The notes under the pieces were generated by a model. The model was not told the origin of the DNA. It was given only the letters and a program-made list of their open reading frames with translations, and made no database searches. 64,000 nt of DNA, from assembly GCF_023898865.1 (NCBI RefSeq), contig NZ_JAGSOV010000086.1, forward strand, positions 1 to 64,000, read 5' to 3'. The translations under genes were made by a program, and so were the position numbers. This document shows, one piece after another, positions 1 through 64,000 of this stretch. Position 1 is the first letter of the stretch; each line of letters begins with the position of its first letter. This stretch comes from Pseudonocardia humida. Lineage in GTDB: Bacteria; Actinomycetota; Actinomycetes; Mycobacteriales; Pseudonocardiaceae.

Positions 1-34
1 CCTCGGTTCTAGCGCGAACCAGGTGTGACACCGC

Positions 35-57
35 CCCGGGGGGGGGCCGCCCCCGGG
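35..57. terminator. GC-only hairpin before the first gene
   Basis: An 8-bp stem (35-42 with 50-57, CCCGGGGG against CCCCCGGG) closes a 7-base loop. A stop codon TAG lies at 10-12, so this could be the terminator of a gene entering from the left. There is no T-tract, and in such GC-rich DNA a chance stem is possible. Confidence 0.2.
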
Positions 58-96
58 CCCCCCCGACCCGGACCCGAACCGGCGAAAGGCCCGACG

Positions 97-627
97 ATGG
101 TGAACTCCGGCATGCCCAGGCGTCCGTCGCTCCGCCCCCCGCGGCTCGCCGGTGCACTGCTCGCGGCGGCCCAGTTCGGCCAGGCGCAGTGGTTCTTCGG
201 GAACCTGTACGAGGCGGTGGTGCAGATCCCGGACCGGCTGGCGCACCGGCGCGATCTGGCCGTGCCCCCGGGCGAACCCGTGACCGTCGGGTCCATGCTG
301 CGCCCCGGCAGCCCGGTCCGCTTCTACCTCCCGCTCGCCCCGGTCACCGTCGGCGCGGCGGTCGCCGCGCTGGGTGTCGGGTGGAACGGCGCTGCGGCGC
401 AGCGGCGGTGGTCGACCGCCTCGGTCGCGGGCACGCTCACCGCCGGGCTCAGCACCGCCTACATCGTCCGCGCGATCAACGTCCGGCTCTTCTTCGCCGC
501 CGAACCTCCCTCGGCCGAGGAGCGCGAGGCGCTGCTGCGCCGCTGGTACGCGCTGAACGCGATCCGGATGGCGGCCACGGCCGTGGCCTGGATCGGGGCC
601 CGACGGGCGCGGTCGAGCACTCGCTGA
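97..627 (+). CDS. DUF1772-like small membrane protein
   Basis: A 176-residue protein with about four hydrophobic segments. The pattern of an early FFGNLYEAVV segment, a central R-x-N-x-R-L motif and a late RRWYALNAIR motif resembles the DUF1772/anthrone-oxygenase-like membrane family. Members are often next to redox or secondary-metabolism genes, and here a P450 follows 100 bp downstream. ATG at 97 is chosen because the 24 codons upstream of it are only Gly/Pro-rich read-through. The family assignment rests on pattern and length only. No catalytic residues are known to me for it. Confidence 0.6.
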   Translation: MVNSGMPRRPSLRPPRLAGALLAAAQFGQAQWFFGNLYEAVVQIPDRLAHRRDLAVPPGEPVTVGSMLRPGSPVRFYLPLAPVTVGAAVAALGVGWNGAAAQRRWSTASVAGTLTAGLSTAYIVRAINVRLFFAAEPPSAEEREALLRRWYALNAIRMAATAVAWIGARRARSSTR

Positions 628-674
628 TCCCGCCCGCAGGGCCCTGGGATCGGCCCGCCCGGTGCTATCTCCAC

Positions 675-707
675 CTACTACAAGTAGTAGTGCTACGTTC
701 TGTAGCA
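675..707. promoter_or_regulatory. Twin dyads in the P450 promoter region
   Basis: Two inverted repeats lie back to back. CTACTA (675-680) pairs with TAGTAG (685-690) across 4 bases. TGCTAC (691-696) pairs with GTAGCA (702-707) across 5 bases. They end 20 bp before the P450 start and just before its ribosome site (GAGGAGG near 715-721). Paired short dyads here fit an operator for a dimeric repressor such as a TetR-type protein. No regulator gene adjoins it. Confidence 0.45.
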
Positions 708-727
708 GTTGAGCCGAGGAGGACGCT

Positions 728-1936
728 GTGGTCGCCACGCCATCCCGGTGCGGTCCGCCGCGTCGGACGATGCTGCCGGAGGGCATCGAGGGCTGGGTCG
801 TCACCCGCTACGCCGATGTCCGGGCCGTGCTGTCGGACCCGCGCTTCGTGCGCGACCCGGTGCGGGTGGCCCGGCTGCGGTCGGGCGCGGGCCTGGGCCC
901 GGTCTCCGGCGGCGGGGGGCGGGTGGCGCGGGGGGAGACGCTGCTGCACCTGGATCCGCCCGAGCACACCCGGATCCGGCGGGGGGTGAGCCCGCTGTTC
1001 TCGGCCCGCCGCACCGAGGGGCACCGATCGATGATCGACGCGTCGGCGACGACCCTGGTGGGCAGGTGCGCCGGCTCGGGGCGCGCGGACCTGGTGTGCG
1101 ACCTCGCGGTCCCGTTGGCCGTGGGGGTGCTGTGCCGGGTCGCCGGGCTGCCGTCGGGGGATCACACCCGGTTCGGGACCTGGGTGCGGACGGTCCACCG
1201 GATCGAAGGCGGCGCGGAGGCGGGGCAGCGGATCGTCGAGGCGATCGCCGCGATCGACCGGTACCTGGACGAACGGATCGCCGATGGGTCGGTCACCGGC
1301 GTCCTCGCCGAGCTCGCGGAGCTGGTGGGGCGCCCGCGCGCGTCGTCGGACCCGTCGCCGTCGGAGCCGGGGTTGACCGAGGACGAGCTGGTCGCGTTCG
1401 GTCGGGACCTGCTGGTGGGCGGGTACGAGAGCACGGCCGTCCTGATCTCGGGCGGCCTCGCGCTGCTGCTCGCCGAGCCGGCCCGCTACCAGCGGTTGCG
1501 CCGCGAGCCGGAGGCGCTCGACGCGACCGTCGAGGAGTGCCTGCGGCAGGTGGCGCCGTTCCCGCAGGTGCAGGCCCGCTATGCGACCCAGGAGATGGAC
1601 CTCGGGGGGGTGCGGATCGGGTCCGGCGAAGCCGTCATCGCCGACATCGCCGCGGCGAACCGCGACCCGGACCGCTTCCCCGATCCCGACCGGTGGAGCC
1701 CCGCCGCGTCCGCCGGCCACCTCTCCTTCGGCCACGGGACGCACCACTGCCTGGGGGCGGGGCTGGCCCGGTGGGAGGCGCGCGCCGCGATGCGGGCCGT
1801 GATCACGGGCCTCGACGACGTCCGGCTCGCCTGCTCGCCCGAGGACCTGGTGTGGGAGCCGGGCCTGTCCCCGACGCTGCGGTCGCTGCCGGTGAGGTTC
1901 ACGCCGCGGCCGATCCGCGACGGCGATGGGAGCTAG
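728..1936 (+). CDS. Cytochrome P450
   Basis: A soluble bacterial class I-type P450 of 402 residues, the usual length. Visible signatures: DPPEHTRIRR near 76-85, the I-helix region with GYEST at 232-236, the ExxR pair E270/R273, and the haem loop FGHGTHHC with cysteine ligand C341. GTG at 728 is supported by a GAGGAGG-like site 7 bases upstream. No ferredoxin or reductase gene is adjacent, so electrons must come from elsewhere. The substrate cannot be read from sequence. The usual I-helix A/G-G-x-D/E-T motif is altered to G-G-Y-E-S-T, which keeps the acid and the threonine. Confidence 0.93.
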   Translation: MVATPSRCGPPRRTMLPEGIEGWVVTRYADVRAVLSDPRFVRDPVRVARLRSGAGLGPVSGGGGRVARGETLLHLDPPEHTRIRRGVSPLFSARRTEGHRSMIDASATTLVGRCAGSGRADLVCDLAVPLAVGVLCRVAGLPSGDHTRFGTWVRTVHRIEGGAEAGQRIVEAIAAIDRYLDERIADGSVTGVLAELAELVGRPRASSDPSPSEPGLTEDELVAFGRDLLVGGYESTAVLISGGLALLLAEPARYQRLRREPEALDATVEECLRQVAPFPQVQARYATQEMDLGGVRIGSGEAVIADIAAANRDPDRFPDPDRWSPAASAGHLSFGHGTHHCLGAGLARWEARAAMRAVITGLDDVRLACSPEDLVWEPGLSPTLRSLPVRFTPRPIRDGDGS

Positions 1937-2116
1937 GCGCGGATGCCCGATCTGCTCGCGTACCCGGGACCGGTCGTCCGCCTCCTGGTGCTGGGGCTGC
2001 TGGTCCCCGAGTCCGGACCGTTCGTCGGGGCGTTCTCGCCATGCTCGCCGGAGCCGTCTCGATGAGCCCGCCCGACGTGAGCATCGTCCTCGCCGTCGCC
2101 GTGGTGATGGTCGTGC

Positions 2117-2986
2117 TCATGGTTCGTGGGTCAGCACCGCGCGGGTGTAGAGCAGGTCGAAGCCGTGGCGCTGCACGTTGCGCTGCGACCTGGAGCCGGG
2201 TTGCGTGGTGACCACGGCGACGTCGCAGCCCGCGGCGGCGAGGTCGGCCAGCCGGGCGGAGAGCAGGGCGGTCTGCACGCCGCGACGGCGGTGGGCCGGG
2301 GTGGTGGCGGCGCCGTTGAGCTGGGCGATGCCGCCGGCGGCGCGGGCGCTGGCGCCGCCGGCGACGACGCCGTCGCGACGGGCCAGGTAGCGCACGACGC
2401 CGGCGGCGGCGACGTCGCGCATGGCGTCGGCGATCGCCTGGCGCGGGAACTCCTCGTGGGAGGGGACGCCCTCGGTGTCGGGGTGGGCGAAGGCGTCCAC
2501 GACGATGTCGAGCCACGCCTCGAACTCGGCGTCGGAGCTGCGCTCGACCTCGATCCCCGGTGTCGCGGCGCCGTCGAGGCCGCCGGTGAGCTCGCGGCCC
2601 AGGACGTTCTCGAACGACACCAGGTGGTAGCCGCGGGCGGTCAGTCGGGCGCCGATCTCGGGATCGGCGAGGGTGGACAGCTCGACCTGGACGGGCGCGC
2701 CGCGCTCGGCGAAAGCGCGCTCGACCTCGGTGAGTGCGGCGTCGTCGGGTGTGCCGTCGAAGCCGAGGCCGGCGATCTTGTTGAACGGTGAACCCGGCCC
2801 CGCGTAGGTGGCGGTGCCGCCCCCGATCGGGATGGCGAACGCGGTCCGCTCACCGCGGTGGTCGCGCGCCGCGGTGGCGCTGGTGGACATGAGGTCGGTC
2901 TCGGCCCGCTCGATGCGCTGGGCGAGGGCGGTGCCGCAGAACAGCGGGTTGCGGGTCGGGGGGTGGTCGGTCACTGCGTCGGTCAC
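2117..2986 (-). CDS. GNAT family N-acetyltransferase
   Basis: A 289-residue protein with the GNAT acetyl-CoA binding motif ATTPAHRRRGVQTALL in the C-terminal third (motif A, Q/RxxGxG/A variant). The first half is less conserved and may be a second, degenerate GNAT-like or substrate-recognition part. Acetyl-CoA-dependent acetylation of an amine is expected; the substrate is unknown. Start at the first ATG (2986); a second in-frame ATG about 32 codons later cannot be excluded. It stands alone between the P450 and the reductase. Confidence 0.8.
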   Translation of the reverse strand: MTDAVTDHPPTRNPLFCGTALAQRIERAETDLMSTSATAARDHRGERTAFAIPIGGGTATYAGPGSPFNKIAGLGFDGTPDDAALTEVERAFAERGAPVQVELSTLADPEIGARLTARGYHLVSFENVLGRELTGGLDGAATPGIEVERSSDAEFEAWLDIVVDAFAHPDTEGVPSHEEFPRQAIADAMRDVAAAGVVRYLARRDGVVAGGASARAAGGIAQLNGAATTPAHRRRGVQTALLSARLADLAAAGCDVAVVTTQPGSRSQRNVQRHGFDLLYTRAVLTHEP

Positions 2987-3082
2987 TCCGTCACCGTGTC
3001 GTCGACGGGGGAGCCTGTCGACCGGTTACCGGGCACAGGCCCGCGCGCCCGGTCCATGGAGGTCTCCGACGTCCGAGCGCGG

Positions 3083-3640
3083 TCACCCGGGCTGGTCGGC
3101 CACGCGCGGCCGGTAGGAGAGCAGGACCACCCCTGAGCCGAGGGTCCGCGTGCCGAGGAGCTCCAGGCGCGTGTTCGTGCCCTCGCTGAGCAGCGTGTCG
3201 CCGAGCGCGCCCACGCCGGCGAACTGCGGGTTCACCCACAGGTGCAGCTCGTCGAGCAGGCCGTGGTTGATCAGCGTGTGGGACACCGGTCCGAACCCGT
3301 GCATCAGGACGTCGCCGGACTCCGCCCGCAGCTTCGCGACCGCCTCGACCAGGTCGTCGGCGATGATCCGCGTGTTGGCCCAGTCGGCGGTGCGCAGGGT
3401 GGTGGAGGCGACGTACTTCCGCATTGAGTTGATCTTGTCGGCGTACCGGCCGGTGCGCTGCGGCCAGGCGCCGGCGTAGATCTCGTAGGTCGTGCGGCCC
3501 ATCAGCAGGGCCTCCGCGGCCTGCAGCTGCTCGTCGGAGATCCGGTCGTGCTCGTCGTCGACGTAGTCGAAGTGCCAGGCCGGCATGTGGTTGATGACCC
3601 CGTCGACGCTGACGAAGGTGGAGTTGATGATCTTGCCCAT
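3083..3640 (-). CDS. Dihydrofolate-reductase-fold protein (RibD C-terminal type)
   Basis: A 185-residue protein that starts MGKIINSTFVSVDGVI, the typical opening of YyaP/YwjB-like RibD_C domain proteins. MGRTTYE and the late TLLSEGTNTRLELL/GVVLLSYRPR strands match that family. These are NADPH-dependent DHFR-fold reductases of mostly unknown substrate. It is divergent from the SARP regulator with a 108-bp gap, so it could be controlled by it. Confidence 0.85.
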   Translation of the reverse strand: MGKIINSTFVSVDGVINHMPAWHFDYVDDEHDRISDEQLQAAEALLMGRTTYEIYAGAWPQRTGRYADKINSMRKYVASTTLRTADWANTRIIADDLVEAVAKLRAESGDVLMHGFGPVSHTLINHGLLDELHLWVNPQFAGVGALGDTLLSEGTNTRLELLGTRTLGSGVVLLSYRPRVADQPG

Positions 3641-3700
3641 GGTGTTCCCCCCGGGTCGGTGCGGTGTGGCGGATCAGCCGGGCACACCGTGCCGGGGAGC

Positions 3701-3748
3701 GTTGACGGTTTGTTGACGGTCCGCGCCGCGGGCGGGCTATCGTGCCGC
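3701..3748 (+). promoter_or_regulatory. SARP-type direct repeat and leaderless promoter
   Basis: GTTGACGGT occurs twice, at 3701-3709 and 3712-3720, a direct repeat with an 11-bp period. SARP regulators bind direct repeats with this spacing. The second copy contains TTGACG (3713-3718) as a possible -35. TATCGT at 3738-3743 is a good actinobacterial -10, and the start codon follows after 5 bases, so the transcript is probably leaderless. Autoregulation is inferred, not shown. Confidence 0.5.
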
Positions 3749-6700
3749 ATGCTCTTCGGGGTGCTGGGCCCCGTGGCGGTGTGGACGGCCGACGGCGACC
3801 CGGTCCCGGTCCCCGGCCGCAAGGTCCGCGCGCTGCTCGCCGCGCTGCTCGTGCACGAGGGACGGGCGGTGGGCGCGGACCGCCTGGTCGACGACCTGTG
3901 GGGCGAGGAGCTGCCCGCCAACCCGGCTGGCTCGCTGTCGGGGAAGGTCAGCCAGCTGCGCCGGGCGCTGGCCGCGGCGCAGCCCGGGGCGAGGCGCCTG
4001 GTGGCGTCCCCGCCCCCCGGCTACCGCCTGCTGCTCGACGCCGACGCGCTGGACGCCCACCGCTTCCGGGCGCTGACCGCGCGAGCCCGCGGGACCGCGG
4101 ACCCGCGGTCCAGGGCCGCGCTGCTGTCCGACGCGCTCGCGCTGTGGCGGGGCCCGGCCTTCGCCGACTTCGCAGGCGAGCCGTCCGTCCAGGTCGCCGC
4201 GGCCCGGCTGGACGAGGAGCGGGTGACCGCGCTGGAGGACCACGCCGAGGCGCGGCTGGGCGCGGGCGAGCACCGGGAGCTGGTCGCCGAGCTGGCCGAG
4301 CTGGTGGCCGCGCACCCGCTGCGGGAGCGGCTGCACGGGCTGCACATGCGCGCCCTGCACCTGTCCGGGCGCTCACCCGAGGCGCTGGCCAACTACGCGG
4401 CGGTGCGCGCCCGACTGGTTGCCGAGCTCGGCGTCGACCCGGGCCCCGACCTGGCGGCCCTGCACCGCGCGATCCTCGCCGGGAACCCCGCCCCCGATCC
4501 CGCCCCGCCCAGCCGCCCGCGCAGCAACCTGCCCGCCCCGATCACCGACCTGGTCGGCCGCGACGAGGACGTGCGCGGGGTGCGGGCGCGGCTGGCGTCC
4601 GCCCGGCTGGTCACGCTGACCGGCCCGGGCGGGGTGGGCAAGACGCGGCTGGCGGTGGCCGCGGCCGAGGGCCTGGTCGACGGGTTCGACGACGGCGTCC
4701 GGCTCGCCGAGCTGGGCTCGCTGTCGCCGGGGTCGGCCGGGGGCGCGGCCAAGGTGGTGTCCGCGGCCCTCGACGTCCGGGACGTGGCGGGCGTGCCCCC
4801 GGCCCAACGGCTCGCCGACGCGCTGCGCACCAGGCAGCTGCTGCTGGTGCTCGACAACTGCGAGCACGTCGTCGACGAGGTGGCCGAGCTCGCCGCGCGG
4901 CTGCTGCGGGCGGCGCCGCGGCTGCGGATCCTGGCGACCAGCCGGGAGCCGCTCGGGCTGCGGGGCGAGGTGGTGTGCGGCGTCGCTCCGCTGGAGGTGC
5001 CCGCGGCCCTCGCGGCGGCCGATCCGGCGGCGCTCGCCCAGGTGCCGGCGGTGCAGCTGTTCGTGGCCAGGGCGTCGGCCGCGGCACCGGACTTCGTCCT
5101 CGACCGCGGCACCGCCGAGGCGGTGGCGGCGCTCTGCCGCCGGCTCGACGGGCTGCCGCTGGCGTTGGAGCTGGCCGCCACACGCGTCCGGGCGCTGGGG
5201 GTCCACCAGCTGGTCGACCGCCTGGACGACCGGTTCCGGCTGCTGGCGGCCGGTCACCGGGACGCCCCCGCCCGCCAGCGGACCCTGCACGCGGTGATCG
5301 GGTGGAGCTGGGAGCTGCTCACCGGGCCCGAGCGTATCGTGCTGCGGCGGCTGGCGGTGCACGCCGACGGGTGCACCCTCGAGGCCGCCGAGCAGGTGAG
5401 CGCAGCGGACGACACCGAGGGCGGCGTGGACGTCGCCGGCGTGCTGGTGCGCCTCGTCGACCGCTCGCTCGTCGCCGTCGTGCCCGGCGCCGACGGTCCG
5501 CGCTACCGGCTGCTGGAGTCGGTGGCCGCCTACTGCCTCGACCGGCTCGCCGACGCGGCGGAGACCGAGCGGGTCCGCGACCGGCACGGCCGCTACTACG
5601 CGCAGCTGGCCGAGCGGGCCGAGCAGGGCCTGTACGGACCCGACCAGCGGCGGTGGCTGCACCGCCTGGACGCCGAGACGGCCAACCTGCGCGGCGCGCT
5701 CGACCGCGCCACCGCGGGCGGTGACGGGGAGCTGGCCCTCCGCCTCGTCGTCGCCCTGACCTGGTACTGGTTCCTGCGGGGTCGGCTCGTCGAGGCCGCC
5801 GACCGGCTCGGCGCCGCCACCGAGCTCGACGCGGCTGGCTTCGACACGGCAGCGCCGGCGGCCCTGCGGGCCCGGGCGGCCGCTTGGCGGGCGGGTGTGC
5901 GGCTCCTGCTGGGCGAGCGGCCCGACCCGGCGACCGTCCCGCTGTGGGAACAGCTCGACGACCCGGCCGCGCGGGGGCGGGCCGAGTGGTTCGTGGCCCA
6001 CGCCGAGATCGACTTCGGCGACGTCCTCGCCGTCGAGAAGCGCCTCGACCGCGCCCTGGCCGCGTGCGAGGACGCCGGGGACCGCTGGGGGGTCGCGGCG
6101 GTGCTGAGCACCCGCGCGCGGATCGGGCACGTCGTCGACGACCTGGCGGCCATCGAGCGGGACGGCGAGCGCAGCGCCGCGCTGTTCCGGGACCTCGGCG
6201 AGCGGTGGGGCCAGCTGCAGGCGAGCGCGCGGCTCGGCGGGCTGGCCGAGGAGCGCGGCGACTACGACCAGGCGAGCCGGCTGCTGCGCGACGGGCTGCG
6301 GATGGCCGAGGAGCTCGGGCTGTGGCCCGACGTCGCGGCCCGGCTGGCCGGGCTGGCGTGGATCGCGGTGCAGCAGCAGGACTACGACCAGGCGTGCGAC
6401 CTGGCCCAGCGGGCCCACCGCCTGGCCGACGAGCAGGGGTACCGGATCGTCGCCACCCTCGCCGAGATCTGCCTGGCGTTCGCCAGCCGCCGCCGCGGCG
6501 ACCTCGACCGCGCAGCGCAGCACCTGACCGGGCTCCTGCAGGCCGCCGGGCCGCGGCCGCCGGGCGCGCCCCCGCCGCTGCACCTGTCCCTGGTGCTGAC
6601 CGAGCTCGGCTTCCTCGCCGAGCAGCGCGGCCGGTGGGCCGAGGCCAGGCGCCGGCACCTGGACGCGTTCGCCGCCGCCCGCGCGCTCGGCGACCGCGGG

Positions 6701-6940
6701 GTGGCGATCGCGCTGGAGGGCCTGGCCGGGGCGGCGCGGCGGCACCGGACGTCGGCCCGCCTGCTCGGCGCCGCCGACGCCGTCCGCCGGGCGATCTCGG
6801 TCCCGGCCGGGCCCGCCGAGCGCGTCGAGATCGACCGGATCGCCGCGCGTGCCCGTCGCGCGCTGGGCGAGCCCACCTTCACCGCCGCCTACGCGCACGG
6901 GGCCACGCTGGTACCGGAGGAAGCCGCCGCCCTCGCGTGA
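3749..6940 (+). CDS. SARP/AfsR-type regulator with BTAD, NB-ARC and TPR-like domains
   Basis: A 1063-residue regulator. An OmpR-like winged helix (about 1-95) is followed by a bacterial transcription activation domain (about 95-245, with HPLRERLHGLHMRAL). An NB-ARC/STAND ATPase comes next, with Walker A GPGGVGKT near 290-297 and Walker B LLLVLDNCEH near 362-372, then a long alpha-helical TPR-like tail to the end. Such proteins activate secondary-metabolism genes. ATG at 3749 is chosen because the winged helix begins at once and a -10 box sits 5 bases upstream. No biosynthetic cluster follows it, so the target is open; the divergent reductase is the nearest candidate. Confidence 0.92.
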   Translation: MLFGVLGPVAVWTADGDPVPVPGRKVRALLAALLVHEGRAVGADRLVDDLWGEELPANPAGSLSGKVSQLRRALAAAQPGARRLVASPPPGYRLLLDADALDAHRFRALTARARGTADPRSRAALLSDALALWRGPAFADFAGEPSVQVAAARLDEERVTALEDHAEARLGAGEHRELVAELAELVAAHPLRERLHGLHMRALHLSGRSPEALANYAAVRARLVAELGVDPGPDLAALHRAILAGNPAPDPAPPSRPRSNLPAPITDLVGRDEDVRGVRARLASARLVTLTGPGGVGKTRLAVAAAEGLVDGFDDGVRLAELGSLSPGSAGGAAKVVSAALDVRDVAGVPPAQRLADALRTRQLLLVLDNCEHVVDEVAELAARLLRAAPRLRILATSREPLGLRGEVVCGVAPLEVPAALAAADPAALAQVPAVQLFVARASAAAPDFVLDRGTAEAVAALCRRLDGLPLALELAATRVRALGVHQLVDRLDDRFRLLAAGHRDAPARQRTLHAVIGWSWELLTGPERIVLRRLAVHADGCTLEAAEQVSAADDTEGGVDVAGVLVRLVDRSLVAVVPGADGPRYRLLESVAAYCLDRLADAAETERVRDRHGRYYAQLAERAEQGLYGPDQRRWLHRLDAETANLRGALDRATAGGDGELALRLVVALTWYWFLRGRLVEAADRLGAATELDAAGFDTAAPAALRARAAAWRAGVRLLLGERPDPATVPLWEQLDDPAARGRAEWFVAHAEIDFGDVLAVEKRLDRALAACEDAGDRWGVAAVLSTRARIGHVVDDLAAIERDGERSAALFRDLGERWGQLQASARLGGLAEERGDYDQASRLLRDGLRMAEELGLWPDVAARLAGLAWIAVQQQDYDQACDLAQRAHRLADEQGYRIVATLAEICLAFASRRRGDLDRAAQHLTGLLQAAGPRPPGAPPPLHLSLVLTELGFLAEQRGRWAEARRRHLDAFAAARALGDRGVAIALEGLAGAARRHRTSARLLGAADAVRRAISVPAGPAERVEIDRIAARARRALGEPTFTAAYAHGATLVPEEAAALA

Positions 6941-7519
6941 ACCACAGCTCAGCCTGCATGCCGTCGAGCACGAGTTCGGTGCGGTCGATCTCGTCGTCGA
7001 CAGTGCGCCGTAGACCGTGGCACAACGCCGCAAACCGCGTGACATGAGCGAGGTGGGCTCCGGTTGAGCTCGGGCCCCCGGACACCTGATGACTGGTCAG
7101 GTCCCGAGCGCATTTTGCTCGGCGGCGGAGCGGCATCGTCGAGCTGCCGTCGATCGGGCGTCCATGCGAGCGAACCTCTGCTGTCGCAGTGGTCGGGTTC
7201 GGCCCGAGGAGCGCACCTGTGTAGCGGTGCTACACGACGCCCTCCGTGCGGCGGCTGGCACTCCTGTGGCCTCCGGACGATCGGCCCTGCGGCCGTTTGA
7301 CCAGATATCCGGCACCGGTGAGCTACTGGCGGAGGTGGAGCACGGCCGCTTCAACGCCAGCGTCTGCTCAGCGGCTGGCGGTCAGGTTTGCGCGCGTACA
7401 CCGGCCGCTCCCTGCCCCCGCACATGGAGCCGTGGAAGGAGCCGTCGAGGAGTACCGGACGTACGAGCGCGATGATCGCGGACCTGCCCGCCGCTCTGAA
7501 GCAAGTGGGCTACGGGGCG
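6941..7519. other. Gene-poor stretch between regulator and TerY-P-like island
   Basis: About 580 bases with no reading frame I trust. It contains two adjacent stems that could stop transcription of the SARP gene: CCTGA/TCAGG at 7085-7101 and CCGAGC/GCTCGG at 7104-7122. It also holds a perfect inverted repeat at 7219-7235. Short frames here have poor third-position bias, which suggests decayed DNA at the edge of an acquired island. Confidence 0.5.
7219..7235. repeat. Perfect inverted repeat GTGTAGC/GCTACAC
   Basis: GTGTAGC (7219-7225) and GCTACAC (7229-7235) are perfectly complementary around GGT. The arm resembles the GTAGCA/TGCTAC arms of the dyad in front of the P450 at 691-707, but in the opposite sense. 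It may be an operator or a relic of a regulatory region. No start codon with a good gene follows. Confidence 0.35.
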
Positions 7520-8782
7520 TCATAGCTTGCGGCGCAGCACCGGTAACGCACAGGCGAAGACGACGATTGCGGTGATCACCCCCACGGGCCCAGTCGGCCC
7601 TCGGTTCGCGGCGACGATGACCTCAAGAAGCAGTGCGAACGCCAGCGCGACCACCCCGGCCAACGCCACGGCGGCTGCGCTGACGGGCTTGTCCAGTGTG
7701 GACGGCGTGGCAGTCGCCGGGGTCGCCGGCCCGGCCTTCTGCTCCGGATCGGCGGCCGGTTTCTTCTCGCGCACGCCTGCGAACGTCTTCTCTTCGGCTG
7801 CGTCGGTGGGGCGCACGGCCTCGTCGTCGTAGAACCTGAGATCAGGGTTGGCCGACAGTGTGAAGATGTGGCGCGTTGTCGCGGTGACGCGCTCTGGACG
7901 CAGGAACGCCTCCAGGTCGCCGTCGGGCTTCCACTCGGGGTGGCAGGCCGTGCGCAGCCGTCGGACAGCGTGTTCGATCGCCGGTTCACGGATCTCGTCG
8001 AGCAGGTCCCAGGTCGGCGTATCACCGGGGTTCTCGAGATCCTTGCGGGTGAATAGGATACCCTCGTTATTGCGCCAGGCGTCCGGCCGCTGCGAGAGCG
8101 CCAGCAACCCGGTGTAGATGACCAGCGAGGGAAAGGTGTCCATCCACCGGCCCCAGGTGCGGCCCACGTGCTGGTAGTTGGGGTGGCCCGTCTCCTTCGG
8201 CCTGCGGAAGTCCCCAGCGTCGAAGGCGGCTATCCAGGACCCGTCGAAGTCGACGAGCCGCAGTGACCCCGAGGGCTCGACGAGCACGTTGCCATGTTGC
8301 AGGTCGCCGTGCGCGAAATCGGAGGTCTGCACCTGGTGGACTCGTGCGCGCCAGCCCGCTGCGAGCGACTGCAGCGCGGTGGAGTCCCGGCTCGTCAGGG
8401 CGCCGACGTGCTGGTCGAGGCGAGCGCCTTCGATCCAGTCCATCAGGACCATTGGCCATCGCCGCCCTTTTACCGCGACGGCGTTATCCACCCAGGCTGT
8501 GCGAGACACCCAGTCCTGCATGCGGTGCGCGACGAAGTGGCGATCAAGTGCCGTGTAGCGCGGCTTTTCCGACACGTTTTTCTGGATGAAGAAGCGAAGC
8601 GCCTGGTCGCAATCACCAACCTTTGCCCGGAAAACGACCGCCGCGTTGCCCGAGACCGGCAAGGGAGTTCCCCACCTCGGGTGCAATGTGAAATCCGCCC
8701 GCTGCAGCAGTGGGTCCGAGAACGCCTTCTGGGGATCACACAAGGCATCGACGTAGGCGCTGCTGTCGGGAAAGTCGGTCAT
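7520..8782 (-). CDS. Kinase-like protein of TerY-P triad with C-terminal membrane segments
   Basis: A 420-residue protein with a protein-kinase-like fold. The catalytic loop HGDLQHGN lies at 158-165 and the metal-binding DFD at 178-180. The usual beta-3 lysine is an arginine in QALRFFI (about residue 63), a substitution I recall as common in kinases paired with TerY-type vWA proteins. A charged linker (about 330-370) leads to two hydrophobic segments near the C-terminus (about 372-395 and 400-415), so it is probably bound to the cytoplasmic membrane. It is the last gene of a six-gene run and starts 17 bp after the phosphatase gene. It probably phosphorylates a partner of the vWA system; the target is unknown. 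Confidence 0.8.
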   Translation of the reverse strand: MTDFPDSSAYVDALCDPQKAFSDPLLQRADFTLHPRWGTPLPVSGNAAVVFRAKVGDCDQALRFFIQKNVSEKPRYTALDRHFVAHRMQDWVSRTAWVDNAVAVKGRRWPMVLMDWIEGARLDQHVGALTSRDSTALQSLAAGWRARVHQVQTSDFAHGDLQHGNVLVEPSGSLRLVDFDGSWIAAFDAGDFRRPKETGHPNYQHVGRTWGRWMDTFPSLVIYTGLLALSQRPDAWRNNEGILFTRKDLENPGDTPTWDLLDEIREPAIEHAVRRLRTACHPEWKPDGDLEAFLRPERVTATTRHIFTLSANPDLRFYDDEAVRPTDAAEEKTFAGVREKKPAADPEQKAGPATPATATPSTLDKPVSAAAVALAGVVALAFALLLEVIVAANRGPTGPVGVITAIVVFACALPVLRRKL

Positions 8783-8799
8783 CGTCTGCCTCTATTCGG

Positions 8800-9594
8800 T
8801 CACCGGCACAGCACTAGCACCTCGACGTCGCCCGCGGCCACCTCGGCGCGCAGCATCGTGACGTCGTCGTGCTTCATCCCGTTGTCACGCTGCTCTGCGA
8901 CCCAACGGCGGAACGCCCGCGGATGCTGGATCTCCGCGACCTCCTGCCAGCAGTCCGTGCCCGTGGCAGCGGCGCACAGCAGCCAGTGGGCCAGGGCATC
9001 GGTCACGAGGTAGAGGACGTCGCCGACCTGCAGCCTGTGGCCCTCGAACGCCAGGCGGCTGCGCATCCGGTCCCGCTCCGAAGGCCGGGTGAACACGCCG
9101 TCCGGGTTGTAGCCGAACCCATCGGCCGTGATGGTGGGTAGTTGCGCAACCAGCTGCCCGCCCTGGATGTGGAACAGGACCGCATCGCCGAGGGCGGCGC
9201 CGCGCCAATGCGGCCCTTCCCGATCGAGCAGGTGGACATCGCAGCCCAGGAACGTTGCAAACGATCCCTCCGCCTGGAGCTTGTGCTCCGCGTAGATGTT
9301 GTGGAATTCCCGCGGCTGCGCGGCCCAGCGCTCCTGCATCCTGCCGAACCAGCCGTCGAGATCGTCGCGGGTCAACGCGGCTGGCCCGTCCGGCCCGACG
9401 AACGACCCGACAAGCTGGGCTACCCAATGCACCGCGTCGTAGGCCGTCGTCGCCCCGTCGAGGACGACCAGCCGGTCCGGCCTGCCCAGGCCGGGGTCCG
9501 CAGCGCGGTACCCTGCGCCGTCCTCCCACTCGCTGTCCGGCGCGCCGGGCTTCGGCTCGTGGAAGACCACCGTCTGCAGGGAGAGCTCAGGCAT
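8800..9594 (-). CDS. PP2C-like phosphatase of TerY-P triad
   Basis: A 264-residue protein with a divergent PP2C core. The first metal-binding motif is VVLDGATT (D46-G47). GDAVLFHI lies near 136-143, GDVLYLVTDALAHW near 191-204, and KHDDVTML near 241-248 carries the last acidic pair. It should remove phosphate from the target of the neighbouring kinase. ATG at 9594 overlaps the stop of the vWA gene by 8 bases (ATGCCTGA), pointing to translational coupling. The 33 in-frame codons upstream lie inside the vWA gene and look non-coding. Confidence 0.82.
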   Translation of the reverse strand: MPELSLQTVVFHEPKPGAPDSEWEDGAGYRAADPGLGRPDRLVVLDGATTAYDAVHWVAQLVGSFVGPDGPAALTRDDLDGWFGRMQERWAAQPREFHNIYAEHKLQAEGSFATFLGCDVHLLDREGPHWRGAALGDAVLFHIQGGQLVAQLPTITADGFGYNPDGVFTRPSERDRMRSRLAFEGHRLQVGDVLYLVTDALAHWLLCAAATGTDCWQEVAEIQHPRAFRRWVAEQRDNGMKHDDVTMLRAEVAAGDVEVLVLCR

Positions 9595-10438
9595 AAGTCT
9601 CATCGTGGACGTTGAACTGGGTACCCACCGCGAGGAACTTGACCAGCGTCGCGAAGTCGGCATTGAAGACGAAGCCACGGGCGCCTGAGCCAACTGGGAT
9701 GTCGGCAGCCGCCGCGTTGTGGACCATCGGCTCGGGCAGGGGGCTGCTCATCTCGAACAAGCCCGGGCCGGGCGCAGGCAGCCCCCGCGCGTTGTCGGGG
9801 AAGAGCGTCATCGTCGCGTCGCTCGGCGAGAGGAACGCGTTGAGCAGCAGCGTCGTGCCGTGGTCTGTGCTGATCTGGGTCAGTCGCCGTGCCCAGCCGG
9901 CGAGGTCGACGTCCTTGTAGGGGCTATCGGTGACCAGGCCGTCGGTCATGTGGCAGACGATGGGGGGAAAAGAGCTCGGAAAGGCCGCGACCCACTCCTT
10001 GACATGGGAGCCGACCATCTCGAAGGCCGCGCAGGCGGGCGTGCTGTAGCCGTGGGCGGGCTCGTACCAAACCGGAAGGCCGGGCCGGGCGCCCGGACCG
10101 CCGTCCTGCACGCGAAGCGGGTGATCGGCCAGCTCAGGCAGTGGGACGATGAATCGGTCGGCGAGCGCGACGGGAAGCGCCGACTCCACGCCTTCGCCGC
10201 TGCGGCGCGGGCACAGCCCGTATCCGTAGATGCCGACGTAGAAGTACAGGTACATCGGCGCGTCGTGCACCTTCGTCGACTTGACGCACAGCTCGAAGAG
10301 CATCTTGTTGATAGCCTGCGCCGCGCCCTGAGCGAGCGTGAGGTTCGAGCCGCCCCATGACGCGCGCATGGAGTCCGAGCGGTCGACCAGGAAGATGATG
10401 CAGCCGGGGTTCTGACGAGAGAAGGTCTGGCTGTACAA
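9587..10438 (-). CDS. TerY-like von Willebrand factor A domain protein
   Basis: A 283-residue vWA protein. The MIDAS motif DRSDS is at residues 19-23, followed by the expected threonine/aspartate positions (CHMTDGLVTD near 165-175). vWA proteins of this type bind a metal and act as scaffolds. In the family literature TerY-like vWA, a PP2C phosphatase and a kinase form a conserved triad. It sits 25 bp after the zinc-ribbon membrane protein gene and overlaps the phosphatase gene. No signal peptide is seen. Confidence 0.88.
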   Translation of the reverse strand: MYSQTFSRQNPGCIIFLVDRSDSMRASWGGSNLTLAQGAAQAINKMLFELCVKSTKVHDAPMYLYFYVGIYGYGLCPRRSGEGVESALPVALADRFIVPLPELADHPLRVQDGGPGARPGLPVWYEPAHGYSTPACAAFEMVGSHVKEWVAAFPSSFPPIVCHMTDGLVTDSPYKDVDLAGWARRLTQISTDHGTTLLLNAFLSPSDATMTLFPDNARGLPAPGPGLFEMSSPLPEPMVHNAAAADIPVGSGARGFVFNADFATLVKFLAVGTQFNVHDETYA

Positions 10439-10463
10439 GCGGGTCTCCTCGGGCAGTGAGCGG

Positions 10464-11135
10464 TCAGGCGGTGTCGGTGCCGTCGACGGGTGCGGCGGCC
10501 GGGCGGACGACGGTCGCGGGCCACGGCCTGCCCCGCGCCCACGTCCACTCGTGATGGCGCCGCAGGCAGGTGAAGATCAGCTCGTCGCCTGCGCCCCGGC
10601 GGACGTCGACGTCGAAGTCCCCGCATTCGGCGCACTGCACAATGCGGCGCACCGGCGGCCGGGAGGTTCGAGCCGCATTGGGTACGGCGTAGGCCTGGTG
10701 GGCGGGTGGGCGGATATCTGGAGGTGGCTGCGGCGACCGGATTGGCGCGAACCTCGGCGTCCTCGTCGTGGTGTCCGGGCGCCGGGAGGCCGCCGGTTCG
10801 TCGTCGTACCAGGGCGTGTCCTGCGGGCGGGAGGTGTCCAGGCCGAACACAGGGGGCCACGGCCGTGGAGGCGTCCGGCGGCCGGGCGGGGGTGGTGACG
10901 ACGGTGGCGGCTGGACGGGCCCGCGCAGGCGTCGACTGGGGCTAGTCTGCAGCGAGCCGATGGTGAGTGCCGCGAGCACCGTCACCACCATGACCACGAA
11001 CAGCATGAGACCCGGCCTCGGCAGCCCGTAGCCGATCGCGAGCGCGAACATGCCGAGCAGACCGCCCACCAGCGCGGCCGCGGTGACGGTGACCAGCTGC
11101 AGGAAGTCTGCCGTGCGGCGGTCGCGCGACCTCAC
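10464..11135 (-). CDS. Two-pass membrane protein with proline-rich linker and zinc-ribbon-like tail
   Basis: A 223-residue protein. Two transmembrane helices (about 11-37 and 42-60) are followed by a long Pro/Arg-rich disordered linker (about 64-165). A compact C-terminal motif has C168-x2-C171, C190 and H194/H195, which looks like a zinc ribbon. Zinc-ribbon modules are known partners of TerY-type vWA proteins, so this may anchor the triad at the membrane. GTG at 11135 overlaps the stop of the preceding gene (GTGA). I know no named family for the full protein. Confidence 0.65.
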   Translation of the reverse strand: MRSRDRRTADFLQLVTVTAAALVGGLLGMFALAIGYGLPRPGLMLFVVMVVTVLAALTIGSLQTSPSRRLRGPVQPPPSSPPPPGRRTPPRPWPPVFGLDTSRPQDTPWYDDEPAASRRPDTTTRTPRFAPIRSPQPPPDIRPPAHQAYAVPNAARTSRPPVRRIVQCAECGDFDVDVRRGAGDELIFTCLRRHHEWTWARGRPWPATVVRPAAAPVDGTDTA

Positions 11136-11386
11136 GGGACGTCCTCCGGTAGCGACTCGGGTTCATCGGACTCCGCCGGTGTTTCCTCGGGCCACGGCAT
11201 CCTGGGGAGGTCCTTGGGGTAATCCTTGGGGAATGCGGGCTCGGTTGTCGGCACCATCGTGGATGGGGGTGGCGGCGGCACGGTGGTGGGTTCAGCGTCG
11301 ATCAGCCTGCCGAGCCCGAATACGATGCCGAAGGACGCGACCAACGTCACGGTCTGTGCGGCGCCACCGACCCTCATCGTCAGCAT
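11132..11386 (-). CDS. Small single-pass membrane protein
   Basis: An 84-residue protein with one N-terminal hydrophobic helix (about 9-29), then a run of prolines and an acidic tail (PEETPAESDEPESLPEDVP). It overlaps the next gene by 4 bases and starts 3 bp after the TIR gene stop, so it is clearly part of the same operon. The N-terminal helix could also be a signal anchor. Function unknown; a membrane adaptor is a guess from context. Confidence 0.6.
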   Translation of the reverse strand: MLTMRVGGAAQTVTLVASFGIVFGLGRLIDAEPTTVPPPPPSTMVPTTEPAFPKDYPKDLPRMPWPEETPAESDEPESLPEDVP

Positions 11387-11389
11387 TCC

Positions 11390-12826
11390 TCAGATCGGCG
11401 TCGGGCTGTTGAGGATGACGGCCAGCGTGACGACCGCGATGGCGACGCTCACCACCCCCCAGACGATCCCGAGGACAGAGGACCACCGAGCGCCCGCCAC
11501 GTCGCCCTTGGCTGTCCGTCTCACCGCCGCGGTCGAGAACACCGCGGCCACCAGTCCCGCGCCCAGTGGCAGGGTGAAGATCGCCACGGTCGGGCCCCGC
11601 CCCACGCTGACGACGAGCACCGCAAACGCGAGGTCCACGACGAGCGCTGCGATGGCCAGCGCACGGGAGTACGTCACGACGGCTGGGAACGTCCCCAGGG
11701 ATTCGATCGGGGTGTCCTCGACGGCCGTCTCCGGCGCGGTCCTCCTCGTCTCCTGTTCCGAGCTGCGTGACTCCCCGGGGGTAGGGGTTCTCGCTGCGTC
11801 CGACGTCTCGGGGGGATCGTCGGTCGTCGCCGACCACCCGATTCCCGCGAACTGCGCGGTCGGCGCTCCCAGATCGGACTGGTGCTCACGTTCCGCCGTG
11901 GGTGCCCCTGGATCGCCACCGTCCTTTGTGCCACGGCCGATGCCCAGGAAAAGCCTCGGATGCGGCAGGGAACACGATCGATCAGCAACGGGTTCGCCGG
12001 TCTGACGCGCTTCCTGTCGAGCGCGGCCTTCCTGCATTTCGCCGACCAGCTCGCTGATCCGGGTGAGGAACTCCGTGCGCGCTTTATCCTCGGACCAGGA
12101 ATCGGGCGCGGGATCCCGGACGTCTTCCGGGATCGGGGGTTCACGAGGGGGTCGCCCGGCCATAACGTCCTCGAACACCTCGTGGGCCAGCATCACGTAG
12201 CGGATCGCCTTCTCGGCCGCCACCGTCCGCCAAGGGCTGCGCAGCATCTTCTTGAGCAACGCCACGATGTCGGTCCGCGCCGAGGCGTCGGTCTCCTCGC
12301 TCAGTGAGCGGTGCAGCTTGTCGACCACCTCGAGTTGCGCGGTGTTGCCGAGGTTCCCGTCCTCGATCAGCCTGCGAATCTCGCCGAGGTAGGCGAAGGG
12401 GATGGCGGGCTCGGTGGGCAGGGGATCGGGCAAGGGGCCTGCGCGTTTCGCCGCACGGTCCGCCTCGTGGAGAACCGCGAAGGCGGTAGTGATGTCGTCG
12501 GGGCGGAAGACGATGTTCTGCAGGCCCGCGAGCAGGTTCGACCGCTCGGAAGTGAGCGGACCGATCTGCACCGGCAGGATCTCGCGCTTGCACGCTCTCG
12601 CGTAGTCCAGCTCCGCCAGGCAGGCCTGGGACTCCAGCGAGCGGTCCGACAGCACGAACAAGAACACGTCCGCAGCGCGGATCTGCCGGAGGATGGCGTC
12701 CCACCAGATCTCGCCGCCCTCGAGGTCGTGGTCGTACCACACCTCTCGGTGGACCTTCTCGAACCCTCGCGCGAGGACCTTCACGCTCGCCTCGTCATCC
12801 CGCGAGTAGCTCATGAAGATCGGCAT
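11390..12826 (-). CDS. TIR domain protein with C-terminal membrane segments
   Basis: A 478-residue protein. An N-terminal TIR domain (about 1-130) opens MPIFMSYSRDDE, has a BB-loop region at 31-45 and a likely catalytic glutamate E72 in CLAELDYA. Bacterial TIR domains of this kind can cleave NAD+ or make signalling products. A helical region (about 170-290), a low-complexity linker and two to three membrane helices (about 390-475, DUF4190-like) follow. ATG at 12826 is chosen because the TIR fold begins there; ATG at 12874 is an alternative. It is the first gene of the six-gene minus-strand run and is the likely effector or sensor. Confidence 0.85.
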   Translation of the reverse strand: MPIFMSYSRDDEASVKVLARGFEKVHREVWYDHDLEGGEIWWDAILRQIRAADVFLFVLSDRSLESQACLAELDYARACKREILPVQIGPLTSERSNLLAGLQNIVFRPDDITTAFAVLHEADRAAKRAGPLPDPLPTEPAIPFAYLGEIRRLIEDGNLGNTAQLEVVDKLHRSLSEETDASARTDIVALLKKMLRSPWRTVAAEKAIRYVMLAHEVFEDVMAGRPPREPPIPEDVRDPAPDSWSEDKARTEFLTRISELVGEMQEGRARQEARQTGEPVADRSCSLPHPRLFLGIGRGTKDGGDPGAPTAEREHQSDLGAPTAQFAGIGWSATTDDPPETSDAARTPTPGESRSSEQETRRTAPETAVEDTPIESLGTFPAVVTYSRALAIAALVVDLAFAVLVVSVGRGPTVAIFTLPLGAGLVAAVFSTAAVRRTAKGDVAGARWSSVLGIVWGVVSVAIAVVTLAVILNSPTPI

Positions 12827-13215
12827 TGCGCTTAACAGCTCCCGGTTTGCTCTGGCCTCCGGAAGGAGAGGCATGGCGATGGACGCGTGATACACCTCGC
12901 CCCGGCCCTGCCGAGTGTTATGGGTACTGACCGATGGCGACGAAATCGCTGTCACAGCCACCGGACGGCGCGACGCCCGCCATCCATCGGTCCACGATCT
13001 TCTGCGTCTCCTCTACCGTCACGTCCGGCAGCCGCTGGTGCGGCCGAGTGATGTCGACGCTGGCAGGGGCGCACGGACTGTGAACCGCCCTCCATCACAG
13101 AGCGTCCGGATCCATCAGTGCGGTGCGCGCAGACCCTGGCACGACGCCGCCGCGGGTCATCCGCACGATCGTCGCCGTCTCCTCCGGCACACGTCGTCCG
13201 CTGGGGTGGAACAGC
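12827..13215. other. Unassigned stretch upstream of the TIR operon with coding-like fragments
   Basis: On the minus strand one frame reads two coding-like pieces split by a single TGA at 13095-13097. The upstream piece ends MTRGGVVPGSARTALMDPDAL. The downstream piece contains VEETQKIVDRWMAGVAPSGG and ends at a TAA near 12926. Neither has a convincing start or a family I recognise. It may be a small gene broken by a stop, or the remnant of a gene at the island border. The TIR promoter must also lie here, but I see no clear boxes. Confidence 0.35.
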
Positions 13216-13896
13216 TCACCCGTGGTGGCGGCGGACCATCTCGGCGATCCATACGGGCGCGAACGGTGACGTGCAGTTCGGGGGCGTCGGGTAGTCCTTG
13301 AGCACCTCGAGGCGCTCACCGATGTCGACCGCGCGGGCGCGGTGCTCGGCGTGCTCGATCCCGATCTGGGCCAGGCAGTGGTTCATCGCCCACTGCAGCC
13401 GGTCCGGAGCGTCCTTCATCTCCGCCTCGATGACGTCGAGCAGCCCGGCGAGGTCGAGACCGTCGGGCCGCTTCGCCACCCGCTCGGTGGTCAACGCCCA
13501 GCCCGCGCTCGCGACCACGGGATCCGGGTCCACGGACCAGGCCAGGCGCAGGTCTTCGGCGTGCGGGCTCTTCTTCACCACGTAGTTCACCAGCCAGTCG
13601 TGCACCTTGGGGGTGCGCGCCTGGCGCACCATGATGTCGAGCTCGTCGCGCTCGAACGCCTTCGGGCGGCAGATCAGCAGGGCCAGCAGCCGCGCCGCGG
13701 TGTCGCCGGTGGCCCAGAGCTGCCGGGCGAGTCCCTGCTGCGTCTTGAGCCGCTTGGCGAGCGCGCGCAGCTCGCCGAGGTTCACCCCGTGATCGTCGCC
13801 GTGCTTCTCGTTCACCTCGCGGGTCCTGGCGTCCTCCAGCGCGGCCAGTTCGGCGAGCACCTCGGACACCTGCACCTCAGCCGTCGTCTCGGCCAC
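13216..13896 (-). CDS. DNA alkylation repair protein, AlkD-like HEAT-repeat fold
   Basis: A 226-residue all-helical protein. The region LWATGDTAARLLALLICRP, then VHDWLVNYVVKK and WSVDPDPVVASAGWAL, matches the AlkC/AlkD HEAT-like family that excises alkylated bases. Length fits AlkD. GTG at 13896 is chosen for the GGAG six bases upstream; the long in-frame extension before it is antisense to another gene. The catalytic aspartate of AlkD cannot be assigned with certainty by eye. It is divergent from a methyltransferase-like gene. Confidence 0.8.
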   Translation of the reverse strand: MAETTAEVQVSEVLAELAALEDARTREVNEKHGDDHGVNLGELRALAKRLKTQQGLARQLWATGDTAARLLALLICRPKAFERDELDIMVRQARTPKVHDWLVNYVVKKSPHAEDLRLAWSVDPDPVVASAGWALTTERVAKRPDGLDLAGLLDVIEAEMKDAPDRLQWAMNHCLAQIGIEHAEHRARAVDIGERLEVLKDYPTPPNCTSPFAPVWIAEMVRRHHG

Positions 13897-14037
13897 CCCG
13901 GTCTCCTGCCTGTCGCGGTGCGGGCAGCCTACGGCGAGGCTTCGGATCCCTCCCTCGCGTCGAGCAGCCACATCGCGACCACGGCCCGGGGACCGGCGGT
14001 CGGGCACGGCGGTGGTCGGACCGCCGAGCCGGATGTC

Positions 14038-14077
14038 TACCGTCGCCGCCATGGACGAAGCGAGGACCACCGGATGA
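14038..14077 (+). promoter_or_regulatory. Leaderless promoter with 8-codon upstream mini-ORF
   Basis: TACCGT (14038-14043) is a good -10 and lies 7 bases before ATG 14051. That ATG opens an 8-codon frame, MDEARTTG, whose TGA (14075-14077) overlaps the ATG (14074) of the next gene as ATGA. Ribosomes loading on a leaderless message could thus reinitiate on the methyltransferase gene. Confidence 0.4.
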
Positions 14078-14799
14078 GCGCGCGATTCCAGGAGCTGGAC
14101 TGGCGGGCGACGCCGCTGGGCGAGCTGGTGCTGCGCCGCCGCTGGGACCCGTACTTCGACCGGGAGGTCCACGAGATCAAGCTGAACGACGAGTTCCTGA
14201 TGTCGAGCCTGTTCACCGTGGCCGAGGTGGAGCTGGCCGCGCTGGCCCTCGCGGAGCTGGCCGGCGACGGACTGGACGTGGTCGTCGGCGGCCTCGGCCT
14301 GGGCTGCACCGCGCTGACCTCCCTGAAGAGCGCGGACGTGCGCTCCCTGCTGGTGGTGGAGGCGCTCGGCGAGGTCATCGAGTGGCACGCCCGCGGCCTC
14401 ATCCCCGCCGGCCGCGAGCTGACCGCGGACCCGCGGTGCACCCTCGTGCACGGCGACTTCTTCGCGATGCTGCGGTCGGGGTCCGGGCTCGATCCCGCCG
14501 ATCCCGGTCGCCGCTTCGACGCCGTGCTCGTCGACATCGACCACTCGCCGCGCCACCTGCTGCACCCCGGGCACGCCGACTTCTACGAACCGGCCGGGCT
14601 CCGCCGCGTCGGCGACCGCCTGCGGCCGGGTGGGGTGTTCGCGCTCTGGTCGAACGACCCGCCCGACGACGCGTTCCTCGGCGTGCTCGGGCAGGTGTTC
14701 ACGCAGGTGCGGGCCGACGTGGTGAGCTTCGACAACCCGCTGCAGGAGCGGGCCGCCACGAACACGATCTACCTGGCGCGGGCGACCGCGACGCCGTAG
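14074..14799 (+). CDS. Spermidine-synthase-like SAM-binding protein
   Basis: A 241-residue Rossmann-fold protein. VVVGGLGLGCTALTSL is the SAM or decarboxy-SAM binding loop. DAVLVDIDHSP and the late GGVFALWSNDPPDDAF match spermidine-synthase-like or MnmC-like spermine/spermidine synthase superfamily proteins common in actinobacteria. Polyamine synthesis itself is doubtful because many such proteins have other methyl-donor roles. No Shine-Dalgarno is obvious; translation may be coupled to the mini-ORF upstream. Confidence 0.7.
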   Translation: MSARFQELDWRATPLGELVLRRRWDPYFDREVHEIKLNDEFLMSSLFTVAEVELAALALAELAGDGLDVVVGGLGLGCTALTSLKSADVRSLLVVEALGEVIEWHARGLIPAGRELTADPRCTLVHGDFFAMLRSGSGLDPADPGRRFDAVLVDIDHSPRHLLHPGHADFYEPAGLRRVGDRLRPGGVFALWSNDPPDDAFLGVLGQVFTQVRADVVSFDNPLQERAATNTIYLARATATP

Positions 14800-14842
14800 C
14801 CAGGCGGTCGGGTCGGGTCGCGGACCCCGGGTGATCGGCCCG

Positions 14843-14913
14843 GACGAGGACCTCCCGGGGGTCGTGCGTGGACGCCGTCGGTCAGGTCCACTCCGCCGCG
14901 GGAGGTCCTCGTC
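14843..14913. terminator. Large nested hairpin between convergent genes
   Basis: A perfect 15-bp outer stem (14843-14857 with 14899-14913; arm GACGAGGACCTCCCG) encloses a second stem (GTGGAC 14868-14873 with GTCCAC 14886-14891). It lies in the 180-bp gap between two convergent genes, where a two-way terminator is expected. There is no T-run, as is usual in actinomycetes. Confidence 0.55.
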
Positions 14914-14979
14914 ACCGGGATCGAGCCGCTCGGGTCGTCACACGCTCCCGACCGCCGTCTCCGGCTGGTGCGACGCGGT

Positions 14980-16059
14980 TCAGACCGGAGAGGTCAGCAG
15001 CTCGGTCAGGTGGTCGTCGACCTCCTTGAGGTAGGTCTGCTCGAAGCCGAACAGGCCGAAGTGACCGGCGATCGAGTGCAGCACCCGCAGCTCGCTGTTG
15101 GGCGTCAGCTCCTGCTCGGCGCGGGCGTCGCGGACCGGGAAGAACATGTCCTCGTCGATGGGCATGACGAACGTCTTGGCCGTGACCCGCCCCAGCGCCG
15201 CGGCGAGGTCGCCGCCGGTGTGGCGGGAGACGTCGCCGCGCTGCCACTTCCAGCCCTGGACCAGCAGCGAGTTCGGGTCCATCGCGCTGAACACCGCGCG
15301 GATGAACCGGTCCTTGAACTCGATCTCGTCGTCCCAGGTGACGTCGGGCAGCTCGACGTTGCGCCAGAACTCGGTCTTCCAGAACTCGGTGGACAGGCCC
15401 ATGACCGCCCACAGGTCGGCGTGCCGCTCGAGCCCGCGCGCGACGTCGGCGTTCGACGCGTACTCGCCGCCGTTCCAGCCCGGGTCGTCGGTGATCACGT
15501 CGAGCAGGGTCTGGGTGAACAGGAAGTCGTGGGGGGTGTTGCGGGCGGTCCCGGCGATCGGGGCCGCGCGGGCCACCTTCTCCGGGAACCGGACCGCCCA
15601 CTCCCAGACCTGCTGGGCGCCCATCGAGCCGCCGACGACGGCGTGCAGCCGCTCGATGCCGAACTTCTCCCGCAGCAGCTGTTCCTGGGCGCGCACGTCG
15701 TCGCCGATGCGCACCTTCGGGAACTTCGACATCGCGATCGCGCTGTTGGGGCCGTCGGCGTTGTGCGGGGCGGTCGACAGCCCATTGCCGATCTGGTTGA
15801 CCACGACGATGAAGTACTTCTCCGGGTCGAGCGCCCGGCCCGGTCCGATGTAGACCAGCTCCCAGGTCTGCTGGGTCCCGGAGAACCAGGTCGGGATGCA
15901 GATCGCGTTGTCCTTGGCCGCGTTCAGCGTGCCGTGGGTGGCGACCGCCAGCTGCAGGTCGGGGATGACCCCGCCCTCCTCCAGCCGGAACTCGCCCAGG
16001 CTGTGCAGCTCGTAGGCGCCCTGGACCTCGGGTGTGTAGAACGGGTTGCTCAGTGCCAT
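14980..16059 (-). CDS. MetX-like alpha/beta-hydrolase acyltransferase
   Basis: A 359-residue member of the homoserine O-acetyltransferase (MetX) family fold. The nucleophile is S145 in GGSMGAQQ, with D302 or D304 in MPIDEDMFFP and H333 in IAGHFGLFG as the rest of the triad. MetX makes O-acetylhomoserine for methionine synthesis. This copy is not beside metY/cysteine genes and its N-terminal third differs from typical MetX, so a different acyl acceptor or a plain hydrolase is possible. It is divergent from a haem-dioxygenase-like gene with a 340-bp gap that holds a long palindrome. Confidence 0.78.
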   Translation of the reverse strand: MALSNPFYTPEVQGAYELHSLGEFRLEEGGVIPDLQLAVATHGTLNAAKDNAICIPTWFSGTQQTWELVYIGPGRALDPEKYFIVVVNQIGNGLSTAPHNADGPNSAIAMSKFPKVRIGDDVRAQEQLLREKFGIERLHAVVGGSMGAQQVWEWAVRFPEKVARAAPIAGTARNTPHDFLFTQTLLDVITDDPGWNGGEYASNADVARGLERHADLWAVMGLSTEFWKTEFWRNVELPDVTWDDEIEFKDRFIRAVFSAMDPNSLLVQGWKWQRGDVSRHTGGDLAAALGRVTAKTFVMPIDEDMFFPVRDARAEQELTPNSELRVLHSIAGHFGLFGFEQTYLKEVDDHLTELLTSPV

Positions 16060-16265
16060 CGAAAGCCTCTCTGCTCACTCGGCCTGGTGCCGGCGGCCGG
16101 ACGGGTTCGGTGCGCCGACCTCACCGGACCCGATTCTGACGCCGGCACCGGCGAAGTCGCCCACACCGGCGGCGGCAACCTCGCCCTCGGGGGAGCCGGG
16201 CGCGCGGCGAGGGTGCCCTCCGCGGAGCCGGACGCAGGACGGTTCACCCCGGTTGAGCCGGACGT

Positions 16266-16304
16266 GCTCACCGGACGGCAAGGAAACCGTGCCGTCCGGT
16301 GAGC
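16266..16304. promoter_or_regulatory. 39-bp perfect palindrome in divergent gap
   Basis: Two perfect 15-bp arms, GCTCACCGGACGGCA (16266-16280) and its complement (16290-16304), flank 9 bases. It lies 206 bp before the MetX-like start and 95 bp before the haem-protein start. It is well suited as an operator for a large dimeric repressor, or as an RNA hairpin in the leader of the haem-protein gene. The rest of the 340-bp gap shows a GGGAGG ribosome site just before 16400 and nothing else clear. Confidence 0.55.
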
Positions 16305-16399
16305 GGAATGCCCCCGTGCCGCAGATCCCGCCGGAGCCGGCCCCCCGCGCACCATCGGTCGTGCTGATCGCGCCGTGGCGCGCGAGCCGGGAGGCCGAG

Positions 16400-17599
16400 A
16401 TGAACGCACCGACACCCACCGCCGGGCCGCGCGGCTGCCCGTTCGCCGGCACCTCCACCAGCACGGCGACGGCGCCGGCGCCGGTGCGCGGCCGCCACGC
16501 CGCGACCCCGCCGGCCGGCCCCGCGGTACCCGACCCGGTGGGGTTGGCGCGCAGCGTGCTCGGCGTGCTCCGGCGGACCGGGAAGCACTTCCTGCCCGCG
16601 CCGCTGCTCGTGCGGCTGGACTGCTTGCGCCACCGGGCCGGAACCGCCGGTCCCTACTTCGCGGCGTTCCTCGACTGCGTCCTCGACAAGTACGACGGGC
16701 GCTTCCGGAACCGCACGTACCTCGCGCTCCCGCTGCTGGAGGCGATGCTCGACGACCCCGCCACCGGGATGACCCCCGACCGCCTGGCGGCGATCCTGAT
16801 GTCCGACGTCGTCCGGTTCGAGCTGGCCGCGGCGACCCGGCCGCACCGTCCCGACGACCGTCCCGACGACCGCACCCTGGGCACCCGGCTCCGGCACGCC
16901 AGGCGCTTCGTGGAGCTCTGCTCCGCCGGCGGCACGGGTGGTGCCGAGCCGGTGGGAGCCGTGGCGGACTGGCTCGACGCGACGGTCCAGCCGGTGCACG
17001 TCCTGCACGACGAGTACTTCTTCATCCGCGCCCTGCAGTGCCACGAGCTGACCTTCACCGTGCTGGTCGCGGACGTCCGCGTGGCCACCCGGGCCGTGCG
17101 GGCGGGCGCGCCGGGCGCCGCGGCGGCGCACCTGCGGCACGCGAGCGGGGTGTTCGCCCGGGCCGCGGTGCTGTTCCGGGTCGTGGCCACGATGCGGGCG
17201 GCGACCTTCCACGAGTTCCGCGAGTTCACCCAGGGCGCCAGCGCGATCCAGTCCGACCAGTACAAGCGGTTCGAGGCGGCCTGCGGCGCCCCGGACCGGG
17301 CGCGGTTGTCCGCGGACGCGTTCGCCGGCGTCCCGGTCGTGCGGGCCGAGGTGCTCGCCGGCCAGGACGACCTCAGCCGGGCCGTGCTCGAGACCCGCCG
17401 ACCCGGCGCACCCGGCTGGGACTCCCTCGACGCCGCCATCGCCGACCTGGAGGCCCGCCACCAGCGCTGGAAGGCCGCCCACCGCGGGCTGGCCGCGCGG
17501 ATGCTCGGCGCCGCCGCGGGATCGGGCCGCACCGAGGGCGTCCCGTACCTGGACCGGTGCCTGCAGAACCGGCTGTTCGGCACCCTGCTCGCCGCCTGA
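16400..17599 (+). CDS. Tryptophan 2,3-dioxygenase-like haem protein
   Basis: A 399-residue protein. FFIRALQCHELTF (207-219), FREFTQGASAIQSDQYKRFE (273-292) and RWKAAHRGLAARMLG (356-370) align with the three signature blocks of tryptophan 2,3-dioxygenase. H361 corresponds to the haem-iron ligand. The distal histidine of true TDO (in FI-x2-HQ) is L212 here, and the following aromatic position is also changed. The protein is longer than TDO (about 280) with an extra N-terminal part containing GCPF. It therefore probably belongs to a divergent branch of the haem-dependent aromatic oxygenase superfamily, which includes PrnB and SfmD-type tyrosine hydroxylases. ATG at 16400 has GGGAGG 7 bases upstream. 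Confidence 0.72.
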   Translation: MNAPTPTAGPRGCPFAGTSTSTATAPAPVRGRHAATPPAGPAVPDPVGLARSVLGVLRRTGKHFLPAPLLVRLDCLRHRAGTAGPYFAAFLDCVLDKYDGRFRNRTYLALPLLEAMLDDPATGMTPDRLAAILMSDVVRFELAAATRPHRPDDRPDDRTLGTRLRHARRFVELCSAGGTGGAEPVGAVADWLDATVQPVHVLHDEYFFIRALQCHELTFTVLVADVRVATRAVRAGAPGAAAAHLRHASGVFARAAVLFRVVATMRAATFHEFREFTQGASAIQSDQYKRFEAACGAPDRARLSADAFAGVPVVRAEVLAGQDDLSRAVLETRRPGAPGWDSLDAAIADLEARHQRWKAAHRGLAARMLGAAAGSGRTEGVPYLDRCLQNRLFGTLLAA

Positions 17600-17656
17600 G
17601 GGCAGGCGGAGGCGGGCGTTCACGCCCTGCTGCGCTCCGCACGCCTGCGCCCGGTG

Positions 17657-20477
17657 TCACCCCAGGCCCGAGCGAACGGCCCAGGCGGCGATCTCGGTGC
17701 GGTTGGTGCAGCCGAGCTTGGCCAGGCTGTTGCGGACGTGCGTCTCCACCGTGCGCTCGGAGAGCACCAGCCGGTCGGCGATGTCGCGGTTGCTGAGCCC
17801 GGCGGTGATGAGGACCGCGATCTCCCGCTCGCGCACCGACAGCGGGTCGTCGGAGCGGCGGGCCGCGTCGATCCCGGCGAGCAGGGTGTCGGCGTCGCGC
17901 AGCGGACCGGGCATGCCGAGCCGGCGGAACTCGGCGGCGGCGCGCACCACCTCCTCCCGCGCCTCCGGCCGGTCGGCGGTGCGGCCGCGCCGGTGCAGGG
18001 CGCGGCCCAGCCCGAGCCTGCTCAGCGCGACGAACGGCCGGGCGCCGATGCGGGCGTTCATGGCCATCGCGTCGCGGTGGTGCGCCGCGGCCTCGTCGAG
18101 CCGCCCGGTCGTGGTGGCCAGCTCGCCCAGGAGCCGGGCGTTGGCCCCGGAGCTGAACACCGCCCCCGACCCGTCGCCGCTGTAGTAGGGCGCCGTCGGC
18201 AGCAGCCTGCGGTAGACGGCCCCGGCGACCTCGCGGTCGTCGAGGCCGACGGCGGCCAGCCCGGTCTGGCTGAGGGTGACGGCCCACCGCACGCCGTACG
18301 GGAACGTCGCCGGCAGCTCGCGGAACTCCTCGAACGTCGCCGCGGCGCAGTCGGTCTCGCCGCGCAGGAGGTGCATCAACGGGATGCTGACCCGGACCAG
18401 GGGCATACCGATCGGCGCCCGGGCGAGGAGCTCCGAGGGCTCACCGACCTCGGCCGGGTCGCCGGTGACGAGCGCCAGCTGCAGGCTGGAAGGCCTGCGA
18501 CATGCCCTCGGCCGAGAAGTCGCCCATCCGGACCCCGACCGCCCCCGCCTCGGCGTTCAGCTCCCTGGCCGCGGCGAACTCGCCGACGAGCGCGGTGCGC
18601 ACCGCCCGCAGCCGCAGGAGGTGCCAGCGGGCCAGCGTCGAGCGGTGCCGCGTCGCGACCCGCTCCACCTGGCCGGTCTCCTCGTCGAAAACCGCCAGGC
18701 TGCCCAGCTGCATGGCCGCGTCCGCGCGCCACAGGTGTCCCCAGAGCTCGGCGACGGGTTGTCTCGCCGTGCCGCCCACCTCGACCGCGCGGCTGCCCAG
18801 CGCGAGCCGCTCGGCGACCCGTTCCGGGACGGCGAGTGCGAGGTGGCGGGCCCGGATCGCGTCGAGGACGGCGTCGGGGTCGCCGGTGGCCTCGGCGGTG
18901 GCGATAGCCTGCGCCGAGTGGTCCTGCGCGGCGTCGAGGTGGCCGAGGTGGGTCTCCGCGGTCGCCAGCTGGGCCAGCAGGCGGCACCGGGTGACCTCGT
19001 CCTCGCCCTCGCCGAGGCGCTCCAGCGCCTGGCGCGCGAGCCGCATCGTGTCCTGCACGACCTGCGGGTCGCCGACGCCGCGGACGACCAGCGCCGCCTG
19101 GGCCGCCAGATCGGGGCGCCCCGCCGACTCGGCCGCGGCCGCCGTGTCGACGCAGAGCCGCATCGCCTCCGCCAGGCTCCCCGCGGCGTAGCGGGCGTCG
19201 GCGAGCCGCAGCATGAGCTCGGCCCGGTCCCCGGCGCCCGCCCCGCCCGCCGTGGCGGCGTGCAGGGCCATCTCGGCGAACGCCGCCGCCTCGTCGACGG
19301 CGAACGAGGCCGCGGCGTCGTCCGCGGCCGCGCCCGCCCAGCGGGCGCAGCGGCGCAGGTCGTCCTCCCCGCCGGCCCGGCGCCACTGGGTGGCGATCCG
19401 CCCGGCCCGCTGCCCGAGGGAGGCGTCCGCCTCGATCGCCAGTGCCGCCTGCCGGTGCAGCCGCGCGCGCCGCGGCGCCGGGAGGTCGTCGTAGACCGCG
19501 TCGCGGACCAGGGCGTGGGGGAACACCCACGCGCCGGGGTGCTCCGACGACTCGCCGAGCACCCCGGCCCGGCACGCCTCGTCGACGGCCGTCGCGACGT
19601 CGGGCGGCGCGAGCCCGCTGGCCGCGGGCAGCAGGCCGTGCGGGACGCGCTCCCCGAGGACCGCCGCGACGGCGACGAGGTGCTGCGCTGCCGGGGACAG
19701 CGCCGCCGTGCGGGCGGTGATCAACCGGCGCAGCTGCGGGCGGGCGGCGACCACCCGGCGCAGACCCGCGGCGTCGGCCGGACCGTCGTGCGGGAGCGCC
19801 TCGGCCAGCAGCCGCACGAACAGCGCGTTGCCCCCGGTGCGCTCGTGCAGCAGCGCGGCCAGGCCGGGCTCGGCGCGGCGCGGGCCGCGCAGCTCGGCGA
19901 GCCAGGCCGAGACGTCGTCCACCCGCAGGCCGCCCAGCGGCAGGACGACGGCCGCCGGGCTGCGCAGCAGGTCCGGTTCCAGCTCCGCCAGCGGCCCGTC
20001 CAGCGCCGGCCGGTGGCTCGCCACCACGAGCAGCCGGGATGCGGCGAGTTCCCCGCAGACCTGGCGCAGCAGCAGCAGCGAGGACCGGTCGGCCCAGTGC
20101 ACGTCCTCCAGCACGAGCACGAGCCCGCCCGGTTCGGCGGCCGCCACCATCGCGTCGGCGAGCTCGGCGAAGAGCCGGAAGCGCTGCGCGGCGCCGGAGA
20201 GCACCGCGTCGGTGGCGTGCGCGGCCACCTCGGCCACCGCGGGCAGGGCGCGCAGCAGCCGGGTCCACGGCCACAGTGCCGGAGCGCCCGCGTCGTCGAC
20301 GGCGTGGCCCCGCGCGACGGGCACGCCCCCGGCGTGCGACAGCAGCTCCTCGATCAGCCGCGACTTGCCGGCCCCCGCCTCGCCGGACAGCAGCACGAGC
20401 CGACCCGCGCCGCCGGTGGCGTCGACGAGCGCGCCGCGCAGCACCGCGAGCTCGTGCTCGCGTCCGAACAGGCTCAC
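17657..20477 (-). pseudogene. LAL-type LuxR regulator, frameshifted
   Basis: A large ATP-binding LuxR regulator of about 940 residues if the frame is repaired. The N-terminal part (GTG at 20477) reads VSLFGREHELAVLRGAL with Walker A SGEAGAGKS and Walker B VLVLEDVHWAD. The C-terminal part ends with a GerE/LuxR helix-turn-helix (LSVREREIAVLITAGLSNRDIA). One extra base in a CC pair at about 18485 separates the two: QAFQ should continue into LQLALVTGDPAEVGEP. As written, the first frame stops near 18441 and the DNA-binding domain can start only at an internal ATG (18406). This may be a real mutation or a sequencing error. It converges on the haem-protein gene and could be its regulator. Confidence 0.75.
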
Positions 20478-20617
20478 GGCGCGAGTATCTGCGCCATCGC
20501 CCACGTCCGGAAGGGCGATTGCGTGGTGCCCTGCGTACTGGCACTGATCCGGGCCGGGGCCGGTCGCCGCAGGCTCCGGGTACCGGTGAGCCCGCCGGTC
20601 CGACCCCGGAGGACGCC

Positions 20618-21232
20618 ATGCACGCCCGGTTCCAGACCACCCGCACCGAGCCCCCACCGGACCTCGCCGGGCGGGTCGAGGAGTTGGTGGACCTGATCGG
20701 CACCCACCCCGGGTTCGCCGGGGCCTGGCTGCTGCCCGCGATCACCGCGGGCGCGGGTGGCCTGCTCACTCTCTGGCGGACCCGCGAGGACGCCGAGCTG
20801 GCGTCCGAGCGCACCGCGGCCGTCAGCGGACCCCGCCCGGTGGCGCTGGACGGCGACGCGATCTACCGGGTCGCGGCCGACATGGCCGGGACCGCGGCCG
20901 AGCGGGAGCCCGCCGTCGCCCAGCTCGTCCACTTCGACGCCCCGCGCACCGACGACTGGTCCGCCGCGATGCTGCGGGCGGGCCGGGAGCGGATCTGGCC
21001 CGCGGTGCGCGACGTGCCCGGCGCTGTGCGGTCCCTGAGCCTCGTCGGCGACGGCAACGCGCACCTCGTGGTGAACCTGGCCGCCACCGTCGAGGCCGTC
21101 GACGCCGCCCAGCGGCTGATCACGACCACCGCCCTGCTGCCGTGGGAGGACCCGGCCGCGCTCACCGGTCCGGACCGGATCGACCTGCACCGGGTGGCCG
21201 CCCACCGCGCCGCGGCGCCGTCGCGCGCCTGA
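20618..21232 (+). CDS. Monooxygenase-fold (ABM-like) protein
   Basis: A 204-residue protein with two similar halves: an N-terminal half around HPGFAGAWLLPAITAGAGGLLTLW and a C-terminal half around GNAHLVVNLAATVEAVDAAQRLI. The pattern suggests a ferredoxin-like dimeric alpha/beta-barrel fold like antibiotic-biosynthesis monooxygenases, but this is by eye only. ATG at 20618 has CCGGAGGA upstream. It is 31 bp upstream of the YceI gene and probably co-transcribed with it. It is divergent from the LAL regulator, hence a possible target of it. Confidence 0.5.
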   Translation: MHARFQTTRTEPPPDLAGRVEELVDLIGTHPGFAGAWLLPAITAGAGGLLTLWRTREDAELASERTAAVSGPRPVALDGDAIYRVAADMAGTAAEREPAVAQLVHFDAPRTDDWSAAMLRAGRERIWPAVRDVPGAVRSLSLVGDGNAHLVVNLAATVEAVDAAQRLITTTALLPWEDPAALTGPDRIDLHRVAAHRAAAPSRA

Positions 21233-21263
21233 CCCGCCCCGACGTCCCGGAGGAGTGCATCCC

Positions 21264-21785
21264 ATGACCACCATCCCAACCGCCCTGCCGACCGGCGAGT
21301 GGGTGCTCGACCCCACCCGGACCACCGCCTCGTTCGCCGTCCGCAACGGGCCGGGCACGGTCCACGGCACGGTGCCGGTGACCGCGGGCGCGGTGCGCGT
21401 GGACGGCGCGGGCGTCCGGGTCGAGGCCGAGCTCGACCTGTCCGCGCTCGACACCGGCAACCCCCGCCGCGACCGCGACCTGGGCAAGCCCGGTCTGCTC
21501 GACCTCGACCGGCACCCGCGGCTCCGGTTCGTCGCGGACGACGTCCGCGGGACCGACGGTGGGTGGGTGCTCGTCGGCACGCTCTCGGTCCGCGGGCGGG
21601 AGGTTCCGGTCACGCTCACCGTCGCCGACGCGGACCGTCCCGACCTGCTCGACGCCGGCGACGCGACCGCCGTCGGCACGACCCGGCTCGACCGCCGGGA
21701 CCTGGGCGTGCGCGCTCCCCGGGTCCTGATCGGCCGGTGGATCGAGGTCACCGTCCGCGCGGTGCTGGTCAGGGAGCCCGGCTGA
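21264..21785 (+). CDS. YceI-family lipid-binding-like protein
   Basis: A 173-residue protein with the YceI lipocalin-like pattern: W-x-LDPTRTTASFAVRN at the start, LDLSALDTGNPRRDRDL in the middle, then FVADDVRG and LSVRGREVPVTL. YceI proteins bind isoprenoid chains or amphiphiles. No signal peptide is present, so it acts in the cytoplasm. ATG at 21264 is preferred; GTG at 21255 would add three residues but overlaps the ribosome site GGAGGAG. Confidence 0.87.
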   Translation: MTTIPTALPTGEWVLDPTRTTASFAVRNGPGTVHGTVPVTAGAVRVDGAGVRVEAELDLSALDTGNPRRDRDLGKPGLLDLDRHPRLRFVADDVRGTDGGWVLVGTLSVRGREVPVTLTVADADRPDLLDAGDATAVGTTRLDRRDLGVRAPRVLIGRWIEVTVRAVLVREPG

Positions 21786-21938
21786 CGCCCCGTGGAGTCC
21801 GCCACCGGGTGCGCCGACGGCGATCAGCCGCTCCCCGAGGCGGGCCGGCGCCGTGCCCGGTTCGTCGACCAGCCCGTGGACCTGCGCGAGTGGACGGAAC
21901 GTCACCGCTCGGTAAGCCGGCCCGGCACCGTCCGTACC

Positions 21939-21950
21939 TAGCGTGGCCGC
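21939..21950 (+). promoter_or_regulatory. Leaderless -10 of the GT-C-like gene
   Basis: TAGCGT at 21939-21944 is followed by 6 bases and then ATG 21951. This spacing places the transcript start at or next to the start codon. No Shine-Dalgarno lies upstream of that ATG. Confidence 0.4.
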
Positions 21951-23297
21951 ATGGCCACCTCGTTGCGCGGCACGCCGCCGCCTCCCGCTCCGCCCGCCGC
22001 TCGTCGCGGGGTGGTCGCGGACCTCTCGGTGGTGGCCGCGGGGGTCGTCCTCGTGGTGCTGGCCGCGGTGGTGGGCAGGCTGTCCTACGGCGGCGGTCAC
22101 GAGGTCTACCTCGGCTGGCCGCCGCTGCTGGCGCAGTGGCTGCCGCACGTCGGACCCGGCACCCCGGCGGCGGTCGTGACCTCGGTGCTGGTGGTGGTGT
22201 TCGGGCCCGGGCTCGCGCGCCGGATGCGCTGGCGCGGCCTGCTCGCGGCCGGGTACGCGGCCGCGGTGGCCTGGACGCTGTCGCTGGCGCTGGTCGACGG
22301 CTGGCAGCGCGGTGTGGTCGCGCGGCTGAGCAGCGCCGACGAGTACCTGAACGACGTCGGGCGGGTCAGCGACGTCGGGGCGATGCTGCGCACGTTCACC
22401 GACTTCGTCGTCACCGCCGACCAGCCGGGCCACTGGACCACCCACGTCGCAGCGCACCCACCGGGGGCGTTCCTGTTCTACGTCGGGCTGGACCGGCTCG
22501 GCCTCGGCGCGGGCGGCCCCGCCGGGATCGTGACGGTCCTGGTCGGAGCCTCGGCGTGCGTCGCGGTAGCGGTCGCGGTCCGCGCGCTCGCCGGGGAGGA
22601 CCTCGCGCGCCGGGTGCTGCCGTTCGGCGTGCTGCTCCCGGGCGCGGTGTGGGCCGGGGTGTCCGCGGACGGGATGTTCGCCGCGGTGCTGGCCTGGGGC
22701 GTCGCGCTGCTGGCCGTCGGGGCGATCGGTCGGCTCGGCTGGGCCGCTGCGGGCGGCCTCCTGCTCGGCGTCGCGGTGCACCTGTCCTACGGGCTGGTCC
22801 TCGGCGGACTGATCGCGTCGGCCGTTGTGGTCGCCACCCGGCGCTGGTCGGCCGCCGGGCTCGCCGTGCTCGGCGCGGTCGCGGTGGTGGCCGCCTTCAC
22901 CGCGGCCGGGTTCTGGTGGTTCACCGGGCTGCAGCGCACCGGGGTGATCTACGCGGCCAGCGCGGCGGCGGCCCGCCCGTACGCCTACTTCGTGTGGGCG
23001 AACCTGGCCGCGGTGGCGTTCGCCGCCGGGCCGGCGGTGTGCGCCGGTGTGCGCCGGCTCCTGGCCGCGCCGCGCGCCGTGCCGGTCGGTGTCCTGCTCC
23101 TCACGGCGGGCGGCCTGGCCGCGGTGCTGCTCGCCGACCTGTCCGGGCTGTCGAAGGCGGAGGTCGAGCGGATCTGGCTGCCCTTCGTGGTGTGGCTGGC
23201 CGTCCCGTGCGCCCTGCTGCCCCGGGCGCGGCGGTGGCTGGCCGCCCAGGCCGGGCTCGCGCTGCTGGTCAACCACCTGCTGCTCACCGTGTGGTGA
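21951..23297 (+). CDS. GT-C-like polytopic membrane protein
   Basis: A 448-residue protein with about ten to twelve transmembrane helices. An extracytoplasmic loop after the third helix contains TDFVVTADQPGHWTTHVAAHPP and resembles the catalytic loop of lipid-sugar-dependent GT-C transferases. Late VERIWLPFVVWL also fits that class. It would move a sugar from a polyprenyl donor to a surface acceptor. It converges with, and overlaps by 14 bp, the minus-strand glycan cluster. I read the two as one functional set. Confidence 0.7.
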   Translation: MATSLRGTPPPPAPPAARRGVVADLSVVAAGVVLVVLAAVVGRLSYGGGHEVYLGWPPLLAQWLPHVGPGTPAAVVTSVLVVVFGPGLARRMRWRGLLAAGYAAAVAWTLSLALVDGWQRGVVARLSSADEYLNDVGRVSDVGAMLRTFTDFVVTADQPGHWTTHVAAHPPGAFLFYVGLDRLGLGAGGPAGIVTVLVGASACVAVAVAVRALAGEDLARRVLPFGVLLPGAVWAGVSADGMFAAVLAWGVALLAVGAIGRLGWAAAGGLLLGVAVHLSYGLVLGGLIASAVVVATRRWSAAGLAVLGAVAVVAAFTAAGFWWFTGLQRTGVIYAASAAAARPYAYFVWANLAAVAFAAGPAVCAGVRRLLAAPRAVPVGVLLLTAGGLAAVLLADLSGLSKAEVERIWLPFVVWLAVPCALLPRARRWLAAQAGLALLVNHLLLTVW

Positions 23298-23715
23298 CGG
23301 CGCTGCGTGCCCGCAGCAGCCGCACGGCGTACACCGCCGCCGACACCGCGGCCATGGCCGCGACCAGCAGGAGCCAGCGGCCCAGGTAGGGCTGCTGGTC
23401 GAGGCCGGTGGCGCCCAGGTGCGCGTCGCCGCCCTGGCCGATGATCCCGGGCAGGAACAGCAGCAGGGTGAGACCGGCGCCGAGCGCGGGCACCCGGACG
23501 TGGTTGACCAGCGGTACCCGGGTGCGCGGGGCCAGCGCCAGCAGGGCCCGGTCCGCGCCGGAGTACAGCGGCACCAGCCCGCCGTCGTGCAGGACGACGG
23601 CGGCCAGGAACCACACCAGCATCCGGGGCAGCCCCGGGTCGTCGAGCACGATCGTCGCGGCGTACCCGGCCACGGCGAGGCACAGCAGCAGTACGGCGGG
23701 GCGCACCAGCCTCAT
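23284..23715 (-). CDS. Small polytopic membrane protein
   Basis: A 143-residue protein with four hydrophobic helices (about 5-22, 33-52, 72-95, 112-135) and no catalytic motif. ATG at 23715 overlaps the stop of the cytochrome b/molybdopterin gene (ATGA), so it is the last gene of the minus-strand operon. It may be a membrane partner of that oxidoreductase; this is inferred from position only. Confidence 0.7.
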   Translation of the reverse strand: MRLVRPAVLLLCLAVAGYAATIVLDDPGLPRMLVWFLAAVVLHDGGLVPLYSGADRALLALAPRTRVPLVNHVRVPALGAGLTLLLFLPGIIGQGGDAHLGATGLDQQPYLGRWLLLVAAMAAVSAAVYAVRLLRARSAVTTR

Positions 23716-25007
23716 CGCACGCTCCGGAACTCGATGGTGCGGACCCACTTCGTGCACCGCACCCCGGGCAGGGCCGGCACGACGACGCGGGCCGGGAACC
23801 CGTGGTCGGGGGACAGGTCGGCGCCGTTGACCCGCAGCGCGAGCAGCGAGTCGGGGTGCAGCACCTGGCCGGCGTGCAGCTCGGCCCGCGCGAACGGGCC
23901 CTGCTCGATCGAGCCGACCACCGCGGCCACCGGTTCGGGCACCCCGGCCAGCGCGGCCAGGTCGCGCAGCCGCACCCCGGTCCAGCTCTGCTCGGTCGAC
24001 CAGCCCTCCACGCAGGCGATCGGCAGCGCCACCGTGTGCTGCGCGAGCGCGGCGAGCGCGGCCCGGTCCAGCCGCACCGCGCCGGCGCCGGAGAGCTCCA
24101 ACCGCCAGGCCGACCCGGTCGCGGCCGGGTCGATCCCGGACGCGACGAAGGTGCGGTTGACCGGGAAGTCGTTCGGGCCCCCGTCGGCGGCCGCGGTGGT
24201 GCGCCCACGGGGCAGCAGCAGCGCCGTCCCGCGCAGCGGTCCGTCCAGCACCTGCCCCACCGACAGGCCCGCGACCAGCAACGACCCGCCACCGATCAGA
24301 GCGAGCGCTCCGCGCCGGCTGATCGTCGCCGGCCGCGGGTCGGTGGCGACGAGGTCGGAGTCCGGATCGTCCTCCGACCCGCTCGTCGGGGTCCGCAGCT
24401 CGGCGCGCAGCGAGCGGGAGCGCAGGCCGCGGACCATGAGGGGCAGCTTGAGCACCACGTGCGCGACGAGCGCCCCGGTGAACACCCACGCCCCGACGTA
24501 GTGCGCGGCGTAGAAGCCGAAGCCGAACACGTAGTCGTACTGGATGTTCAGCACCCCGGTGACGACCTCGAACAGGATGCTGCCCACCAGCAGCAGCACC
24601 GTGGCGCGTTCCAGGGCGTCGGTGACCGAGCGGGCCGGCGGCCACACCACCAGCTTCGGCGCCACCGACCACAGCTTGGCCAGCACGATCGGTACCAGGA
24701 CCAACCCCAGCAGCACGTGCGTGCCCTGGGTGAGCCGGAACAACCACGCCGGGGAGGTCGGCCAGTCGAACGGCGGCAGCTGCAGGAACCCGACGTCGGC
24801 CGGGATCGGCGCGGCGCCGTACGCGACCCGGTCGAGCAGCCCGGTGACGACCACGATCGGCAGCCCGACGAGCAGCACCAGCCCGAGCAGCGAGGTCAGC
24901 CACGGACCGCGCAGGGGACTGCGGAAGCGGGGCAGCGGTGGCCGGGCGCGGTCCAGCGCCCGCCACAACCGGGCGGGGCGGCCGTACCCGGCGTCGGGAC
25001 GGGTCAT
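23712..25007 (-). CDS. Cytochrome b / molybdopterin oxidoreductase fusion
   Basis: A 431-residue fusion. The N-terminal half has four membrane helices with histidines that could bind haem b (H97, H170, H183). A twin-arginine SRRGALALIGGGSLL (230-244) leads a fifth hydrophobic stretch. The C-terminal half (about 275-431) is a sulfite-oxidase-like molybdopterin domain with C332 in PIACVEGWS as the likely metal ligand. The Moco domain probably faces outside and passes electrons to the haem. ATG at 25007 overlaps the methyltransferase stop. The substrate is unknown; the operon suggests a surface sugar or lipid. Confidence 0.82.
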   Translation of the reverse strand: MTRPDAGYGRPARLWRALDRARPPLPRFRSPLRGPWLTSLLGLVLLVGLPIVVVTGLLDRVAYGAAPIPADVGFLQLPPFDWPTSPAWLFRLTQGTHVLLGLVLVPIVLAKLWSVAPKLVVWPPARSVTDALERATVLLLVGSILFEVVTGVLNIQYDYVFGFGFYAAHYVGAWVFTGALVAHVVLKLPLMVRGLRSRSLRAELRTPTSGSEDDPDSDLVATDPRPATISRRGALALIGGGSLLVAGLSVGQVLDGPLRGTALLLPRGRTTAAADGGPNDFPVNRTFVASGIDPAATGSAWRLELSGAGAVRLDRAALAALAQHTVALPIACVEGWSTEQSWTGVRLRDLAALAGVPEPVAAVVGSIEQGPFARAELHAGQVLHPDSLLALRVNGADLSPDHGFPARVVVPALPGVRCTKWVRTIEFRSVR

Positions 25008-25681
25008 GTGGGCCTCCCCGCCGTCCGGCGGCCGGGCGGGCGTCCGGCGGGTGGCGCGGCGCCGAGCTCGGCGAAGCTGCGCGGCCCCTCGTGCCGGGCG
25101 GTGCGGACCAGACCGGCGGCGCCGGCCAGGCCGGCCAGCGCGTCGGCGCCGACGCACGCCCAGGGCACCGGACGACCGGTGCCGGCGGACGTCCGGATCC
25201 GGGCGGTGCCCGACCACAGCAGGTCCGGCCGCGGGTCGGTCTCGACGAGCACGGTGCCGCCGGGCGCCAGCAGCCGCGCCGCGCGGCGCAGCAGGCGGAC
25301 CGGGTCGCCGCCGATGCCGATGTTGCCGTCGGCTAGCAGCACGTGGTCCCAGCAGCCCTCGGCGGGCAGCCGGGAGAACAGGTCGCGGCGCACCATCGGG
25401 GCCCGCCGCCGCCGGCACTGCCGCTGAGCGGCCGCCGACTGGTCCACGCCCAGCACCGGGACGCCGCGCGCGACCAGCGCGGCGACCAGCCGGCCGGGCC
25501 CGCAGCCCAGGTCGACCACGGGCCCGGTGCAGCGGTCCAGCAGCCACCCGTCCTCGACGGTGGCGGCGTCGTGCCAGCGGGCGACCGCCAGCTCCACCAC
25601 CGCCCCGTCGCTGCGCAGGATGTGCGCCGGAGCGCCGTCCAGCGCCGGGTCGAAGGCGGGCGCTGCGCCGAGGGCGGTCAC
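25004..25681 (-). CDS. Class I SAM-dependent methyltransferase
   Basis: A 225-residue protein. VVDLGCGPGRLVAALVARG is motif I, with VLGVDQSAAA after it. An arginine-rich stretch RRRRAPMVRRDLF precedes the next strand. GTG at 25681 overlaps the stop of the upstream transferase gene (GTGA); GTG at 25684 is an equal alternative. Its C-terminus runs out in a Gly/Pro/Arg tail. Context suggests methylation of a sugar or lipid-linked product. Confidence 0.82.
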   Translation of the reverse strand: MTALGAAPAFDPALDGAPAHILRSDGAVVELAVARWHDAATVEDGWLLDRCTGPVVDLGCGPGRLVAALVARGVPVLGVDQSAAAQRQCRRRRAPMVRRDLFSRLPAEGCWDHVLLADGNIGIGGDPVRLLRRAARLLAPGGTVLVETDPRPDLLWSGTARIRTSAGTGRPVPWACVGADALAGLAGAAGLVRTARHEGPRSFAELGAAPPAGRPPGRRTAGRPT

Positions 25682-26418
25682 CACGGCCGGGCGGCGTGCA
25701 GCGCCGCGACCCCGGCGACCGCGGCCGCGAACCTGGTGCCGGGGGCCTCGGCGGCCACCGCCACGGCGTCCGCGGCGGTGTCCACGTCGCGCAGCTCGGC
25801 CAGCAGCGCCACCCGGAGACCGGCGCCGCGCAGCACGCGCAGGGTGCGCTCACCGGTGTCGGCCCGTGAGGTCGGAACCGCGCGGACGAGCGCGGCGCGG
25901 CGCGGGTCGCGCAGCCCGAGCACCCACCAGCCGCCGTCCGCCGCCGGCCCGAGCACCGCGTCGGCGTCCCCGCGCAGGTGCTCGGCGGCCTCGACCAGGA
26001 GCTCCGGACGCAGTTGCGGGGTGTCCATGCCGACCAGCACCACCGGCGTCCCGGGCCGCAGCGCGACCGCGTCCAGGTGGGCCGCCGCGATGCGGTGGCC
26101 CAGGTCGGTGCCCCGCTGGGGGACGACCGCCACCCCGGCCAGGGCCCCGGCGACGGCGGTGGCGCGCGCGGCGGCCCGGCGGTGGCCCGACAGCGCGACG
26201 ACGACCCGCCCGCCGGGCACGGCCCGGACCGCGTCGAGGGTGTCCAGCAGGGCGGCGGCGGCGAGGTCGGCGGCCTGCGCCGGCGTGGCCGGCGGACACA
26301 GCCTGGTCTTGACCTTCCCCGGCTCCGGGGCCTTGGCCAGCACCACCACCGTGCTCGGTGCCGCCGCGGGCCCGGTGGCCGCGCGTCCGGCGAGCGGCTC
26401 ATCGGCCAGCGCGGTCAT
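25678..26418 (-). CDS. DUF2064 / TIGR04282-type glycosyltransferase
   Basis: A 246-residue nucleotide-sugar-transferase-like protein. It opens VVVLAKAPEPGKVKTRL, the hallmark of this family, and has VVLVGMDTPQLRPELL and LGPAADGGWWVLGL. These proteins usually sit next to a GT2 transferase, as here. ATG at 26418 overlaps the stop of that gene (ATGA). Family names refer to arsenosugar or rSAM-associated loci, but no such partner is present here. Confidence 0.88.
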   Translation of the reverse strand: MTALADEPLAGRAATGPAAAPSTVVVLAKAPEPGKVKTRLCPPATPAQAADLAAAALLDTLDAVRAVPGGRVVVALSGHRRAAARATAVAGALAGVAVVPQRGTDLGHRIAAAHLDAVALRPGTPVVLVGMDTPQLRPELLVEAAEHLRGDADAVLGPAADGGWWVLGLRDPRRAALVRAVPTSRADTGERTLRVLRGAGLRVALLAELRDVDTAADAVAVAAEAPGTRFAAAVAGVAALHAARPW

Positions 26419-27068
26419 CGCAGCAGCCCGGCCATGTCGCGGGTGGCCCGCAGCGTGCCGCGGACGGACCCGGACACCTTCGACCGTCCACCGGCCCTGG
26501 CCCGGTAGGCGACCGGGGTCTCGGCGATCCGCCACCCCGCCGCGCCCGCCCGCAGCAGCAGTTCGAGCGGGTAGCCGAAGGCGCGGTCGAGCACGCCCAG
26601 CTCGACCAGGGCCCGCCGGCCGGCCACTCGGATGGGGGCGATGTCGTGCACCGGCAGCCCGCGGCGGCGCAGCAGGGCCGCGAGGGCGGCGTTGCCCGCC
26701 CTCGCGTGCCACGGCCAGACCCCGGCCGAGACGGGCACCCGCCGCCCGACGGCCAGGTCGGCGCGGCCGTCGGCGACCGCGGCGGCCATGGCGGGCAGGG
26801 CGGCGGCGTCCAGCGAGCCGTCGCCGTCCAGGACCGCGACGAGCTCGGTCGTGGCCGCCATCAGTCCGGTGTGGACGGCCGCGCCGTAGCCGCGGCGCGG
26901 CTCCCGGACGACCTGGGCGCCCGCCGCGCGGGCGACCCCGGCGGTGTCGTCGGTGGAGCCGTTGTCGACGACCAGGACCGGCCATCCGACGGGCAGGGCG
27001 GCGAGGGTCGCGGGCAGCGCGTCGGCCTCGTCGAGGCACGGCAGGACGATCAGTGGGGGGTTGTCCAT
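26415..27068 (-). CDS. GT2-type glycosyltransferase, polyprenyl-phosphate sugar synthase-like
   Basis: A 217-residue family 2 glycosyltransferase. LIVLPCLDEADALPATL is the start of the GT-A fold, VLVVDNGSTDDT the nucleotide-binding part, and AVLDGDGS the DxD-type metal motif. The length fits dolichol/polyprenyl-phosphate mannose or glucose synthases without a membrane tail. It could make the lipid-linked sugar used by the GT-C protein at 21951. The gene starts 48 bp after the epimerase stop. Confidence 0.87.
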   Translation of the reverse strand: MDNPPLIVLPCLDEADALPATLAALPVGWPVLVVDNGSTDDTAGVARAAGAQVVREPRRGYGAAVHTGLMAATTELVAVLDGDGSLDAAALPAMAAAVADGRADLAVGRRVPVSAGVWPWHARAGNAALAALLRRRGLPVHDIAPIRVAGRRALVELGVLDRAFGYPLELLLRAGAAGWRIAETPVAYRARAGGRSKVSGSVRGTLRATRDMAGLLR

Positions 27069-27115
27069 GCCGTCGATCCTCGGCCGCGACCGGCCCGGAC
27101 GGCGGTGCCGCGGGC

Positions 27116-28192
27116 TTACCGAACTCTGACGTTCGACCCGGCGGCGGGCGCCCGCAGCGGGTCGGTCGAGAACCGGCGCATCCCGGCGGCGAACCCGGTG
27201 GTGGCCCGGAAGCCGAGCAGCTCGGCGGCGCGCGACGGATCGGCCACGACGTGCCGGACGTCGCCGGGGCGGGCGCCGCCGACCACGACCGGCTCCGGCC
27301 CGCCGCTCGCCGCGGCGAGCTCGCGGGCCAGGTCGCCGACGGTGTGCGGCTCGCCGGAGCAGACGTTGACCGCGGTGAGCGCCCCGGCCGGCGGATCGGT
27401 GGCCAGCGCGCGGGCGTTCGCCACGGCGACGTCGGTGACGTGCACGAAGTCGCGGCGCTGCCGGCCGTCCTCCAGCAGCCGCGGCGGCTCCCCCCGCTCC
27501 AGGGCGGACCGGAAGATCGACGCCACCCCGGCGTAGGGGGTGTCGCGGGGCATCCGCGGCCCGTAGACGTTGTGGTAGCGCAGCGACCAGGCCGTGCCGC
27601 CGGTCTGGCGGGCCCAGGCCGCGGCCAGGAACTCCTGCGCGGCCTTGGTCGCGGCGTAGGTGCTGCGCGGGTCGATCGGGGCGTCCTCGCCGACCAGCCC
27701 CGGGACGAGCTCGCCGCGGCAGGTCGGGCAGCGGGGCTCGAAGCGGCCGGCGTCGAGGTCGGTCGCCGCCCGCGGCCCGGGTCGTACCGGCCCGTGCTCG
27801 GGGCAGTGGTAGCGGCCCTCGCCGTAGACCACCATCGACCCGGCCAGCACCAGCCGGCGCACCCCGGCGGCGTGCATGCCGGCCAGCAGGACCGCGGTGC
27901 CGAGGTCGTTGTGCGTGGCGTAGTCCGGCGCGTCGGCGGGGTCGAGGCCGTGGCCGACCATCGCGGCGTGGTGGCACACCGCGTCCACGCCCCGCAGCAG
28001 CCGGGCCAGCAGGTCGGCGTCGCGCACGTCGCCCCGGACCAGCTCGTGGCCGAGCACCGGTTCCGCCGGGTCCGCGCCGTGCGCCTGCGGCAGCAGCGCG
28101 TCGAGCAGCACGACCTGGTGGCCGTCGGCGAGCAGCCGGTCGGCGACGTGGGAGCCGATGAACCCGGCTCCGCCGGTGATCAGAATGCGCAC
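27116..28192 (-). CDS. NAD-dependent sugar epimerase with zinc-knuckle-like insertion
   Basis: A 358-residue extended short-chain dehydrogenase. GGAGFIG (7-13) is the NAD motif and Y179-x3-K183 the catalytic pair. Between them an insertion of about 30 residues carries C130-x2-H133 and C155-x2-C158, a possible zinc site absent from typical GalE-like enzymes. It should interconvert a nucleotide sugar. It is the first gene of the minus-strand glycan operon. Confidence 0.87.
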   Translation of the reverse strand: MRILITGGAGFIGSHVADRLLADGHQVVLLDALLPQAHGADPAEPVLGHELVRGDVRDADLLARLLRGVDAVCHHAAMVGHGLDPADAPDYATHNDLGTAVLLAGMHAAGVRRLVLAGSMVVYGEGRYHCPEHGPVRPGPRAATDLDAGRFEPRCPTCRGELVPGLVGEDAPIDPRSTYAATKAAQEFLAAAWARQTGGTAWSLRYHNVYGPRMPRDTPYAGVASIFRSALERGEPPRLLEDGRQRRDFVHVTDVAVANARALATDPPAGALTAVNVCSGEPHTVGDLARELAAASGGPEPVVVGGARPGDVRHVVADPSRAAELLGFRATTGFAAGMRRFSTDPLRAPAAGSNVRVR

Positions 28193-28270
28193 GGGGCCAC
28201 GCTATGGCCGCGGAGGCGGTGCGGATCTGTCCGTTCGCGGACGTCTCGCCGGCGCGGATCCGGAGGGTCG

Positions 28271-28774
28271 TCAGGGGCGCTGGGCCTGGTCGTCGGGTGG
28301 CTGCGTCGCGTACCACCGCTCGATCAGGGCGGGGAGCTCGGCGAGCATGTAGGCGTAGAAGTCGCGCATCCGGCGCAGGCGTGCCGCGGCGGGGCCGTCG
28401 CTCGGGACGGTGCTCAGGCCGGCGTCGGCGATCTCCCGCATCAGGCCGATCATGGCGTTCTTGCTCGTCATGAGGGTGGCCCAGGCATCGGGGCGCATCC
28501 GGTAGTGGTCGCGGCGGCTCGACGGCGCGGGCACCTGCTCGATCAGCCCGACGGTGCGCAGCATGGTGATCGCGCCGGAGATCGAGCCCGCGCTCGCGCC
28601 GAGTTGGCGTCCCAGCTCGCCGGCGGTGACCGACTCGCGGTCGCTGAACAGGAAGGCGGCCAGCGTCCGGGCGATCATGCGCTGCATCCCGGCCTGGGTC
28701 AGCGCCAGGGCCAGGTGCTCGCCCGCCTCGGGCAGGCCGGTCGCAGCCTGCGGGGAGTCGCTCGGGGTCGCCAT
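28271..28774 (-). CDS. MarR/GbsR-like transcriptional regulator
   Basis: A 167-residue winged-helix protein. The recognition region is TAGELGRQLGASAGSISGAITMLRTVGLIEQV, followed by the wing RRDHYRMRPDAW. It is divergent from two glycosyltransferase genes and very likely regulates them through the palindrome in between. Such pairs often respond to an antibiotic or plant phenolic that the transferase modifies; that is inference. Confidence 0.85.
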   Translation of the reverse strand: MATPSDSPQAATGLPEAGEHLALALTQAGMQRMIARTLAAFLFSDRESVTAGELGRQLGASAGSISGAITMLRTVGLIEQVPAPSSRRDHYRMRPDAWATLMTSKNAMIGLMREIADAGLSTVPSDGPAAARLRRMRDFYAYMLAELPALIERWYATQPPDDQAQRP

Positions 28775-28793
28775 CCTTCGCCGCCTCCAAATG

Positions 28794-28809
28794 TTCAGAA
28801 TTCTCTGAA
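28794..28809. promoter_or_regulatory. Operator-like palindrome TTCAGA-4-TCTGAA
   Basis: Perfect 6-bp arms (28794-28799 and 28804-28809) surround ATTC. It lies 20 bp from the MarR-like start and about 100 bp from the glycosyltransferase start. The size and position fit a MarR-family site controlling both genes. Confidence 0.5.
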
Positions 28810-28910
28810 GGCATGCTAGCTTCAGTCGTCCCACTCCGCAGCGACGGAGTGGGTGGGGAGCCGGGAAGCCTGGTCGGCACGACCGTTCGCCGCTGCCCTG
28901 GAGGCTCGGA

Positions 28911-30191
28911 GTGAAAGTCCTGATCATGACGTTCGGCACCCGTGGCGACGTCCAGCCGTTCGTGGCGCTGGCTCGTGAACTGCGGGGGCGGGGGCACGAG
29001 CCGGTGCTGGCCGCACCGCGGCGGTTCGCCGGACTCGCCGCGGAGCACGGCGTGGCGCTGGCCCCGGTGGACGACGGCCCGCTGCGGTCGATGGACGCCG
29101 CGCGCGGGGACGGGGGCGCGATGAGCGGCGGCCTCCGGGCGAGGCTCGCGCTTGCCCGGTCCATGCCCGCGGCGTTCGCCCGCATCTTCGACGACGCCAC
29201 CGCCATCGCGACGACCGGTCCCGGCGCCGGCGCCGGCGTGGTGGTGCACAACGGGCAGATCATGGCCGCGCCGCACCTGGCCGAGCTGCTCGGGGTTCCC
29301 GCCGTGCTCGCCCTCACCCTGCCGATGTACGTGCCGACCAGGGAGTTCCCCTGGCCAGGGCTGTCCCTGCCGGTCGGGCTGCCCGGGGTGCTGAACCGGG
29401 CGTCGTTCCGCGGTATGAAGGCCCCCGAGGTGATGTTCGGCCGGGTGGTGGACCGGTGGCGCGAGCAGGCGCTGGGGCTGGCGCGCCGGCGCGGCCGCCA
29501 CGATCCGCTGCGCACCCCGCAGGGGCGGCCGGCGCCGGTGCTGAACGCGGTCAGCCGGCACGTGGTGCGCCCGCCGGCCGACTGGCCGCCGAGCGTGACC
29601 ACCACCGGCTACTGGTTCCTGCCCGCCGCCACCGACCTGCCGGCCGAGCTCGCCGCCTTCCTCGCCGCCGGCGAACCGCCGGTCCTGGTCGGGTTCGGCA
29701 GCATGGCCGGCCCGGACCCGGCCGGCACGGCCGCCGTCGTGCTGGCCGCGGTCGCCGGGCTGGGCGTGCGCGCGATCCTGGCGACCGGCTGGGGCGGGCT
29801 GCGACCCGACCGACTGCCTGAGGGGGTCATCGCGGTCGAGCAGGTGCCCCACGACCTGCTGCTCCCGCACGTTGCCGCGGTGGTGCACCACGGCGGGGCC
29901 GGAACCACCGGCGCCGCCGCGGCCGCCGGGCGCCCGCAGGTGATCTGCCCGTTCGTGGCCGACCAGCCGTTCTGGGGCCGGCGCATGCACGACCTCGGCG
30001 TGGCCCCGCCGCCGGTCCCGCAGCGGCGGCTGAGCGCCGAGCGGCTCGCCGCCGCCCTCCGCCTCGCCCTGTCCGACACCGCGGTCGGCGCGGCGGCCAC
30101 CGAGCTCGGGCACCGGATCCGTGAGGAGGACGGCGTGGGCGCCGCCGTGACGCAGCTGGAACGGCTCGTCCCCGACGGGGCGAGCCGGTGA
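28911..30191 (+). CDS. UGT-type (GT1) glycosyltransferase, first of tandem pair
   Basis: A 426-residue GT-B enzyme. The N-terminal MTFGTRGDVQPFVALA and C-terminal HHGGAGTTGAAAAAGRPQ/FVADQPFWGRRM are the signature of the UDP-glucose:sterol/macrolide glycosyltransferase branch. It transfers a sugar from a nucleotide sugar to a small lipophilic acceptor in the cytoplasm. Start is GTG 28911 with CTGGAGG upstream. It is divergent from the MarR-like regulator. Confidence 0.9.
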   Translation: MKVLIMTFGTRGDVQPFVALARELRGRGHEPVLAAPRRFAGLAAEHGVALAPVDDGPLRSMDAARGDGGAMSGGLRARLALARSMPAAFARIFDDATAIATTGPGAGAGVVVHNGQIMAAPHLAELLGVPAVLALTLPMYVPTREFPWPGLSLPVGLPGVLNRASFRGMKAPEVMFGRVVDRWREQALGLARRRGRHDPLRTPQGRPAPVLNAVSRHVVRPPADWPPSVTTTGYWFLPAATDLPAELAAFLAAGEPPVLVGFGSMAGPDPAGTAAVVLAAVAGLGVRAILATGWGGLRPDRLPEGVIAVEQVPHDLLLPHVAAVVHHGGAGTTGAAAAAGRPQVICPFVADQPFWGRRMHDLGVAPPPVPQRRLSAERLAAALRLALSDTAVGAAATELGHRIREEDGVGAAVTQLERLVPDGASR

Positions 30192-30276
30192 ACCCGCCCG
30201 GCCGTGCTCGGGCGGAACGACGACCACCTCTCGGCCCCGTCACCGGCGGAGCCCGACCGACCGACGGAGGTCCGCG

Positions 30277-31485
30277 ATGCGGATGATGTTCATGACCGCG
30301 GGCAGCCGGGGCGACGTCGACCCGTTCATCGCGCTCGCCCGGCGGGCGCAGTCGGCCGGGCACGAGGTCCGGGTGGCGGTGACGGGCGACTTCGTCGGCC
30401 ACGTCCAGGCCGCCGGACTGGACGTGGCCGGCCTGGACGGCGACTACTCCGCGCTCGTCGGGGCGCAAGGGGCGTCGGCGTGGGCGGCGATGCGGTCCTT
30501 CCGCACGGTGATCCGGCCGATGATGGCCGGGTTCCTGCGGTCGGCCGCCGACGCCGCGCTGAGCTACCGGCCCGACGTGCTGGTGCACCACCCGAAGGTG
30601 CTCTCGGCGCCGCTCGCGGCCGCCCGGCTCGGGATCCCGCACGTGCTCGTCGAGATCGTCCCGACCATCACCCCGACCCGGCAGTTCCCGGCCGCCGGCG
30701 TCACCGGTCGCGACCTCGGCCGGCTCAACCCGCTCACCTACCGCTTCGTGGCCGGCGCCGGCGCGATGTTCGCCGGACCCCTGCGGGAGATCCGCGCCGA
30801 TCTCGGGCTACCGGTCCGGGGTGAGGTCCCCGGACCGGCGCTGACGCTGGTCCCGGTGAGCCCGACCCTGCTGCCCCGACCCGGGGACTGGCCGGGCACC
30901 ACGCAGATCACCGGCGCCTGGCTCGAGCCGGTGGGCGCCGGGAGCGCGGTCCTGGACGCCGATCTCGACGCGTTCCTCGGGTCCGGTGAGGTCGTCTACG
31001 CGGGATTCGGCTCGATGGCGCTCGGCGACGCCTCGGCGCGAGGCGCCGCGGTGGCCGCCGCGGTCCGCGCATCGGGGCGCCGGCTCCTGGCCGTCACCGG
31101 CTGGGGCGGTCTGCGGGTCCCGCCCGACCTGGTGGGCGAGGACGTGCTGGTGCGCGAGGCGGTGCCGCACGCCGAGGTGCTGGAGCGCTGCGTGGCCGCG
31201 GTGCACCACGGCGGGGCCGGGACGGTGCACGCCGCGGTGCGCGCGGGCGTCGTGTCGGTGTGCGTGCCCTTCCTGGCCGACCAGCCGTTCTGGGGCGCGT
31301 TGCTGCACCGGCGCGGCTTCAGCGCCGCTCCCGTGCCCGTCCGCCGGCTCACCGCCGCCCGCCTCGGCACCGCGCTCGGCACGCTGCCCGATCCCGCGGC
31401 GGTGCGCGCCGCCGCACGGGCGATGGCGGCCGAGGACGGGTGCGGCACCGCGCTCGCCGCCCTGGAGCAACGAGTGGGGCGGTAG
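30277..31485 (+). CDS. UGT-type (GT1) glycosyltransferase, second of tandem pair
   Basis: A 402-residue paralogue of the preceding gene. It opens MFMTAGSRGDVDPFIALA and carries HHGGAGTVHAAVRAGVV and FLADQPFWGALL. The two share order and motifs throughout but have diverged well, so they probably act on different acceptors or positions. The 85-bp gap has a GGAGG ribosome site and no terminator, so co-transcription is likely. Confidence 0.9.
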   Translation: MRMMFMTAGSRGDVDPFIALARRAQSAGHEVRVAVTGDFVGHVQAAGLDVAGLDGDYSALVGAQGASAWAAMRSFRTVIRPMMAGFLRSAADAALSYRPDVLVHHPKVLSAPLAAARLGIPHVLVEIVPTITPTRQFPAAGVTGRDLGRLNPLTYRFVAGAGAMFAGPLREIRADLGLPVRGEVPGPALTLVPVSPTLLPRPGDWPGTTQITGAWLEPVGAGSAVLDADLDAFLGSGEVVYAGFGSMALGDASARGAAVAAAVRASGRRLLAVTGWGGLRVPPDLVGEDVLVREAVPHAEVLERCVAAVHHGGAGTVHAAVRAGVVSVCVPFLADQPFWGALLHRRGFSAAPVPVRRLTAARLGTALGTLPDPAAVRAAARAMAAEDGCGTALAALEQRVGR

Positions 31486-31579
31486 CCGAACGGTTCCGAC
31501 CGGACTCCCCACCGACGCGTCGAGGGCGAGGCGGGGTTCGCCTCCGCCCCGGCGGCGGCCGCGCGTCGCGGGCCGCCGG

Positions 31580-32218
31580 TCAGTCGGCCATCCACGTGCT
31601 CTTGAGCCGGAGCGCGCGGTCGACGGCCGCGAGGGCCCCGGCGGCGGGCAGGGCGAACTGCGCCCACCCGGGCAGCTGGACCGGCGAGGTGAACGTGCCG
31701 AGGTGCGCGGCGACGACCTCGATCCGGGTGATCTGCTCCACGGCCACCGACAACGTGACCGCGAGTCCCACCAGCAGCACGACGAGGCCCACGGCGCCGA
31801 TGACCGCGCTCGTGCGGGGGAACCGCCGGTCGAACCGGGCCCGCAGACCCTCCGCGGAACGCGGGTGCGGGCTCAGCACCTGTTCGCGGCCGTCGTCACC
31901 GACGTAGTGCATGCGCTTGACCCCGTACAGGCTGGTGGCCACCTCGATGACGCCGCCGGGTACCGGGAACGTCACCGGGAGGTTGGCGACGTGCACCTGG
32001 CGGCCGTCACGGTAGAGCGCGGCGGGCCGCTTGCTGGACGAGCTGTCCCGCCCGTGGCGGACGTCGACCGCGAAGAGGTGGCGCCCGGACGGGGCGGCGA
32101 GTTCGAGGGCGAACAGCGAGCGCGAGAACAGCTGCCAGAGGCGGTACCGCGGCAGCGCGCTCCCGTCGCCGGGCTTGACCTTCGACAGCTGCCGGCGCCG
32201 CTTGTACTTCGTGAACAC
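31580..32218 (-). CDS. Unknown protein with two C-terminal membrane helices
   Basis: A 212-residue protein. The N-terminal half (about 1-135) is soluble and beta-rich, with a basic start [12 protein letters not shown]. Two helices follow (about 138-160 and 185-203). I recognise no family. It is 70 bp upstream of the stop of the S9 peptidase gene that precedes it on the minus strand and could be its distal partner. Confidence 0.6.
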
Positions 32219-32288
32219 GGTTCTCCTTCAGGGGGCGCGGCGGGCGATGCGCCGGTCGTGGAACTGCGCCGGCTCCGCCTGGCGGCCG

Positions 32289-34211
32289 TCACGCCCGGCG
32301 CCCGCCGAGGTGCTCGGCCAGGTGCCGTTCGATCGCCCGGAACAGCGCGACCTGGTTCTCCGGGTTCTCGAAGCCGTGGCCCTCGTCCTCGGCGACGATG
32401 TACTCGACCGGCACCCCGCGCTCGCGGAGCGGGGCGACGATGTTGTCGGACTCGGCCTGCACGACGCGGACGTCGTTGGCGCCCTGGGCCACGAGCAGCG
32501 GGGTGCGGATCCGGTCGACCATGGTGATCGGGGAGCGGCGCCGCATGTCGGCCAGCTGGGCGGGGTCGTCGGGGTCGCCGACGTAGGCGATCCAGTTGTT
32601 GGTCATGTTCGCGCGGACGAACGGTGGCAGCGTGGCCAGGAAGTTCGCCAGGTCGGAGATGCCGACGTAGTCGACGGCGGCGGCGAACCGGTCCGGGGTG
32701 ACGGTCACGCCGACGAGCGCGGCGTAGCCGCCGTAGGAGCCGCCGACGATGGCGATCCGGTCGGGGTCGGCGTAGCCCCGGGCGATCGCCCAGTCGACGG
32801 CGTCGATGAGGTCGTCGTGCATCGCGCCGGCGAACTCACCGATCGCCGCGGTGAGGTGGCGGCGCCCGTAGCCGGTGGAGCCGCGGAAGTTGACCTGGAG
32901 CACGGCGTAGCCGCGGTTGGCCAGGAACTGCACGGCCTTGTTGTAGCCCCAGGTGTCGTGCATCCACGGTCCGCCGTGCACCAGCAGCACCAGCGGCAGG
33001 CCCGCGGGCTCGACGCCGACGGGCAGGGTCAGGAAGCCGTGCAGCGGCAGGCCGTCGCGGGCGGGGAACCCGACCGGGGTCATCGGTGCGAGATCGGCCG
33101 GGTCGGGCTGCGGCCGGCCACCGAACAGCAGGCGGGCCTCGCCGGAGACGTGGTCGTAGAGCCAGGTCGTGCCCGGGTCGCGGTCGTGGACGAACGTGGC
33201 GATCCAGCGCCGCCCGGCCAGGTCCGATTGCACCCAGCCGAGCACGCCGTCGGAGAGCTTCTCCAGGGCGGCCTGGACCTCGGCGAACCGGGGGTCGAGC
33301 GGCACGATGACGGGCCGGTCGCCGGTGAAGCGGGCGGCGATGGGCTCGCCGGTGCGGCGGTCGGCGAAGTAGGTGGGCGGCAGGGTGTCCACCGCCGCGC
33401 TGAGGGTGTCCAGGCTGTGGCCCTCCACGGCGGCGACCACGGTCCGCTCGCCGGTCTCCCGGTCGAGCCGCACCAGCTGCAGGTCGTCGCCGATCAAGCC
33501 GTCCGGGTGCTGGTAGTCGCCGAGCAGCGCGCTGCCGTCGGGCAGGGGCACCAGGAGCATCCCCAACGGGTGCTCCGGACCGCCGACGCGGTGCAGCCGG
33601 CGCCTGGTGCCGGTGTCGGGATCGGCGGCGGAGATCTCGTGGGTGCCGTCCGCGTCCCGCGACAGGAACCAGGTCGCGCGGCCGGTCCGGTCCACGTAGA
33701 ACGTCTCGGTCGGGTCGGTCCGCTCCACGAGCGGGGTGGTCTCGCCGGTGGTGACGTCGATCCGGAACACGTCGACGAACAGCGGGCGGGGGTTCATCCA
33801 GGCGATCACGGTGCCGGGCACCGTGGTCTCCGGGTCGACGGCGAACACGCGCGACCCCGGGTCCAGCGGCGTCAGGTCGACGGCGGGGAGCTGTGGGTCC
33901 GCCAGGTCGACCCGGTAGAGGTGCCAGTCCTCGTCGCCGTCGGTGTCCTGCCGGTAGAGCAGGAAGCGGGGGTCGTCGGTCCAGTAGTAGCCGGTGATCC
34001 CGCGGCGGGTGTCGTGGGTGACCGGGACGGCGGCGTCGTGGTCCTGGTCGATGCCGCGGACCCAGACGTTGCGCCGCCCGCGGTGCGGGGCGAGGTAGGC
34101 GATGCGGGTGCCGTCGGGCGAGATCGAGGGGTCCGCGAACTCCGGATCGGCGAACAGCTCCTCGACGTCGACCAGGTCGGGGATCGGTCTGCGGCTCGCT
34201 GCGGTGGTCAT
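32289..34211 (-). CDS. S9 family (prolyl-oligopeptidase-like) peptidase, copy 1
   Basis: A 640-residue cytoplasmic serine peptidase. An N-terminal beta-propeller (WD40-like, about 20-380) is followed by an alpha/beta-hydrolase domain. The triad is S492 (GGSYGGYAA), D580 (GANDVRV) and H612 (DEGHGF). It should cleave peptides or acyl-peptides. There is no signal peptide. ATG at 34211 has GGAGG 4 bases upstream and a 47-base leader from the dyad promoter at 34259-34289. It is a close tandem paralogue of the next upstream gene. Confidence 0.9.
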
Positions 34212-34258
34212 CGGTCCTCCGATCGGGTCGGGGCGCGGTCGCCCCGGGCGTGGACCCC

Positions 34259-34289
34259 ACGCAACACCGTGCCGCTGCGGCACACGCAA
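34259..34289 (-). promoter_or_regulatory. Dyad promoter of S9 peptidase copy 1 (19-bp spacer)
   Basis: On the minus strand TTGCGT (34284-34289) and TTGCGT (34259-34264) act as -35 and -10 with exactly 19 bases between them. The spacer holds the dyad GTGCCG-3-CGGCAC (34269-34283). The same arrangement occurs at two further promoters nearby. MerR-family activators use such dyads in long 19-20-bp spacers. Confidence 0.55.
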
Positions 34290-34352
34290 GGGCGGGTGCT
34301 CCCGTTCACAGCGGCGCGCGTGCCCGGCGGGTGGCCTGGGTGCCGGTGGACG

Positions 34353-36281
34353 TCAGGAGTTCTCCTCGGTGCGACGTCCCCCGAGGTGTTCGGCGAAGTG
34401 GCGTTCGATGGCGCGGTAGAGCCGGACGCGGTTCTCCGGGTTGGCGAAGCCGTGGCCCTCGTCCTCGGCGACGAGGTACTCGACCGGGACGCCGCGCTCG
34501 CGCAGTGCGGCGACGATGTTGTCGGACTCGGCCTTGACCACGCGGACGTCGTTGGCGCCCTGGGCGACCAGCAGGGGGGTGGTGATGCGGTCGACCATGG
34601 TGATCGGCGAGCGGGCGAGCATGTCGGCTTCCTGCTCGGGGACCTCCGGGTCACCGAGGTAGCGGTACCAGTTGTTCACGTTCAACGCCCGGGTGAACGG
34701 GGGCAGGGTGCGCAGGAAGTGGGCGAGGTCGGACACGCCGACGTAGTCGACGGCGGCGGCGAAGCGGTCGGGTGTGGTGGTGACGCCGAGGAGCGCGGCG
34801 TAGCCGCCGTAGGAGCCGCCGTAGATGCCGATCCGGCCGGGGTCGGCGTAGCCCCGGGCGACGGCCCAGTCGACGGCGTCGATGAGGTCGTCGTGCATCG
34901 CGCGGGCGAACTCGCCGATCGCGGCGGTGACGTGGCGGCGGCCGTAGCCCAGCGAGCCGCGGAAGTTCACCTGCAGCACCGCGTAGCCCCGGTTGGCCAG
35001 GAACTGCACGTCGCTGCTGTAGCCCCAGCTGTCGTGGTACCACGGGCCGCCGTGCACCAGCAGCACCAGCGGGAGGTTCCGCGCCGCGACGCCGACCGGG
35101 AGGGTGAGGAAGCCGTGCAGGGGCAGCCCGTCGCGGGCGGGGAAACCGACGGGCCGCATGGGGGCCAGCGCGTTCGGGTCCCGGTCCGGGAACGCGCGGA
35201 ACAGCAGCCGGCTCCGCCCGGTGGCGTGGTCGTAGAACCAGGAGGCGCCGGGGTCGCGGTCGTGGCCGAAGGTGGCGATCCAGCGCCGGCCGGACTCGTC
35301 GGAGGACAGGGTGCCCAGCACGCCGTCGGAGAGCTTCGCCAGTTCGGCGTAGACCTCGGCGAAGCCGGGGTCTACGACCTCGATGTGCGGGCGGTCGTCG
35401 ACGAAGCGGGCGGCGAGCACCTTCCCGGTGCGCCGGTCGGTGTAGACGGGGGGTGGCAGCACCCCGGGCAGCATGGCGCCGGAGATCTCGAGGTCGTGGC
35501 CGTCGACGGCGGCGACCACCGTCTCCTCGCCGGTCTCGTGGTCGATGCGGACCAGCCGCAGGTCGTCGCCGCCCTGGTAGGACCCGACGAGCAGCCGCCG
35601 GCCGTCGGCGGTGACCTGCTGGGGATGGACGCCCATCGGGTGTTCGGCGCCGCCGAGGCGGCGCAGCAGCCGCTCTCGCCCGGTGCCCGGGTCGATCGCG
35701 GAGACCTCGACGGCACCGTCCGGGGCGAGCGCGGTCCGGAAGACGGGCTCGCCCCGGCGGTCGGTCAGCACGGCGGCGGTCGGGTCGTCCTGCTCCCGGT
35801 GCAGGGTCGTCCCGCCGGTGGCGACCTCGACCCGGAACACGTCGAAGAACGTCGGGCGCCGGTTCATCGTGACCAGCACGTCGCCCGGCGCCGACGGCAG
35901 CGGTTCCACGCCCACCACGCGCGCCCCCGGGCCCATCGGGGTGAGGTCGACGGCGGGCGCGTCGGGGGCGTCGAGGTCGACCCGGTGGAGGTGCCAGTCC
36001 TCGTCGCCGTCGGTGTCCTGCAGGTAGAGCAGCCAGCGGGGGTCGTCGGTCCAGTGGTACGTGGTGATGCCGCGGCGGGCGTCGTGGGTGACCGGGACGG
36101 CGTCGTCGTGGTCCTCGTCGACCCCGCGGACCCAGATGTTGCGCCGTCCCCGGTGCGGGGCGAGGTAGGCGATCCGGGTGCCGTCGGGGGAGAGCGACGG
36201 GTTGGAGAACCGCGGGTCGGCGAAGAACTCCTCGACGTCGATCATCTCCGGCGTCGGTGCGTGCGGCGGGGCGGCGGTCAT
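34353..36281 (-). CDS. S9 family (prolyl-oligopeptidase-like) peptidase, copy 2
   Basis: A 642-residue paralogue of copy 1 with the same two-domain build. The triad is S490 (GGSYGGYAA), D578 (GANDVRV) and H610 (DEGHGF). Long stretches of the catalytic domain are identical to copy 1, while the propeller has diverged, so the copies probably differ in substrate size or class. ATG at 36281 lies 6 bases after the -10 box of its own dyad promoter, so its message is probably leaderless. Confidence 0.9.
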
Positions 36282-36287
36282 GGGTCC

Positions 36288-36318
36288 ACCCCACACCGTG
36301 CCGTCGCGGCACGGTCAA
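36288..36318 (-). promoter_or_regulatory. Dyad promoter of S9 peptidase copy 2 (19-bp spacer, leaderless)
   Basis: On the minus strand TTGACC (36313-36318) and TGGGGT (36288-36293) are 19 bases apart. The perfect dyad ACCGTGCCG (36295-36303) and its complement (36307-36315) fill the spacer and touch the -35. The ATG follows 6 bases after the -10. Confidence 0.6.
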
Positions 36319-36432
36319 GCAGACGCGGGAGCGTCGGGACCGGTCAGGAGCCGCGGCGACTTGAGGGTGCCGCGGGGGCATGGTGTCCGCTCGGAGGCGC
36401 AGCAACCGATCCGAGTCGAGAGGAACCTCCCG

Positions 36433-37383
36433 ATGCCTCCCCCAGGACCCGACGATCCCCGAGACGCGACGATCCCCCCGACCCCCCCGGCTCCGCGCAG
36501 CCCGAGCACCCTGGTGCGGCGACGCCCCCGCTCGGCCGTCGACGGCTCCCGGCCTTTCGGCGCCCACCTCCGCATGAGCTGGTGGACGCCACTGGTGGTC
36601 ATCGCCGGGCCGGCGCTGGTGATGGTGGGCCTGCAGATCCTGCTCTACCACGTGGTCGCCGTCGTCGAGGGCAGCGACGACCCGCTGGCGGCCACCTTCA
36701 CCCCGTTGAAGTTCCTGGCCGTCAACCTGAGCGTGGGCGCGGCGGGCGTGCTGGCGATCCTGCTCCTGGCGTGGACGACCGGGGCGCCGTGGCGCAGCCT
36801 GATCAGCTCACCACGGGCGTTCGACGCCCGCCGCCTGGCGCGGTACCTGCTCGGCGCGGCGCTGCTGGTGGGCGCCGGGATCGGTGCCGTGGCGCTGGTC
36901 GCACCCGAGTCCCCCGGCTGGACCACCTTCGCCGTCACCGGCACGACGATCGCGATGCTGGTGATCATCATCCTGACCACCCCGATCCAGGCCGCCGGGG
37001 AGGAGCTGATGTTCCGCAGCGCCGTGCTGCCGGCCGCCGCGTCCTGGGTGCGGGCGGTCCGCCCGGCCCTGGCCGTCGGGCTCGTGGTCTCCAGCCTGGC
37101 CTTCGCCGTGGTCCACGGCTCGACCGACCCGTGGCTGTTCGGGTACTACGTCGTGATCGGCGTCTGCACCGGGCTGATGGCCATCATCAGCCGCGGCGTC
37201 GAGGCGCCGGTCGCGTTCCACATCGCCAACAACGTCCTGACGACGACCGTCAACACGCTGATGGCGGGGGGCGGGGCCTTCCCGCTCGACCGCTCCACCG
37301 ACACCGGCGACGCGTCCCTGCTGATCCTCGTCGCCGTCACCATCGGCATGGTCGTGCTCGTCCGGCTGCGCGAGCGGCGCTGA
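36433..37383 (+). CDS. CPBP family intramembrane metalloprotease
   Basis: A 316-residue protein with about seven to eight membrane helices after a 45-residue Pro-rich cytoplasmic start. The CPBP motifs are E190-E191-x3-R195 (EELMFR), H228 (FAVVHG) and H263 (FHIANN). These are Rce1-like glutamate intramembrane proteases. In bacteria they often act on peptide precursors or give self-protection. It lies between the S9 pair and a MerR-like remnant. GAGGAACCTCC precedes ATG 36433. Confidence 0.9.
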   Translation: MPPPGPDDPRDATIPPTPPAPRSPSTLVRRRPRSAVDGSRPFGAHLRMSWWTPLVVIAGPALVMVGLQILLYHVVAVVEGSDDPLAATFTPLKFLAVNLSVGAAGVLAILLLAWTTGAPWRSLISSPRAFDARRLARYLLGAALLVGAGIGAVALVAPESPGWTTFAVTGTTIAMLVIIILTTPIQAAGEELMFRSAVLPAAASWVRAVRPALAVGLVVSSLAFAVVHGSTDPWLFGYYVVIGVCTGLMAIISRGVEAPVAFHIANNVLTTTVNTLMAGGGAFPLDRSTDTGDASLLILVAVTIGMVVLVRLRERR

Positions 37384-37417
37384 CCGCGGGGTGCTCCCGC
37401 TCGGCGACCACCGATCC

Positions 37418-37448
37418 TTGACCATGCCGTTGCGGCACGGTGTGGGAT
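37418..37448 (+). promoter_or_regulatory. Third dyad promoter (19-bp spacer) before the broken MerR-like gene
   Basis: TTGACC (37418-37423) and TGGGAT (37443-37448) are 19 bases apart. The dyad TGCCG-3-CGGCA (37425-37437) sits in the spacer, in nearly the same sequence as the two S9 promoters. ATG 37455 follows after 6 bases but opens only a 14-codon frame. Confidence 0.5.
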
Positions 37449-37454
37449 GGCCAG

Positions 37455-37919
37455 ATGGCATCGAGCGGTTGCGGCGGGCGCGCGTCGAGCTCGGTCTGAT
37501 CCTGCGCCACCACGCGCCGGCCGATCTGCCACCCGACATCGTTGCGGTGGCCGGCGCGGCGGGGGCTGTCGGAGGCCGACCGGTCGCTCGTGGCCGTCAT
37601 GATCCGGGTGATGGGGCCCGAGCACGTCGGCGCCTACGCCGAGATGCTGCGCACCGCGCCGAGCGACCCGACCGACGACGTGTTCGACTCCCTGCCCGCC
37701 GACGCCGACGACGGGGTGCGCCAGGACCTGGCCGAACGCATGGCCCCGCACGTCCGCCGGATGCGGGCCGCGCACCCGGACCTGATGGCGCCGGACACCA
37801 CCGCCCCGCGCGGCCCGCGGTTCGTCACCGAGACGGCGGTCGCCGCCATCCAGGAGCTCTACAACCCGGCTCAGCGGGACGTCATCCGCCGGATCAGCGC
37901 ACTCCTGGAAGGCGGATGA
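37455..37919 (+). pseudogene. Broken regulator fragment resembling a MerR effector domain
   Basis: The frame to 37919 encodes RWPARRGLSEADRSLVAVMIRVMG and ends ELYNPAQRDVIRRISALLEGG. The part before it, in another frame, reads GIERLRRARVELGLI and HHAPADLPPDIVAVA. Joining them needs one base removed in the GGGG run near 37557. The joined helix-rich protein resembles the dimerisation and effector region of actinobacterial MerR-type regulators, but the DNA-binding head is missing. It stands directly behind a dyad promoter of MerR type. The MerR assignment is from pattern memory and is uncertain. ATG 37542 gives the longest intact part. Confidence 0.4.
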
Positions 37920-37931
37920 GCGTGGCGGGTG

Positions 37932-38447
37932 TCACCTGCTCGGGCGCGCGCCTCTGCGCCGACGAGGCGCCGCTGAGCGCGGCGGCGTCGAGCGCATGTG
38001 GTCGCGCACCGGCGCCAGCAGGGCGGCGAGGGTCTCGGCGTCGGTGTGCGAGAGCGGCTCGAAGAGCAGGCGGCTGACGACCTCGGTGTGCCCGGGCATG
38101 ATCTCCGCGAGCAGCGCGCGTCCGGCGTCGGTGATGGTGACCGTCGTGCCGCGCTCGTCGTCCGGGGTCGGGGTGCGCGTGACCAGCCCCGCCTTCTCGA
38201 GCAGGCCGGCCTGGTAGGTCAGGCCGCTGCGGCTGTGGACGATGGCGTCGGCCAGGTCGGTCATCCGGTGGCTGCCCGTCGGCGAGTGCAGATCGAGGCG
38301 GGCCAGGATCTGGAACTGGACGAAGCTGAGGTCGGCCGCCTCGCGCAGCTGCTGCTCGATCGCGTGGCGCAGCAGGCTGGTCACCTCGATGAGGGCGAAG
38401 TAGGCGCCGAGCCGGACGGGGTCGACCGACTCCGGTGGGTGGTGCAT
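37932..38447 (-). CDS. MarR family transcriptional regulator
   Basis: A 171-residue winged-helix regulator. The recognition helix region is MTDLADAIVHSRSGLTYQAGLLEKAGLVTRT, followed by the wing TPDDERGTTVTITDAGR. It is divergent from an oxidoreductase gene that has decayed. A palindrome 14 bp upstream of its start is the likely shared operator. MarR proteins of this type sense phenolics or oxidants. Confidence 0.9.
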   Translation of the reverse strand: MHHPPESVDPVRLGAYFALIEVTSLLRHAIEQQLREAADLSFVQFQILARLDLHSPTGSHRMTDLADAIVHSRSGLTYQAGLLEKAGLVTRTPTPDDERGTTVTITDAGRALLAEIMPGHTEVVSRLLFEPLSHTDAETLAALLAPVRDHMRSTPPRSAAPRRRRGARPSR

Positions 38448-38461
38448 GACCGAGGTCTCCT

Positions 38462-38479
38462 TGCTTCGACTTCGAAGCA
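38462..38479. promoter_or_regulatory. MarR operator-like palindrome TGCTTCG-4-CGAAGCA
   Basis: Perfect 7-bp arms (38462-38468 and 38473-38479) surround ACTT. It lies in the 73-bp gap between the MarR start and the oxidoreductase start, covering the likely promoter of both. Confidence 0.6.
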
Positions 38480-38520
38480 CTTCTGTGCAGCACCGGACCC
38501 TACCGATGACGAGGCCCCGA

Positions 38521-39119
38521 TGAAGGCAGTGCGTTTCCACGAGTACGGCGATCCGCGCGTCCTGCGCTACGAGGATGTGGAGCAGCCCGACGCGAAGCTG
38601 ACGGCCGGGCAGCGCGTGCTGATCAACGGCGCGGGCGGAGGGGTCGGCGGGTACGCCGTGCAGCTGGCCAAGGGGGCCGGTGCGTACGTGATCGCCACGG
38701 CCGGTCCGCGCAGCAGCGAGCGCGCCAGGTCGGCCGGTGCCGACGCGGTCGTCGACCACGCCACCACCTCGGTCGCCGCGGCGGTGACCGAGCCGGTCGA
38801 TGTCGTGCTCAATCTCGCCCCGTCGATCGGGCGGACCTGACGGCGTTGGCCGCCCTGGTCCGCCCGGGCGGTGTCGTGGTGAACACGACGGTCTGGATGC
38901 CCGCGCCCGCCGACGAGGAGCGCGGGGTGCGCGGCGTCGACGTCTTCGTCCGCAGCGACCCCGAGCAGCTGTCCCACCTGGTGGCGATGGTCGACCGCGG
39001 TGAGCTGCGCGTCGACGTCGGTCGACGGGTGCCACTGGCCGAGCTGCCCGGGGGTGCACGAGGAGGCCGCGGCGGGCGCGCTGTCCGGGAAGGTCGTCGT
39101 CCTCCCGCAGATCGCCTGA
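38521..39119 (+). pseudogene. Decayed zinc-type alcohol dehydrogenase / quinone oxidoreductase
   Basis: The start MKAVRFHEYGDPRVLRYEDV is that of an MDR-family quinone reductase. It jumps at about 38590 straight to TAGQRVLINGAGGGVGGYAV, so about 80-90 residues of the GroES-like catalytic domain are gone. A shift near 38826 then moves the frame to ADLTALAALVRPGGVVV. Another in the G run 39050-39054 moves it to VHEEAAAGALSGKVVVLPQIA, which ends at TGA 39117-39119. With one deletion and two shifts this is a true pseudogene. Its MarR regulator and operator are intact. Confidence 0.85.
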
Positions 39120-39183
39120 CGCCCCCGGGTCGGCACGACGGGTGGCGCCGCGCGGCATGGGAAGGTCCGCGGGCTAGGCTGCA

Positions 39184-39202
39184 ACGATAACGGTTGTCGT
39201 TT
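39184..39202. promoter_or_regulatory. Zur-like box upstream of the DUF318 operon
   Basis: AACGATAAC (39184-39192) and GTTGTCGTT (39194-39202) are 9-bp arms with one mismatch around a central G. Zur and related Fur-family boxes in actinobacteria have this GATAAC-N-GTTATC form. Position, 132 bp before the permease start, and operon content support a zinc-starvation promoter. Confidence 0.55.
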
Positions 39203-39240
39203 GTGCAGCAGGACGTCCTGCCCGACTCCCCGGAGAAGCC

Positions 39241-39333
39241 CGTGAACGCCCGTCGTCCGGTGGTCGTGCTCCCACCGCCCTGTTGCGCGGTTCGGGCCCG
39301 GCGGGGCCGGGTGCGGTGGCAGGATCCGCGCCC
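39241..39333 (+). other. Possible truncated start of a CobW-type gene
   Basis: GGAG six bases before GTG 39241 begins a frame reading VNARRPVVVL and then continues as unrelated PPPCCAVRARR to a stop. The ten good codons resemble the start of CobW/COG0523 GTPases that are common in Zur operons, but lack the Walker loop. This may be a deletion scar; ten residues are too few to prove it. Confidence 0.2.
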
Positions 39334-40320
39334 GTGACCACAGTCGTGCGCCGCACCGGGGTGACGTCGCTGCACGTCTTCTGCCTGGTGCTGGTGGTCG
39401 CGATCCTGGCCCGGCCGTGGTTGGAGCAGGTGCTGCTGGCGCCGGTGGTGCGCACGGCGGCGACGGTGTTCGTGGCGGTGTGCGTGCAGGCGCTGCCGTT
39501 CCTGGTGCTCGGGGTGCTGCTGTCCGGGGCGATCGCGGCGTTCGTCTCGCCCGCGGTGCTGCGCCGGGTGCTGCCGGACCGTCCCGGCCGGGCGGTGCCG
39601 GTCGCGGGGGTGGCGGGCATGGCGCTGCCGGGCTGCGAGTGCGCGTCGGTGCCGGTGGCCCGGCGCCTGATCGGGCAGGGCGTGCCGGACGCGGTCGCGC
39701 TGACGTTCCTGCTGGCTGCGCCGGCGGTCAACCCGGTGGTGCTGGTGGCGACGGCGGTGGCGTTCCCGGGCGAGCCGGGGATGGTGGTGGCGCGGGGGCT
39801 GGGGTCGTTGGCCACGGCGTGCGTGATGGGCTGGCTGTGGCAGCGGGTCGGACGGGCGGAGTGGATCGCGGACCGGGCCCGGCGCGCGGTCGAGCCGGCC
39901 GTGGGCGGTGGGCGGTGGGCCGTGCTGGCCGAGACCGCCCGGCACGACCTGGTCTCCGCGGGCGGGTTCCTCGTCGTCGGAGCACTGGTGGCGGCGGTCC
40001 TCTCGGTGCTGGTGCCGCCGGCGTGGCTGGACGCGCTGGCCGGGCAGCTGGTCCTGGCCGTGCTGGTGCTGGCCGTGCTGGCGGTGCTGCTCGCGCTGTG
40101 CAGCGAGGCCGACGCGTTCGTGGCGGCCTCGCTTTCGGTGCTGCCGCTGCTGCCCCGGCTGGTGTTCCTGGTCGTCGGGCCGGCGGTGGACGTCAAGCTG
40201 ATCGCCCTGCAGGCGGGGGCGTTCGGGCGGGGGTTCGCCGCCCGGTTCGCCCCGGCGACCTTCGTCGTGGCGGTGCTGTGCGCGGTGGGCGCGGGGCTGC
40301 TCGTGATCGGGGCGCGGTGA
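39334..40320 (+). CDS. DUF318 (YraQ-like) permease
   Basis: A 328-residue membrane protein with about eight to ten helices. The conserved GCECASVPVARRL motif (about 95-108) and CSEADAFVAAS near the end are typical of the DUF318/YraQ family, thought to move metal or another small ion. It is followed with a 1-base stop/start overlap by a TIGR03943 gene, the usual pair in zinc-regulated loci. GTG 39334 has AGGA upstream; an earlier TTG at 39283 is less likely. Confidence 0.85.
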   Translation: MTTVVRRTGVTSLHVFCLVLVVAILARPWLEQVLLAPVVRTAATVFVAVCVQALPFLVLGVLLSGAIAAFVSPAVLRRVLPDRPGRAVPVAGVAGMALPGCECASVPVARRLIGQGVPDAVALTFLLAAPAVNPVVLVATAVAFPGEPGMVVARGLGSLATACVMGWLWQRVGRAEWIADRARRAVEPAVGGGRWAVLAETARHDLVSAGGFLVVGALVAAVLSVLVPPAWLDALAGQLVLAVLVLAVLAVLLALCSEADAFVAASLSVLPLLPRLVFLVVGPAVDVKLIALQAGAFGRGFAARFAPATFVVAVLCAVGAGLLVIGAR

Positions 40321-41051
40321 TGGGCCGCACGACGCAGCACGCGCTGCTGTTCCTGCTCGGCGCGGCCCTGCTGCGCATCGCGGCCGACGACACCTACCTG
40401 CGCTACGTCCGCCCCGGGCACCGCTGGCTGCTGATCGGCGCCGGAGCGGTGATGGTGGTGCTGGCCGCGGTGGCGGTGCTCCGCGACGTCCGCTCCTCGC
40501 CCGACGCGCACGGGCACGGCGACGGGCACGCTCACGGCGCCGTGGAGCGGCACGTCCCGTGGCTGCTGCTGGCGCCGGTGCTGGTGCTGGCCCTGGTGGC
40601 GCCACCGGCGCTGGGCGCGGACGCGGTGGCCCAGGGCGGGGTGAGCGCGCCGGCGAGCCCCCCGGCCGGAGGCGTCCCCGGGCTGGAGCCGCTGCCCGAC
40701 GGGCCGGCGACGATGTCGGTGGCGGAGCTGGTCAAGCGGGCCGTGTGGGAGCGGGGCTCGATGGACGGGCGGGAGGTCGTGCTGGTGGGGTTCACCGTGC
40801 CCGGCGAGGCGGGCGGGGTGGAGCTGGCGCGGTTGAGCATCTTCTGCTGCGCCGCCGATGCCCGGGTCAACGTCGTGGAGCTGACCGGCGCCCCGGCCAC
40901 CGCACTGGCCGCACTGCCCCCGGACACGTGGTTGGAGGTGCGCGGCACGGTCGAACCGGGTTCGGCGGCCGGCCGGGCGGACGTGGTGCCGACCGTGGTC
41001 GTCGGCGAGGCCCGGGCCGTACCGGCCCCGGCCGACCCCTACGAGTTCTGA
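40320..41051 (+). CDS. TIGR03943 (DUF1980/YcgQ-like) protein
   Basis: A 243-residue protein. Two N-terminal helices (about 7-22 and 36-56) enclose a short loop. A His-rich segment HGHGDGHAHG (about 63-72) follows, then a third helix (about 80-100) and a C-terminal globular part with IFCCAADARVNVVEL. The histidines suggest zinc binding. ATG 40320 overlaps the TGA of the permease gene, and the pair probably works together in metal handling. Confidence 0.85.
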   Translation: MGRTTQHALLFLLGAALLRIAADDTYLRYVRPGHRWLLIGAGAVMVVLAAVAVLRDVRSSPDAHGHGDGHAHGAVERHVPWLLLAPVLVLALVAPPALGADAVAQGGVSAPASPPAGGVPGLEPLPDGPATMSVAELVKRAVWERGSMDGREVVLVGFTVPGEAGGVELARLSIFCCAADARVNVVELTGAPATALAALPPDTWLEVRGTVEPGSAAGRADVVPTVVVGEARAVPAPADPYEF

Positions 41052-41069
41052 CCGCCGCCGTAGCGGCGG
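41052..41069. terminator. Hairpin right after the TIGR03943 stop
   Basis: CCGCCGC (41052-41058) pairs perfectly with GCGGCGG (41063-41069) around a CGTA tetraloop. It starts at the base after the stop codon. No T-tract follows. It would separate the permease operon from the ribosomal protein genes. Confidence 0.45.
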
Positions 41070-41214
41070 GGGCGGGTAGCCGCGCTGGTGGGCCCGCACG
41101 AAGCGCCGGGGGGACCAGGTGCCGGCGGCCGTCGAGGCCGATCGGCGACCAGCTCGGTCCGCTCCGCGTCGGTCATCCGCCCCTTGCGTCACTTGGTACG
41201 CTCGTAGCGGTAAA

Positions 41215-41229
41215 TGACAATCATTTTCA
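41215..41229. promoter_or_regulatory. Zur box before rpmG
   Basis: TGACAAT (41215-41221) and ATTTTCA (41223-41229) are 7-bp arms with one mismatch around C. This is very close to the well-known actinobacterial Zur consensus of TGA-x-AAT-N-ATT-x-TCA form. It ends 18 bp before the start of a zinc-free L33 paralogue, the classic Zur target. Confidence 0.75.
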
Positions 41230-41247
41230 CTATGGCGAGGGGTGTCG

Positions 41248-41412
41248 ATGGCCAGGAACGAGCTGCGGCCGATCGTGCGGCTGCGATCGACCGCCGGGAC
41301 CGGGACCACCTACGTGACCCGCAAGAACCGGCGCAGCGACCCGGACCGGATGGTGCTGCGCAAGTACGACCCGGTGCTGCGCCGCCACGTCGAGTTCCGC
41401 GAGGAGCGCTGA
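41248..41412 (+). CDS. rpmG: Ribosomal protein L33, cysteine-free (zinc-independent) form
   Basis: A 54-residue protein: [14 protein letters not shown], then [18 protein letters not shown] and [18 protein letters not shown]. This is L33 without the two CxxC zinc knuckles, the form made under zinc starvation so that ribosomes release zinc. GAGGGG lies 7 bases before the ATG, and a Zur box lies just upstream. The stop overlaps the next ATG by one base. Confidence 0.92.
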
Positions 41413-41483
41413 TGTCGCGCCGCTGCCGGCTGACCGGCCGCGAGCCCGCGGAGAGCGGGTGTGACGGCGCGGTACCGCGGTGA
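41412..41483 (+). pseudogene. rpmB: Truncated ribosomal protein L28
   Basis: A frame of 23 codons begins [12 protein letters not shown], the opening of actinobacterial L28, then becomes unrelated AESGCDGAVPR and stops. Normal L28 has 60-80 residues. The start overlaps the L33 stop as TGATG, as in intact zinc-regulated rpmG-rpmB pairs. The body of the gene has probably been deleted up to the next gene, whose GTG overlaps this stop. Confidence 0.6.
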
Positions 41484-41848
41484 GCGCGCCCGCGGTGGCC
41501 GGCTACACCGTCGTCGCGTGCGCGGCGGTCCCGTGCCGCGGCGAGCCGGCCGACGTCCTGCGCGCCGTCCTGCGCGACTGCGTCGTCGGCAGCGCCATGG
41601 GCGTGCTGGTGGTGGCCGGGTGCACGATGGGCCCGACCGGGTGCCGCCTGCGCCCGGCCGGGCCGGTCGTCGTGGTGCAGCCCTGCGACGCGGACCGCCG
41701 GCCGTCGGGGGCCGCGGTGCGGATCGGCCCGGTGCGCACCGCCGAGGACGTCGCCGCGGTGCGGGACTGGCTGCGCGCGGGCCGCTTCGACCCCGCCGCG
41801 CTGCCGGCCCGGCTGACCGCGCTGCAGGGCGCCGCGGCCCGCAACTGA
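41480..41848 (+). CDS. (2Fe-2S) ferredoxin-like thioredoxin-fold protein
   Basis: A 122-residue protein. Cysteines in VVACAAVPC, RDCVV, AGCTMGPTGC and VVQPCDAD occupy positions like those of thioredoxin-fold 2Fe-2S ferredoxins. Such genes occur beside Zur-controlled ribosomal proteins in actinobacteria, as I recall. GTG 41480 overlaps the stop of the L28 remnant (GTGA). Cluster binding is inferred from the spacing of cysteines only. Confidence 0.6.
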   Translation: MSAPAVAGYTVVACAAVPCRGEPADVLRAVLRDCVVGSAMGVLVVAGCTMGPTGCRLRPAGPVVVVQPCDADRRPSGAAVRIGPVRTAEDVAAVRDWLRAGRFDPAALPARLTALQGAAARN

Positions 41849-41972
41849 CTCTGCGCGGGTGGCCGGACGTCGGTGCCCAGCCCGGTGCCCAGCCCAGCAC
41901 GGCGGCGGCGGTGCCGTGATCGCGGCAGCGCTTCGGCTCGAACCGGGACGGTGCCGGGTCACGTCAGCGTGG

Positions 41973-42977
41973 TCAGCCGGTCGGGGTGACCCCCAGGTGG
42001 GGCAGCACCTCCGCGCCGAGCCGGCGGATGGTCTCGGCGGTGCGGTCCGGCTCGCCCGTGCCCTCGACCATGAGCACGACGTGGTCGACGCCGGTGGCGG
42101 CCGCCGTACGGGTGAGGCGTTCGCGGCAGGTCGCGGGGGAGCCGACGGGGTGGATGCGGCACAGGTGCTCGGCGTAGGCGTGCGGGTCGCGGGTGCGGTG
42201 CGGGGCGCCGTCGGCGCGGCGGTAGCCGGCCAGGCCGGGCCCGAGCCAGCGCGGCAGGGTCTCGCACAGCTCGGCGCCCGCGTCGGCGTCGGTGTCGGCG
42301 ACGTGGGCGATCCCGACGCTGACGTGCCCCGCGGCCGGGCCCGCGATCCGCTCCCAGTCGGCGACCGCCGCGGCCTTCTCGGCGTCGTCGGCGTGCATGC
42401 CCAGCAGCAGCGGCAGCCCGCGCCGCGCCGCCAGCCGCACCGTCGCGGTGGTCGTGGCCGCGACGACGACGTCGGGTCGCGGCCCGCTGCGCGGCCGGGG
42501 CACCACGTCGACCTCGGGGAAGGTGAACAGCGGGCCGGCGCCGCGGACCGGCCCGCCGTGCAGCGCGGCCAGCAGCAGGTCGAGCGACTCGGGGAAGCCC
42601 GAGCCGCGGCGCTCCGGGCCGGAGCCGAACACGAGCAGGTCGACCCAGGGGCCGCCGCGCCCGACGCCGAGCCGGAAGCGCCCGCCGGAGACCTGGTCGA
42701 GCAGCAGCGCCTGCTCGGCCACGGCGACCGGGTGCTGGGTGCTGAGCACGGTGACCGCGGTGCCGACGGTGATCCGGCGGGTGGCGCCGAGGAGGTAGCC
42801 GGCCAGGGTCAGCGCCGACGGGCACACGCCGTAGGACATGAAGTGGTGCTCGGCCACCCACACGTCGTCGAAGCCCGCCTCCTCGGCGGCCACCGCGGTG
42901 GCCACCGTCGCGTCGAGCACGGCGGAGTGGGACCGGCCGGGGAACTGGGCCGACAGCAGCAGCAACCCGAACCGCAC
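41973..42977 (-). CDS. LLM-class flavin-dependent oxidoreductase
   Basis: A 334-residue TIM-barrel protein of the luciferase-like family. MRFGLLLLSAQFPGR opens the barrel, EEAGFDDVWVAEHHF and TAVTVLSTQHPVAVAEQ follow, and RFRLGVGRGGP is the phosphate-binding part. It uses FMN or F420. The substrate is not evident. It stands alone between the zinc block and a pseudogene. Confidence 0.88.
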   Translation of the reverse strand: MRFGLLLLSAQFPGRSHSAVLDATVATAVAAEEAGFDDVWVAEHHFMSYGVCPSALTLAGYLLGATRRITVGTAVTVLSTQHPVAVAEQALLLDQVSGGRFRLGVGRGGPWVDLLVFGSGPERRGSGFPESLDLLLAALHGGPVRGAGPLFTFPEVDVVPRPRSGPRPDVVVAATTTATVRLAARRGLPLLLGMHADDAEKAAAVADWERIAGPAAGHVSVGIAHVADTDADAGAELCETLPRWLGPGLAGYRRADGAPHRTRDPHAYAEHLCRIHPVGSPATCRERLTRTAAATGVDHVVLMVEGTGEPDRTAETIRRLGAEVLPHLGVTPTG

Positions 42978-43020
42978 GCGACGGACGGTAGCCCGCCGCT
43001 CGACCGCGCTGCGCGGGTCC

Positions 43021-43613
43021 CTACGCCTCGCGCGCGACGCCGCCGAAGTGGCTGCCCGACGGCACCCGCTCCATCAGCCGCCACACCAGGGCGTGGGCCT
43101 GGGACAGGTCGGCGATGTGGCCGAGCACGCCCATGAGGAACACCGCGACCGGCGCGGTGAAGTCCAGGACCTTCGAGGCGTCGTGGACGAGCTTCTCGCT
43201 GTCGTTCATGTCGGCGTCGAGGTAGAGCGTGGCGCCCTCGGGGTGCTCGTCAGCAGGGCGCGGGCGTGCGCGAGCACTGGCGGGTCGTTGTCGACGTAGA
43301 GGATGCGCGCGTCGGGGCGACGCTCTGGGCGACCTCGTGGGTGTTGTTCGCGGTCGGCAGACCGGTACCGACGTCGAGGAACTGGCGGATGCCGACCTCG
43401 CCGGCCAGGTGGGTGACCGCCCGGTCGAGGAACGCGCGACCGGCCGGGTGATCTTGACGATGTCGGGCTGGGTGGCGGCCCACGCGTCGCCGGCCTCCCG
43501 GTCGACCGGGTGGTGTCCTTGCCGCCGAGCCAGTGGTTCCAGATCCGCGCCGAGTGCGGAACGGAGCTGTCGACCCCGGTTCCGGTCAGGGGGTCGGCAG
43601 ACGGGTCGGTCAC
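43021..43613 (-). pseudogene. Degenerate DUF574 SAM-dependent methyltransferase
   Basis: Pieces of the actinobacterial DUF574 methyltransferase appear in order across three frames: SSVPHSARIWNHWLGGKD, then PVDREAGDAWAATQPDIVKI, RAFLDRAVTHLAGEVGIRQF with DVGTGLPTANNTHE, ARILYVDNDPPVLAHARALL, and PEGATLYLDADMNDSEKLV. At least four single-base shifts (near 43515, 43440, 43320 and 43255) break it. The end after VPSGS is lost. GTG 43613 is the old start. Confidence 0.88.
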
Positions 43614-43819
43614 GTCGGCCCACTCTTTCCGCGCGACGAAGTGATCCGTCCGGCCGCACCATCCACGCCCTTGCCGGTGCGGCCACACCAGACCCGGGTT
43701 CACCCACGGGGGTGGCAGTACGCGCCGAGCGTGAGCGTGCGGGCGCTGAGCGTGCGAGTGCGGACGGTGGGGTCGGTGCGGTCGGGATGCGGGATGCGGA
43801 GTTCACGCCGGACGGATCG

Positions 43820-44383
43820 TCACCGCGGTCCCAGGTGCGTGCGCCGGCCGTCGTGGTCGAGGATGCAGAGGATCTCGGCCGGCCCGCCGGTCGAGCCGAA
43901 CGCGTGCGGCACCATCGTGGAGAACGCGGCGGCCTCTCCGGTGCGGACCATGATGGTGCGTTCGGCCAGTCGCAGCACCGCCGTGCCGGACAGCACGGTG
44001 AACCAGTCGCGGCCGGGGTGCACGCGCAGGTCGGTGGGGGCCCGGCGGCTCAGGCGGATCTTGGCCACCGTCGTGCCCGCCGTGCCGTGCTCGTGCGAGA
44101 GCAGCCAGGTGGTGGTGCCGCGCTCGTCGTCGTGGTGGGGACGGATGACCACGTCCTCGTCCCGGCCCGACTCGACCAGCTGGTCCAGCGTGGTGCCCAG
44201 GGCCCGGGCGATCGGGGCCAGCTGGTCCAGGGCGATGCGCCGGTGGCCCGTCTCGATCCGGCTCAGGGTGGACGGGCTCAGGTGGCTGCGGGTCGCGAGC
44301 TCGTCCAGCGACCATCCGCGCGCGACCCGCAGGCCGCGGATGCGTTGGCGGACCAGCGCGTCCAGTTCTCCGTCTTGCGTCAT
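43820..44383 (-). CDS. XRE-family regulator with C-terminal cupin
   Basis: A 187-residue protein. A helix-turn-helix (about 10-65, WSLDELATRSHLSPSTLSRIE) is joined to a cupin sensor domain (about 95-180, LRVHPGRDWFTVLSGTAVLRL). It is divergent from a methyltransferase gene 48 bp away. A palindrome covers its start codon, and TATCAT lies 7 bases before the ATG, so it is probably leaderless and self-repressed. The 206 bp downstream hold only short GTGCGG-like repeats. Confidence 0.88.
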   Translation of the reverse strand: MTQDGELDALVRQRIRGLRVARGWSLDELATRSHLSPSTLSRIETGHRRIALDQLAPIARALGTTLDQLVESGRDEDVVIRPHHDDERGTTTWLLSHEHGTAGTTVAKIRLSRRAPTDLRVHPGRDWFTVLSGTAVLRLAERTIMVRTGEAAAFSTMVPHAFGSTGGPAEILCILDHDGRRTHLGPR

Positions 44384-44390
44384 GCGCAAG
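44374..44390. promoter_or_regulatory. Palindrome over the start of the cupin-XRE gene
   Basis: CTTGCG (44374-44379) and CGCAAG (44385-44390) flank TCATG, so the dyad is centred on the start codon. With the -10 TATCAT on the minus strand just beyond, a bound repressor would block initiation of its own gene and could also affect the divergent one. Confidence 0.5.
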
Positions 44391-44431
44391 ATGATATGCC
44401 AATAGTGCACATCCGCGGGTAGCTTCGCGTC

Positions 44432-45223
44432 ATGCCGCACGATCACATGGCCGAGATGCTCGATCTCGACGCCGACGTCCTGCACGACTTCCACCGCGAC
44501 GTGATCAACTGGGCCGGTTCGCTCGCCCCGGACCGGCCGCGCATCGTCGACCTCGGAGCCGGTAGCGGAACCGGCACGCTGGCCCTGGCCCGGCACCTGC
44601 CCGACGCCCGGGTGACCGCACTGGACAAGGACGAGGACCTCCTCGAACACCTGCGCGAACGAGCCGTCGCGGCCGGCGTCGCCGACCGCGTCCGCACGGT
44701 CCGCGCCGATCTCGATCTCGCCTGGCCGGATCTCGGCGCCCCGGCCGATCTCGTGTGGGCGTCCGCCTCGATGCACCACCTGGCCGACCCGGCCCGCACG
44801 CTCGCCGAGGTGCGCACCGCGCTGCGCGCCGGCGGCTTCCTCGTGATCGTCGAGCTGGACTCGTTCCCGCGGTTCCTCCCCGACCCGGCCGGTGCCGCGC
44901 TCGAGGACCGCTTCCACGCCGAGCTCGCCCGCATGCGGCACGAGCACGGCATGCACATGGGCGAGGACTGGGGGGTCCGCCTGACGGCCGCAGGGTTCGA
45001 GGTGAAGGGCGAGCGGCGGTTCGACATCGAGCTGCGTCCCCCGCTGCCCCCGCGGGCCGCCCGCTACGCACAGGTCAGCCTGCAACGCGTCCGCCACGGC
45101 CTCGCCGACCGCCTCAGCTCCGACGACGTCGCGGCGCTCGACGCGCTCGCGACCACCGTGGGCGACCGCGACGACCTCGTCGTCCGCGCGACCCGGTCGG
45201 TGTGGATCGGCCGCCGCCCGTGA
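44432..45223 (+). CDS. Class I SAM-dependent methyltransferase
   Basis: A 263-residue protein. IVDLGAGSGTGTLALARHL is motif I, VTALDKDEDLLEHL follows, and ADLVWASASMHHLADP and LRAGGFLVIVELDSFP are later motifs. It resembles UbiE/menaquinone-type small-molecule methyltransferases. TAGCTT (44420-44425) lies 6 bases before ATG, so the message is likely leaderless. It is divergent from the cupin-XRE regulator, its likely controller. Confidence 0.87.
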   Translation: MPHDHMAEMLDLDADVLHDFHRDVINWAGSLAPDRPRIVDLGAGSGTGTLALARHLPDARVTALDKDEDLLEHLRERAVAAGVADRVRTVRADLDLAWPDLGAPADLVWASASMHHLADPARTLAEVRTALRAGGFLVIVELDSFPRFLPDPAGAALEDRFHAELARMRHEHGMHMGEDWGVRLTAAGFEVKGERRFDIELRPPLPPRAARYAQVSLQRVRHGLADRLSSDDVAALDALATTVGDRDDLVVRATRSVWIGRRP

Positions 45224-45340
45224 GCACGCCGTAGGCCGGGTGCCCGACGAGATCGGGGACCCGACGCTGCACCTCGGCGCGAACTACCGGTGCGCTTCTC
45301 ACCGATCGGGGCCACCGCGTCCGCCGGATTGGAGTATGGT

Positions 45341-45355
45341 CGTAATGTAATTGCG
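45341..45355. promoter_or_regulatory. Imperfect dyad before the TetR gene
   Basis: CGTAAT (45341-45346) and ATTGCG (45350-45355) match in 5 of 6 positions around GTA. The AT-rich patch, about 22 bp before the TetR start, is unusual in this region and fits a self-regulated promoter. Confidence 0.35.
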
Positions 45356-45376
45356 GATCGACGGGGGAGGCGGGTC

Positions 45377-46018
45377 GTGGCCCGGTACGGGGCGGAGCAC
45401 AAGGAGCGCACGCGCCGGCGGATCGTGGAGACGTCGGGGCGGCGGTTCAAGGCCGGTGGGCTGGCCGGTTCCGGCGTGGCGGCGCTGATGGCCGACGCCG
45501 GGCTCACCAACGGCGCCTTCTACGGGCACTTCGCCTCGAAGGACGACCTCGTCGCCGGCGTGATCGCCGACCAGCTGGGTGCGCAGCGCGACCGCATCGC
45601 CGATGCGGACATCGAGCGGGTGGTGCGGGCCTACCTGTCGGCCGAGCACCGCGATCACCCGGCCGAGGGCTGCACGTCGGCGGCGCTGCTCAGCGAGATC
45701 GCGCACAGCGGCGAGACCGTCCGGCAGGCGTACACCGCGGGGCTGCTCGGGGTCGTCGACGCCATCGCCGCCCGGCTCGAGCCGGGTGATCCCGCCTCGG
45801 TCCGGGTCCAGGTGCTCGCGGTGCTCACCGGGATGTTCGGGACGCTGCAGACGGCCCGGGCCATCACCGACCGGCGGCTCTCGGACGAGCTCCTGGAGCG
45901 CGGTGCGGACATCGCGCTGGCGCAGCTCGGCCTGCGCGGGTCCGCGACGGACCGGGGATCGGCGCACGCTCCGGACCACGGCCCTCCGGCCGGGTCGAGG
46001 GCGAGGTCGTCCCGATGA
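45377..46018 (+). CDS. TetR family transcriptional regulator
   Basis: A 213-residue protein. The N-terminal helix-turn-helix (about 10-55) has GVAALMADAGLTNGAFYGHFASKDDL, the TetR signature. The ligand-binding half contains the TetR_C-type AEGCTSAALLSEIA region. GTG 45377 has GGGGGAGG 6 bases upstream. The SDR gene follows after 22 bp and is probably co-transcribed and controlled. Confidence 0.92.
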   Translation: MARYGAEHKERTRRRIVETSGRRFKAGGLAGSGVAALMADAGLTNGAFYGHFASKDDLVAGVIADQLGAQRDRIADADIERVVRAYLSAEHRDHPAEGCTSAALLSEIAHSGETVRQAYTAGLLGVVDAIAARLEPGDPASVRVQVLAVLTGMFGTLQTARAITDRRLSDELLERGADIALAQLGLRGSATDRGSAHAPDHGPPAGSRARSSR

Positions 46019-46040
46019 CACCCACCCGAGGAGAACAGTC

Positions 46041-46757
46041 ATGACCGCACTGACCGGCCGGACCGTCCTGGTCACCGGAGCGAACCGCGGGCTGGGTCGC
46101 GAGTTCGTCGCGCAGCTGCTGGGTCGCGGCGCCGCGAAGGTGTACGCCGCCGCGCGCAACCCCGCGACCATCGCCGGCGACGATCCGCGGGTCGTCGCGC
46201 TGCAGCTCGACGTCACCGACCCCGACTCCGTCGCCCGGTCCGCCGAGGCCGCCCACGATGTCGACATCGTGATCAACAACGCCGGCCTGTCGACCCCGAC
46301 CCCGGTGCTCAGCGCCGACACGACGAACCTGCGCCGGGAGCTGGAGGTCAACCTGTTCGGTCCGCTCGCGGTCACCTCGGCCTTCGCCGACCGGCTCGCC
46401 GAGCGCTCCGGTGCGGTGGTCAACCTGGCCTCGGTCCTGTCCTGGATCGGGATCGGCGCCAGCTACGGCGTGGCCAAGGCGGCGCTGTGGAGCGCCACCG
46501 ACTCGATGCGCGTCGACCTCGCCCCGCGCGGCGTCCAGGTGGTCGGGGTCTACATGGGCTACGTCGACACCGACATGGCGAGCGGGGTCGACGCACCCAA
46601 GTCCGCGCCCGCGGACGTCGTCCGGCAGGTGCTGGACGGCCTGGAGGCGGGCGCGTCGGAGGTCCTCGCCGACGAGACCGCGCGTCAGGTGCGCGCGGGG
46701 CTGCACCTGCCCGTCGACGAGCGCTACGCGCCGTTCACCGCCCGGGCCGCGAGTTAG
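46041..46757 (+). CDS. Short-chain dehydrogenase/reductase
   Basis: A 238-residue classical SDR. The cofactor motif TGANRGLG is at about 12-19, NNAG near 78-81, and the catalytic S, Y and K occur in NLASVLSW and SYGVAKAAL. It should use NAD(P)H. Its stop codon TAG forms the first bases of the long stem-loop downstream. GAGGAG precedes ATG 46041. Confidence 0.92.
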   Translation: MTALTGRTVLVTGANRGLGREFVAQLLGRGAAKVYAAARNPATIAGDDPRVVALQLDVTDPDSVARSAEAAHDVDIVINNAGLSTPTPVLSADTTNLRRELEVNLFGPLAVTSAFADRLAERSGAVVNLASVLSWIGIGASYGVAKAALWSATDSMRVDLAPRGVQVVGVYMGYVDTDMASGVDAPKSAPADVVRQVLDGLEAGASEVLADETARQVRAGLHLPVDERYAPFTARAAS

Positions 46758-46920
46758 TGGCCCCGATCGGAGGTTCGCCCGAGGTCACGGCGGCCCGGCT
46801 TCTCGCTGGACGCACCGGCGGACAACCCGAGTACGACCAGGTACGAGGGCTGCCCGCCGGCACGCCCAGCGAGAAGCTGCATCCCCGATACCCCAGACGA
46901 ACCTCCGACCGCGACCACTA
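46755..46920. repeat. 166-bp nested stem-loop with terminal inverted repeats
   Basis: Four stems nest. TAGTGG (46755-46760) pairs with CCACTA (46915-46920). TCGGAGGTTCG (46767-46777) pairs with 46898-46908. A 12-bp stem joins 46798-46809 (GCTTCTCGCTGG) and 46866-46877. CCGGCGG (46815-46821) pairs with 46854-46860. The left tip overlaps the SDR stop codon. It may be a strong terminator or a small non-autonomous mobile element (MITE). No clear target duplication flanks it. Confidence 0.55.
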
Positions 46921-47007
46921 GTGCGGTGACCCACGAACGTTCACCGGGTCGGCGGCATGCCGGACAGTAGCCTGGTGCGGGAACGACCCCGATGGAGGTG
47001 CGGGCAG

Positions 47008-47346
47008 ATGAGCGAGACCGATCCGCACATCCACGTCGAGCAGAAGGTGCTGGAGGCCGGCCCCACTGTCCGCAACCTGATCTCGTCGATGCTGGGCCGC
47101 GTCACCGACGCGCCGAGCGTCGTCACCACCGGTTGCGGCCTTCGGGTGACCTACGCCATGACCTCGCCCCGTCCGGAAAGCGTGACCTGCCTCGCCTGCC
47201 GGGAACACGCTCACCGGGAGTACCTGCGCTTCGCCGACCAGTTCGAGCGCCTGGACCCGATGCCTGGCGCGAACATCACCGGCGATCAGTTGGCCGAGGC
47301 TGTGCAACGACTCCGGGATCTCGCGAAGAGGTTCTCAGGACAGTGA
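47008..47346 (+). CDS. Small unknown protein with CxxC motif
   Basis: A 112-residue protein. A TTGCGLRVTYAMTS region is followed by VTCLACREHAHREYL, a C-x(n)-C-x2-C arrangement that could bind zinc. The C-terminus is a helix with ITGDQLAEAVQRLRDLA. I recognise no named family. ATG 47008 is chosen for GGAGG about 12 bases upstream. The region between it and the stem-loop element shows nothing else. Confidence 0.6.
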   Translation: MSETDPHIHVEQKVLEAGPTVRNLISSMLGRVTDAPSVVTTGCGLRVTYAMTSPRPESVTCLACREHAHREYLRFADQFERLDPMPGANITGDQLAEAVQRLRDLAKRFSGQ

Positions 47347-47466
47347 GTGACCACGGGGTCGGCTAGTGGTGCCCATCGGCTGGTGGCGCTGGTGGCGGAT
47401 GCCGACCCACCCGCACGCCCCCCCCGTGCCGGTGGAGCCGACCTCGTCGGGTCGGCTCCACGCCGG

Positions 47467-48141
47467 TCAGCAGGCGGGCGGGTTGGCCGGTGCGGCCACC
47501 GCCGCCGTCGGGTCGACGCCCTCGACGTCGACGCAGGTGCCGCCGCCGCCCTGGGCCTCGGCGAAGTCGAAGCCGGCGCCGCCGCGGATGTCGTCGGTGC
47601 GCGCGCCGCCGCGCAGCGTGTCGCCGTCGTCCCCGCCCGCGATCAGGTCGGCACCGTCGAGGGCGCCGTTGGAGTCGGTGGCGTTGTCGCCGTAGATGGC
47701 GTCGGTGCCCTTCCCGCCGTGCAGGTTGTCGGCATCGGCGTCGCCTTCGATGACGTCGGCCCCGTTGCCGCCGAAGACGTTGTCGAGACCGCCTTCGCCG
47801 TAGAGGTGGTCGCCGCCGGCCAGGCCGCAGAGGGTGTCGTTCCCGCCGTTGTTGCCCTGGACGTGGTCGTTGAAGGCGGTGCCGACGGTGATCATGTCGA
47901 AGGTCGGGTCGGCCACGTAGGGCGCCGCGGCGGTCCCGAGCGGACCGGCGTCGCCGCTGTGGTCGTCGAGCCTGTTGGCCGGGACCAGCGTGCCCGATGC
48001 GCTGCCGCACCCGGGCGGTACGACGACCATGACCTGCGCCGCGGCGGGTTGGGCGGCGGCGACGGCGATGCCGGCGGCCAGGACGAACGAGGCGGCGGTG
48101 AGCCGGGTGGCGCGGCGGCTGCGGGGGCCGGCAGCCGACAC
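47467..48141 (-). CDS. Secreted RTX-like calcium-binding repeat protein
   Basis: A 224-residue protein with a signal peptide (about 1-35, ending AAAQPAAAQ). After a spacer, nonapeptide repeats of GGxGxDxLxG type run from about 95 to 200 (NNGGNDTLCG, GGLDNVFGG, NGADVIEGD, KGTDAIYGD, GGDDGDTLRGG). These form a calcium-binding beta-roll. Two cysteine pairs may be disulfide-linked. Function beyond calcium binding is unknown. It is divergent from the kinase gene. Confidence 0.85.
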   Translation of the reverse strand: MSAAGPRSRRATRLTAASFVLAAGIAVAAAQPAAAQVMVVVPPGCGSASGTLVPANRLDDHSGDAGPLGTAAAPYVADPTFDMITVGTAFNDHVQGNNGGNDTLCGLAGGDHLYGEGGLDNVFGGNGADVIEGDADADNLHGGKGTDAIYGDNATDSNGALDGADLIAGGDDGDTLRGGARTDDIRGGAGFDFAEAQGGGGTCVDVEGVDPTAAVAAPANPPAC

Positions 48142-48372
48142 GATCGGGCCTACTGCCGCGCCGGAGCACCGTCGCCGAACGGGGCCGGTTCGTCATCCTC
48201 GGTAACAGCGCCGCCCGCAGCCGCGAGGTCAGCGGCATGACCTCGATCGGCCTCGGAACCTCGTCGCGGAGCACGAGGTGATCCGCCGCACGGCGCACCG
48301 GTCGGGTGCCGGGCCCAGAGCTGCTCGGCCTCCTCTGCCGTACTCCGCTCGACGCAGGGTCGTGGGCGCCTG

Positions 48373-51048
48373 ATGGTCGCCGATCGGGAGAACGGCCGGG
48401 ACCCGAGCTCCTCGGGAGGGCCCGTGCCGGAGGAGTTCGGCCCCTACCGGTTGGAGCGGTTGCTCGGTCGCGGTGGGATGGGTGAGGTCTTCCGCGCGTT
48501 CGACACCGAGCACCACAGGCTGGTGGCGGTCAAGCGGTTGAACGCCCACCTCGCCGACGACGAGGAGTTCCAGGAGCGCTTCCGCAGGGAGGCGCGGCTG
48601 GCCGCGCGGCTGCGCAACCCGCACGTCATCCCGATCCACCGGTACGGGGAGATCGACGGTCACCTCTACATCGACATGCGCTACGTGGAGGGGTTCGACG
48701 CCGGCGACCTGATCGACGCGATCGGCGCCGTCGACCCCGGCCGGGCGGTGTCCATCGTGGAGCAGGCGGCGAGCGCGCTGGCGACCGCGCACGCGGCCGG
48801 GCTGGTCCACCGCGACGTCAAGCCGTCGAACCTGCTGATCGACCGGGAGTCGGCGGACCTGGCCGACGGGTTCGTGTACCTGGCCGACTTCGGGATCAGC
48901 CGCTCGACCACCTCGACGCGCAGCCACACCCTGACCCGCAGCGGTGCGGTGATGGGCAGCCTGGACTACATGGCTCCCGAGCAGTTCGACGGGGTCACCG
49001 ATCCGCGGGTGGACATCTACTCGTTGACCTGCGTCCTGTTCGAGCTCCTGACCGGCCACAAGCCCTACCGCGGCAGCAACCTGCCGGCGCTGATGCACGC
49101 GCACCTGCACATCCCGCCGCCTTCGCCCACCGACCTGCGCCCGGAGCTGCCGGAGGAGTTCGACGAGGTGATCCGGCGGGGCATGGCCAAGCGCATGGAG
49201 GAGCGCTTCGCCTCGACCGTCGAGCTCGCCAGGGCCGCACGGGCCGTCCTGGTCACGGCGGGGCCCGGGGGTGCGATCGTGGCCGGTGCGGTCACCACCG
49301 ACGACGACGCCCGGACCGACGCCCGGACCGAGGAGCTCACGCTCGTCCTGCGCCACCGGGAGCAGCAGCAGCGCGAGCTCGCGAAGTCCCGCCACGAGCT
49401 GCGGGAGGAGCCGGACACCGACGAGAACGAGGTGGCCTCCCCCGAGCCCGCTGCGGAGGATGTCGGGGGATCGGCGGACGGGCGCGTCGACGTGCCGACC
49501 GAGGAGTTCGCCGCGAGCTCGAACGATGAGCCGGCCGCACGCCCGGCCGAGGAGCCTGCGGCGGAGGACGTCGACGAGCCGGCGACCGTGCCGCTCGAGA
49601 AGTCGGCCGCCGCGCTGTCCGCCGGCGAGACCGCTGAGACCGCTGAGACCGCTGAGACCGCTGAGACCGCTGAGACCGCTGAGACCGCTGAGACCGCTGA
49701 GACCGCTGAGACCGCTGAGACCGATGACACCGGCGAGATCGGCGAGACCGCCGAGACCGGCGACGGCGCGGTGCCGGAGGCCGGGATCGAGGACCCGACG
49801 CCCGCCCGCAGCGGCGACCGCGGGCCGGCGGACGAGACGGCCGACATCGACGTGGCCTGGTCCTCCGTCCCCCTGCCCGGGGTGGAGCGCGCCCGCGCCG
49901 AGGAGGTCCTCGCCGCTCCGACCGGCGTCACCACCTCGTCCCCGGACGGCGGTCCCGAGGAGCCGCGGTCGGGACGATCCCGGATCATCGCCGCCGTCGT
50001 CGGCGCGCTGGCCGTCGCCCTCGTCTGCTTCCTGGTCGTGGCGCTGCCGCGCTGGGAGACCGACGAGGCGGCGCCGCCCGGGCCGACCGCCGCCACCACG
50101 ACCCCGCCGGCGCCGCCGACCCCGACCGCCTTGGTGGCCACGGCGACGCCGACGATCGAGACGGCGGTGCCGTTGGCCGGCGGACCGCAGGGTGCCGCGC
50201 TGGCGCCCGACGGGCGATCCCTCTACGTGGCCGACTCCACCTCCCGCACACTGGTCGTGCTCGACACCGGCGGTGCCACTCCTGTCGAGCGCCAGACCGT
50301 CGAGGTGCCGGGGGTGCCCCGGTACGTGGCCGTCTCCCGGGACGGCGGGCGGGTGTTCGTGGCGGTGTTCGACGACGACGGCTCCGGCAGCGGTGTCGCG
50401 GCGTTCGCCATGCCGTCGGGGACCCCCGTGGGGTTCACGCCCACCGGACCGAAGCCGTACGCCCTGGTCACCGCCCCGGACGGGCGGCTGTGGGTGCCCA
50501 TCCACGGGGAGGCGAAGATCTCGGTGCTGAATCCGGACGATCTGACCGTCCTCACCGAGGTCAGGGTGCCGCCGAACCCGCACGCGGTCGCGTTCTCCCC
50601 GGCGGGGGACATCGCCTACTCCGCCAACCACGAGTCGAACAAGGTGTCGGTGATCGACACCACCAGCGGGGAGGTGGTCGTCTCCGTCGCGGTCGACGCC
50701 GCCCCGCACAGCGTGGCGGTCTCGCCGGACGGTCGCGAGGTCGCCAGCGTCAATTACGACGCCGCCACGGTGTCGATCATCTCGACCGACGACAACACCG
50801 TCGCCCGGACCTTCCCGGCCGGCCCGCACCCGCAGAACCTGACCTGGTCGGTCGACGGCCGGTACCTGTACGTGGTGAACGTGCTGGAGGGCACGGTGAC
50901 CACAGTGGACGCCGCCACCGGCCGGACGGAAGCACCCGTCCGGGTCGGGGACAGCACGCGGTTCATCCTCCGGACCCTCGACGGGGCGCACGTCTACGTC
51001 ACCAGCCACGGCTCGCGCACCCTGTCGGTGCTGCGGGTCGCAGCGTGA
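48373..51048 (+). CDS. Membrane Ser/Thr protein kinase with extracellular beta-propeller
   Basis: An 891-residue PASTA-less Hanks-type kinase. The kinase domain (about 24-290) has GRGGMGEV at 32-39, K54, HRDVKPSN with D148, and DFG at 172-174. An acidic linker (about 320-530) contains ten perfect ETA tripeptides at 419-448. One membrane helix (about 536-560) leads to an outer domain with YVTN/NHL-like propeller repeats (about 600-890, for example DGRSLYVADSTSRTLVVLD). It probably senses an outside ligand. The start is ATG 48373; GTG 48424 before EEFGPYRLERLL is an alternative. Confidence 0.9.
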   Translation: MVADRENGRDPSSSGGPVPEEFGPYRLERLLGRGGMGEVFRAFDTEHHRLVAVKRLNAHLADDEEFQERFRREARLAARLRNPHVIPIHRYGEIDGHLYIDMRYVEGFDAGDLIDAIGAVDPGRAVSIVEQAASALATAHAAGLVHRDVKPSNLLIDRESADLADGFVYLADFGISRSTTSTRSHTLTRSGAVMGSLDYMAPEQFDGVTDPRVDIYSLTCVLFELLTGHKPYRGSNLPALMHAHLHIPPPSPTDLRPELPEEFDEVIRRGMAKRMEERFASTVELARAARAVLVTAGPGGAIVAGAVTTDDDARTDARTEELTLVLRHREQQQRELAKSRHELREEPDTDENEVASPEPAAEDVGGSADGRVDVPTEEFAASSNDEPAARPAEEPAAEDVDEPATVPLEKSAAALSAGETAETAETAETAETAETAETAETAETAETAETDDTGEIGETAETGDGAVPEAGIEDPTPARSGDRGPADETADIDVAWSSVPLPGVERARAEEVLAAPTGVTTSSPDGGPEEPRSGRSRIIAAVVGALAVALVCFLVVALPRWETDEAAPPGPTAATTTPPAPPTPTALVATATPTIETAVPLAGGPQGAALAPDGRSLYVADSTSRTLVVLDTGGATPVERQTVEVPGVPRYVAVSRDGGRVFVAVFDDDGSGSGVAAFAMPSGTPVGFTPTGPKPYALVTAPDGRLWVPIHGEAKISVLNPDDLTVLTEVRVPPNPHAVAFSPAGDIAYSANHESNKVSVIDTTSGEVVVSVAVDAAPHSVAVSPDGREVASVNYDAATVSIISTDDNTVARTFPAGPHPQNLTWSVDGRYLYVVNVLEGTVTTVDAATGRTEAPVRVGDSTRFILRTLDGAHVYVTSHGSRTLSVLRVAA
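49627..49716 (+). repeat. Ten perfect 9-bp tandem repeats in the kinase linker
   Basis: The unit GAGACCGCT is repeated ten times without a mismatch, followed by an eleventh copy with one change (GAGACCGAT). It encodes Glu-Thr-Ala each time. Because the unit is 9 bp, slippage would change linker length but keep the frame. Repeated threonines could be phosphorylation sites. Confidence 0.9.
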
Positions 51049-51126
51049 CCGCGCCCGCCCGACCGCGGCGCCCACGCCGGGTGTGATCGACCTGGTCGCG
51101 CGCGGGGGCGGCGCTGAGGTCGCTCC

Positions 51127-51714
51127 CTAGTGGCGCGGTGGCCGGGGGAGCGGGTGGTGCGCGGGCACCCGTCCGGCGGCCGAGACCACCAGGATCTCGG
51201 TGGCGTCGTCGGTCGGCGCGGAGAGCCGGTGCGGGCGCGCCGCGTCGAAGTGCACGCAGTCGCCGGGGAAGAGCGCGATGTCCTCGCCGTCCAGGCGCAG
51301 CGCCGCGCGTCCGGTGAGCACGCGCAGCCATTCCTCGCCGGGGTGGCGGGCGTCGAGGGTGGACTGCCCGGCGCCGATGCGCACGCTCACCGCGAGGATG
51401 TTGGTGCGGGGGCCGCTGAGCACGGCGTACTCGCCCTCGCGGCCCCGGGTGACGGCCGCCTCGCCGGCTCGGACGAGGTGGTGGCCGCGGGCCTGGACGT
51501 CCTCGACGAGGTCGCCCACGGTGGTCCCGTAGACGCGGGCCAGCTGCAGCAGCGTCCCGATCGAGGGCTGGCGCTCGCCCTTCTCCAGGCGCGACAGGTG
51601 GGCGGTCGAGATCCCGGTGAGCTCGGCGACCGAGCTCAGCGTGGCGCTGCGCTCGGTGCGCAGCTCGCGCAGGCGCTGGGCGACGCGCAGGTCGATGTCG
51701 GCATCGGCGGGCAC
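51127..51714 (-). CDS. XRE-family regulator with C-terminal cupin
   Basis: A 195-residue protein. The helix-turn-helix (about 10-65, LSSVAELTGISTAHLSRLEKGERQPS) is followed by a cupin (about 110-185, ARHPGEEWLRVLTGRAALRL). GTG 51714 is chosen because TACGGT lies 6 bases upstream, giving a leaderless start; ATG 51777 is an alternative that adds 21 residues. It is divergent from a catabolic operon and probably represses it. It is similar in build to the regulator at 43820. Confidence 0.85.
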   Translation of the reverse strand: MPADADIDLRVAQRLRELRTERSATLSSVAELTGISTAHLSRLEKGERQPSIGTLLQLARVYGTTVGDLVEDVQARGHHLVRAGEAAVTRGREGEYAVLSGPRTNILAVSVRIGAGQSTLDARHPGEEWLRVLTGRAALRLDGEDIALFPGDCVHFDAARPHRLSAPTDDATEILVVSAAGRVPAHHPLPRPPRH

Positions 51715-51812
51715 GCGCCCACCGTACACGCCGAGGCTCGATCCCTGAGGCGAACAGCTTCGTCTCATGGGCAACACACAGGCAGCTGAGCTGGGCTGTA
51801 GTCCGACGTACG

Positions 51813-51839
51813 TTGTCTAATAGGCAAAAGAAGTTGTCT
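51813..51839. promoter_or_regulatory. Operator-like repeats before the catabolic operon
   Basis: TTGTC (51813-51817) and GGCAA (51823-51827) form a near-palindrome around TAATA. GTTGTCT is also directly repeated at 51812-51818 and 51833-51839, 21 bp apart, two turns of the helix. The AT-rich patch stands out. It lies between the XRE-cupin gene and the RidA gene and is the likely regulator site. Confidence 0.45.
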
Positions 51840-51936
51840 GTGGGGTTGACGCGGGGCGGATCGGCGCCCAACACTGACCGCCGTCGCCGCGCCGCGGCTG
51901 CCCCGGCACTCCGGGGACCGGCGAACAGGAGCCCTC

Positions 51937-52347
51937 GTGACCGTGCAGCGCCTCAACCCGCCCACCCTCGCCCCACCCGTGCAGGACCTCTACGCCCACC
52001 TCGCCATCGGCCCGCCCGGCGGGCGCGTGGTCGCCGTCGCGGGGCAGGTCGCGCTCGACCGCGACGGCGTCCTCGTCGGTCCCGGCGACCACGCCGCGCA
52101 GGCCGAGCAGGCCTTCGCCAACCTCCGCCGCGCGCTCGAAGGCGCCGGCTGCCGCCCGGCCGACCTGCTCAAGTACACGATCCACGTCGTCGACAGCTCG
52201 CCCGCGCTGATCGAGCCGGTCTTCGCCGCCGCACGGCGGGTGTTCGGCGAGGAGTTCCCGCTCGTGCCGAGCACCTGGCTCGGGGTGGCCGCGCTGGGCC
52301 TGCCCGAGTGGCTGATCGAGATCGACGCGCTCGCGGTCGCCGGCTGA
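51937..52347 (+). CDS. RidA family protein
   Basis: A 136-residue protein. VVAVAGQVALDRDGVLVGPGD and QAEQAFANLRRALEGAG match the RidA/YjgF fold, with LLKYTIHVVD and FPLVPSTWLGVAALGLPEWLIEIDAL after it. RidA removes reactive enamine/imine intermediates. The usual substrate arginine of the RidA subclass sits in a V-R-V motif that is not seen here, so it is a relative rather than canonical RidA. GTG 51937 has GGAG 7 bases upstream. First gene of the operon. Confidence 0.88.
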   Translation: MTVQRLNPPTLAPPVQDLYAHLAIGPPGGRVVAVAGQVALDRDGVLVGPGDHAAQAEQAFANLRRALEGAGCRPADLLKYTIHVVDSSPALIEPVFAAARRVFGEEFPLVPSTWLGVAALGLPEWLIEIDALAVAG

Positions 52348-52377
52348 GCCGGACCCGCCGACGGACAGGAGAGCGAC

Positions 52378-53097
52378 ATGACCGACTACGTGCTCGTCCA
52401 CGGCTCCTGGCTGGGTGGCTGGAGCTGGGAGGCGGTGCGGCCGGCGCTGGAGTCGGCCGGGCACCGGGTCCTGGCCCCGAGCCTGACCGGCCTGGCCGAT
52501 CGCGGCCACCTCGCCGGCCCCGACGTCGGGCTCGGCACCCACATCGAGGACATCGTGCGGCTGCTGACGTGGGAGGCCCTCGACGAGGTCGTGCTCGTCG
52601 GGCACAGCTACGGCGGCATGGTGATCACCGGGGTCGCCGGGCGGCTCCCGCAGCGCCTCGCGCACCTGGTCTACCTCGACGCGTTCCGGCCGGAGCCGGG
52701 CCAGTCGGCGTTCGACGTGCTGCCCGACCTGCCGCGGCTGTTCGGCGAGCCACCCGCCGAGCACCCGTGGGGGTGGGGCCCGCTCGACCCGGCGCTGCTC
52801 GGGACCACCGCCCCGGACGAGGTCGACTGGCTGCTCCGGCGGGCCACGCCGATGCCCACCGCGACGCACACCGAGCCGCTCCCACCACCGTCCGCCCCGG
52901 TCGAGGTCCCGACGACCTACGTGCTGGGCGCGGCGCTGCCGCTGTTCGCCGCCACCGCGGACGAAGCGGCCGCCGCCGGCGCGACCGTCCTGCGGTGGGA
53001 GGACGCCGGCCACCACCTGCCGCTGCAGTTCCCGCAGCGCACCGCCGAGCTGCTGCTGGCGCTCGGCGGACGAGGAGACCAGGGAGGAACCGGATGA
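52378..53097 (+). CDS. Alpha/beta-hydrolase (EstC/salicylate-esterase-like)
   Basis: A 239-residue hydrolase. It opens YVLVHGSWLGGWSWEAV, has nucleophile S in VLVGHSYGGM (about residue 76) and the catalytic histidine in AGHHLPLQFP near 210. This is the small esterase class that includes plant methylsalicylate esterases and bacterial EstC. It probably hydrolyses an aromatic or lactone ester for the monooxygenase pathway. GGAGAG precedes ATG 52378. Confidence 0.85.
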   Translation: MTDYVLVHGSWLGGWSWEAVRPALESAGHRVLAPSLTGLADRGHLAGPDVGLGTHIEDIVRLLTWEALDEVVLVGHSYGGMVITGVAGRLPQRLAHLVYLDAFRPEPGQSAFDVLPDLPRLFGEPPAEHPWGWGPLDPALLGTTAPDEVDWLLRRATPMPTATHTEPLPPPSAPVEVPTTYVLGAALPLFAATADEAAAAGATVLRWEDAGHHLPLQFPQRTAELLLALGGRGDQGGTG

Positions 53098-53873
53098 CCG
53101 GGACCACGGGCCGCGCGCTGGGCGTCCCGCCCGCGCCCACGTTCGACTCCGTCGAGGACGAGCGGCGCCACCGCAAGCAGCGGCTGGCCGGCGCGCTGCG
53201 GATCTTCGGGCGGCTCGGCTACGACGAGGGCGTCGCCGGGCACATCACGGTGCGCGACCCGGGCGACCCGGACACGTTCTGGGTCAACCCGTTCGGCGTG
53301 TCGTTCGGCCGGATCAGCGTGCGCGACCTCGTCCTGGTCGACCGCCACGGCGAGGTCGTCACCGGCACCCGGTCGGTCAACCGCGGCGCCTTCGTCATCC
53401 ACGGCGCGATCCACGACCGGCGCCCCGACGTCGCCGCCGCCGCCCACGCGCACTCCATCCACGGCCGGGCGCTGGCCGCCCTCGGCGCGCCGCTGCGCCC
53501 GGTCGTGCAGGAGGCCTGCGCCTTCTTCGAGGACCAGGGCCGCTACACCGAGTACAACGGCCTGGCGCTGGAGGAGGACGAGGGCAGGCGGATGGCCGAG
53601 GCGCTCGGCGAGCACCGGGCCGTCGTGCTGGCGAACCACGGGATCATCACCGTCGGCGCCAGCATCGAGGAGGCGGCCTACTGGTTCGTCAGCTTCGACC
53701 GCTCCGCCCAGGTCCAGCTGCTGGCCGAGGCGGCCGGCACCCCGGCCTACCTCGACGACGAGCAGGCCCGCATCGCGCACGCGCAGTTCGGCAGCCCGCG
53801 GCTGGCCCGCTTCAGCTTCGAGGTCCTCTGGGACGACATCGTGCACGCCCAGCCCGACCTGCTGGAGGAGTGA
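53094..53873 (+). CDS. Class II aldolase/adducin family protein
   Basis: A 259-residue protein. GYDEGVAGHITVRDPG is the N-terminal signature, AAAAHAHSIHGRALA supplies two metal-binding histidines and VLANHGIITVG the third. It is a zinc-dependent aldolase or decarboxylase fold. ATG 53094 overlaps the esterase stop (ATGA). In the operon it could cleave or decarboxylate a ring-derived hydroxy acid. Confidence 0.88.
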   Translation: MTGTTGRALGVPPAPTFDSVEDERRHRKQRLAGALRIFGRLGYDEGVAGHITVRDPGDPDTFWVNPFGVSFGRISVRDLVLVDRHGEVVTGTRSVNRGAFVIHGAIHDRRPDVAAAAHAHSIHGRALAALGAPLRPVVQEACAFFEDQGRYTEYNGLALEEDEGRRMAEALGEHRAVVLANHGIITVGASIEEAAYWFVSFDRSAQVQLLAEAAGTPAYLDDEQARIAHAQFGSPRLARFSFEVLWDDIVHAQPDLLEE

Positions 53874-53874
53874 G

Positions 53875-55305
53875 ATGACCACGTTCGGGACCACCGACGT
53901 CGTCGTGATCGGTGCCGGCCCGGTGGGGCTGTGGCTCGCCGCGGAGCTGCGCGTGGCCGGGGCCGCGGTCACCGTCCTGGAGGAGCGCACCGAGCGCGAC
54001 CCGCACTCCAAGGCGCTCACCGTGCACCCGCGCACCATCGAGGTGCTCGACTCGCGCGGCGCGGCCGACGTGCTGCTGCGCGAGGGGATGCGCGTGCCCA
54101 GCGGGCACTTCGCCGTGCTCGACAGCCGGCTCGACTTCGCCGCGCTCGACACGCCCTACCCGTTCACCCTCGCGCTGCTGCAGGGGCGCACCGAGGAGCT
54201 GCTCGAGGAGCACGCCCGCGACCTCGGCGCCGACGTCCGCCGCGGCGTGCGGGTGACCGACCTGGAGGTCGGCGAGGACGCGGTCGTGGTGCGGACCGCC
54301 GACGGGGGATCGCGGGCGGCCGCCCGGGTCGTCGGCTGCGACGGGGTGCGCAGCACGGTCCGGGCGGCCGCCGGGATCGGCTTCCCCGGCACCGAGCAGA
54401 CCTGCGTGGGCTGGTTGGCCGACGTCCGGCTCGCCGAGCGCCCCGACCCGCCGGTCTTCAGCTCCTGGGGCGCCGGGGGCCAGTTGCTGGGCGTGCCGCT
54501 GCCCGACGGCCACCACCGGCTGGTCGGCATCGCCCCCGACGACGTGCGGCGGGACCGGCCGGACGAGCTCACCCTCGACGAGGTCCGGGCGAAGACCACC
54601 GCCGTCGCCGGCCGCGACTGGGGGGCGCACTCACCGGCCTGGCTGTCGCGCTTCGGCAACGCCGCGCGGCAGGCCGAGCGGTACCGCGCCGGCCGCGTGC
54701 TGCTCGCCGGGGACGCCGCCCACCAGCACATGCCCGCCGGCGGGGTGGGCATGAACGTCGGCATCCAGGACGCGATGAACCTCGGGTGGAAGCTCGGTGC
54801 GGTGGTCGGCGGGACGGCCCCGGAGGAGCTGCTCGACACCTACCACGCCGAGCGCTGGCCGGTCGGGCGCGACCTGCTGCGCAGCACCCAGGCCCAGACC
54901 GCGCTGATGACCGACTTCTCGCCCGACGGCCGCGAGCTGCGCGCCCTGCTGACCGAGCTGATCCGGGAGGACCCGGGCCTGGCCACCGGCCTGGCCGAGC
55001 GGCTCTCCGGGCTACGCGTGCGCTACCCCGCCCCGCCGGACGCGCACCCGCTGGTCGGCGCCCGCGTCCCCGACCTGGCGCTGACCGGCGGCGACCGGGT
55101 GCTCGCCGCGCTGCGCTCGGGCGGGTTCCGGCTGCTCGACCTGACCGGCGAGGTCCGCGACGGCCGTGGCCACCCGGTGCGCCGCGTGGAGTCCACGGGT
55201 GGGCGCCCGGAGTGGACCGGGGTCGAGGCGGTGCTGGTCCGCCCGGACGGGCACGTGGCGTGGGCGGGCGCGGCGTCGGAGGTGCCCGCGGCGACCGGTC
55301 CCTAG
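53875..55305 (+). CDS. FAD-dependent aromatic monooxygenase
   Basis: A 476-residue flavoprotein of the PHBH/MhpA/PgaE type. VVVIGAGPVGLWLAAEL is the FAD motif, GCDGVRSTVRAAAG the DG motif, and RVLLAGDAAHQHMPAGGVGMNVG the GD motif. The C-terminal thioredoxin-like tail (about 385-476) is typical of MhpA and polyketide hydroxylases. It should hydroxylate a phenolic substrate with NAD(P)H. The gene starts one base after the aldolase stop; last gene of the operon. Confidence 0.92.
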   Translation: MTTFGTTDVVVIGAGPVGLWLAAELRVAGAAVTVLEERTERDPHSKALTVHPRTIEVLDSRGAADVLLREGMRVPSGHFAVLDSRLDFAALDTPYPFTLALLQGRTEELLEEHARDLGADVRRGVRVTDLEVGEDAVVVRTADGGSRAAARVVGCDGVRSTVRAAAGIGFPGTEQTCVGWLADVRLAERPDPPVFSSWGAGGQLLGVPLPDGHHRLVGIAPDDVRRDRPDELTLDEVRAKTTAVAGRDWGAHSPAWLSRFGNAARQAERYRAGRVLLAGDAAHQHMPAGGVGMNVGIQDAMNLGWKLGAVVGGTAPEELLDTYHAERWPVGRDLLRSTQAQTALMTDFSPDGRELRALLTELIREDPGLATGLAERLSGLRVRYPAPPDAHPLVGARVPDLALTGGDRVLAALRSGGFRLLDLTGEVRDGRGHPVRRVESTGGRPEWTGVEAVLVRPDGHVAWAGAASEVPAATGP

Positions 55306-55318
55306 CCGGTGGGCCCGG

Positions 55319-55876
55319 TCAGCCGGCGGTGCCCGCGGCGCGGACCCGGAACGCGCGGCCGATCCCGGCCAGCCCGGACGCCAGCGCGAACGCCCCGACC
55401 AGCCAGAGCAGCGTCAGGATCCCGCTGCCGGGCCAGACCAGCAGCAGGATGCCGACGACGATGTTCAGCGCGGCGCCGACCAGCGTCCAGCCCCAGCTGC
55501 GGTCGCCGCGCCCGCGGGCCGCGAACGCCTCGCCGACCCCGGCCACGCCCAGCACGATCGCCCACAGCGCCACGACGACCAGCAGGGTGAGCGCGGTCTG
55601 GCCGGGCCAGAACAGCGCGACGACCCCGGCCAGGACGGAGATCACGCCCTCGACGACCGACCAGCCCCAGTGCGGGTGGCTGCCGCGGGCGCGCAACCCG
55701 AAGGAGATGGCCGCGACGCCCTCCAGGACGGCGTAGGAGGCGAAGACGTAGACCAGGACCAGCAGCGCGATCCCCGGTGACGCCAGGGCGACGACCCCGA
55801 ACACCACGGTCAGGACGGCGCGGATCAGGAGCATCCACCAGGCGGTCTGCGCTGTGGTGTCGACGGACGTGCTCAT
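55319..55876 (-). CDS. HdeD family membrane protein (DUF308)
   Basis: A 185-residue protein with six hydrophobic helices. The repeated FGVVALASPGIALLVLVYVFA, GVVALFWPGQTALTLL and GILLLVWPGSGILTLLWLVG are the three-fold HdeD/DUF308 pattern. It is thought to help acid or envelope stress resistance. ATG 55876 has GGAGAG 3-8 bases upstream. It converges on the monooxygenase gene with a 13-bp gap. Confidence 0.9.
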   Translation of the reverse strand: MSTSVDTTAQTAWWMLLIRAVLTVVFGVVALASPGIALLVLVYVFASYAVLEGVAAISFGLRARGSHPHWGWSVVEGVISVLAGVVALFWPGQTALTLLVVVALWAIVLGVAGVGEAFAARGRGDRSWGWTLVGAALNIVVGILLLVWPGSGILTLLWLVGAFALASGLAGIGRAFRVRAAGTAG

Positions 55877-56099
55877 GGCTCTCCTCGGCTGCTGGACGGT
55901 GCGGTGCCCGGCGTCGGGCGGTCTCGAGCGCGCCCGCACCGCCCGCCGGACGAACGGCGCGACGCCCCGTCCGCGTTTGTCCTTCCGCGATTGTCCACCG
56001 GGGAGGGATCCGATCGGAACAATGCCTCGGCGATTTCTCCGGGGATCGTGATGGGCCGCGCTTTCGGGCGACCGGATCTCACCCGCTGCGGACGATGAC

Positions 56100-56118
56100 G
56101 GGAATCGGATCGATTCCC
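56100..56118. terminator. Hairpin downstream of the frameshifted LuxR gene
   Basis: GGGAATCG (56100-56107) pairs perfectly with CGATTCCC (56111-56118) around GAT. It lies 46 bp past the stop of the minus-strand LuxR gene at 56164. It could end that transcript or act as an operator in the 287-bp gap, in which I see no gene. Confidence 0.4.
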
Positions 56119-56163
56119 CGGGGTCCTTCGTCGTGCCGCGCGGGCCGCCGATCGGAGCGCCGT

Positions 56164-58820
56164 TCAGGGCATTGTTGCCGGCTCAATCAATCCGCGGGCT
56201 CGCGCCGCGTCGACGGCGGCGCGGCGGGAGTCCACGTCGAGCTTGGCGTAGACCGCCCGCACGTGGGACTTGACGGTGTTGACCGACACCCCCAGGTCCC
56301 GGGCGATGTCCTCGAGCGACAGCCGGGTCGGCAGCAGGGTCAGCACGGCGATCTCCCGCGGGGTGACCGGTGGTACCCGTTCCCGGGCCCACCGGACCGC
56401 GAGCACGTCGCGGGCCCGGCGGCCCGCCGCGCCGAGCGCCCCCACCTGCTCGGTCAGGAAGTCGGCGACCCGCGTCGAGGCGTACACCAGCGGGCGCAGC
56501 ACCCCCATCTCCTCGGCCGCGCCCAGGGCCCGGCGCAGGGCGGTGCGGGCCCGGCGCGCGGAGCCGACGGCGAGGGCGGTGTCGCACTCCAGGAGCCACG
56601 CCTCGACCAGCACCCAGCGGATCACCGGGGCGAGGGACCCGTCGAGGACGGGCCGCAGGTGCTCCCGGGCCGCGTCGTGGCGGTCCGCGGCAGCCGACCC
56701 CACCGCGCGGAGGAAGACCACGTCACCGGTGGGGCCCAGGCGCTCCTCCGCCCAGCGGAGGACCTCCCGGGCGCGATCGGCGCGGCGCAGCCAGACCGCC
56801 GCGCCGTGCTCGAGCAGCGCGCCGATGGCGGCCGGCCCCTGCAGCGCCACCCCGGGGAGCACGGCCGTCCGGGCCGACCGCATCGCGTCGAGGACCCCGG
56901 GACCGCCGCCGAGGTCGAACCGGGCGGCCGCGAGCAGCACCTCGACGACCGGCACGATCCCGTCCGCGCCCGGCACCCGGGGGCGCCCGGACGGGCCGGT
57001 GTCGACGTCGAGGAGTCCTTCGGCGATGCGCAGGCCCTCCTGCGGGCGGGCCTGCAGGAGGGCGCCGTAGGCGCGCACACCGCGTTCAGCGCGGCGCCCT
57101 CGGTGGACCGCCACCGCTCCGCGGGCGCCGACCGTTCCGCCCGCTCGGCCAGGTCGACCATCCGGGTGATGTCGCCGCCCATCCCGGCCGCGATGCTGAG
57201 GGTGGTCAGGCCGCGGGCGGTCGTGTAGCTGTTGCCGTCGCTGATCGCCCGGTCGGTGGCCGTCCTCGCCGTCTCCTCGGCCGCCCGCGGGTCGCCGCGG
57301 GCGAGGGCCGCGTTCGCCCGGACGACCAGCCCGATCTGCTCGCCCACCGAGCCGTCGGCGAACGGCCGCGAGCGGCCAGGGTCCGCGGCTCCCCACCGCC
57401 CCGCGGTCCACGTCCGGCGCGCCTCGACCAGCTCCCGCAGGGACAGCAGCCGGGGTGCGGGATCGGCGGGCCACACCGCCTCGGCGCGGGCGACGTGCCG
57501 GGCGACGGCGGCGGCGTCGCCGCGTTCGATGCAGGCCAGCGCCCGCACCAGCTCCGCGACGGCACCCGGCGCCCGCCAGGCCGCGGCGGCGTCGAGCGCC
57601 TCGATCACCGCGTCGTGGTGCCCCAGCGCGGCGAGGGCGAGGCCGTGGCGGTGCACCAGCTCGTCGATCAGATCGGGGTCCTCCGCGGCCCGCGCGTGCC
57701 GCAGCGCGGTGGGCGGGTCGTGGGCGTCGGCGAACCACCGTGCCGCACGGGCGTGCAGCACCGACAGCAGGTCCGGGCGTTGTCGGCGCACGTCGGCGCG
57801 CAGGTGGGACAGCAGCAGGCGGTGCACGCGGAACCAGCGCCGTCCCTCCCCGTAGCTGACCACGAGCGAGGTCTCGCGCTCCATCGCGAGCAGCAGCTCG
57901 CCCGCGTCGTCCTGCCCGGAGAGGGCGACCGCGAGGGGAGCGGTCAGGTGGTCGCAGACGCTGACCGCGGTCAGCACGTCGCGGACCTCGTCGGTGAGCC
58001 GGGAGAGGATCTCGCCGACCAGGTAGTCCGAGATCGCCCGCCCGTTGCCGACCAGGTCGGTGAGGAACGTGTCGCGGTCGTCGCTCTCCCGCAGCGACAG
58101 GGCCGCGAGCCGCAGCCCCGCGACCCACCCCTCGGTATGCTCGAGGATCAGCCGGACCTGGTCGTCCCGGACCTCGTCGTCGATCATCGCCAGGAGCGCG
58201 GACGCCTCGTCGAAGGAGAAGGCGAGCGCCGCCGCCCTGATCTCCCGCAGCGCCCCGGTCAACCGCAGCCGGTGCAGGTGGACGGGCGGGTCGCTGCGGG
58301 TGGCCAGGACGATCTGCACCGCCGGTGGGCGGTCGCGGACCAGGCGGGTCAAGCCGTGCAGCGGTTCGGCGGAGGTCAGCTCGTGGACGTCGTCGAGGAC
58401 CAGCCGGACGGGTTCGGGCAGGTCGTGCAGCGCGCCGAGGAGGGCGGGCAGGAAGTCCGGGTCCCGGCTCGGGACGGCCGGCAGCGCGAGGTCGTGCAGC
58501 GGGCTGTCCGGCGGGGTCGTCGGGCAGGCCAGCACCGCGGCCACGACGGCGGCCCAGAACAGGCGGTCGTCGTTGTCGTCCTCGTCGAGCGACAGCCACG
58601 CGGTCGGCGTCGGGTCGGTGCTCACCCAGTCCGCGAGCAGCAGGGTCTTGCCGTAGCCCGCGGGTGCGCAGACGAGCAGGACCGAGCCGGGTCCGGCCCC
58701 GGCCAGTCGCCGCACCAGCCGCGGGCGGTGCAGGTGGCCCTGCGAGGTCCGCGGGACGACGAGCTTGGCCGCGGGCACCGTCGGCGAACCCGGTCGGAGG
58801 TCCTTCTCCTCGCCGATCAT
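56164..58820 (-). pseudogene. MalT-type LuxR regulator, frameshifted
   Basis: About 885 residues if repaired. The N-terminal part (ATG 58820) has Walker A APAGYGKT and the DDVHEL motif of MalT-like STAND ATPases. TPR-like helices follow to TEGAALNA. A two-base surplus in a GTGT repeat (about 57077-57080) then shifts the frame; the other frame continues RAYGALLQARPQEGLRIAEG to a LuxR helix-turn-helix near the end (VTPREIAVLTLLPTRLSLEDIA). As written the first frame loses its DNA-binding domain. It is a paralogue of the intact gene at 60316. Confidence 0.8.
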
Positions 58821-59093
58821 GCGACTCCCCAGGACGGTCCGGCACCCGAACGTCGGCACACCGGGGATCGACAGCACCCTGCCGTCCCGACGCCTGATCG
58901 CGCCCTCGGCGGGTGGCCGCTCGTGGCCGTCCGCGCCGGGTCGCCGGGCCACGAGGTCCGGGGTAGCGGCCCAACGCTAGCGGCCGACTGACGCAGTGTG
59001 CTACCGCCGATCGAGGCTCTGCGTCGATCGCCCGCCACGCAGCGTGGTCGGCGTGGCCAGCGGGTGCGTGGTCAGCGGGTGCGCGGACCGGGC

Positions 59094-60140
59094 TCAGCGC
59101 GGTCCGCGGCGGCCGTGGTGCAGCCGGGTGCCCACCAGCACCCCGACGAGCATCGCACCGGCCACGGCGGCGGCCACCCCGCCGCCCGAACCCGTTCGCC
59201 CCGGCGCCGCGGCGGCGTGGACCACGGCCGACGGCTGCTCGGGCTCGGGCTCGGGCCGCAGGTTCTCCGGCACCGTGGCGGCCCACGCCGTCACCAGCAG
59301 CACGAACCGGCTCACCAGGTAGGCGAACACCAGCAGCCCGAGCAGCGAGCCGAAGACCGCACCGCCCGGGGAGCCGGTGATCCGTCCCAGGTAGATCGTC
59401 AGCGCGTGCCGCAGGACCTCCAGCCCGACCGCCCCCAGCAGGGCGGCGCGGACGGCGCCGTGGACGGGTCCGTGCGTGCGCGGCAGCCGGGTGATGATCC
59501 AGAAGAAGATCAGCCAGTCCGCGGCCAGGCCGAGCAGCAGGCCGAGGGTGAACCGGGTGAGCTGGGTCCAGCCCGCGCCCTGCCACCCGGCCAGCCGCAG
59601 CACCGTCTCGCCGAGTCCCGTCCCGATCGCGGTGACCAGCAGGGAGGCGACGAGGGCGAGCCACAGCCCGACGAGGGCGAGCAGGTCGGAGAGCAGGCGC
59701 TGCAGCGACGCCGGGTTGCGCGGCGGGATCGCCCACTGCGCGGAGACGGCCTCGCGCAGGTTGGACATCCACCACGTGCCGGCCCACAGCGCCGCGACCA
59801 GGCCCACGCCGGCGACGGTGTTGCGCTGCTCCACGGCGGTCTCGATGACCGGTTCGACGGTGTCGGCCAGCTCGGCGGGCACGGCGCCGGTGATGCCCGC
59901 CTCCACGGCGGCGAGCAGCTCGGGGTTGAACCACAGCAGGTAGCCCGCCGCCGCGAGGGCGATCATCAGCAGCGGGACCGCGTTGAGGATGCTGAAGAAG
60001 GTGATCGCGGCCGCGAGGTGGTTGCCGTGCCTCTCGTGGTAGCGCAGGACCGCCCGGACCAGGTGGTCGGCCCACTCGTGGCGGGCCAGCAGGCCCGTGA
60101 GCACGGCCCGGCCCCGGCGGCCCGCAGCGGCGAGGCTCAT
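59094..60140 (-). CDS. YihY/virulence factor BrkB family membrane protein
   Basis: A 348-residue protein with six to seven membrane helices. AAAITFFSILNAVPLLMIALA and the later LLGAVGLEVLRHALTIYLGRI and YGSLLG-like FGSLLGLLVFAYLVSRFVLL are typical of YihY/BrkB. A Pro/Glu-rich linker precedes a last helix (about 318-336). Its function is not established in any actinomycete to my knowledge. It lies between two paralogous LuxR genes. Confidence 0.88.
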   Translation of the reverse strand: MSLAAAGRRGRAVLTGLLARHEWADHLVRAVLRYHERHGNHLAAAITFFSILNAVPLLMIALAAAGYLLWFNPELLAAVEAGITGAVPAELADTVEPVIETAVEQRNTVAGVGLVAALWAGTWWMSNLREAVSAQWAIPPRNPASLQRLLSDLLALVGLWLALVASLLVTAIGTGLGETVLRLAGWQGAGWTQLTRFTLGLLLGLAADWLIFFWIITRLPRTHGPVHGAVRAALLGAVGLEVLRHALTIYLGRITGSPGGAVFGSLLGLLVFAYLVSRFVLLVTAWAATVPENLRPEPEPEQPSAVVHAAAAPGRTGSGGGVAAAVAGAMLVGVLVGTRLHHGRRGPR

Positions 60141-60315
60141 CCGGACCCGCCGTCCCTTCGTCCGCGCCCGATCCGGGGGCCGCGCGCGGCGGCCCGCCGG
60201 CCGGATCGGTCTGCACGGCGCGGCGCCGGGTGCGCTCCCGCCGGGCGCCCACCTTCCCGCTGCGGTGGGCGGGCGCGCCTCCTCCGCAGCGGATGAGGGG
60301 CGGCGGACGCGCCGG

Positions 60316-62964
60316 TCAGCCCTCGGGCAGCAGCAGGCCGTGCCGCCGGGCGATGTCGACGGCCTCCCGGCGGGACCCGGCGTCGAGCTTGCTGTAGATC
60401 GCCCGGACGTGGGTCTTGACCGTGCTGTGCGAGACGGTGAGGTCCCGGGCGATCTCGTCGAAGGAGCGCTGGGAGGGCAGCAGGTTGAGCACCGCCCGCT
60501 CCCGGCCGGTCAACGCCACGGTGCTGCGGTCGATCCCCAGGGCGTGCCGTGCCGCGAGCACCCGTCGCGCGGTCGGGTCGAGGGCGCCGAAGCTGCCGAG
60601 GTGGCGCACGAGGAGGTCGACGACGTCGGGCGGGGCCGTCGCCAGCGGCCGGCGGGCGTCCATCGCCTCGGTGAGCTCCAGCGCCCGGCTCAGGCTGCCG
60701 CGGGCCCGGGAGGTGTGCAGGGTGCGCAGGGCGAGCCGGCACTCCACCACACACGCGTCGATCAGGGCCCAGGGGGTGAGCAACGGCCGCGATCCGTCCA
60801 GCAGCGGCGCGAGCTCCGCGTGGGCGGACCGGTGCCTGCCGAGCTCGCTCAGCTGCCAGGCCCGCAGCAGCGCCACCTCCCCGGCGTCGCCCAGGGCGCC
60901 GTCGGCCCAGCCCGAGACCGTGCGGGCCAGGTCGTGGCGACCGGCGAGCGATGCGGCCCGGTGCTCCAGCAGCGCGACCACGGCGATCAGGGCGGGCCCG
61001 GCGTGGCCGGAGGCGGCGACCCCGCGGGCGGACCGCAGGTCCTTCAGGCCGTCCAGGCGGTGCCCGACGTCGACCCGCGCCGCGCCGCGCACCGCCAGGC
61101 ACATCGCCGACATCAGGTCCGGTGGGGAGCCCGGGTCGGCGAAGGAGAGCGCCTTGCCGACGAGTTCCAGGCACCGCCCGGAGTCGGCCCGCAGCAGCGC
61201 GCCGAGGGAGCGCAGCATCGCGGTCACGGCCGCACCGCTGGTCGCCGCCCACTCGGTGCCCGGCGGCACGTCCCGGTCGGCGTGCTCGGCCAGCTCGGTC
61301 ATCCGCCGGTACTCACCCGTCCCCGCGGCGATCAGGGCGAGCACCGCGAGACCGTGGGCCACCAGCAGCCCCTGGCCCAGCTCGCGTGCCTGGTCCAGCG
61401 CCGGCTGCGCGATGCGCAGGGCCTCGCCCCGGCGCCCGGCCATCGCCAGCGCCAGCGCCCGTCCGAGCCGGCCCATGACGGCCAGCTCGGGATCCGCGGT
61501 GTCGGTCGTCGCGATCTCCTCGGTGGCGGCCAGCATGGCGTCCACGTCGCCGTCGGACGCGGCGATCCCGGCCACCACCCGGTTGCGCAGCGCCACCACG
61601 TCGGGCGGCGGATCCGCGGGCCACAGGTCGTCCGCCCGGTCGAGGTGGGCCCGCGCCGCGCGAACGTCCCCGACCTGCAGGTCGACCAGGACCCCCACCA
61701 TCGCCAGCCGCACGTCGTCGTCGTGGCCGCGCCCGACCAGCCAGGCCAGCGCCTCCCGCACGGCCCGCAGCCGTCCGTTGCCGACCAGGGGCAGCGCGTG
61801 CCGCCGGAGCAGGGCGGTCACCAGGGTGGTGTCCGCGGCCCGCCGGGCGTGCGCGAGCGCGGCGACGGGCTGGTCGCGGTCGGCGAACCAGGCGGCCGCG
61901 CGGCGGTGCAGCTCGGTCACCAGGTCGGGCCGGCGGCGGCGCAGGTCCGCGAGCAGGTGCGAGCGCAGCAGCGGGTGCACCCGGTAGTAGACCCGGCCCT
62001 CACCCGAGCTGATCACCAGCGAGGTCTCGTGCTCGAGCACGTCGAGCACCTCGCCCGCGTCCGGCCGGCCGGACAGGGCCGTGGCCAGCGACGCCGACAG
62101 CCGGTCGCACACGCTGACCGAGGCGAGCAGTTCCCGGGCCCCGCGCGGCAGCCGGTCGAGGATCTCGGTGACGAGGTAGTCCGACACCGCCCGGCTGTTC
62201 GCGACGAGGTCGGCGACGAACACGTCCGGGTCGGCCCCGCGCATCGACAGCGAGGCCAGCCGCAGCCCGGCGGCCCACCCCTCGGTCTGCGCGACGAGCT
62301 GCCGGACCTGGTCGGAGCGGACGGGGATCTCCGCGGCGGCGAACATGGCGTCCGCCTCGGCCACCGAGAACCGGAGCTCGCCTGCGCGGACCTCGCACAG
62401 CCGCCCGTTCAGGCGCAGCCGCCCCAACGGCAGCGGCGGGTCGCTGCGCCCGGCCACCACGACCTGGAACCCGCGGGGGTGGTCCCGCACGAGCGTGCCC
62501 AGCCCGTGCAGCGGGTCGGTCGCGGTCAGCTCGTGGACGTCGTCGAGGACCAGGCGCAGCGCGGCCGGCATCGCCTCGACGGCCTCCAGGACGGCCGCCA
62601 CGAACTCGTGGTCGTGGCTCGGTCGCGCGGGTACGGCGAACCCGCGCAGGTCGTGCGCCTCGGGGACGACCGGGCACGAGGTGAGCGCGGTCAGCACCGC
62701 GGACCAGAAGCGCCGGTCGTCGTTGTCGTCCTCGTCGAGGGCCACCCACGCCGTGCGCGTCGGGTTGTGCGCTGCCCACTCGGCCAGCAGCAGCGTCTTG
62801 CCGTAGCCCGCGGGCGCGCTCACCAGCACCAGCTGGCCGGGTGCCGCGGCGTCGAGCGCATCCAGCAGGCGCGGCCGGGAGACGTGGCGCGCCGACAGCC
62901 GGGGTACCGCCGTCTTGACCCGCGGTACCCCGAGCCGACCCCGTGCCGGTGGCCATTCGCCCAT
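60316..62964 (-). CDS. MalT-type LuxR family transcriptional regulator
   Basis: An 882-residue STAND ATPase regulator. Walker A APAGYGKT (about 46-53) and the DDVHEL box (about 121-126) lie in the ATPase part. A long TPR-like helical region follows, and the C-terminus is a GerE/LuxR helix-turn-helix (TGRERAVLNLLPSQRSFDEIA, then STVKTHVRAIYSKLD). Such proteins are activated by a small inducer. It is intact, unlike its paralogue at 56164. Candidate targets are the BrkB gene and the genes at 63053 and 63476. Confidence 0.9.
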   Translation of the reverse strand: MGEWPPARGRLGVPRVKTAVPRLSARHVSRPRLLDALDAAAPGQLVLVSAPAGYGKTLLLAEWAAHNPTRTAWVALDEDDNDDRRFWSAVLTALTSCPVVPEAHDLRGFAVPARPSHDHEFVAAVLEAVEAMPAALRLVLDDVHELTATDPLHGLGTLVRDHPRGFQVVVAGRSDPPLPLGRLRLNGRLCEVRAGELRFSVAEADAMFAAAEIPVRSDQVRQLVAQTEGWAAGLRLASLSMRGADPDVFVADLVANSRAVSDYLVTEILDRLPRGARELLASVSVCDRLSASLATALSGRPDAGEVLDVLEHETSLVISSGEGRVYYRVHPLLRSHLLADLRRRRPDLVTELHRRAAAWFADRDQPVAALAHARRAADTTLVTALLRRHALPLVGNGRLRAVREALAWLVGRGHDDDVRLAMVGVLVDLQVGDVRAARAHLDRADDLWPADPPPDVVALRNRVVAGIAASDGDVDAMLAATEEIATTDTADPELAVMGRLGRALALAMAGRRGEALRIAQPALDQARELGQGLLVAHGLAVLALIAAGTGEYRRMTELAEHADRDVPPGTEWAATSGAAVTAMLRSLGALLRADSGRCLELVGKALSFADPGSPPDLMSAMCLAVRGAARVDVGHRLDGLKDLRSARGVAASGHAGPALIAVVALLEHRAASLAGRHDLARTVSGWADGALGDAGEVALLRAWQLSELGRHRSAHAELAPLLDGSRPLLTPWALIDACVVECRLALRTLHTSRARGSLSRALELTEAMDARRPLATAPPDVVDLLVRHLGSFGALDPTARRVLAARHALGIDRSTVALTGRERAVLNLLPSQRSFDEIARDLTVSHSTVKTHVRAIYSKLDAGSRREAVDIARRHGLLLPEG

Positions 62965-63052
62965 ACGCAGTATTCATCTCACGCTACTAGCGATGCGATC
63001 CGCGGAGTAGTGCCGGAACGGGCAACGATTCACGTTCTGCTGTGCTCGGTCG

Positions 63053-63262
63053 TCACGGGCCGTGGGGAATCTCCTGCAGGGACACCACCCGCAGCCCCAG
63101 TGACTGGATCAGTGCGAGCACGCCGTGCAGGTGCGATTCGTCCTGGACCTCCCCGACGATGATGGTCTCGGGTGGGGCGTCGACCACGACCATGTCCGGA
63201 AAGGCGCCGCGGGACCGCTCGGACACCAGACCGGCCACCCGGAATTCGTAGCGTGATGACAC
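63053..63262 (-). CDS. Small unknown protein
   Basis: A 69-residue protein with a beta-alpha-beta pattern: YEFRVAGLVSERSRGAF, MVVVDAPPETIIVGEV, then a helix ESHLHGVLALIQSLGLRVVSLQEI. It looks like an ACT- or ferredoxin-like half domain. I know no name for it. Its stop is 88 bp before the LuxR start on the same strand. It is divergent from the AI-2E transporter gene. Confidence 0.7.
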   Translation of the reverse strand: MSSRYEFRVAGLVSERSRGAFPDMVVVDAPPETIIVGEVQDESHLHGVLALIQSLGLRVVSLQEIPHGP

Positions 63263-63475
63263 GTCCGGTACCTCCCGTCAGCGCGGCGCCGCACGACGCC
63301 AGAGTGCGGGAGCGCACCCTCGCTGTCCTCGTCCGGCGTGGGTGAGACGGCCCGCGGCCGCGGCGCGGGCCGGCAGGCGGTAGGGCGGCGGTTCTCCTCC
63401 GCTGCGGACGAGGCAGGCGCCGGGCCCGGTGCGCGACGGTCCACATCCACCGCAGCCCACGGCGAAGGAGGACCG

Positions 63476-64000
63476 GTGCCCCGTCACGGTCTCGACGGCC
63501 TGGCCGCCACCGGTGCGGCGAAGCCGCCGCGGGCGCTGCTCGTGCTGGGCGGCGCGGCGGCCGCGGTGATCGTCGCGGCCGGCCTGCAGGCGGCGGCCTG
63601 GCTGGTCGGGCCGGTGTTCCTGGCCCTGGTCGTCGTGATCACCGTCCATCCGGTGCGCCGCCGGCTGCGGGCGCTGGGCCTGCCGGGCTGGGTGGCGACG
63701 ACGGTGCTGGTCCTGATCGTCTTCGGTCTGGTGGTCGTGCTGGCCGGCGTCGTCGTCGTCGCGGTGGCGCAGCTGGTGACGGTCCTGCCGCTCTACGCCG
63801 ACGAGGCGAACGCGGTGGTCTCGTCCGGGACCGCGACCCTGGGCCGGTTCGGCGTCGGGACCGAGCAGCTGCGGGCGCTGGCCGCGTCGCTGAACTTCGC
63901 CAAGGTCCTGAGCTTCGCCAGCGGGCTGCTGCTGGGGTTGTCCAGCCTGCTGGGCAACGTCGTGTTCCTGCTGACCCTGCTGCTGTTCCTGTGCATCGAG
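63476..64000 (+). CDS. AI-2E family transporter (cut by window end)
   Basis: The first 175 codons of a polytopic membrane protein. It opens VPRHGLDGLAATGAAK, then helices VLGGAAAAVIVAAGLQAAAW and VGPVFLALVVVITVHPVRRRL, the latter with the HP motif typical of AI-2E/PerM family exporters. WVATTVLVLIVFGLVVVLAG follows. GTG 63476 has AAGGAGGA upstream. The full protein is usually 350-400 residues, so about half lies outside the window. Confidence 0.85.
   Translation, partial: MPRHGLDGLAATGAAKPPRALLVLGGAAAAVIVAAGLQAAAWLVGPVFLALVVVITVHPVRRRLRALGLPGWVATTVLVLIVFGLVVVLAGVVVVAVAQLVTVLPLYADEANAVVSSGTATLGRFGVGTEQLRALAASLNFAKVLSFASGLLLGLSSLLGNVVFLLTLLLFLCIE

What the first reader, a model, noticed from the sequence alone, without database searches (positions are those of the whole stretch)
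7520..12826. TerY-P-like vWA/PP2C/kinase triad fused by operon to a TIR protein
Six genes on one strand are packed with overlaps or gaps of 25 bp or less: TIR protein, small membrane protein, membrane zinc-ribbon protein, vWA protein, PP2C phosphatase, kinase-like protein. The vWA (MIDAS DRSDS), PP2C and kinase (HGDLQHGN, DFD) trio is the TerY-phosphorylation triad known from comparative genomics as a predicted conflict or stress module. A TIR protein with a probable catalytic Glu and membrane tail at the head gives the module an NAD-consuming candidate effector. I infer a membrane-located phospho-switch that controls the TIR protein on phage or stress sensing. I cannot recall a described system with exactly this six-gene set.
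Basis: partly seen in the sequence, partly recalled or inferred. Interest (0 to 1): 0.8.

Follow-up and report, generated by a model that had tools for sequence, protein, structure and literature searches.

The report
Membrane kinase-phosphatase switch with TIR enzyme
A six-gene bacterial operon joins a probable NAD-destroying TIR protein to a membrane-anchored kinase and phosphatase pair related to a known anti-phage system, and the same gene set recurs in distant relatives, so it is probably one working unit, although its function has not been tested.

Summary
In detail: six minus-strand genes (7520-12826) encode TIR, single-TM protein (SMP), membrane zinc-ribbon protein (ZNR), TerY-type vWA, PP2C and kinase, spaced -17 to +25 bp. 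PADLOC TerY-P profiles match the last three (E 7e-44, 5e-22, 1.5e-32). The kinase lacks the OB or zinc-ribbon tail of described TerY-P kinases and ends in a TM hairpin; the ribbon sits on a separate membrane protein.

A ZNR-vWA-PP2C-kinase core of this subgroup was found in 34 actinobacterial loci; 27 of 32 checked carry an SMP-like gene just upstream. A TIR gene lies nearby in 16 of 34: 12 of 13 Pseudonocardiaceae genomes of a family search (chance expectation 0.27), 0 of 10 Frankiaceae. The exact six-gene order recurs in two other families, and core and TIR trees agree for those three loci.

Best reading: a membrane-located, phosphorylation-controlled TIR system, a new variant of the TerY-P kind. 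TerY-P itself is an experimentally shown anti-phage system. TIR control is inferred; defence is plausible but untested. The genes near the window locus show no defence island. Four Frankiaceae loci have a kinase-FHA-ABC exporter instead, so the core seems a general switch with exchangeable outputs.

The parts
11390..12826 (-). TIR protein, 478 aa: TIR domain (about 1-130), helical region (145-222), disordered Pro/Ser/Thr-rich linker (280-384), C-terminal TM helices (390-408, 413-431, 454-472)
11132..11386 (-). SMP: one N-terminal TM helix (13-31) plus a 50-residue Pro-rich acidic tail; short member of a positional family whose other members carry a domain with two conserved Cys
10464..11135 (-). 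ZNR: N-terminal hydrophobic stretch 9-60 (probable 2TM hairpin), Pro-rich linker, C-terminal zinc ribbon (CxxC...C...HHEWTW)
   Evidence: homologue upstream of vWA in 34 of 34 subgroup-B loci
9587..10438 (-). TerY-type vWA protein with MIDAS (DRSDS ... TDG)
   Evidence: PADLOC TerY E 7.4e-44; alignment A1
8800..9603 (-). PP2C-type phosphatase (metal-binding DGA, GD, TDA, DDVT kept)
   Evidence: PADLOC PP2C E 5.3e-22; motif counts
7520..8782 (-). Protein-kinase-fold protein with C-terminal TM hairpin (372-390, 398-416); Arg63 at the beta-3 Lys position
   Evidence: PADLOC STK_OB E 1.5e-32 over residues 4-306 only; model m328785673685; Foldseek kinase folds E 4e-8; hydropathy

Best explanation
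One membrane-located signalling and effector system. Shown: a five-gene core (SMP, ZNR, vWA, PP2C, kinase) is conserved in gene order across several actinobacterial families, is related to TerY-P, and is repeatedly paired with a TIR protein of NADase type that has its own membrane tail. Inferred: SMP (outside) and the ZNR ribbon (inside) sense an envelope or infection signal; the vWA protein scaffolds the complex; kinase and PP2C set the phosphorylation state of the TIR protein (for example its disordered linker) or of ZNR; on triggering, TIR domains cluster at the membrane and cleave NAD or make an ADP-ribose signal that stops growth or kills the infected cell. In some relatives a SLATT pore protein next door may read that signal. 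The TIR is one of several outputs that can be attached to the core.
For: Trio identified by TerY-P profiles. ZNR in 34 of 34 subgroup-B loci and in none of 7 other TerY loci with 19.5-20 kb held. SMP-like gene upstream of ZNR in 27 of 32 loci (counted by eye). The exact order TIR-SMP-ZNR-vWA-PP2C-kinase recurs in L093 and L094. These three form a clade in the core tree (100/99) and, with metagenome homologues P0001-P0004, P0006 and P0007, in the TIR tree (100/99). Linked TIRs stand in three clades, one of them far from the other two, so pairing arose at least twice. SLATT genes beside L093, L094 and L044. TIR fold and Glu; kinase and PP2C catalytic residues kept. TerY-P protects against phages (PMC7699616, PMC10889362).
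Against: TIR is absent from 18 of 34 subgroup-B loci, all 10 Frankiaceae among them; 7 of the 18 have under 5 kb held on one side of the vWA, 11 do not. No phosphorylation, NADase or phage data exist for any member known to me. Canonical TerY-P let most infected cells survive (PMC10889362), which does not suggest cell death. Arg replaces the usual beta-3 Lys in 34 of 34 subgroup kinases, so activity may be altered. The window SMP lacks the domain that would be the obvious sensor. Scanned window neighbours are metabolic or regulatory. TIR genes are common in these genomes (0-40 per genome), and TIRs of the same wider group also occur away from the core (G190 rows L154/L160). Core and TIR trees disagree for L064: its core joins the window clade (92/93) but its TIR is of the short type. 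Shared inheritance makes the 10 convergent cases close to one event.
Confidence: 0.6

Rival explanations
1. Envelope or development signalling: the core is a general membrane phospho-switch for cell-wall or stress responses, and the TIR protein makes an NAD-derived signal or regulates cell death in the hypha, not phage defence.
For: In Frankiaceae a histidine kinase and LuxR regulator pair lies upstream in 7 of 8 loci drawn (domains scanned in L061) and a kinase-FHA-ABC-ABC2 fusion downstream in 4 (L055, L056, L061, L076); SMP in other loci has a probable extracytoplasmic domain with two Cys, one matching Big_3_5 below its cut-off; scanned window flanks are metabolic or regulatory.
Against: TerY-P relatives tested so far act against phages (PMC7699616, PMC10889362); conflict-type genes lie beside L093 (SLATT) and L094 (SLATT, TPR-S, a second TIR); accessory distribution (no same-genus genome among the 36 of 297 with a TerY match other than the window's own).
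Confidence: 0.3
2. Two neighbouring units: a complete TerY-P-like core and an independent TIR defence gene that share a promoter or an island but do not act together.
For: TIR is missing in over half of the core loci; it sits on the opposite strand in 10 loci; TIR genes are abundant; L064 shows that TIR type and core can be exchanged.
Against: Linkage far above chance; same six-gene order in three families with agreeing trees; at least two unrelated TIR lineages sit beside the same core.
Confidence: 0.15
3. The kinase is inactive or only nucleotide-binding (Arg63 for Lys) and acts as a scaffold; PP2C works on a host kinase product.
For: Arg at the beta-3 position in 34 of 34 subgroup-B kinases; no Glu among the invariant or nearly invariant columns of the helix-C region (residues 73-85).
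Against: HGDLQHGN and the metal-binding Asp are kept in 34 of 34; 8 of 32 distinct comparison kinases also carry Arg; a phosphatase gene lies beside it in all 34 loci.
Confidence: 0.2

Closest known systems
TerY-P anti-phage system (TerY vWA, PP2C, STK-OB), Gao et al. 2020 as reported in PMC7699616; P. aeruginosa TerY-P in PMC10889362
   Same: vWA, PP2C and kinase genes side by side; PADLOC profiles match all three
   Different: Kinase has a C-terminal TM hairpin in place of the OB tail; ZNR, SMP and TIR genes added; beta-3 Arg fixed in this subgroup
TerY-P with kinase-zinc ribbon fusion in CoCoNuT systems (PMC11090510)
   Same: Triad plus a zinc ribbon
   Different: Ribbon is on a separate membrane protein at the other end of the trio; none of the genes scanned beside the window operon is a McrBC-like GTPase, helicase or HEPN gene
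GAP1-N2 DO-GTPase conflict systems, third actinobacterial theme (Kaur et al. 2020, PMC7159879)
   Same: That paper already mentions a kinase fused to TM helices next to PP2C and a standalone vWA
   Different: No GTPase or GAP1 match among the genes scanned beside the window operon; TIR not mentioned in that passage. L041 of this subgroup looks like that theme (GAP1-M, below its cut-off)
TIR NADase effectors (Thoeris ThsB, SPARTA TIR-APAZ, SARM1, Cat1)
   Different: Membrane tail; controlled, on this reading, by a kinase/phosphatase switch rather than by a nucleotide signal or Argonaute

Membership tests
TerY-P (canonical) | TerY-type vWA gene | tested here: met
   PADLOC TerY E 7.4e-44
TerY-P (canonical) | PP2C phosphatase gene adjacent | tested here: met
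   PADLOC PP2C E 5.3e-22
TerY-P (canonical) | Ser/Thr-kinase-like gene adjacent | tested here: met
   PADLOC STK_OB E 1.5e-32; protein-kinase fold
TerY-P (canonical) | Kinase C-terminal OB fold or zinc ribbon | tested here: not met
   Profile match covers positions 3-306 of 562 and stops at residue 306; C-terminus is a TM hairpin
TerY-P (canonical) | Anti-phage activity | not testable with these tools
   No experiment
TIR NADase | TIR fold | tested here: met
TIR NADase | Catalytic Glu | tested here: met
   E72 invariant in 21 of 21; aligns with the Glu of Cat1 in a weak sequence match, E 0.56. That this Glu is catalytic is recalled knowledge of the family
TIR NADase | NAD cleavage | not testable with these tools
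   Needs enzyme assay
GAP1-N2 GTPase conflict system | DO-GTPase plus GAP1 genes in the neighbourhood | tested here: not met
   Pfam of the six operon genes and ten window proteins at 0.7-23.3 kb: none; the rest of the window was not scanned
Thoeris | ThsA partner gene | tested here: inconclusive
   Weak ThsB profile hits for the TIR only (best E 5e-4); no SIR2 or Macro-TM gene among the 16 window proteins scanned with Pfam, but not every window gene was scanned

The most novel reading that the evidence does not exclude
A bacterial counterpart in layout to receptor-kinase-TIR innate immunity: a membrane-spanning sensor (SMP), a membrane zinc-ribbon adaptor, a vWA scaffold and an opposed kinase/phosphatase pair that gates a membrane-tethered TIR NADase by phosphorylation, with a detachable output (TIR, TIR plus SLATT pore, or FHA-ABC exporter) on one conserved core.
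Probability: 0.35. Interest if true: 0.85.

Novelty: new variant of a known kind. Interest (0 to 1): 0.62.

Why it matters
The passages on TerY-P that I saw name no effector for it. Here a TerY-P-like switch is tied to an enzyme type with an easily measured activity (NAD loss), in the same six-gene block in three families. That makes the open question, what the kinase/phosphatase/vWA trio controls and how, directly testable. If phosphorylation gates a bacterial TIR enzyme, it would add a control mode to the nucleotide-signal, Argonaute and CRISPR modes known for bacterial TIRs (recalled), and the core with exchangeable outputs gives a natural series for comparison.

Tried and rejected
Defence-island idea for the window locus: ten window proteins between 0.7 and 23.3 kb scanned with Pfam gave P450, GNAT, SARP/AfsR-type regulator, DNA alkylation repair, alpha/beta hydrolase, tryptophan dioxygenase, LuxR-type and AAA_16 proteins, two without a match; six of them had no PADLOC match. 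The window beyond 23.3 kb was not scanned for defence genes. tRNA, Rfam and promoter scans gave no boundary element: one tRNA at 63646, no Rfam match in bases 1-30000, no sigma-70-like site in 7000-13400.

Empty-site test: the flanking genes were sought in 30 genomes of the genus, the window's own included; the alkylation-repair gene is in 7 of 30, the regulator belongs to a large paralogous family, no simple empty site could be read, and I did not pursue it.

Plasmid and phage carriage: two distant cyanobacterial plasmid hits for the kinase, none in phages for the vWA.

SLATT as a general partner: found beside 3 of the 34 subgroup-B loci and not in the window, by a profile built from these hits (Pfam confirms all three). 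Alternative effectors in TIR-less loci: in L058, L060, L069 and L077 nothing recognised among the proteins scanned; L063 has a patatin-like phospholipase gene convergent with the kinase, not followed up.

Limits: the first TIR HMM was trained on linked TIRs, so the count was repeated with an HMM built from unlinked TIR domains only, with the same 16 loci; those unlinked domains had themselves been picked with the first HMM. TIR tree: 17 unlinked TIR loci were dropped because they did not match the HMM, plus P0005. Core tree: L080 was left out because its vWA and PP2C are split between reading frames. L096 (intermediate vWA, with ZNR, 5.4-kb contig, no TIR) is not in the 34. Comparison loci for TIR: 7 with 19.5-20 kb held, of the larger number found, taken without looking at TIR content, plus L078 and L081 with shorter flanks. 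In one search five of the 37 comparison kinases are second copies of the same place; recounted as 32. Three of 34 PP2C rows are gapped at the DDVT motif. Protein search lists show top-scoring candidates only. Literature: judged from listings and passages, showed no paper on a TerY-P/TIR operon; two searches listed only 20 of 234 and 20 of 380 papers; the library lacks most subscription papers, and Anantharaman et al. 2012 is not held. Gao et al. 2020 was not seen, only a passage of a commentary on it. Of all papers cited I saw passages, none whole.
Full report
What is there. Six minus-strand genes at 7520-12826 are open and tightly spaced. Profiles identify a TIR protein (TIR_2 E 8.5e-19) and the three TerY-P genes (PADLOC TerY 7.4e-44, PP2C 5.3e-22, STK_OB 1.5e-32). 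Pfam and NCBIfam hardly see the trio. Between TIR and trio lie an 84-aa single-TM protein (SMP) and a 223-aa protein with an N-terminal hydrophobic stretch and a C-terminal zinc ribbon (ZNR).

How it differs from TerY-P. The kinase profile match ends at residue 306 of 420; the rest is a linker and two TM helices. In TerY-P as described, the kinase carries an OB fold or a zinc ribbon at that place (PMC11090510, passages). Here the ribbon is on ZNR. That the ribbon moved from kinase to ZNR is inference. The kinase model has a protein-kinase fold (Foldseek E 4e-8). HGDLQHGN and the metal-binding Asp are kept in 34 of 34 subgroup kinases (DFD in 33, DLD in 1), but the beta-3 Lys position is Arg in all 34; of 32 distinct comparison kinases 24 have Lys and 8 Arg.

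Distribution. The TerY family is in 36 of 297 genomes of the same family; no other same-genus genome is among the 36 (20 same-genus genomes without a match are listed). The window belongs to a divergent subgroup, here called B. One scan of named genomes gave 27 loci, 25 of them subgroup B; searches of 394 class-level and 397 order-level genomes gave more.

The core. ZNR is upstream of vWA in all 34 and absent from 7 comparison TerY loci with 19.5-20 kb held; L096, an intermediate locus outside the 34, also has it. SMP-like genes (one TM, then a domain with two Cys) lie upstream of ZNR in 27 of the 32 loci checked (by eye). In 13 aligned members the two Cys are missing only from the window SMP, which lacks that domain. 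So the conserved unit is SMP-ZNR-vWA-PP2C-kinase, not the trio alone.

The TIR. A TIR gene was found in 16 of 34 subgroup-B loci and 0 of 9 other TerY loci. Of the 18 without, 10 are Frankiaceae, and 7 have under 5 kb held on one side of the vWA (L057, L059, L063, L075, L077, L079, L080). In the window's family 12 of 13 loci have it, where 0.27 is expected from TIR density. Three layouts occur: same strand at the head (window, L093, L094), convergent with the kinase (10 loci), and a short TIR upstream of the core (L062, L064, L074), with a separate membrane protein in L064 and L074. L093 and L094 have exactly TIR-SMP-ZNR-vWA-PP2C-kinase. In the TIR tree the three layouts are three clades (100/99, 100/98, 100/100). 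The first two lie in one wider group that also holds a few unlinked TIRs and a second TIR of L094; the third lies apart, so pairing arose at least twice. In the core tree window, L094 and L093 form one clade (100/99) apart from other Pseudonocardiaceae, and the convergent group another (100/100). The window block therefore seems to have travelled as a unit. The short-TIR loci are not one clade there: L064 joins the window clade (92/93), so TIR types have been exchanged. Long branches (window among them) call for caution.

Other outputs. Of 8 Frankiaceae loci drawn, 7 have an upstream histidine kinase and response regulator (the eighth, L057, is a 5-kb contig), and 4 have a large kinase-FHA-ABC-ABC2 protein downstream (L055, L056, L061, L076); L065 does not, and three contigs end too early. 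FHA domains bind phosphothreonine (established knowledge), which fits a phospho-signal from the core. L041 has a vWA protein and a GAP1-M match below its cut-off, like a theme in Kaur et al. 2020 (PMC7159879, passages), who already noted TM-fused kinases with PP2C and vWA. L064 has a dynamin-like GTPase match below its cut-off, L063 a patatin-like gene. L093, L094 and L044 have SLATT proteins.

Function. TerY-P gives phage protection (commentary PMC7699616; PAO1 tests in PMC10889362, where most cells survived). I infer a membrane-located relative whose kinase/phosphatase balance controls a TIR effector. Shown: gene content, recurrence, co-inheritance in the six-gene clade, catalytic residues, membrane segments by prediction. 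Inferred: sensing by SMP/ZNR, phosphorylation of TIR, NAD loss, defence. The envelope-signalling rival is serious because of the Frankiaceae context and the metabolic or regulatory neighbours of the window locus.

Verdict. Real, recurrent, a new variant of a known kind. Parts of it (TM kinase triad) were noted in print; no TIR pairing was found in the papers searched.

Noticed in passing
L055, L056, L061, L076: The same core is followed by a kinase-FHA-ABC-ABC2 fusion (frames of 1217-1551 aa) in four Frankiaceae loci: a different, non-TIR output.
   Followed up: partly
window 7520-8782 and 34 loci: Arg is fixed at the beta-3 Lys position of all 34 subgroup-B kinases; 8 of 32 distinct comparison kinases have Arg too.
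   Followed up: partly
L093:12712-13716, L094:12503-13423, L044:14227-15272: SLATT 2TM proteins beside TIR-linked cores; L094 also has a TPR-S gene and a second TIR gene.
   Followed up: partly
L041:11366-16103: Core linked to a membrane protein, a 547-aa vWA protein and a protein with a GAP1-M match below its cut-off, in place of TIR.
   Followed up: partly
L063:6094-7845: Patatin-like phospholipase gene convergent with the kinase in Modestobacter, whose contig ends just upstream of the core: possible other effector.
   Followed up: no
L064:6218-8713: Gene with weak dynamin/GTPase matches (below cut-offs) between a TIR/membrane gene pair and the core.
   Followed up: no
L074:13216-16362: Second TIR gene (1048-aa frame, ThsB_TIR match) convergent with the kinase in Actinomycetospora.
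   Followed up: no
L080: vWA and PP2C of the Pseudonocardia CNS-139 copy are split between frames: decayed gene or sequencing error; left as it is.
   Followed up: no
L078, L081: Distant TerY-like vWA in a planctomycete MAG (with PP2C and a 1289-aa kinase frame) and in an archaeal MAG.
   Followed up: no
G000 whole genome: 20 TIR_2 matches in the window's own genome; in the tree the window TIR stands apart from the own-genome TIRs that could be placed.
   Followed up: partly
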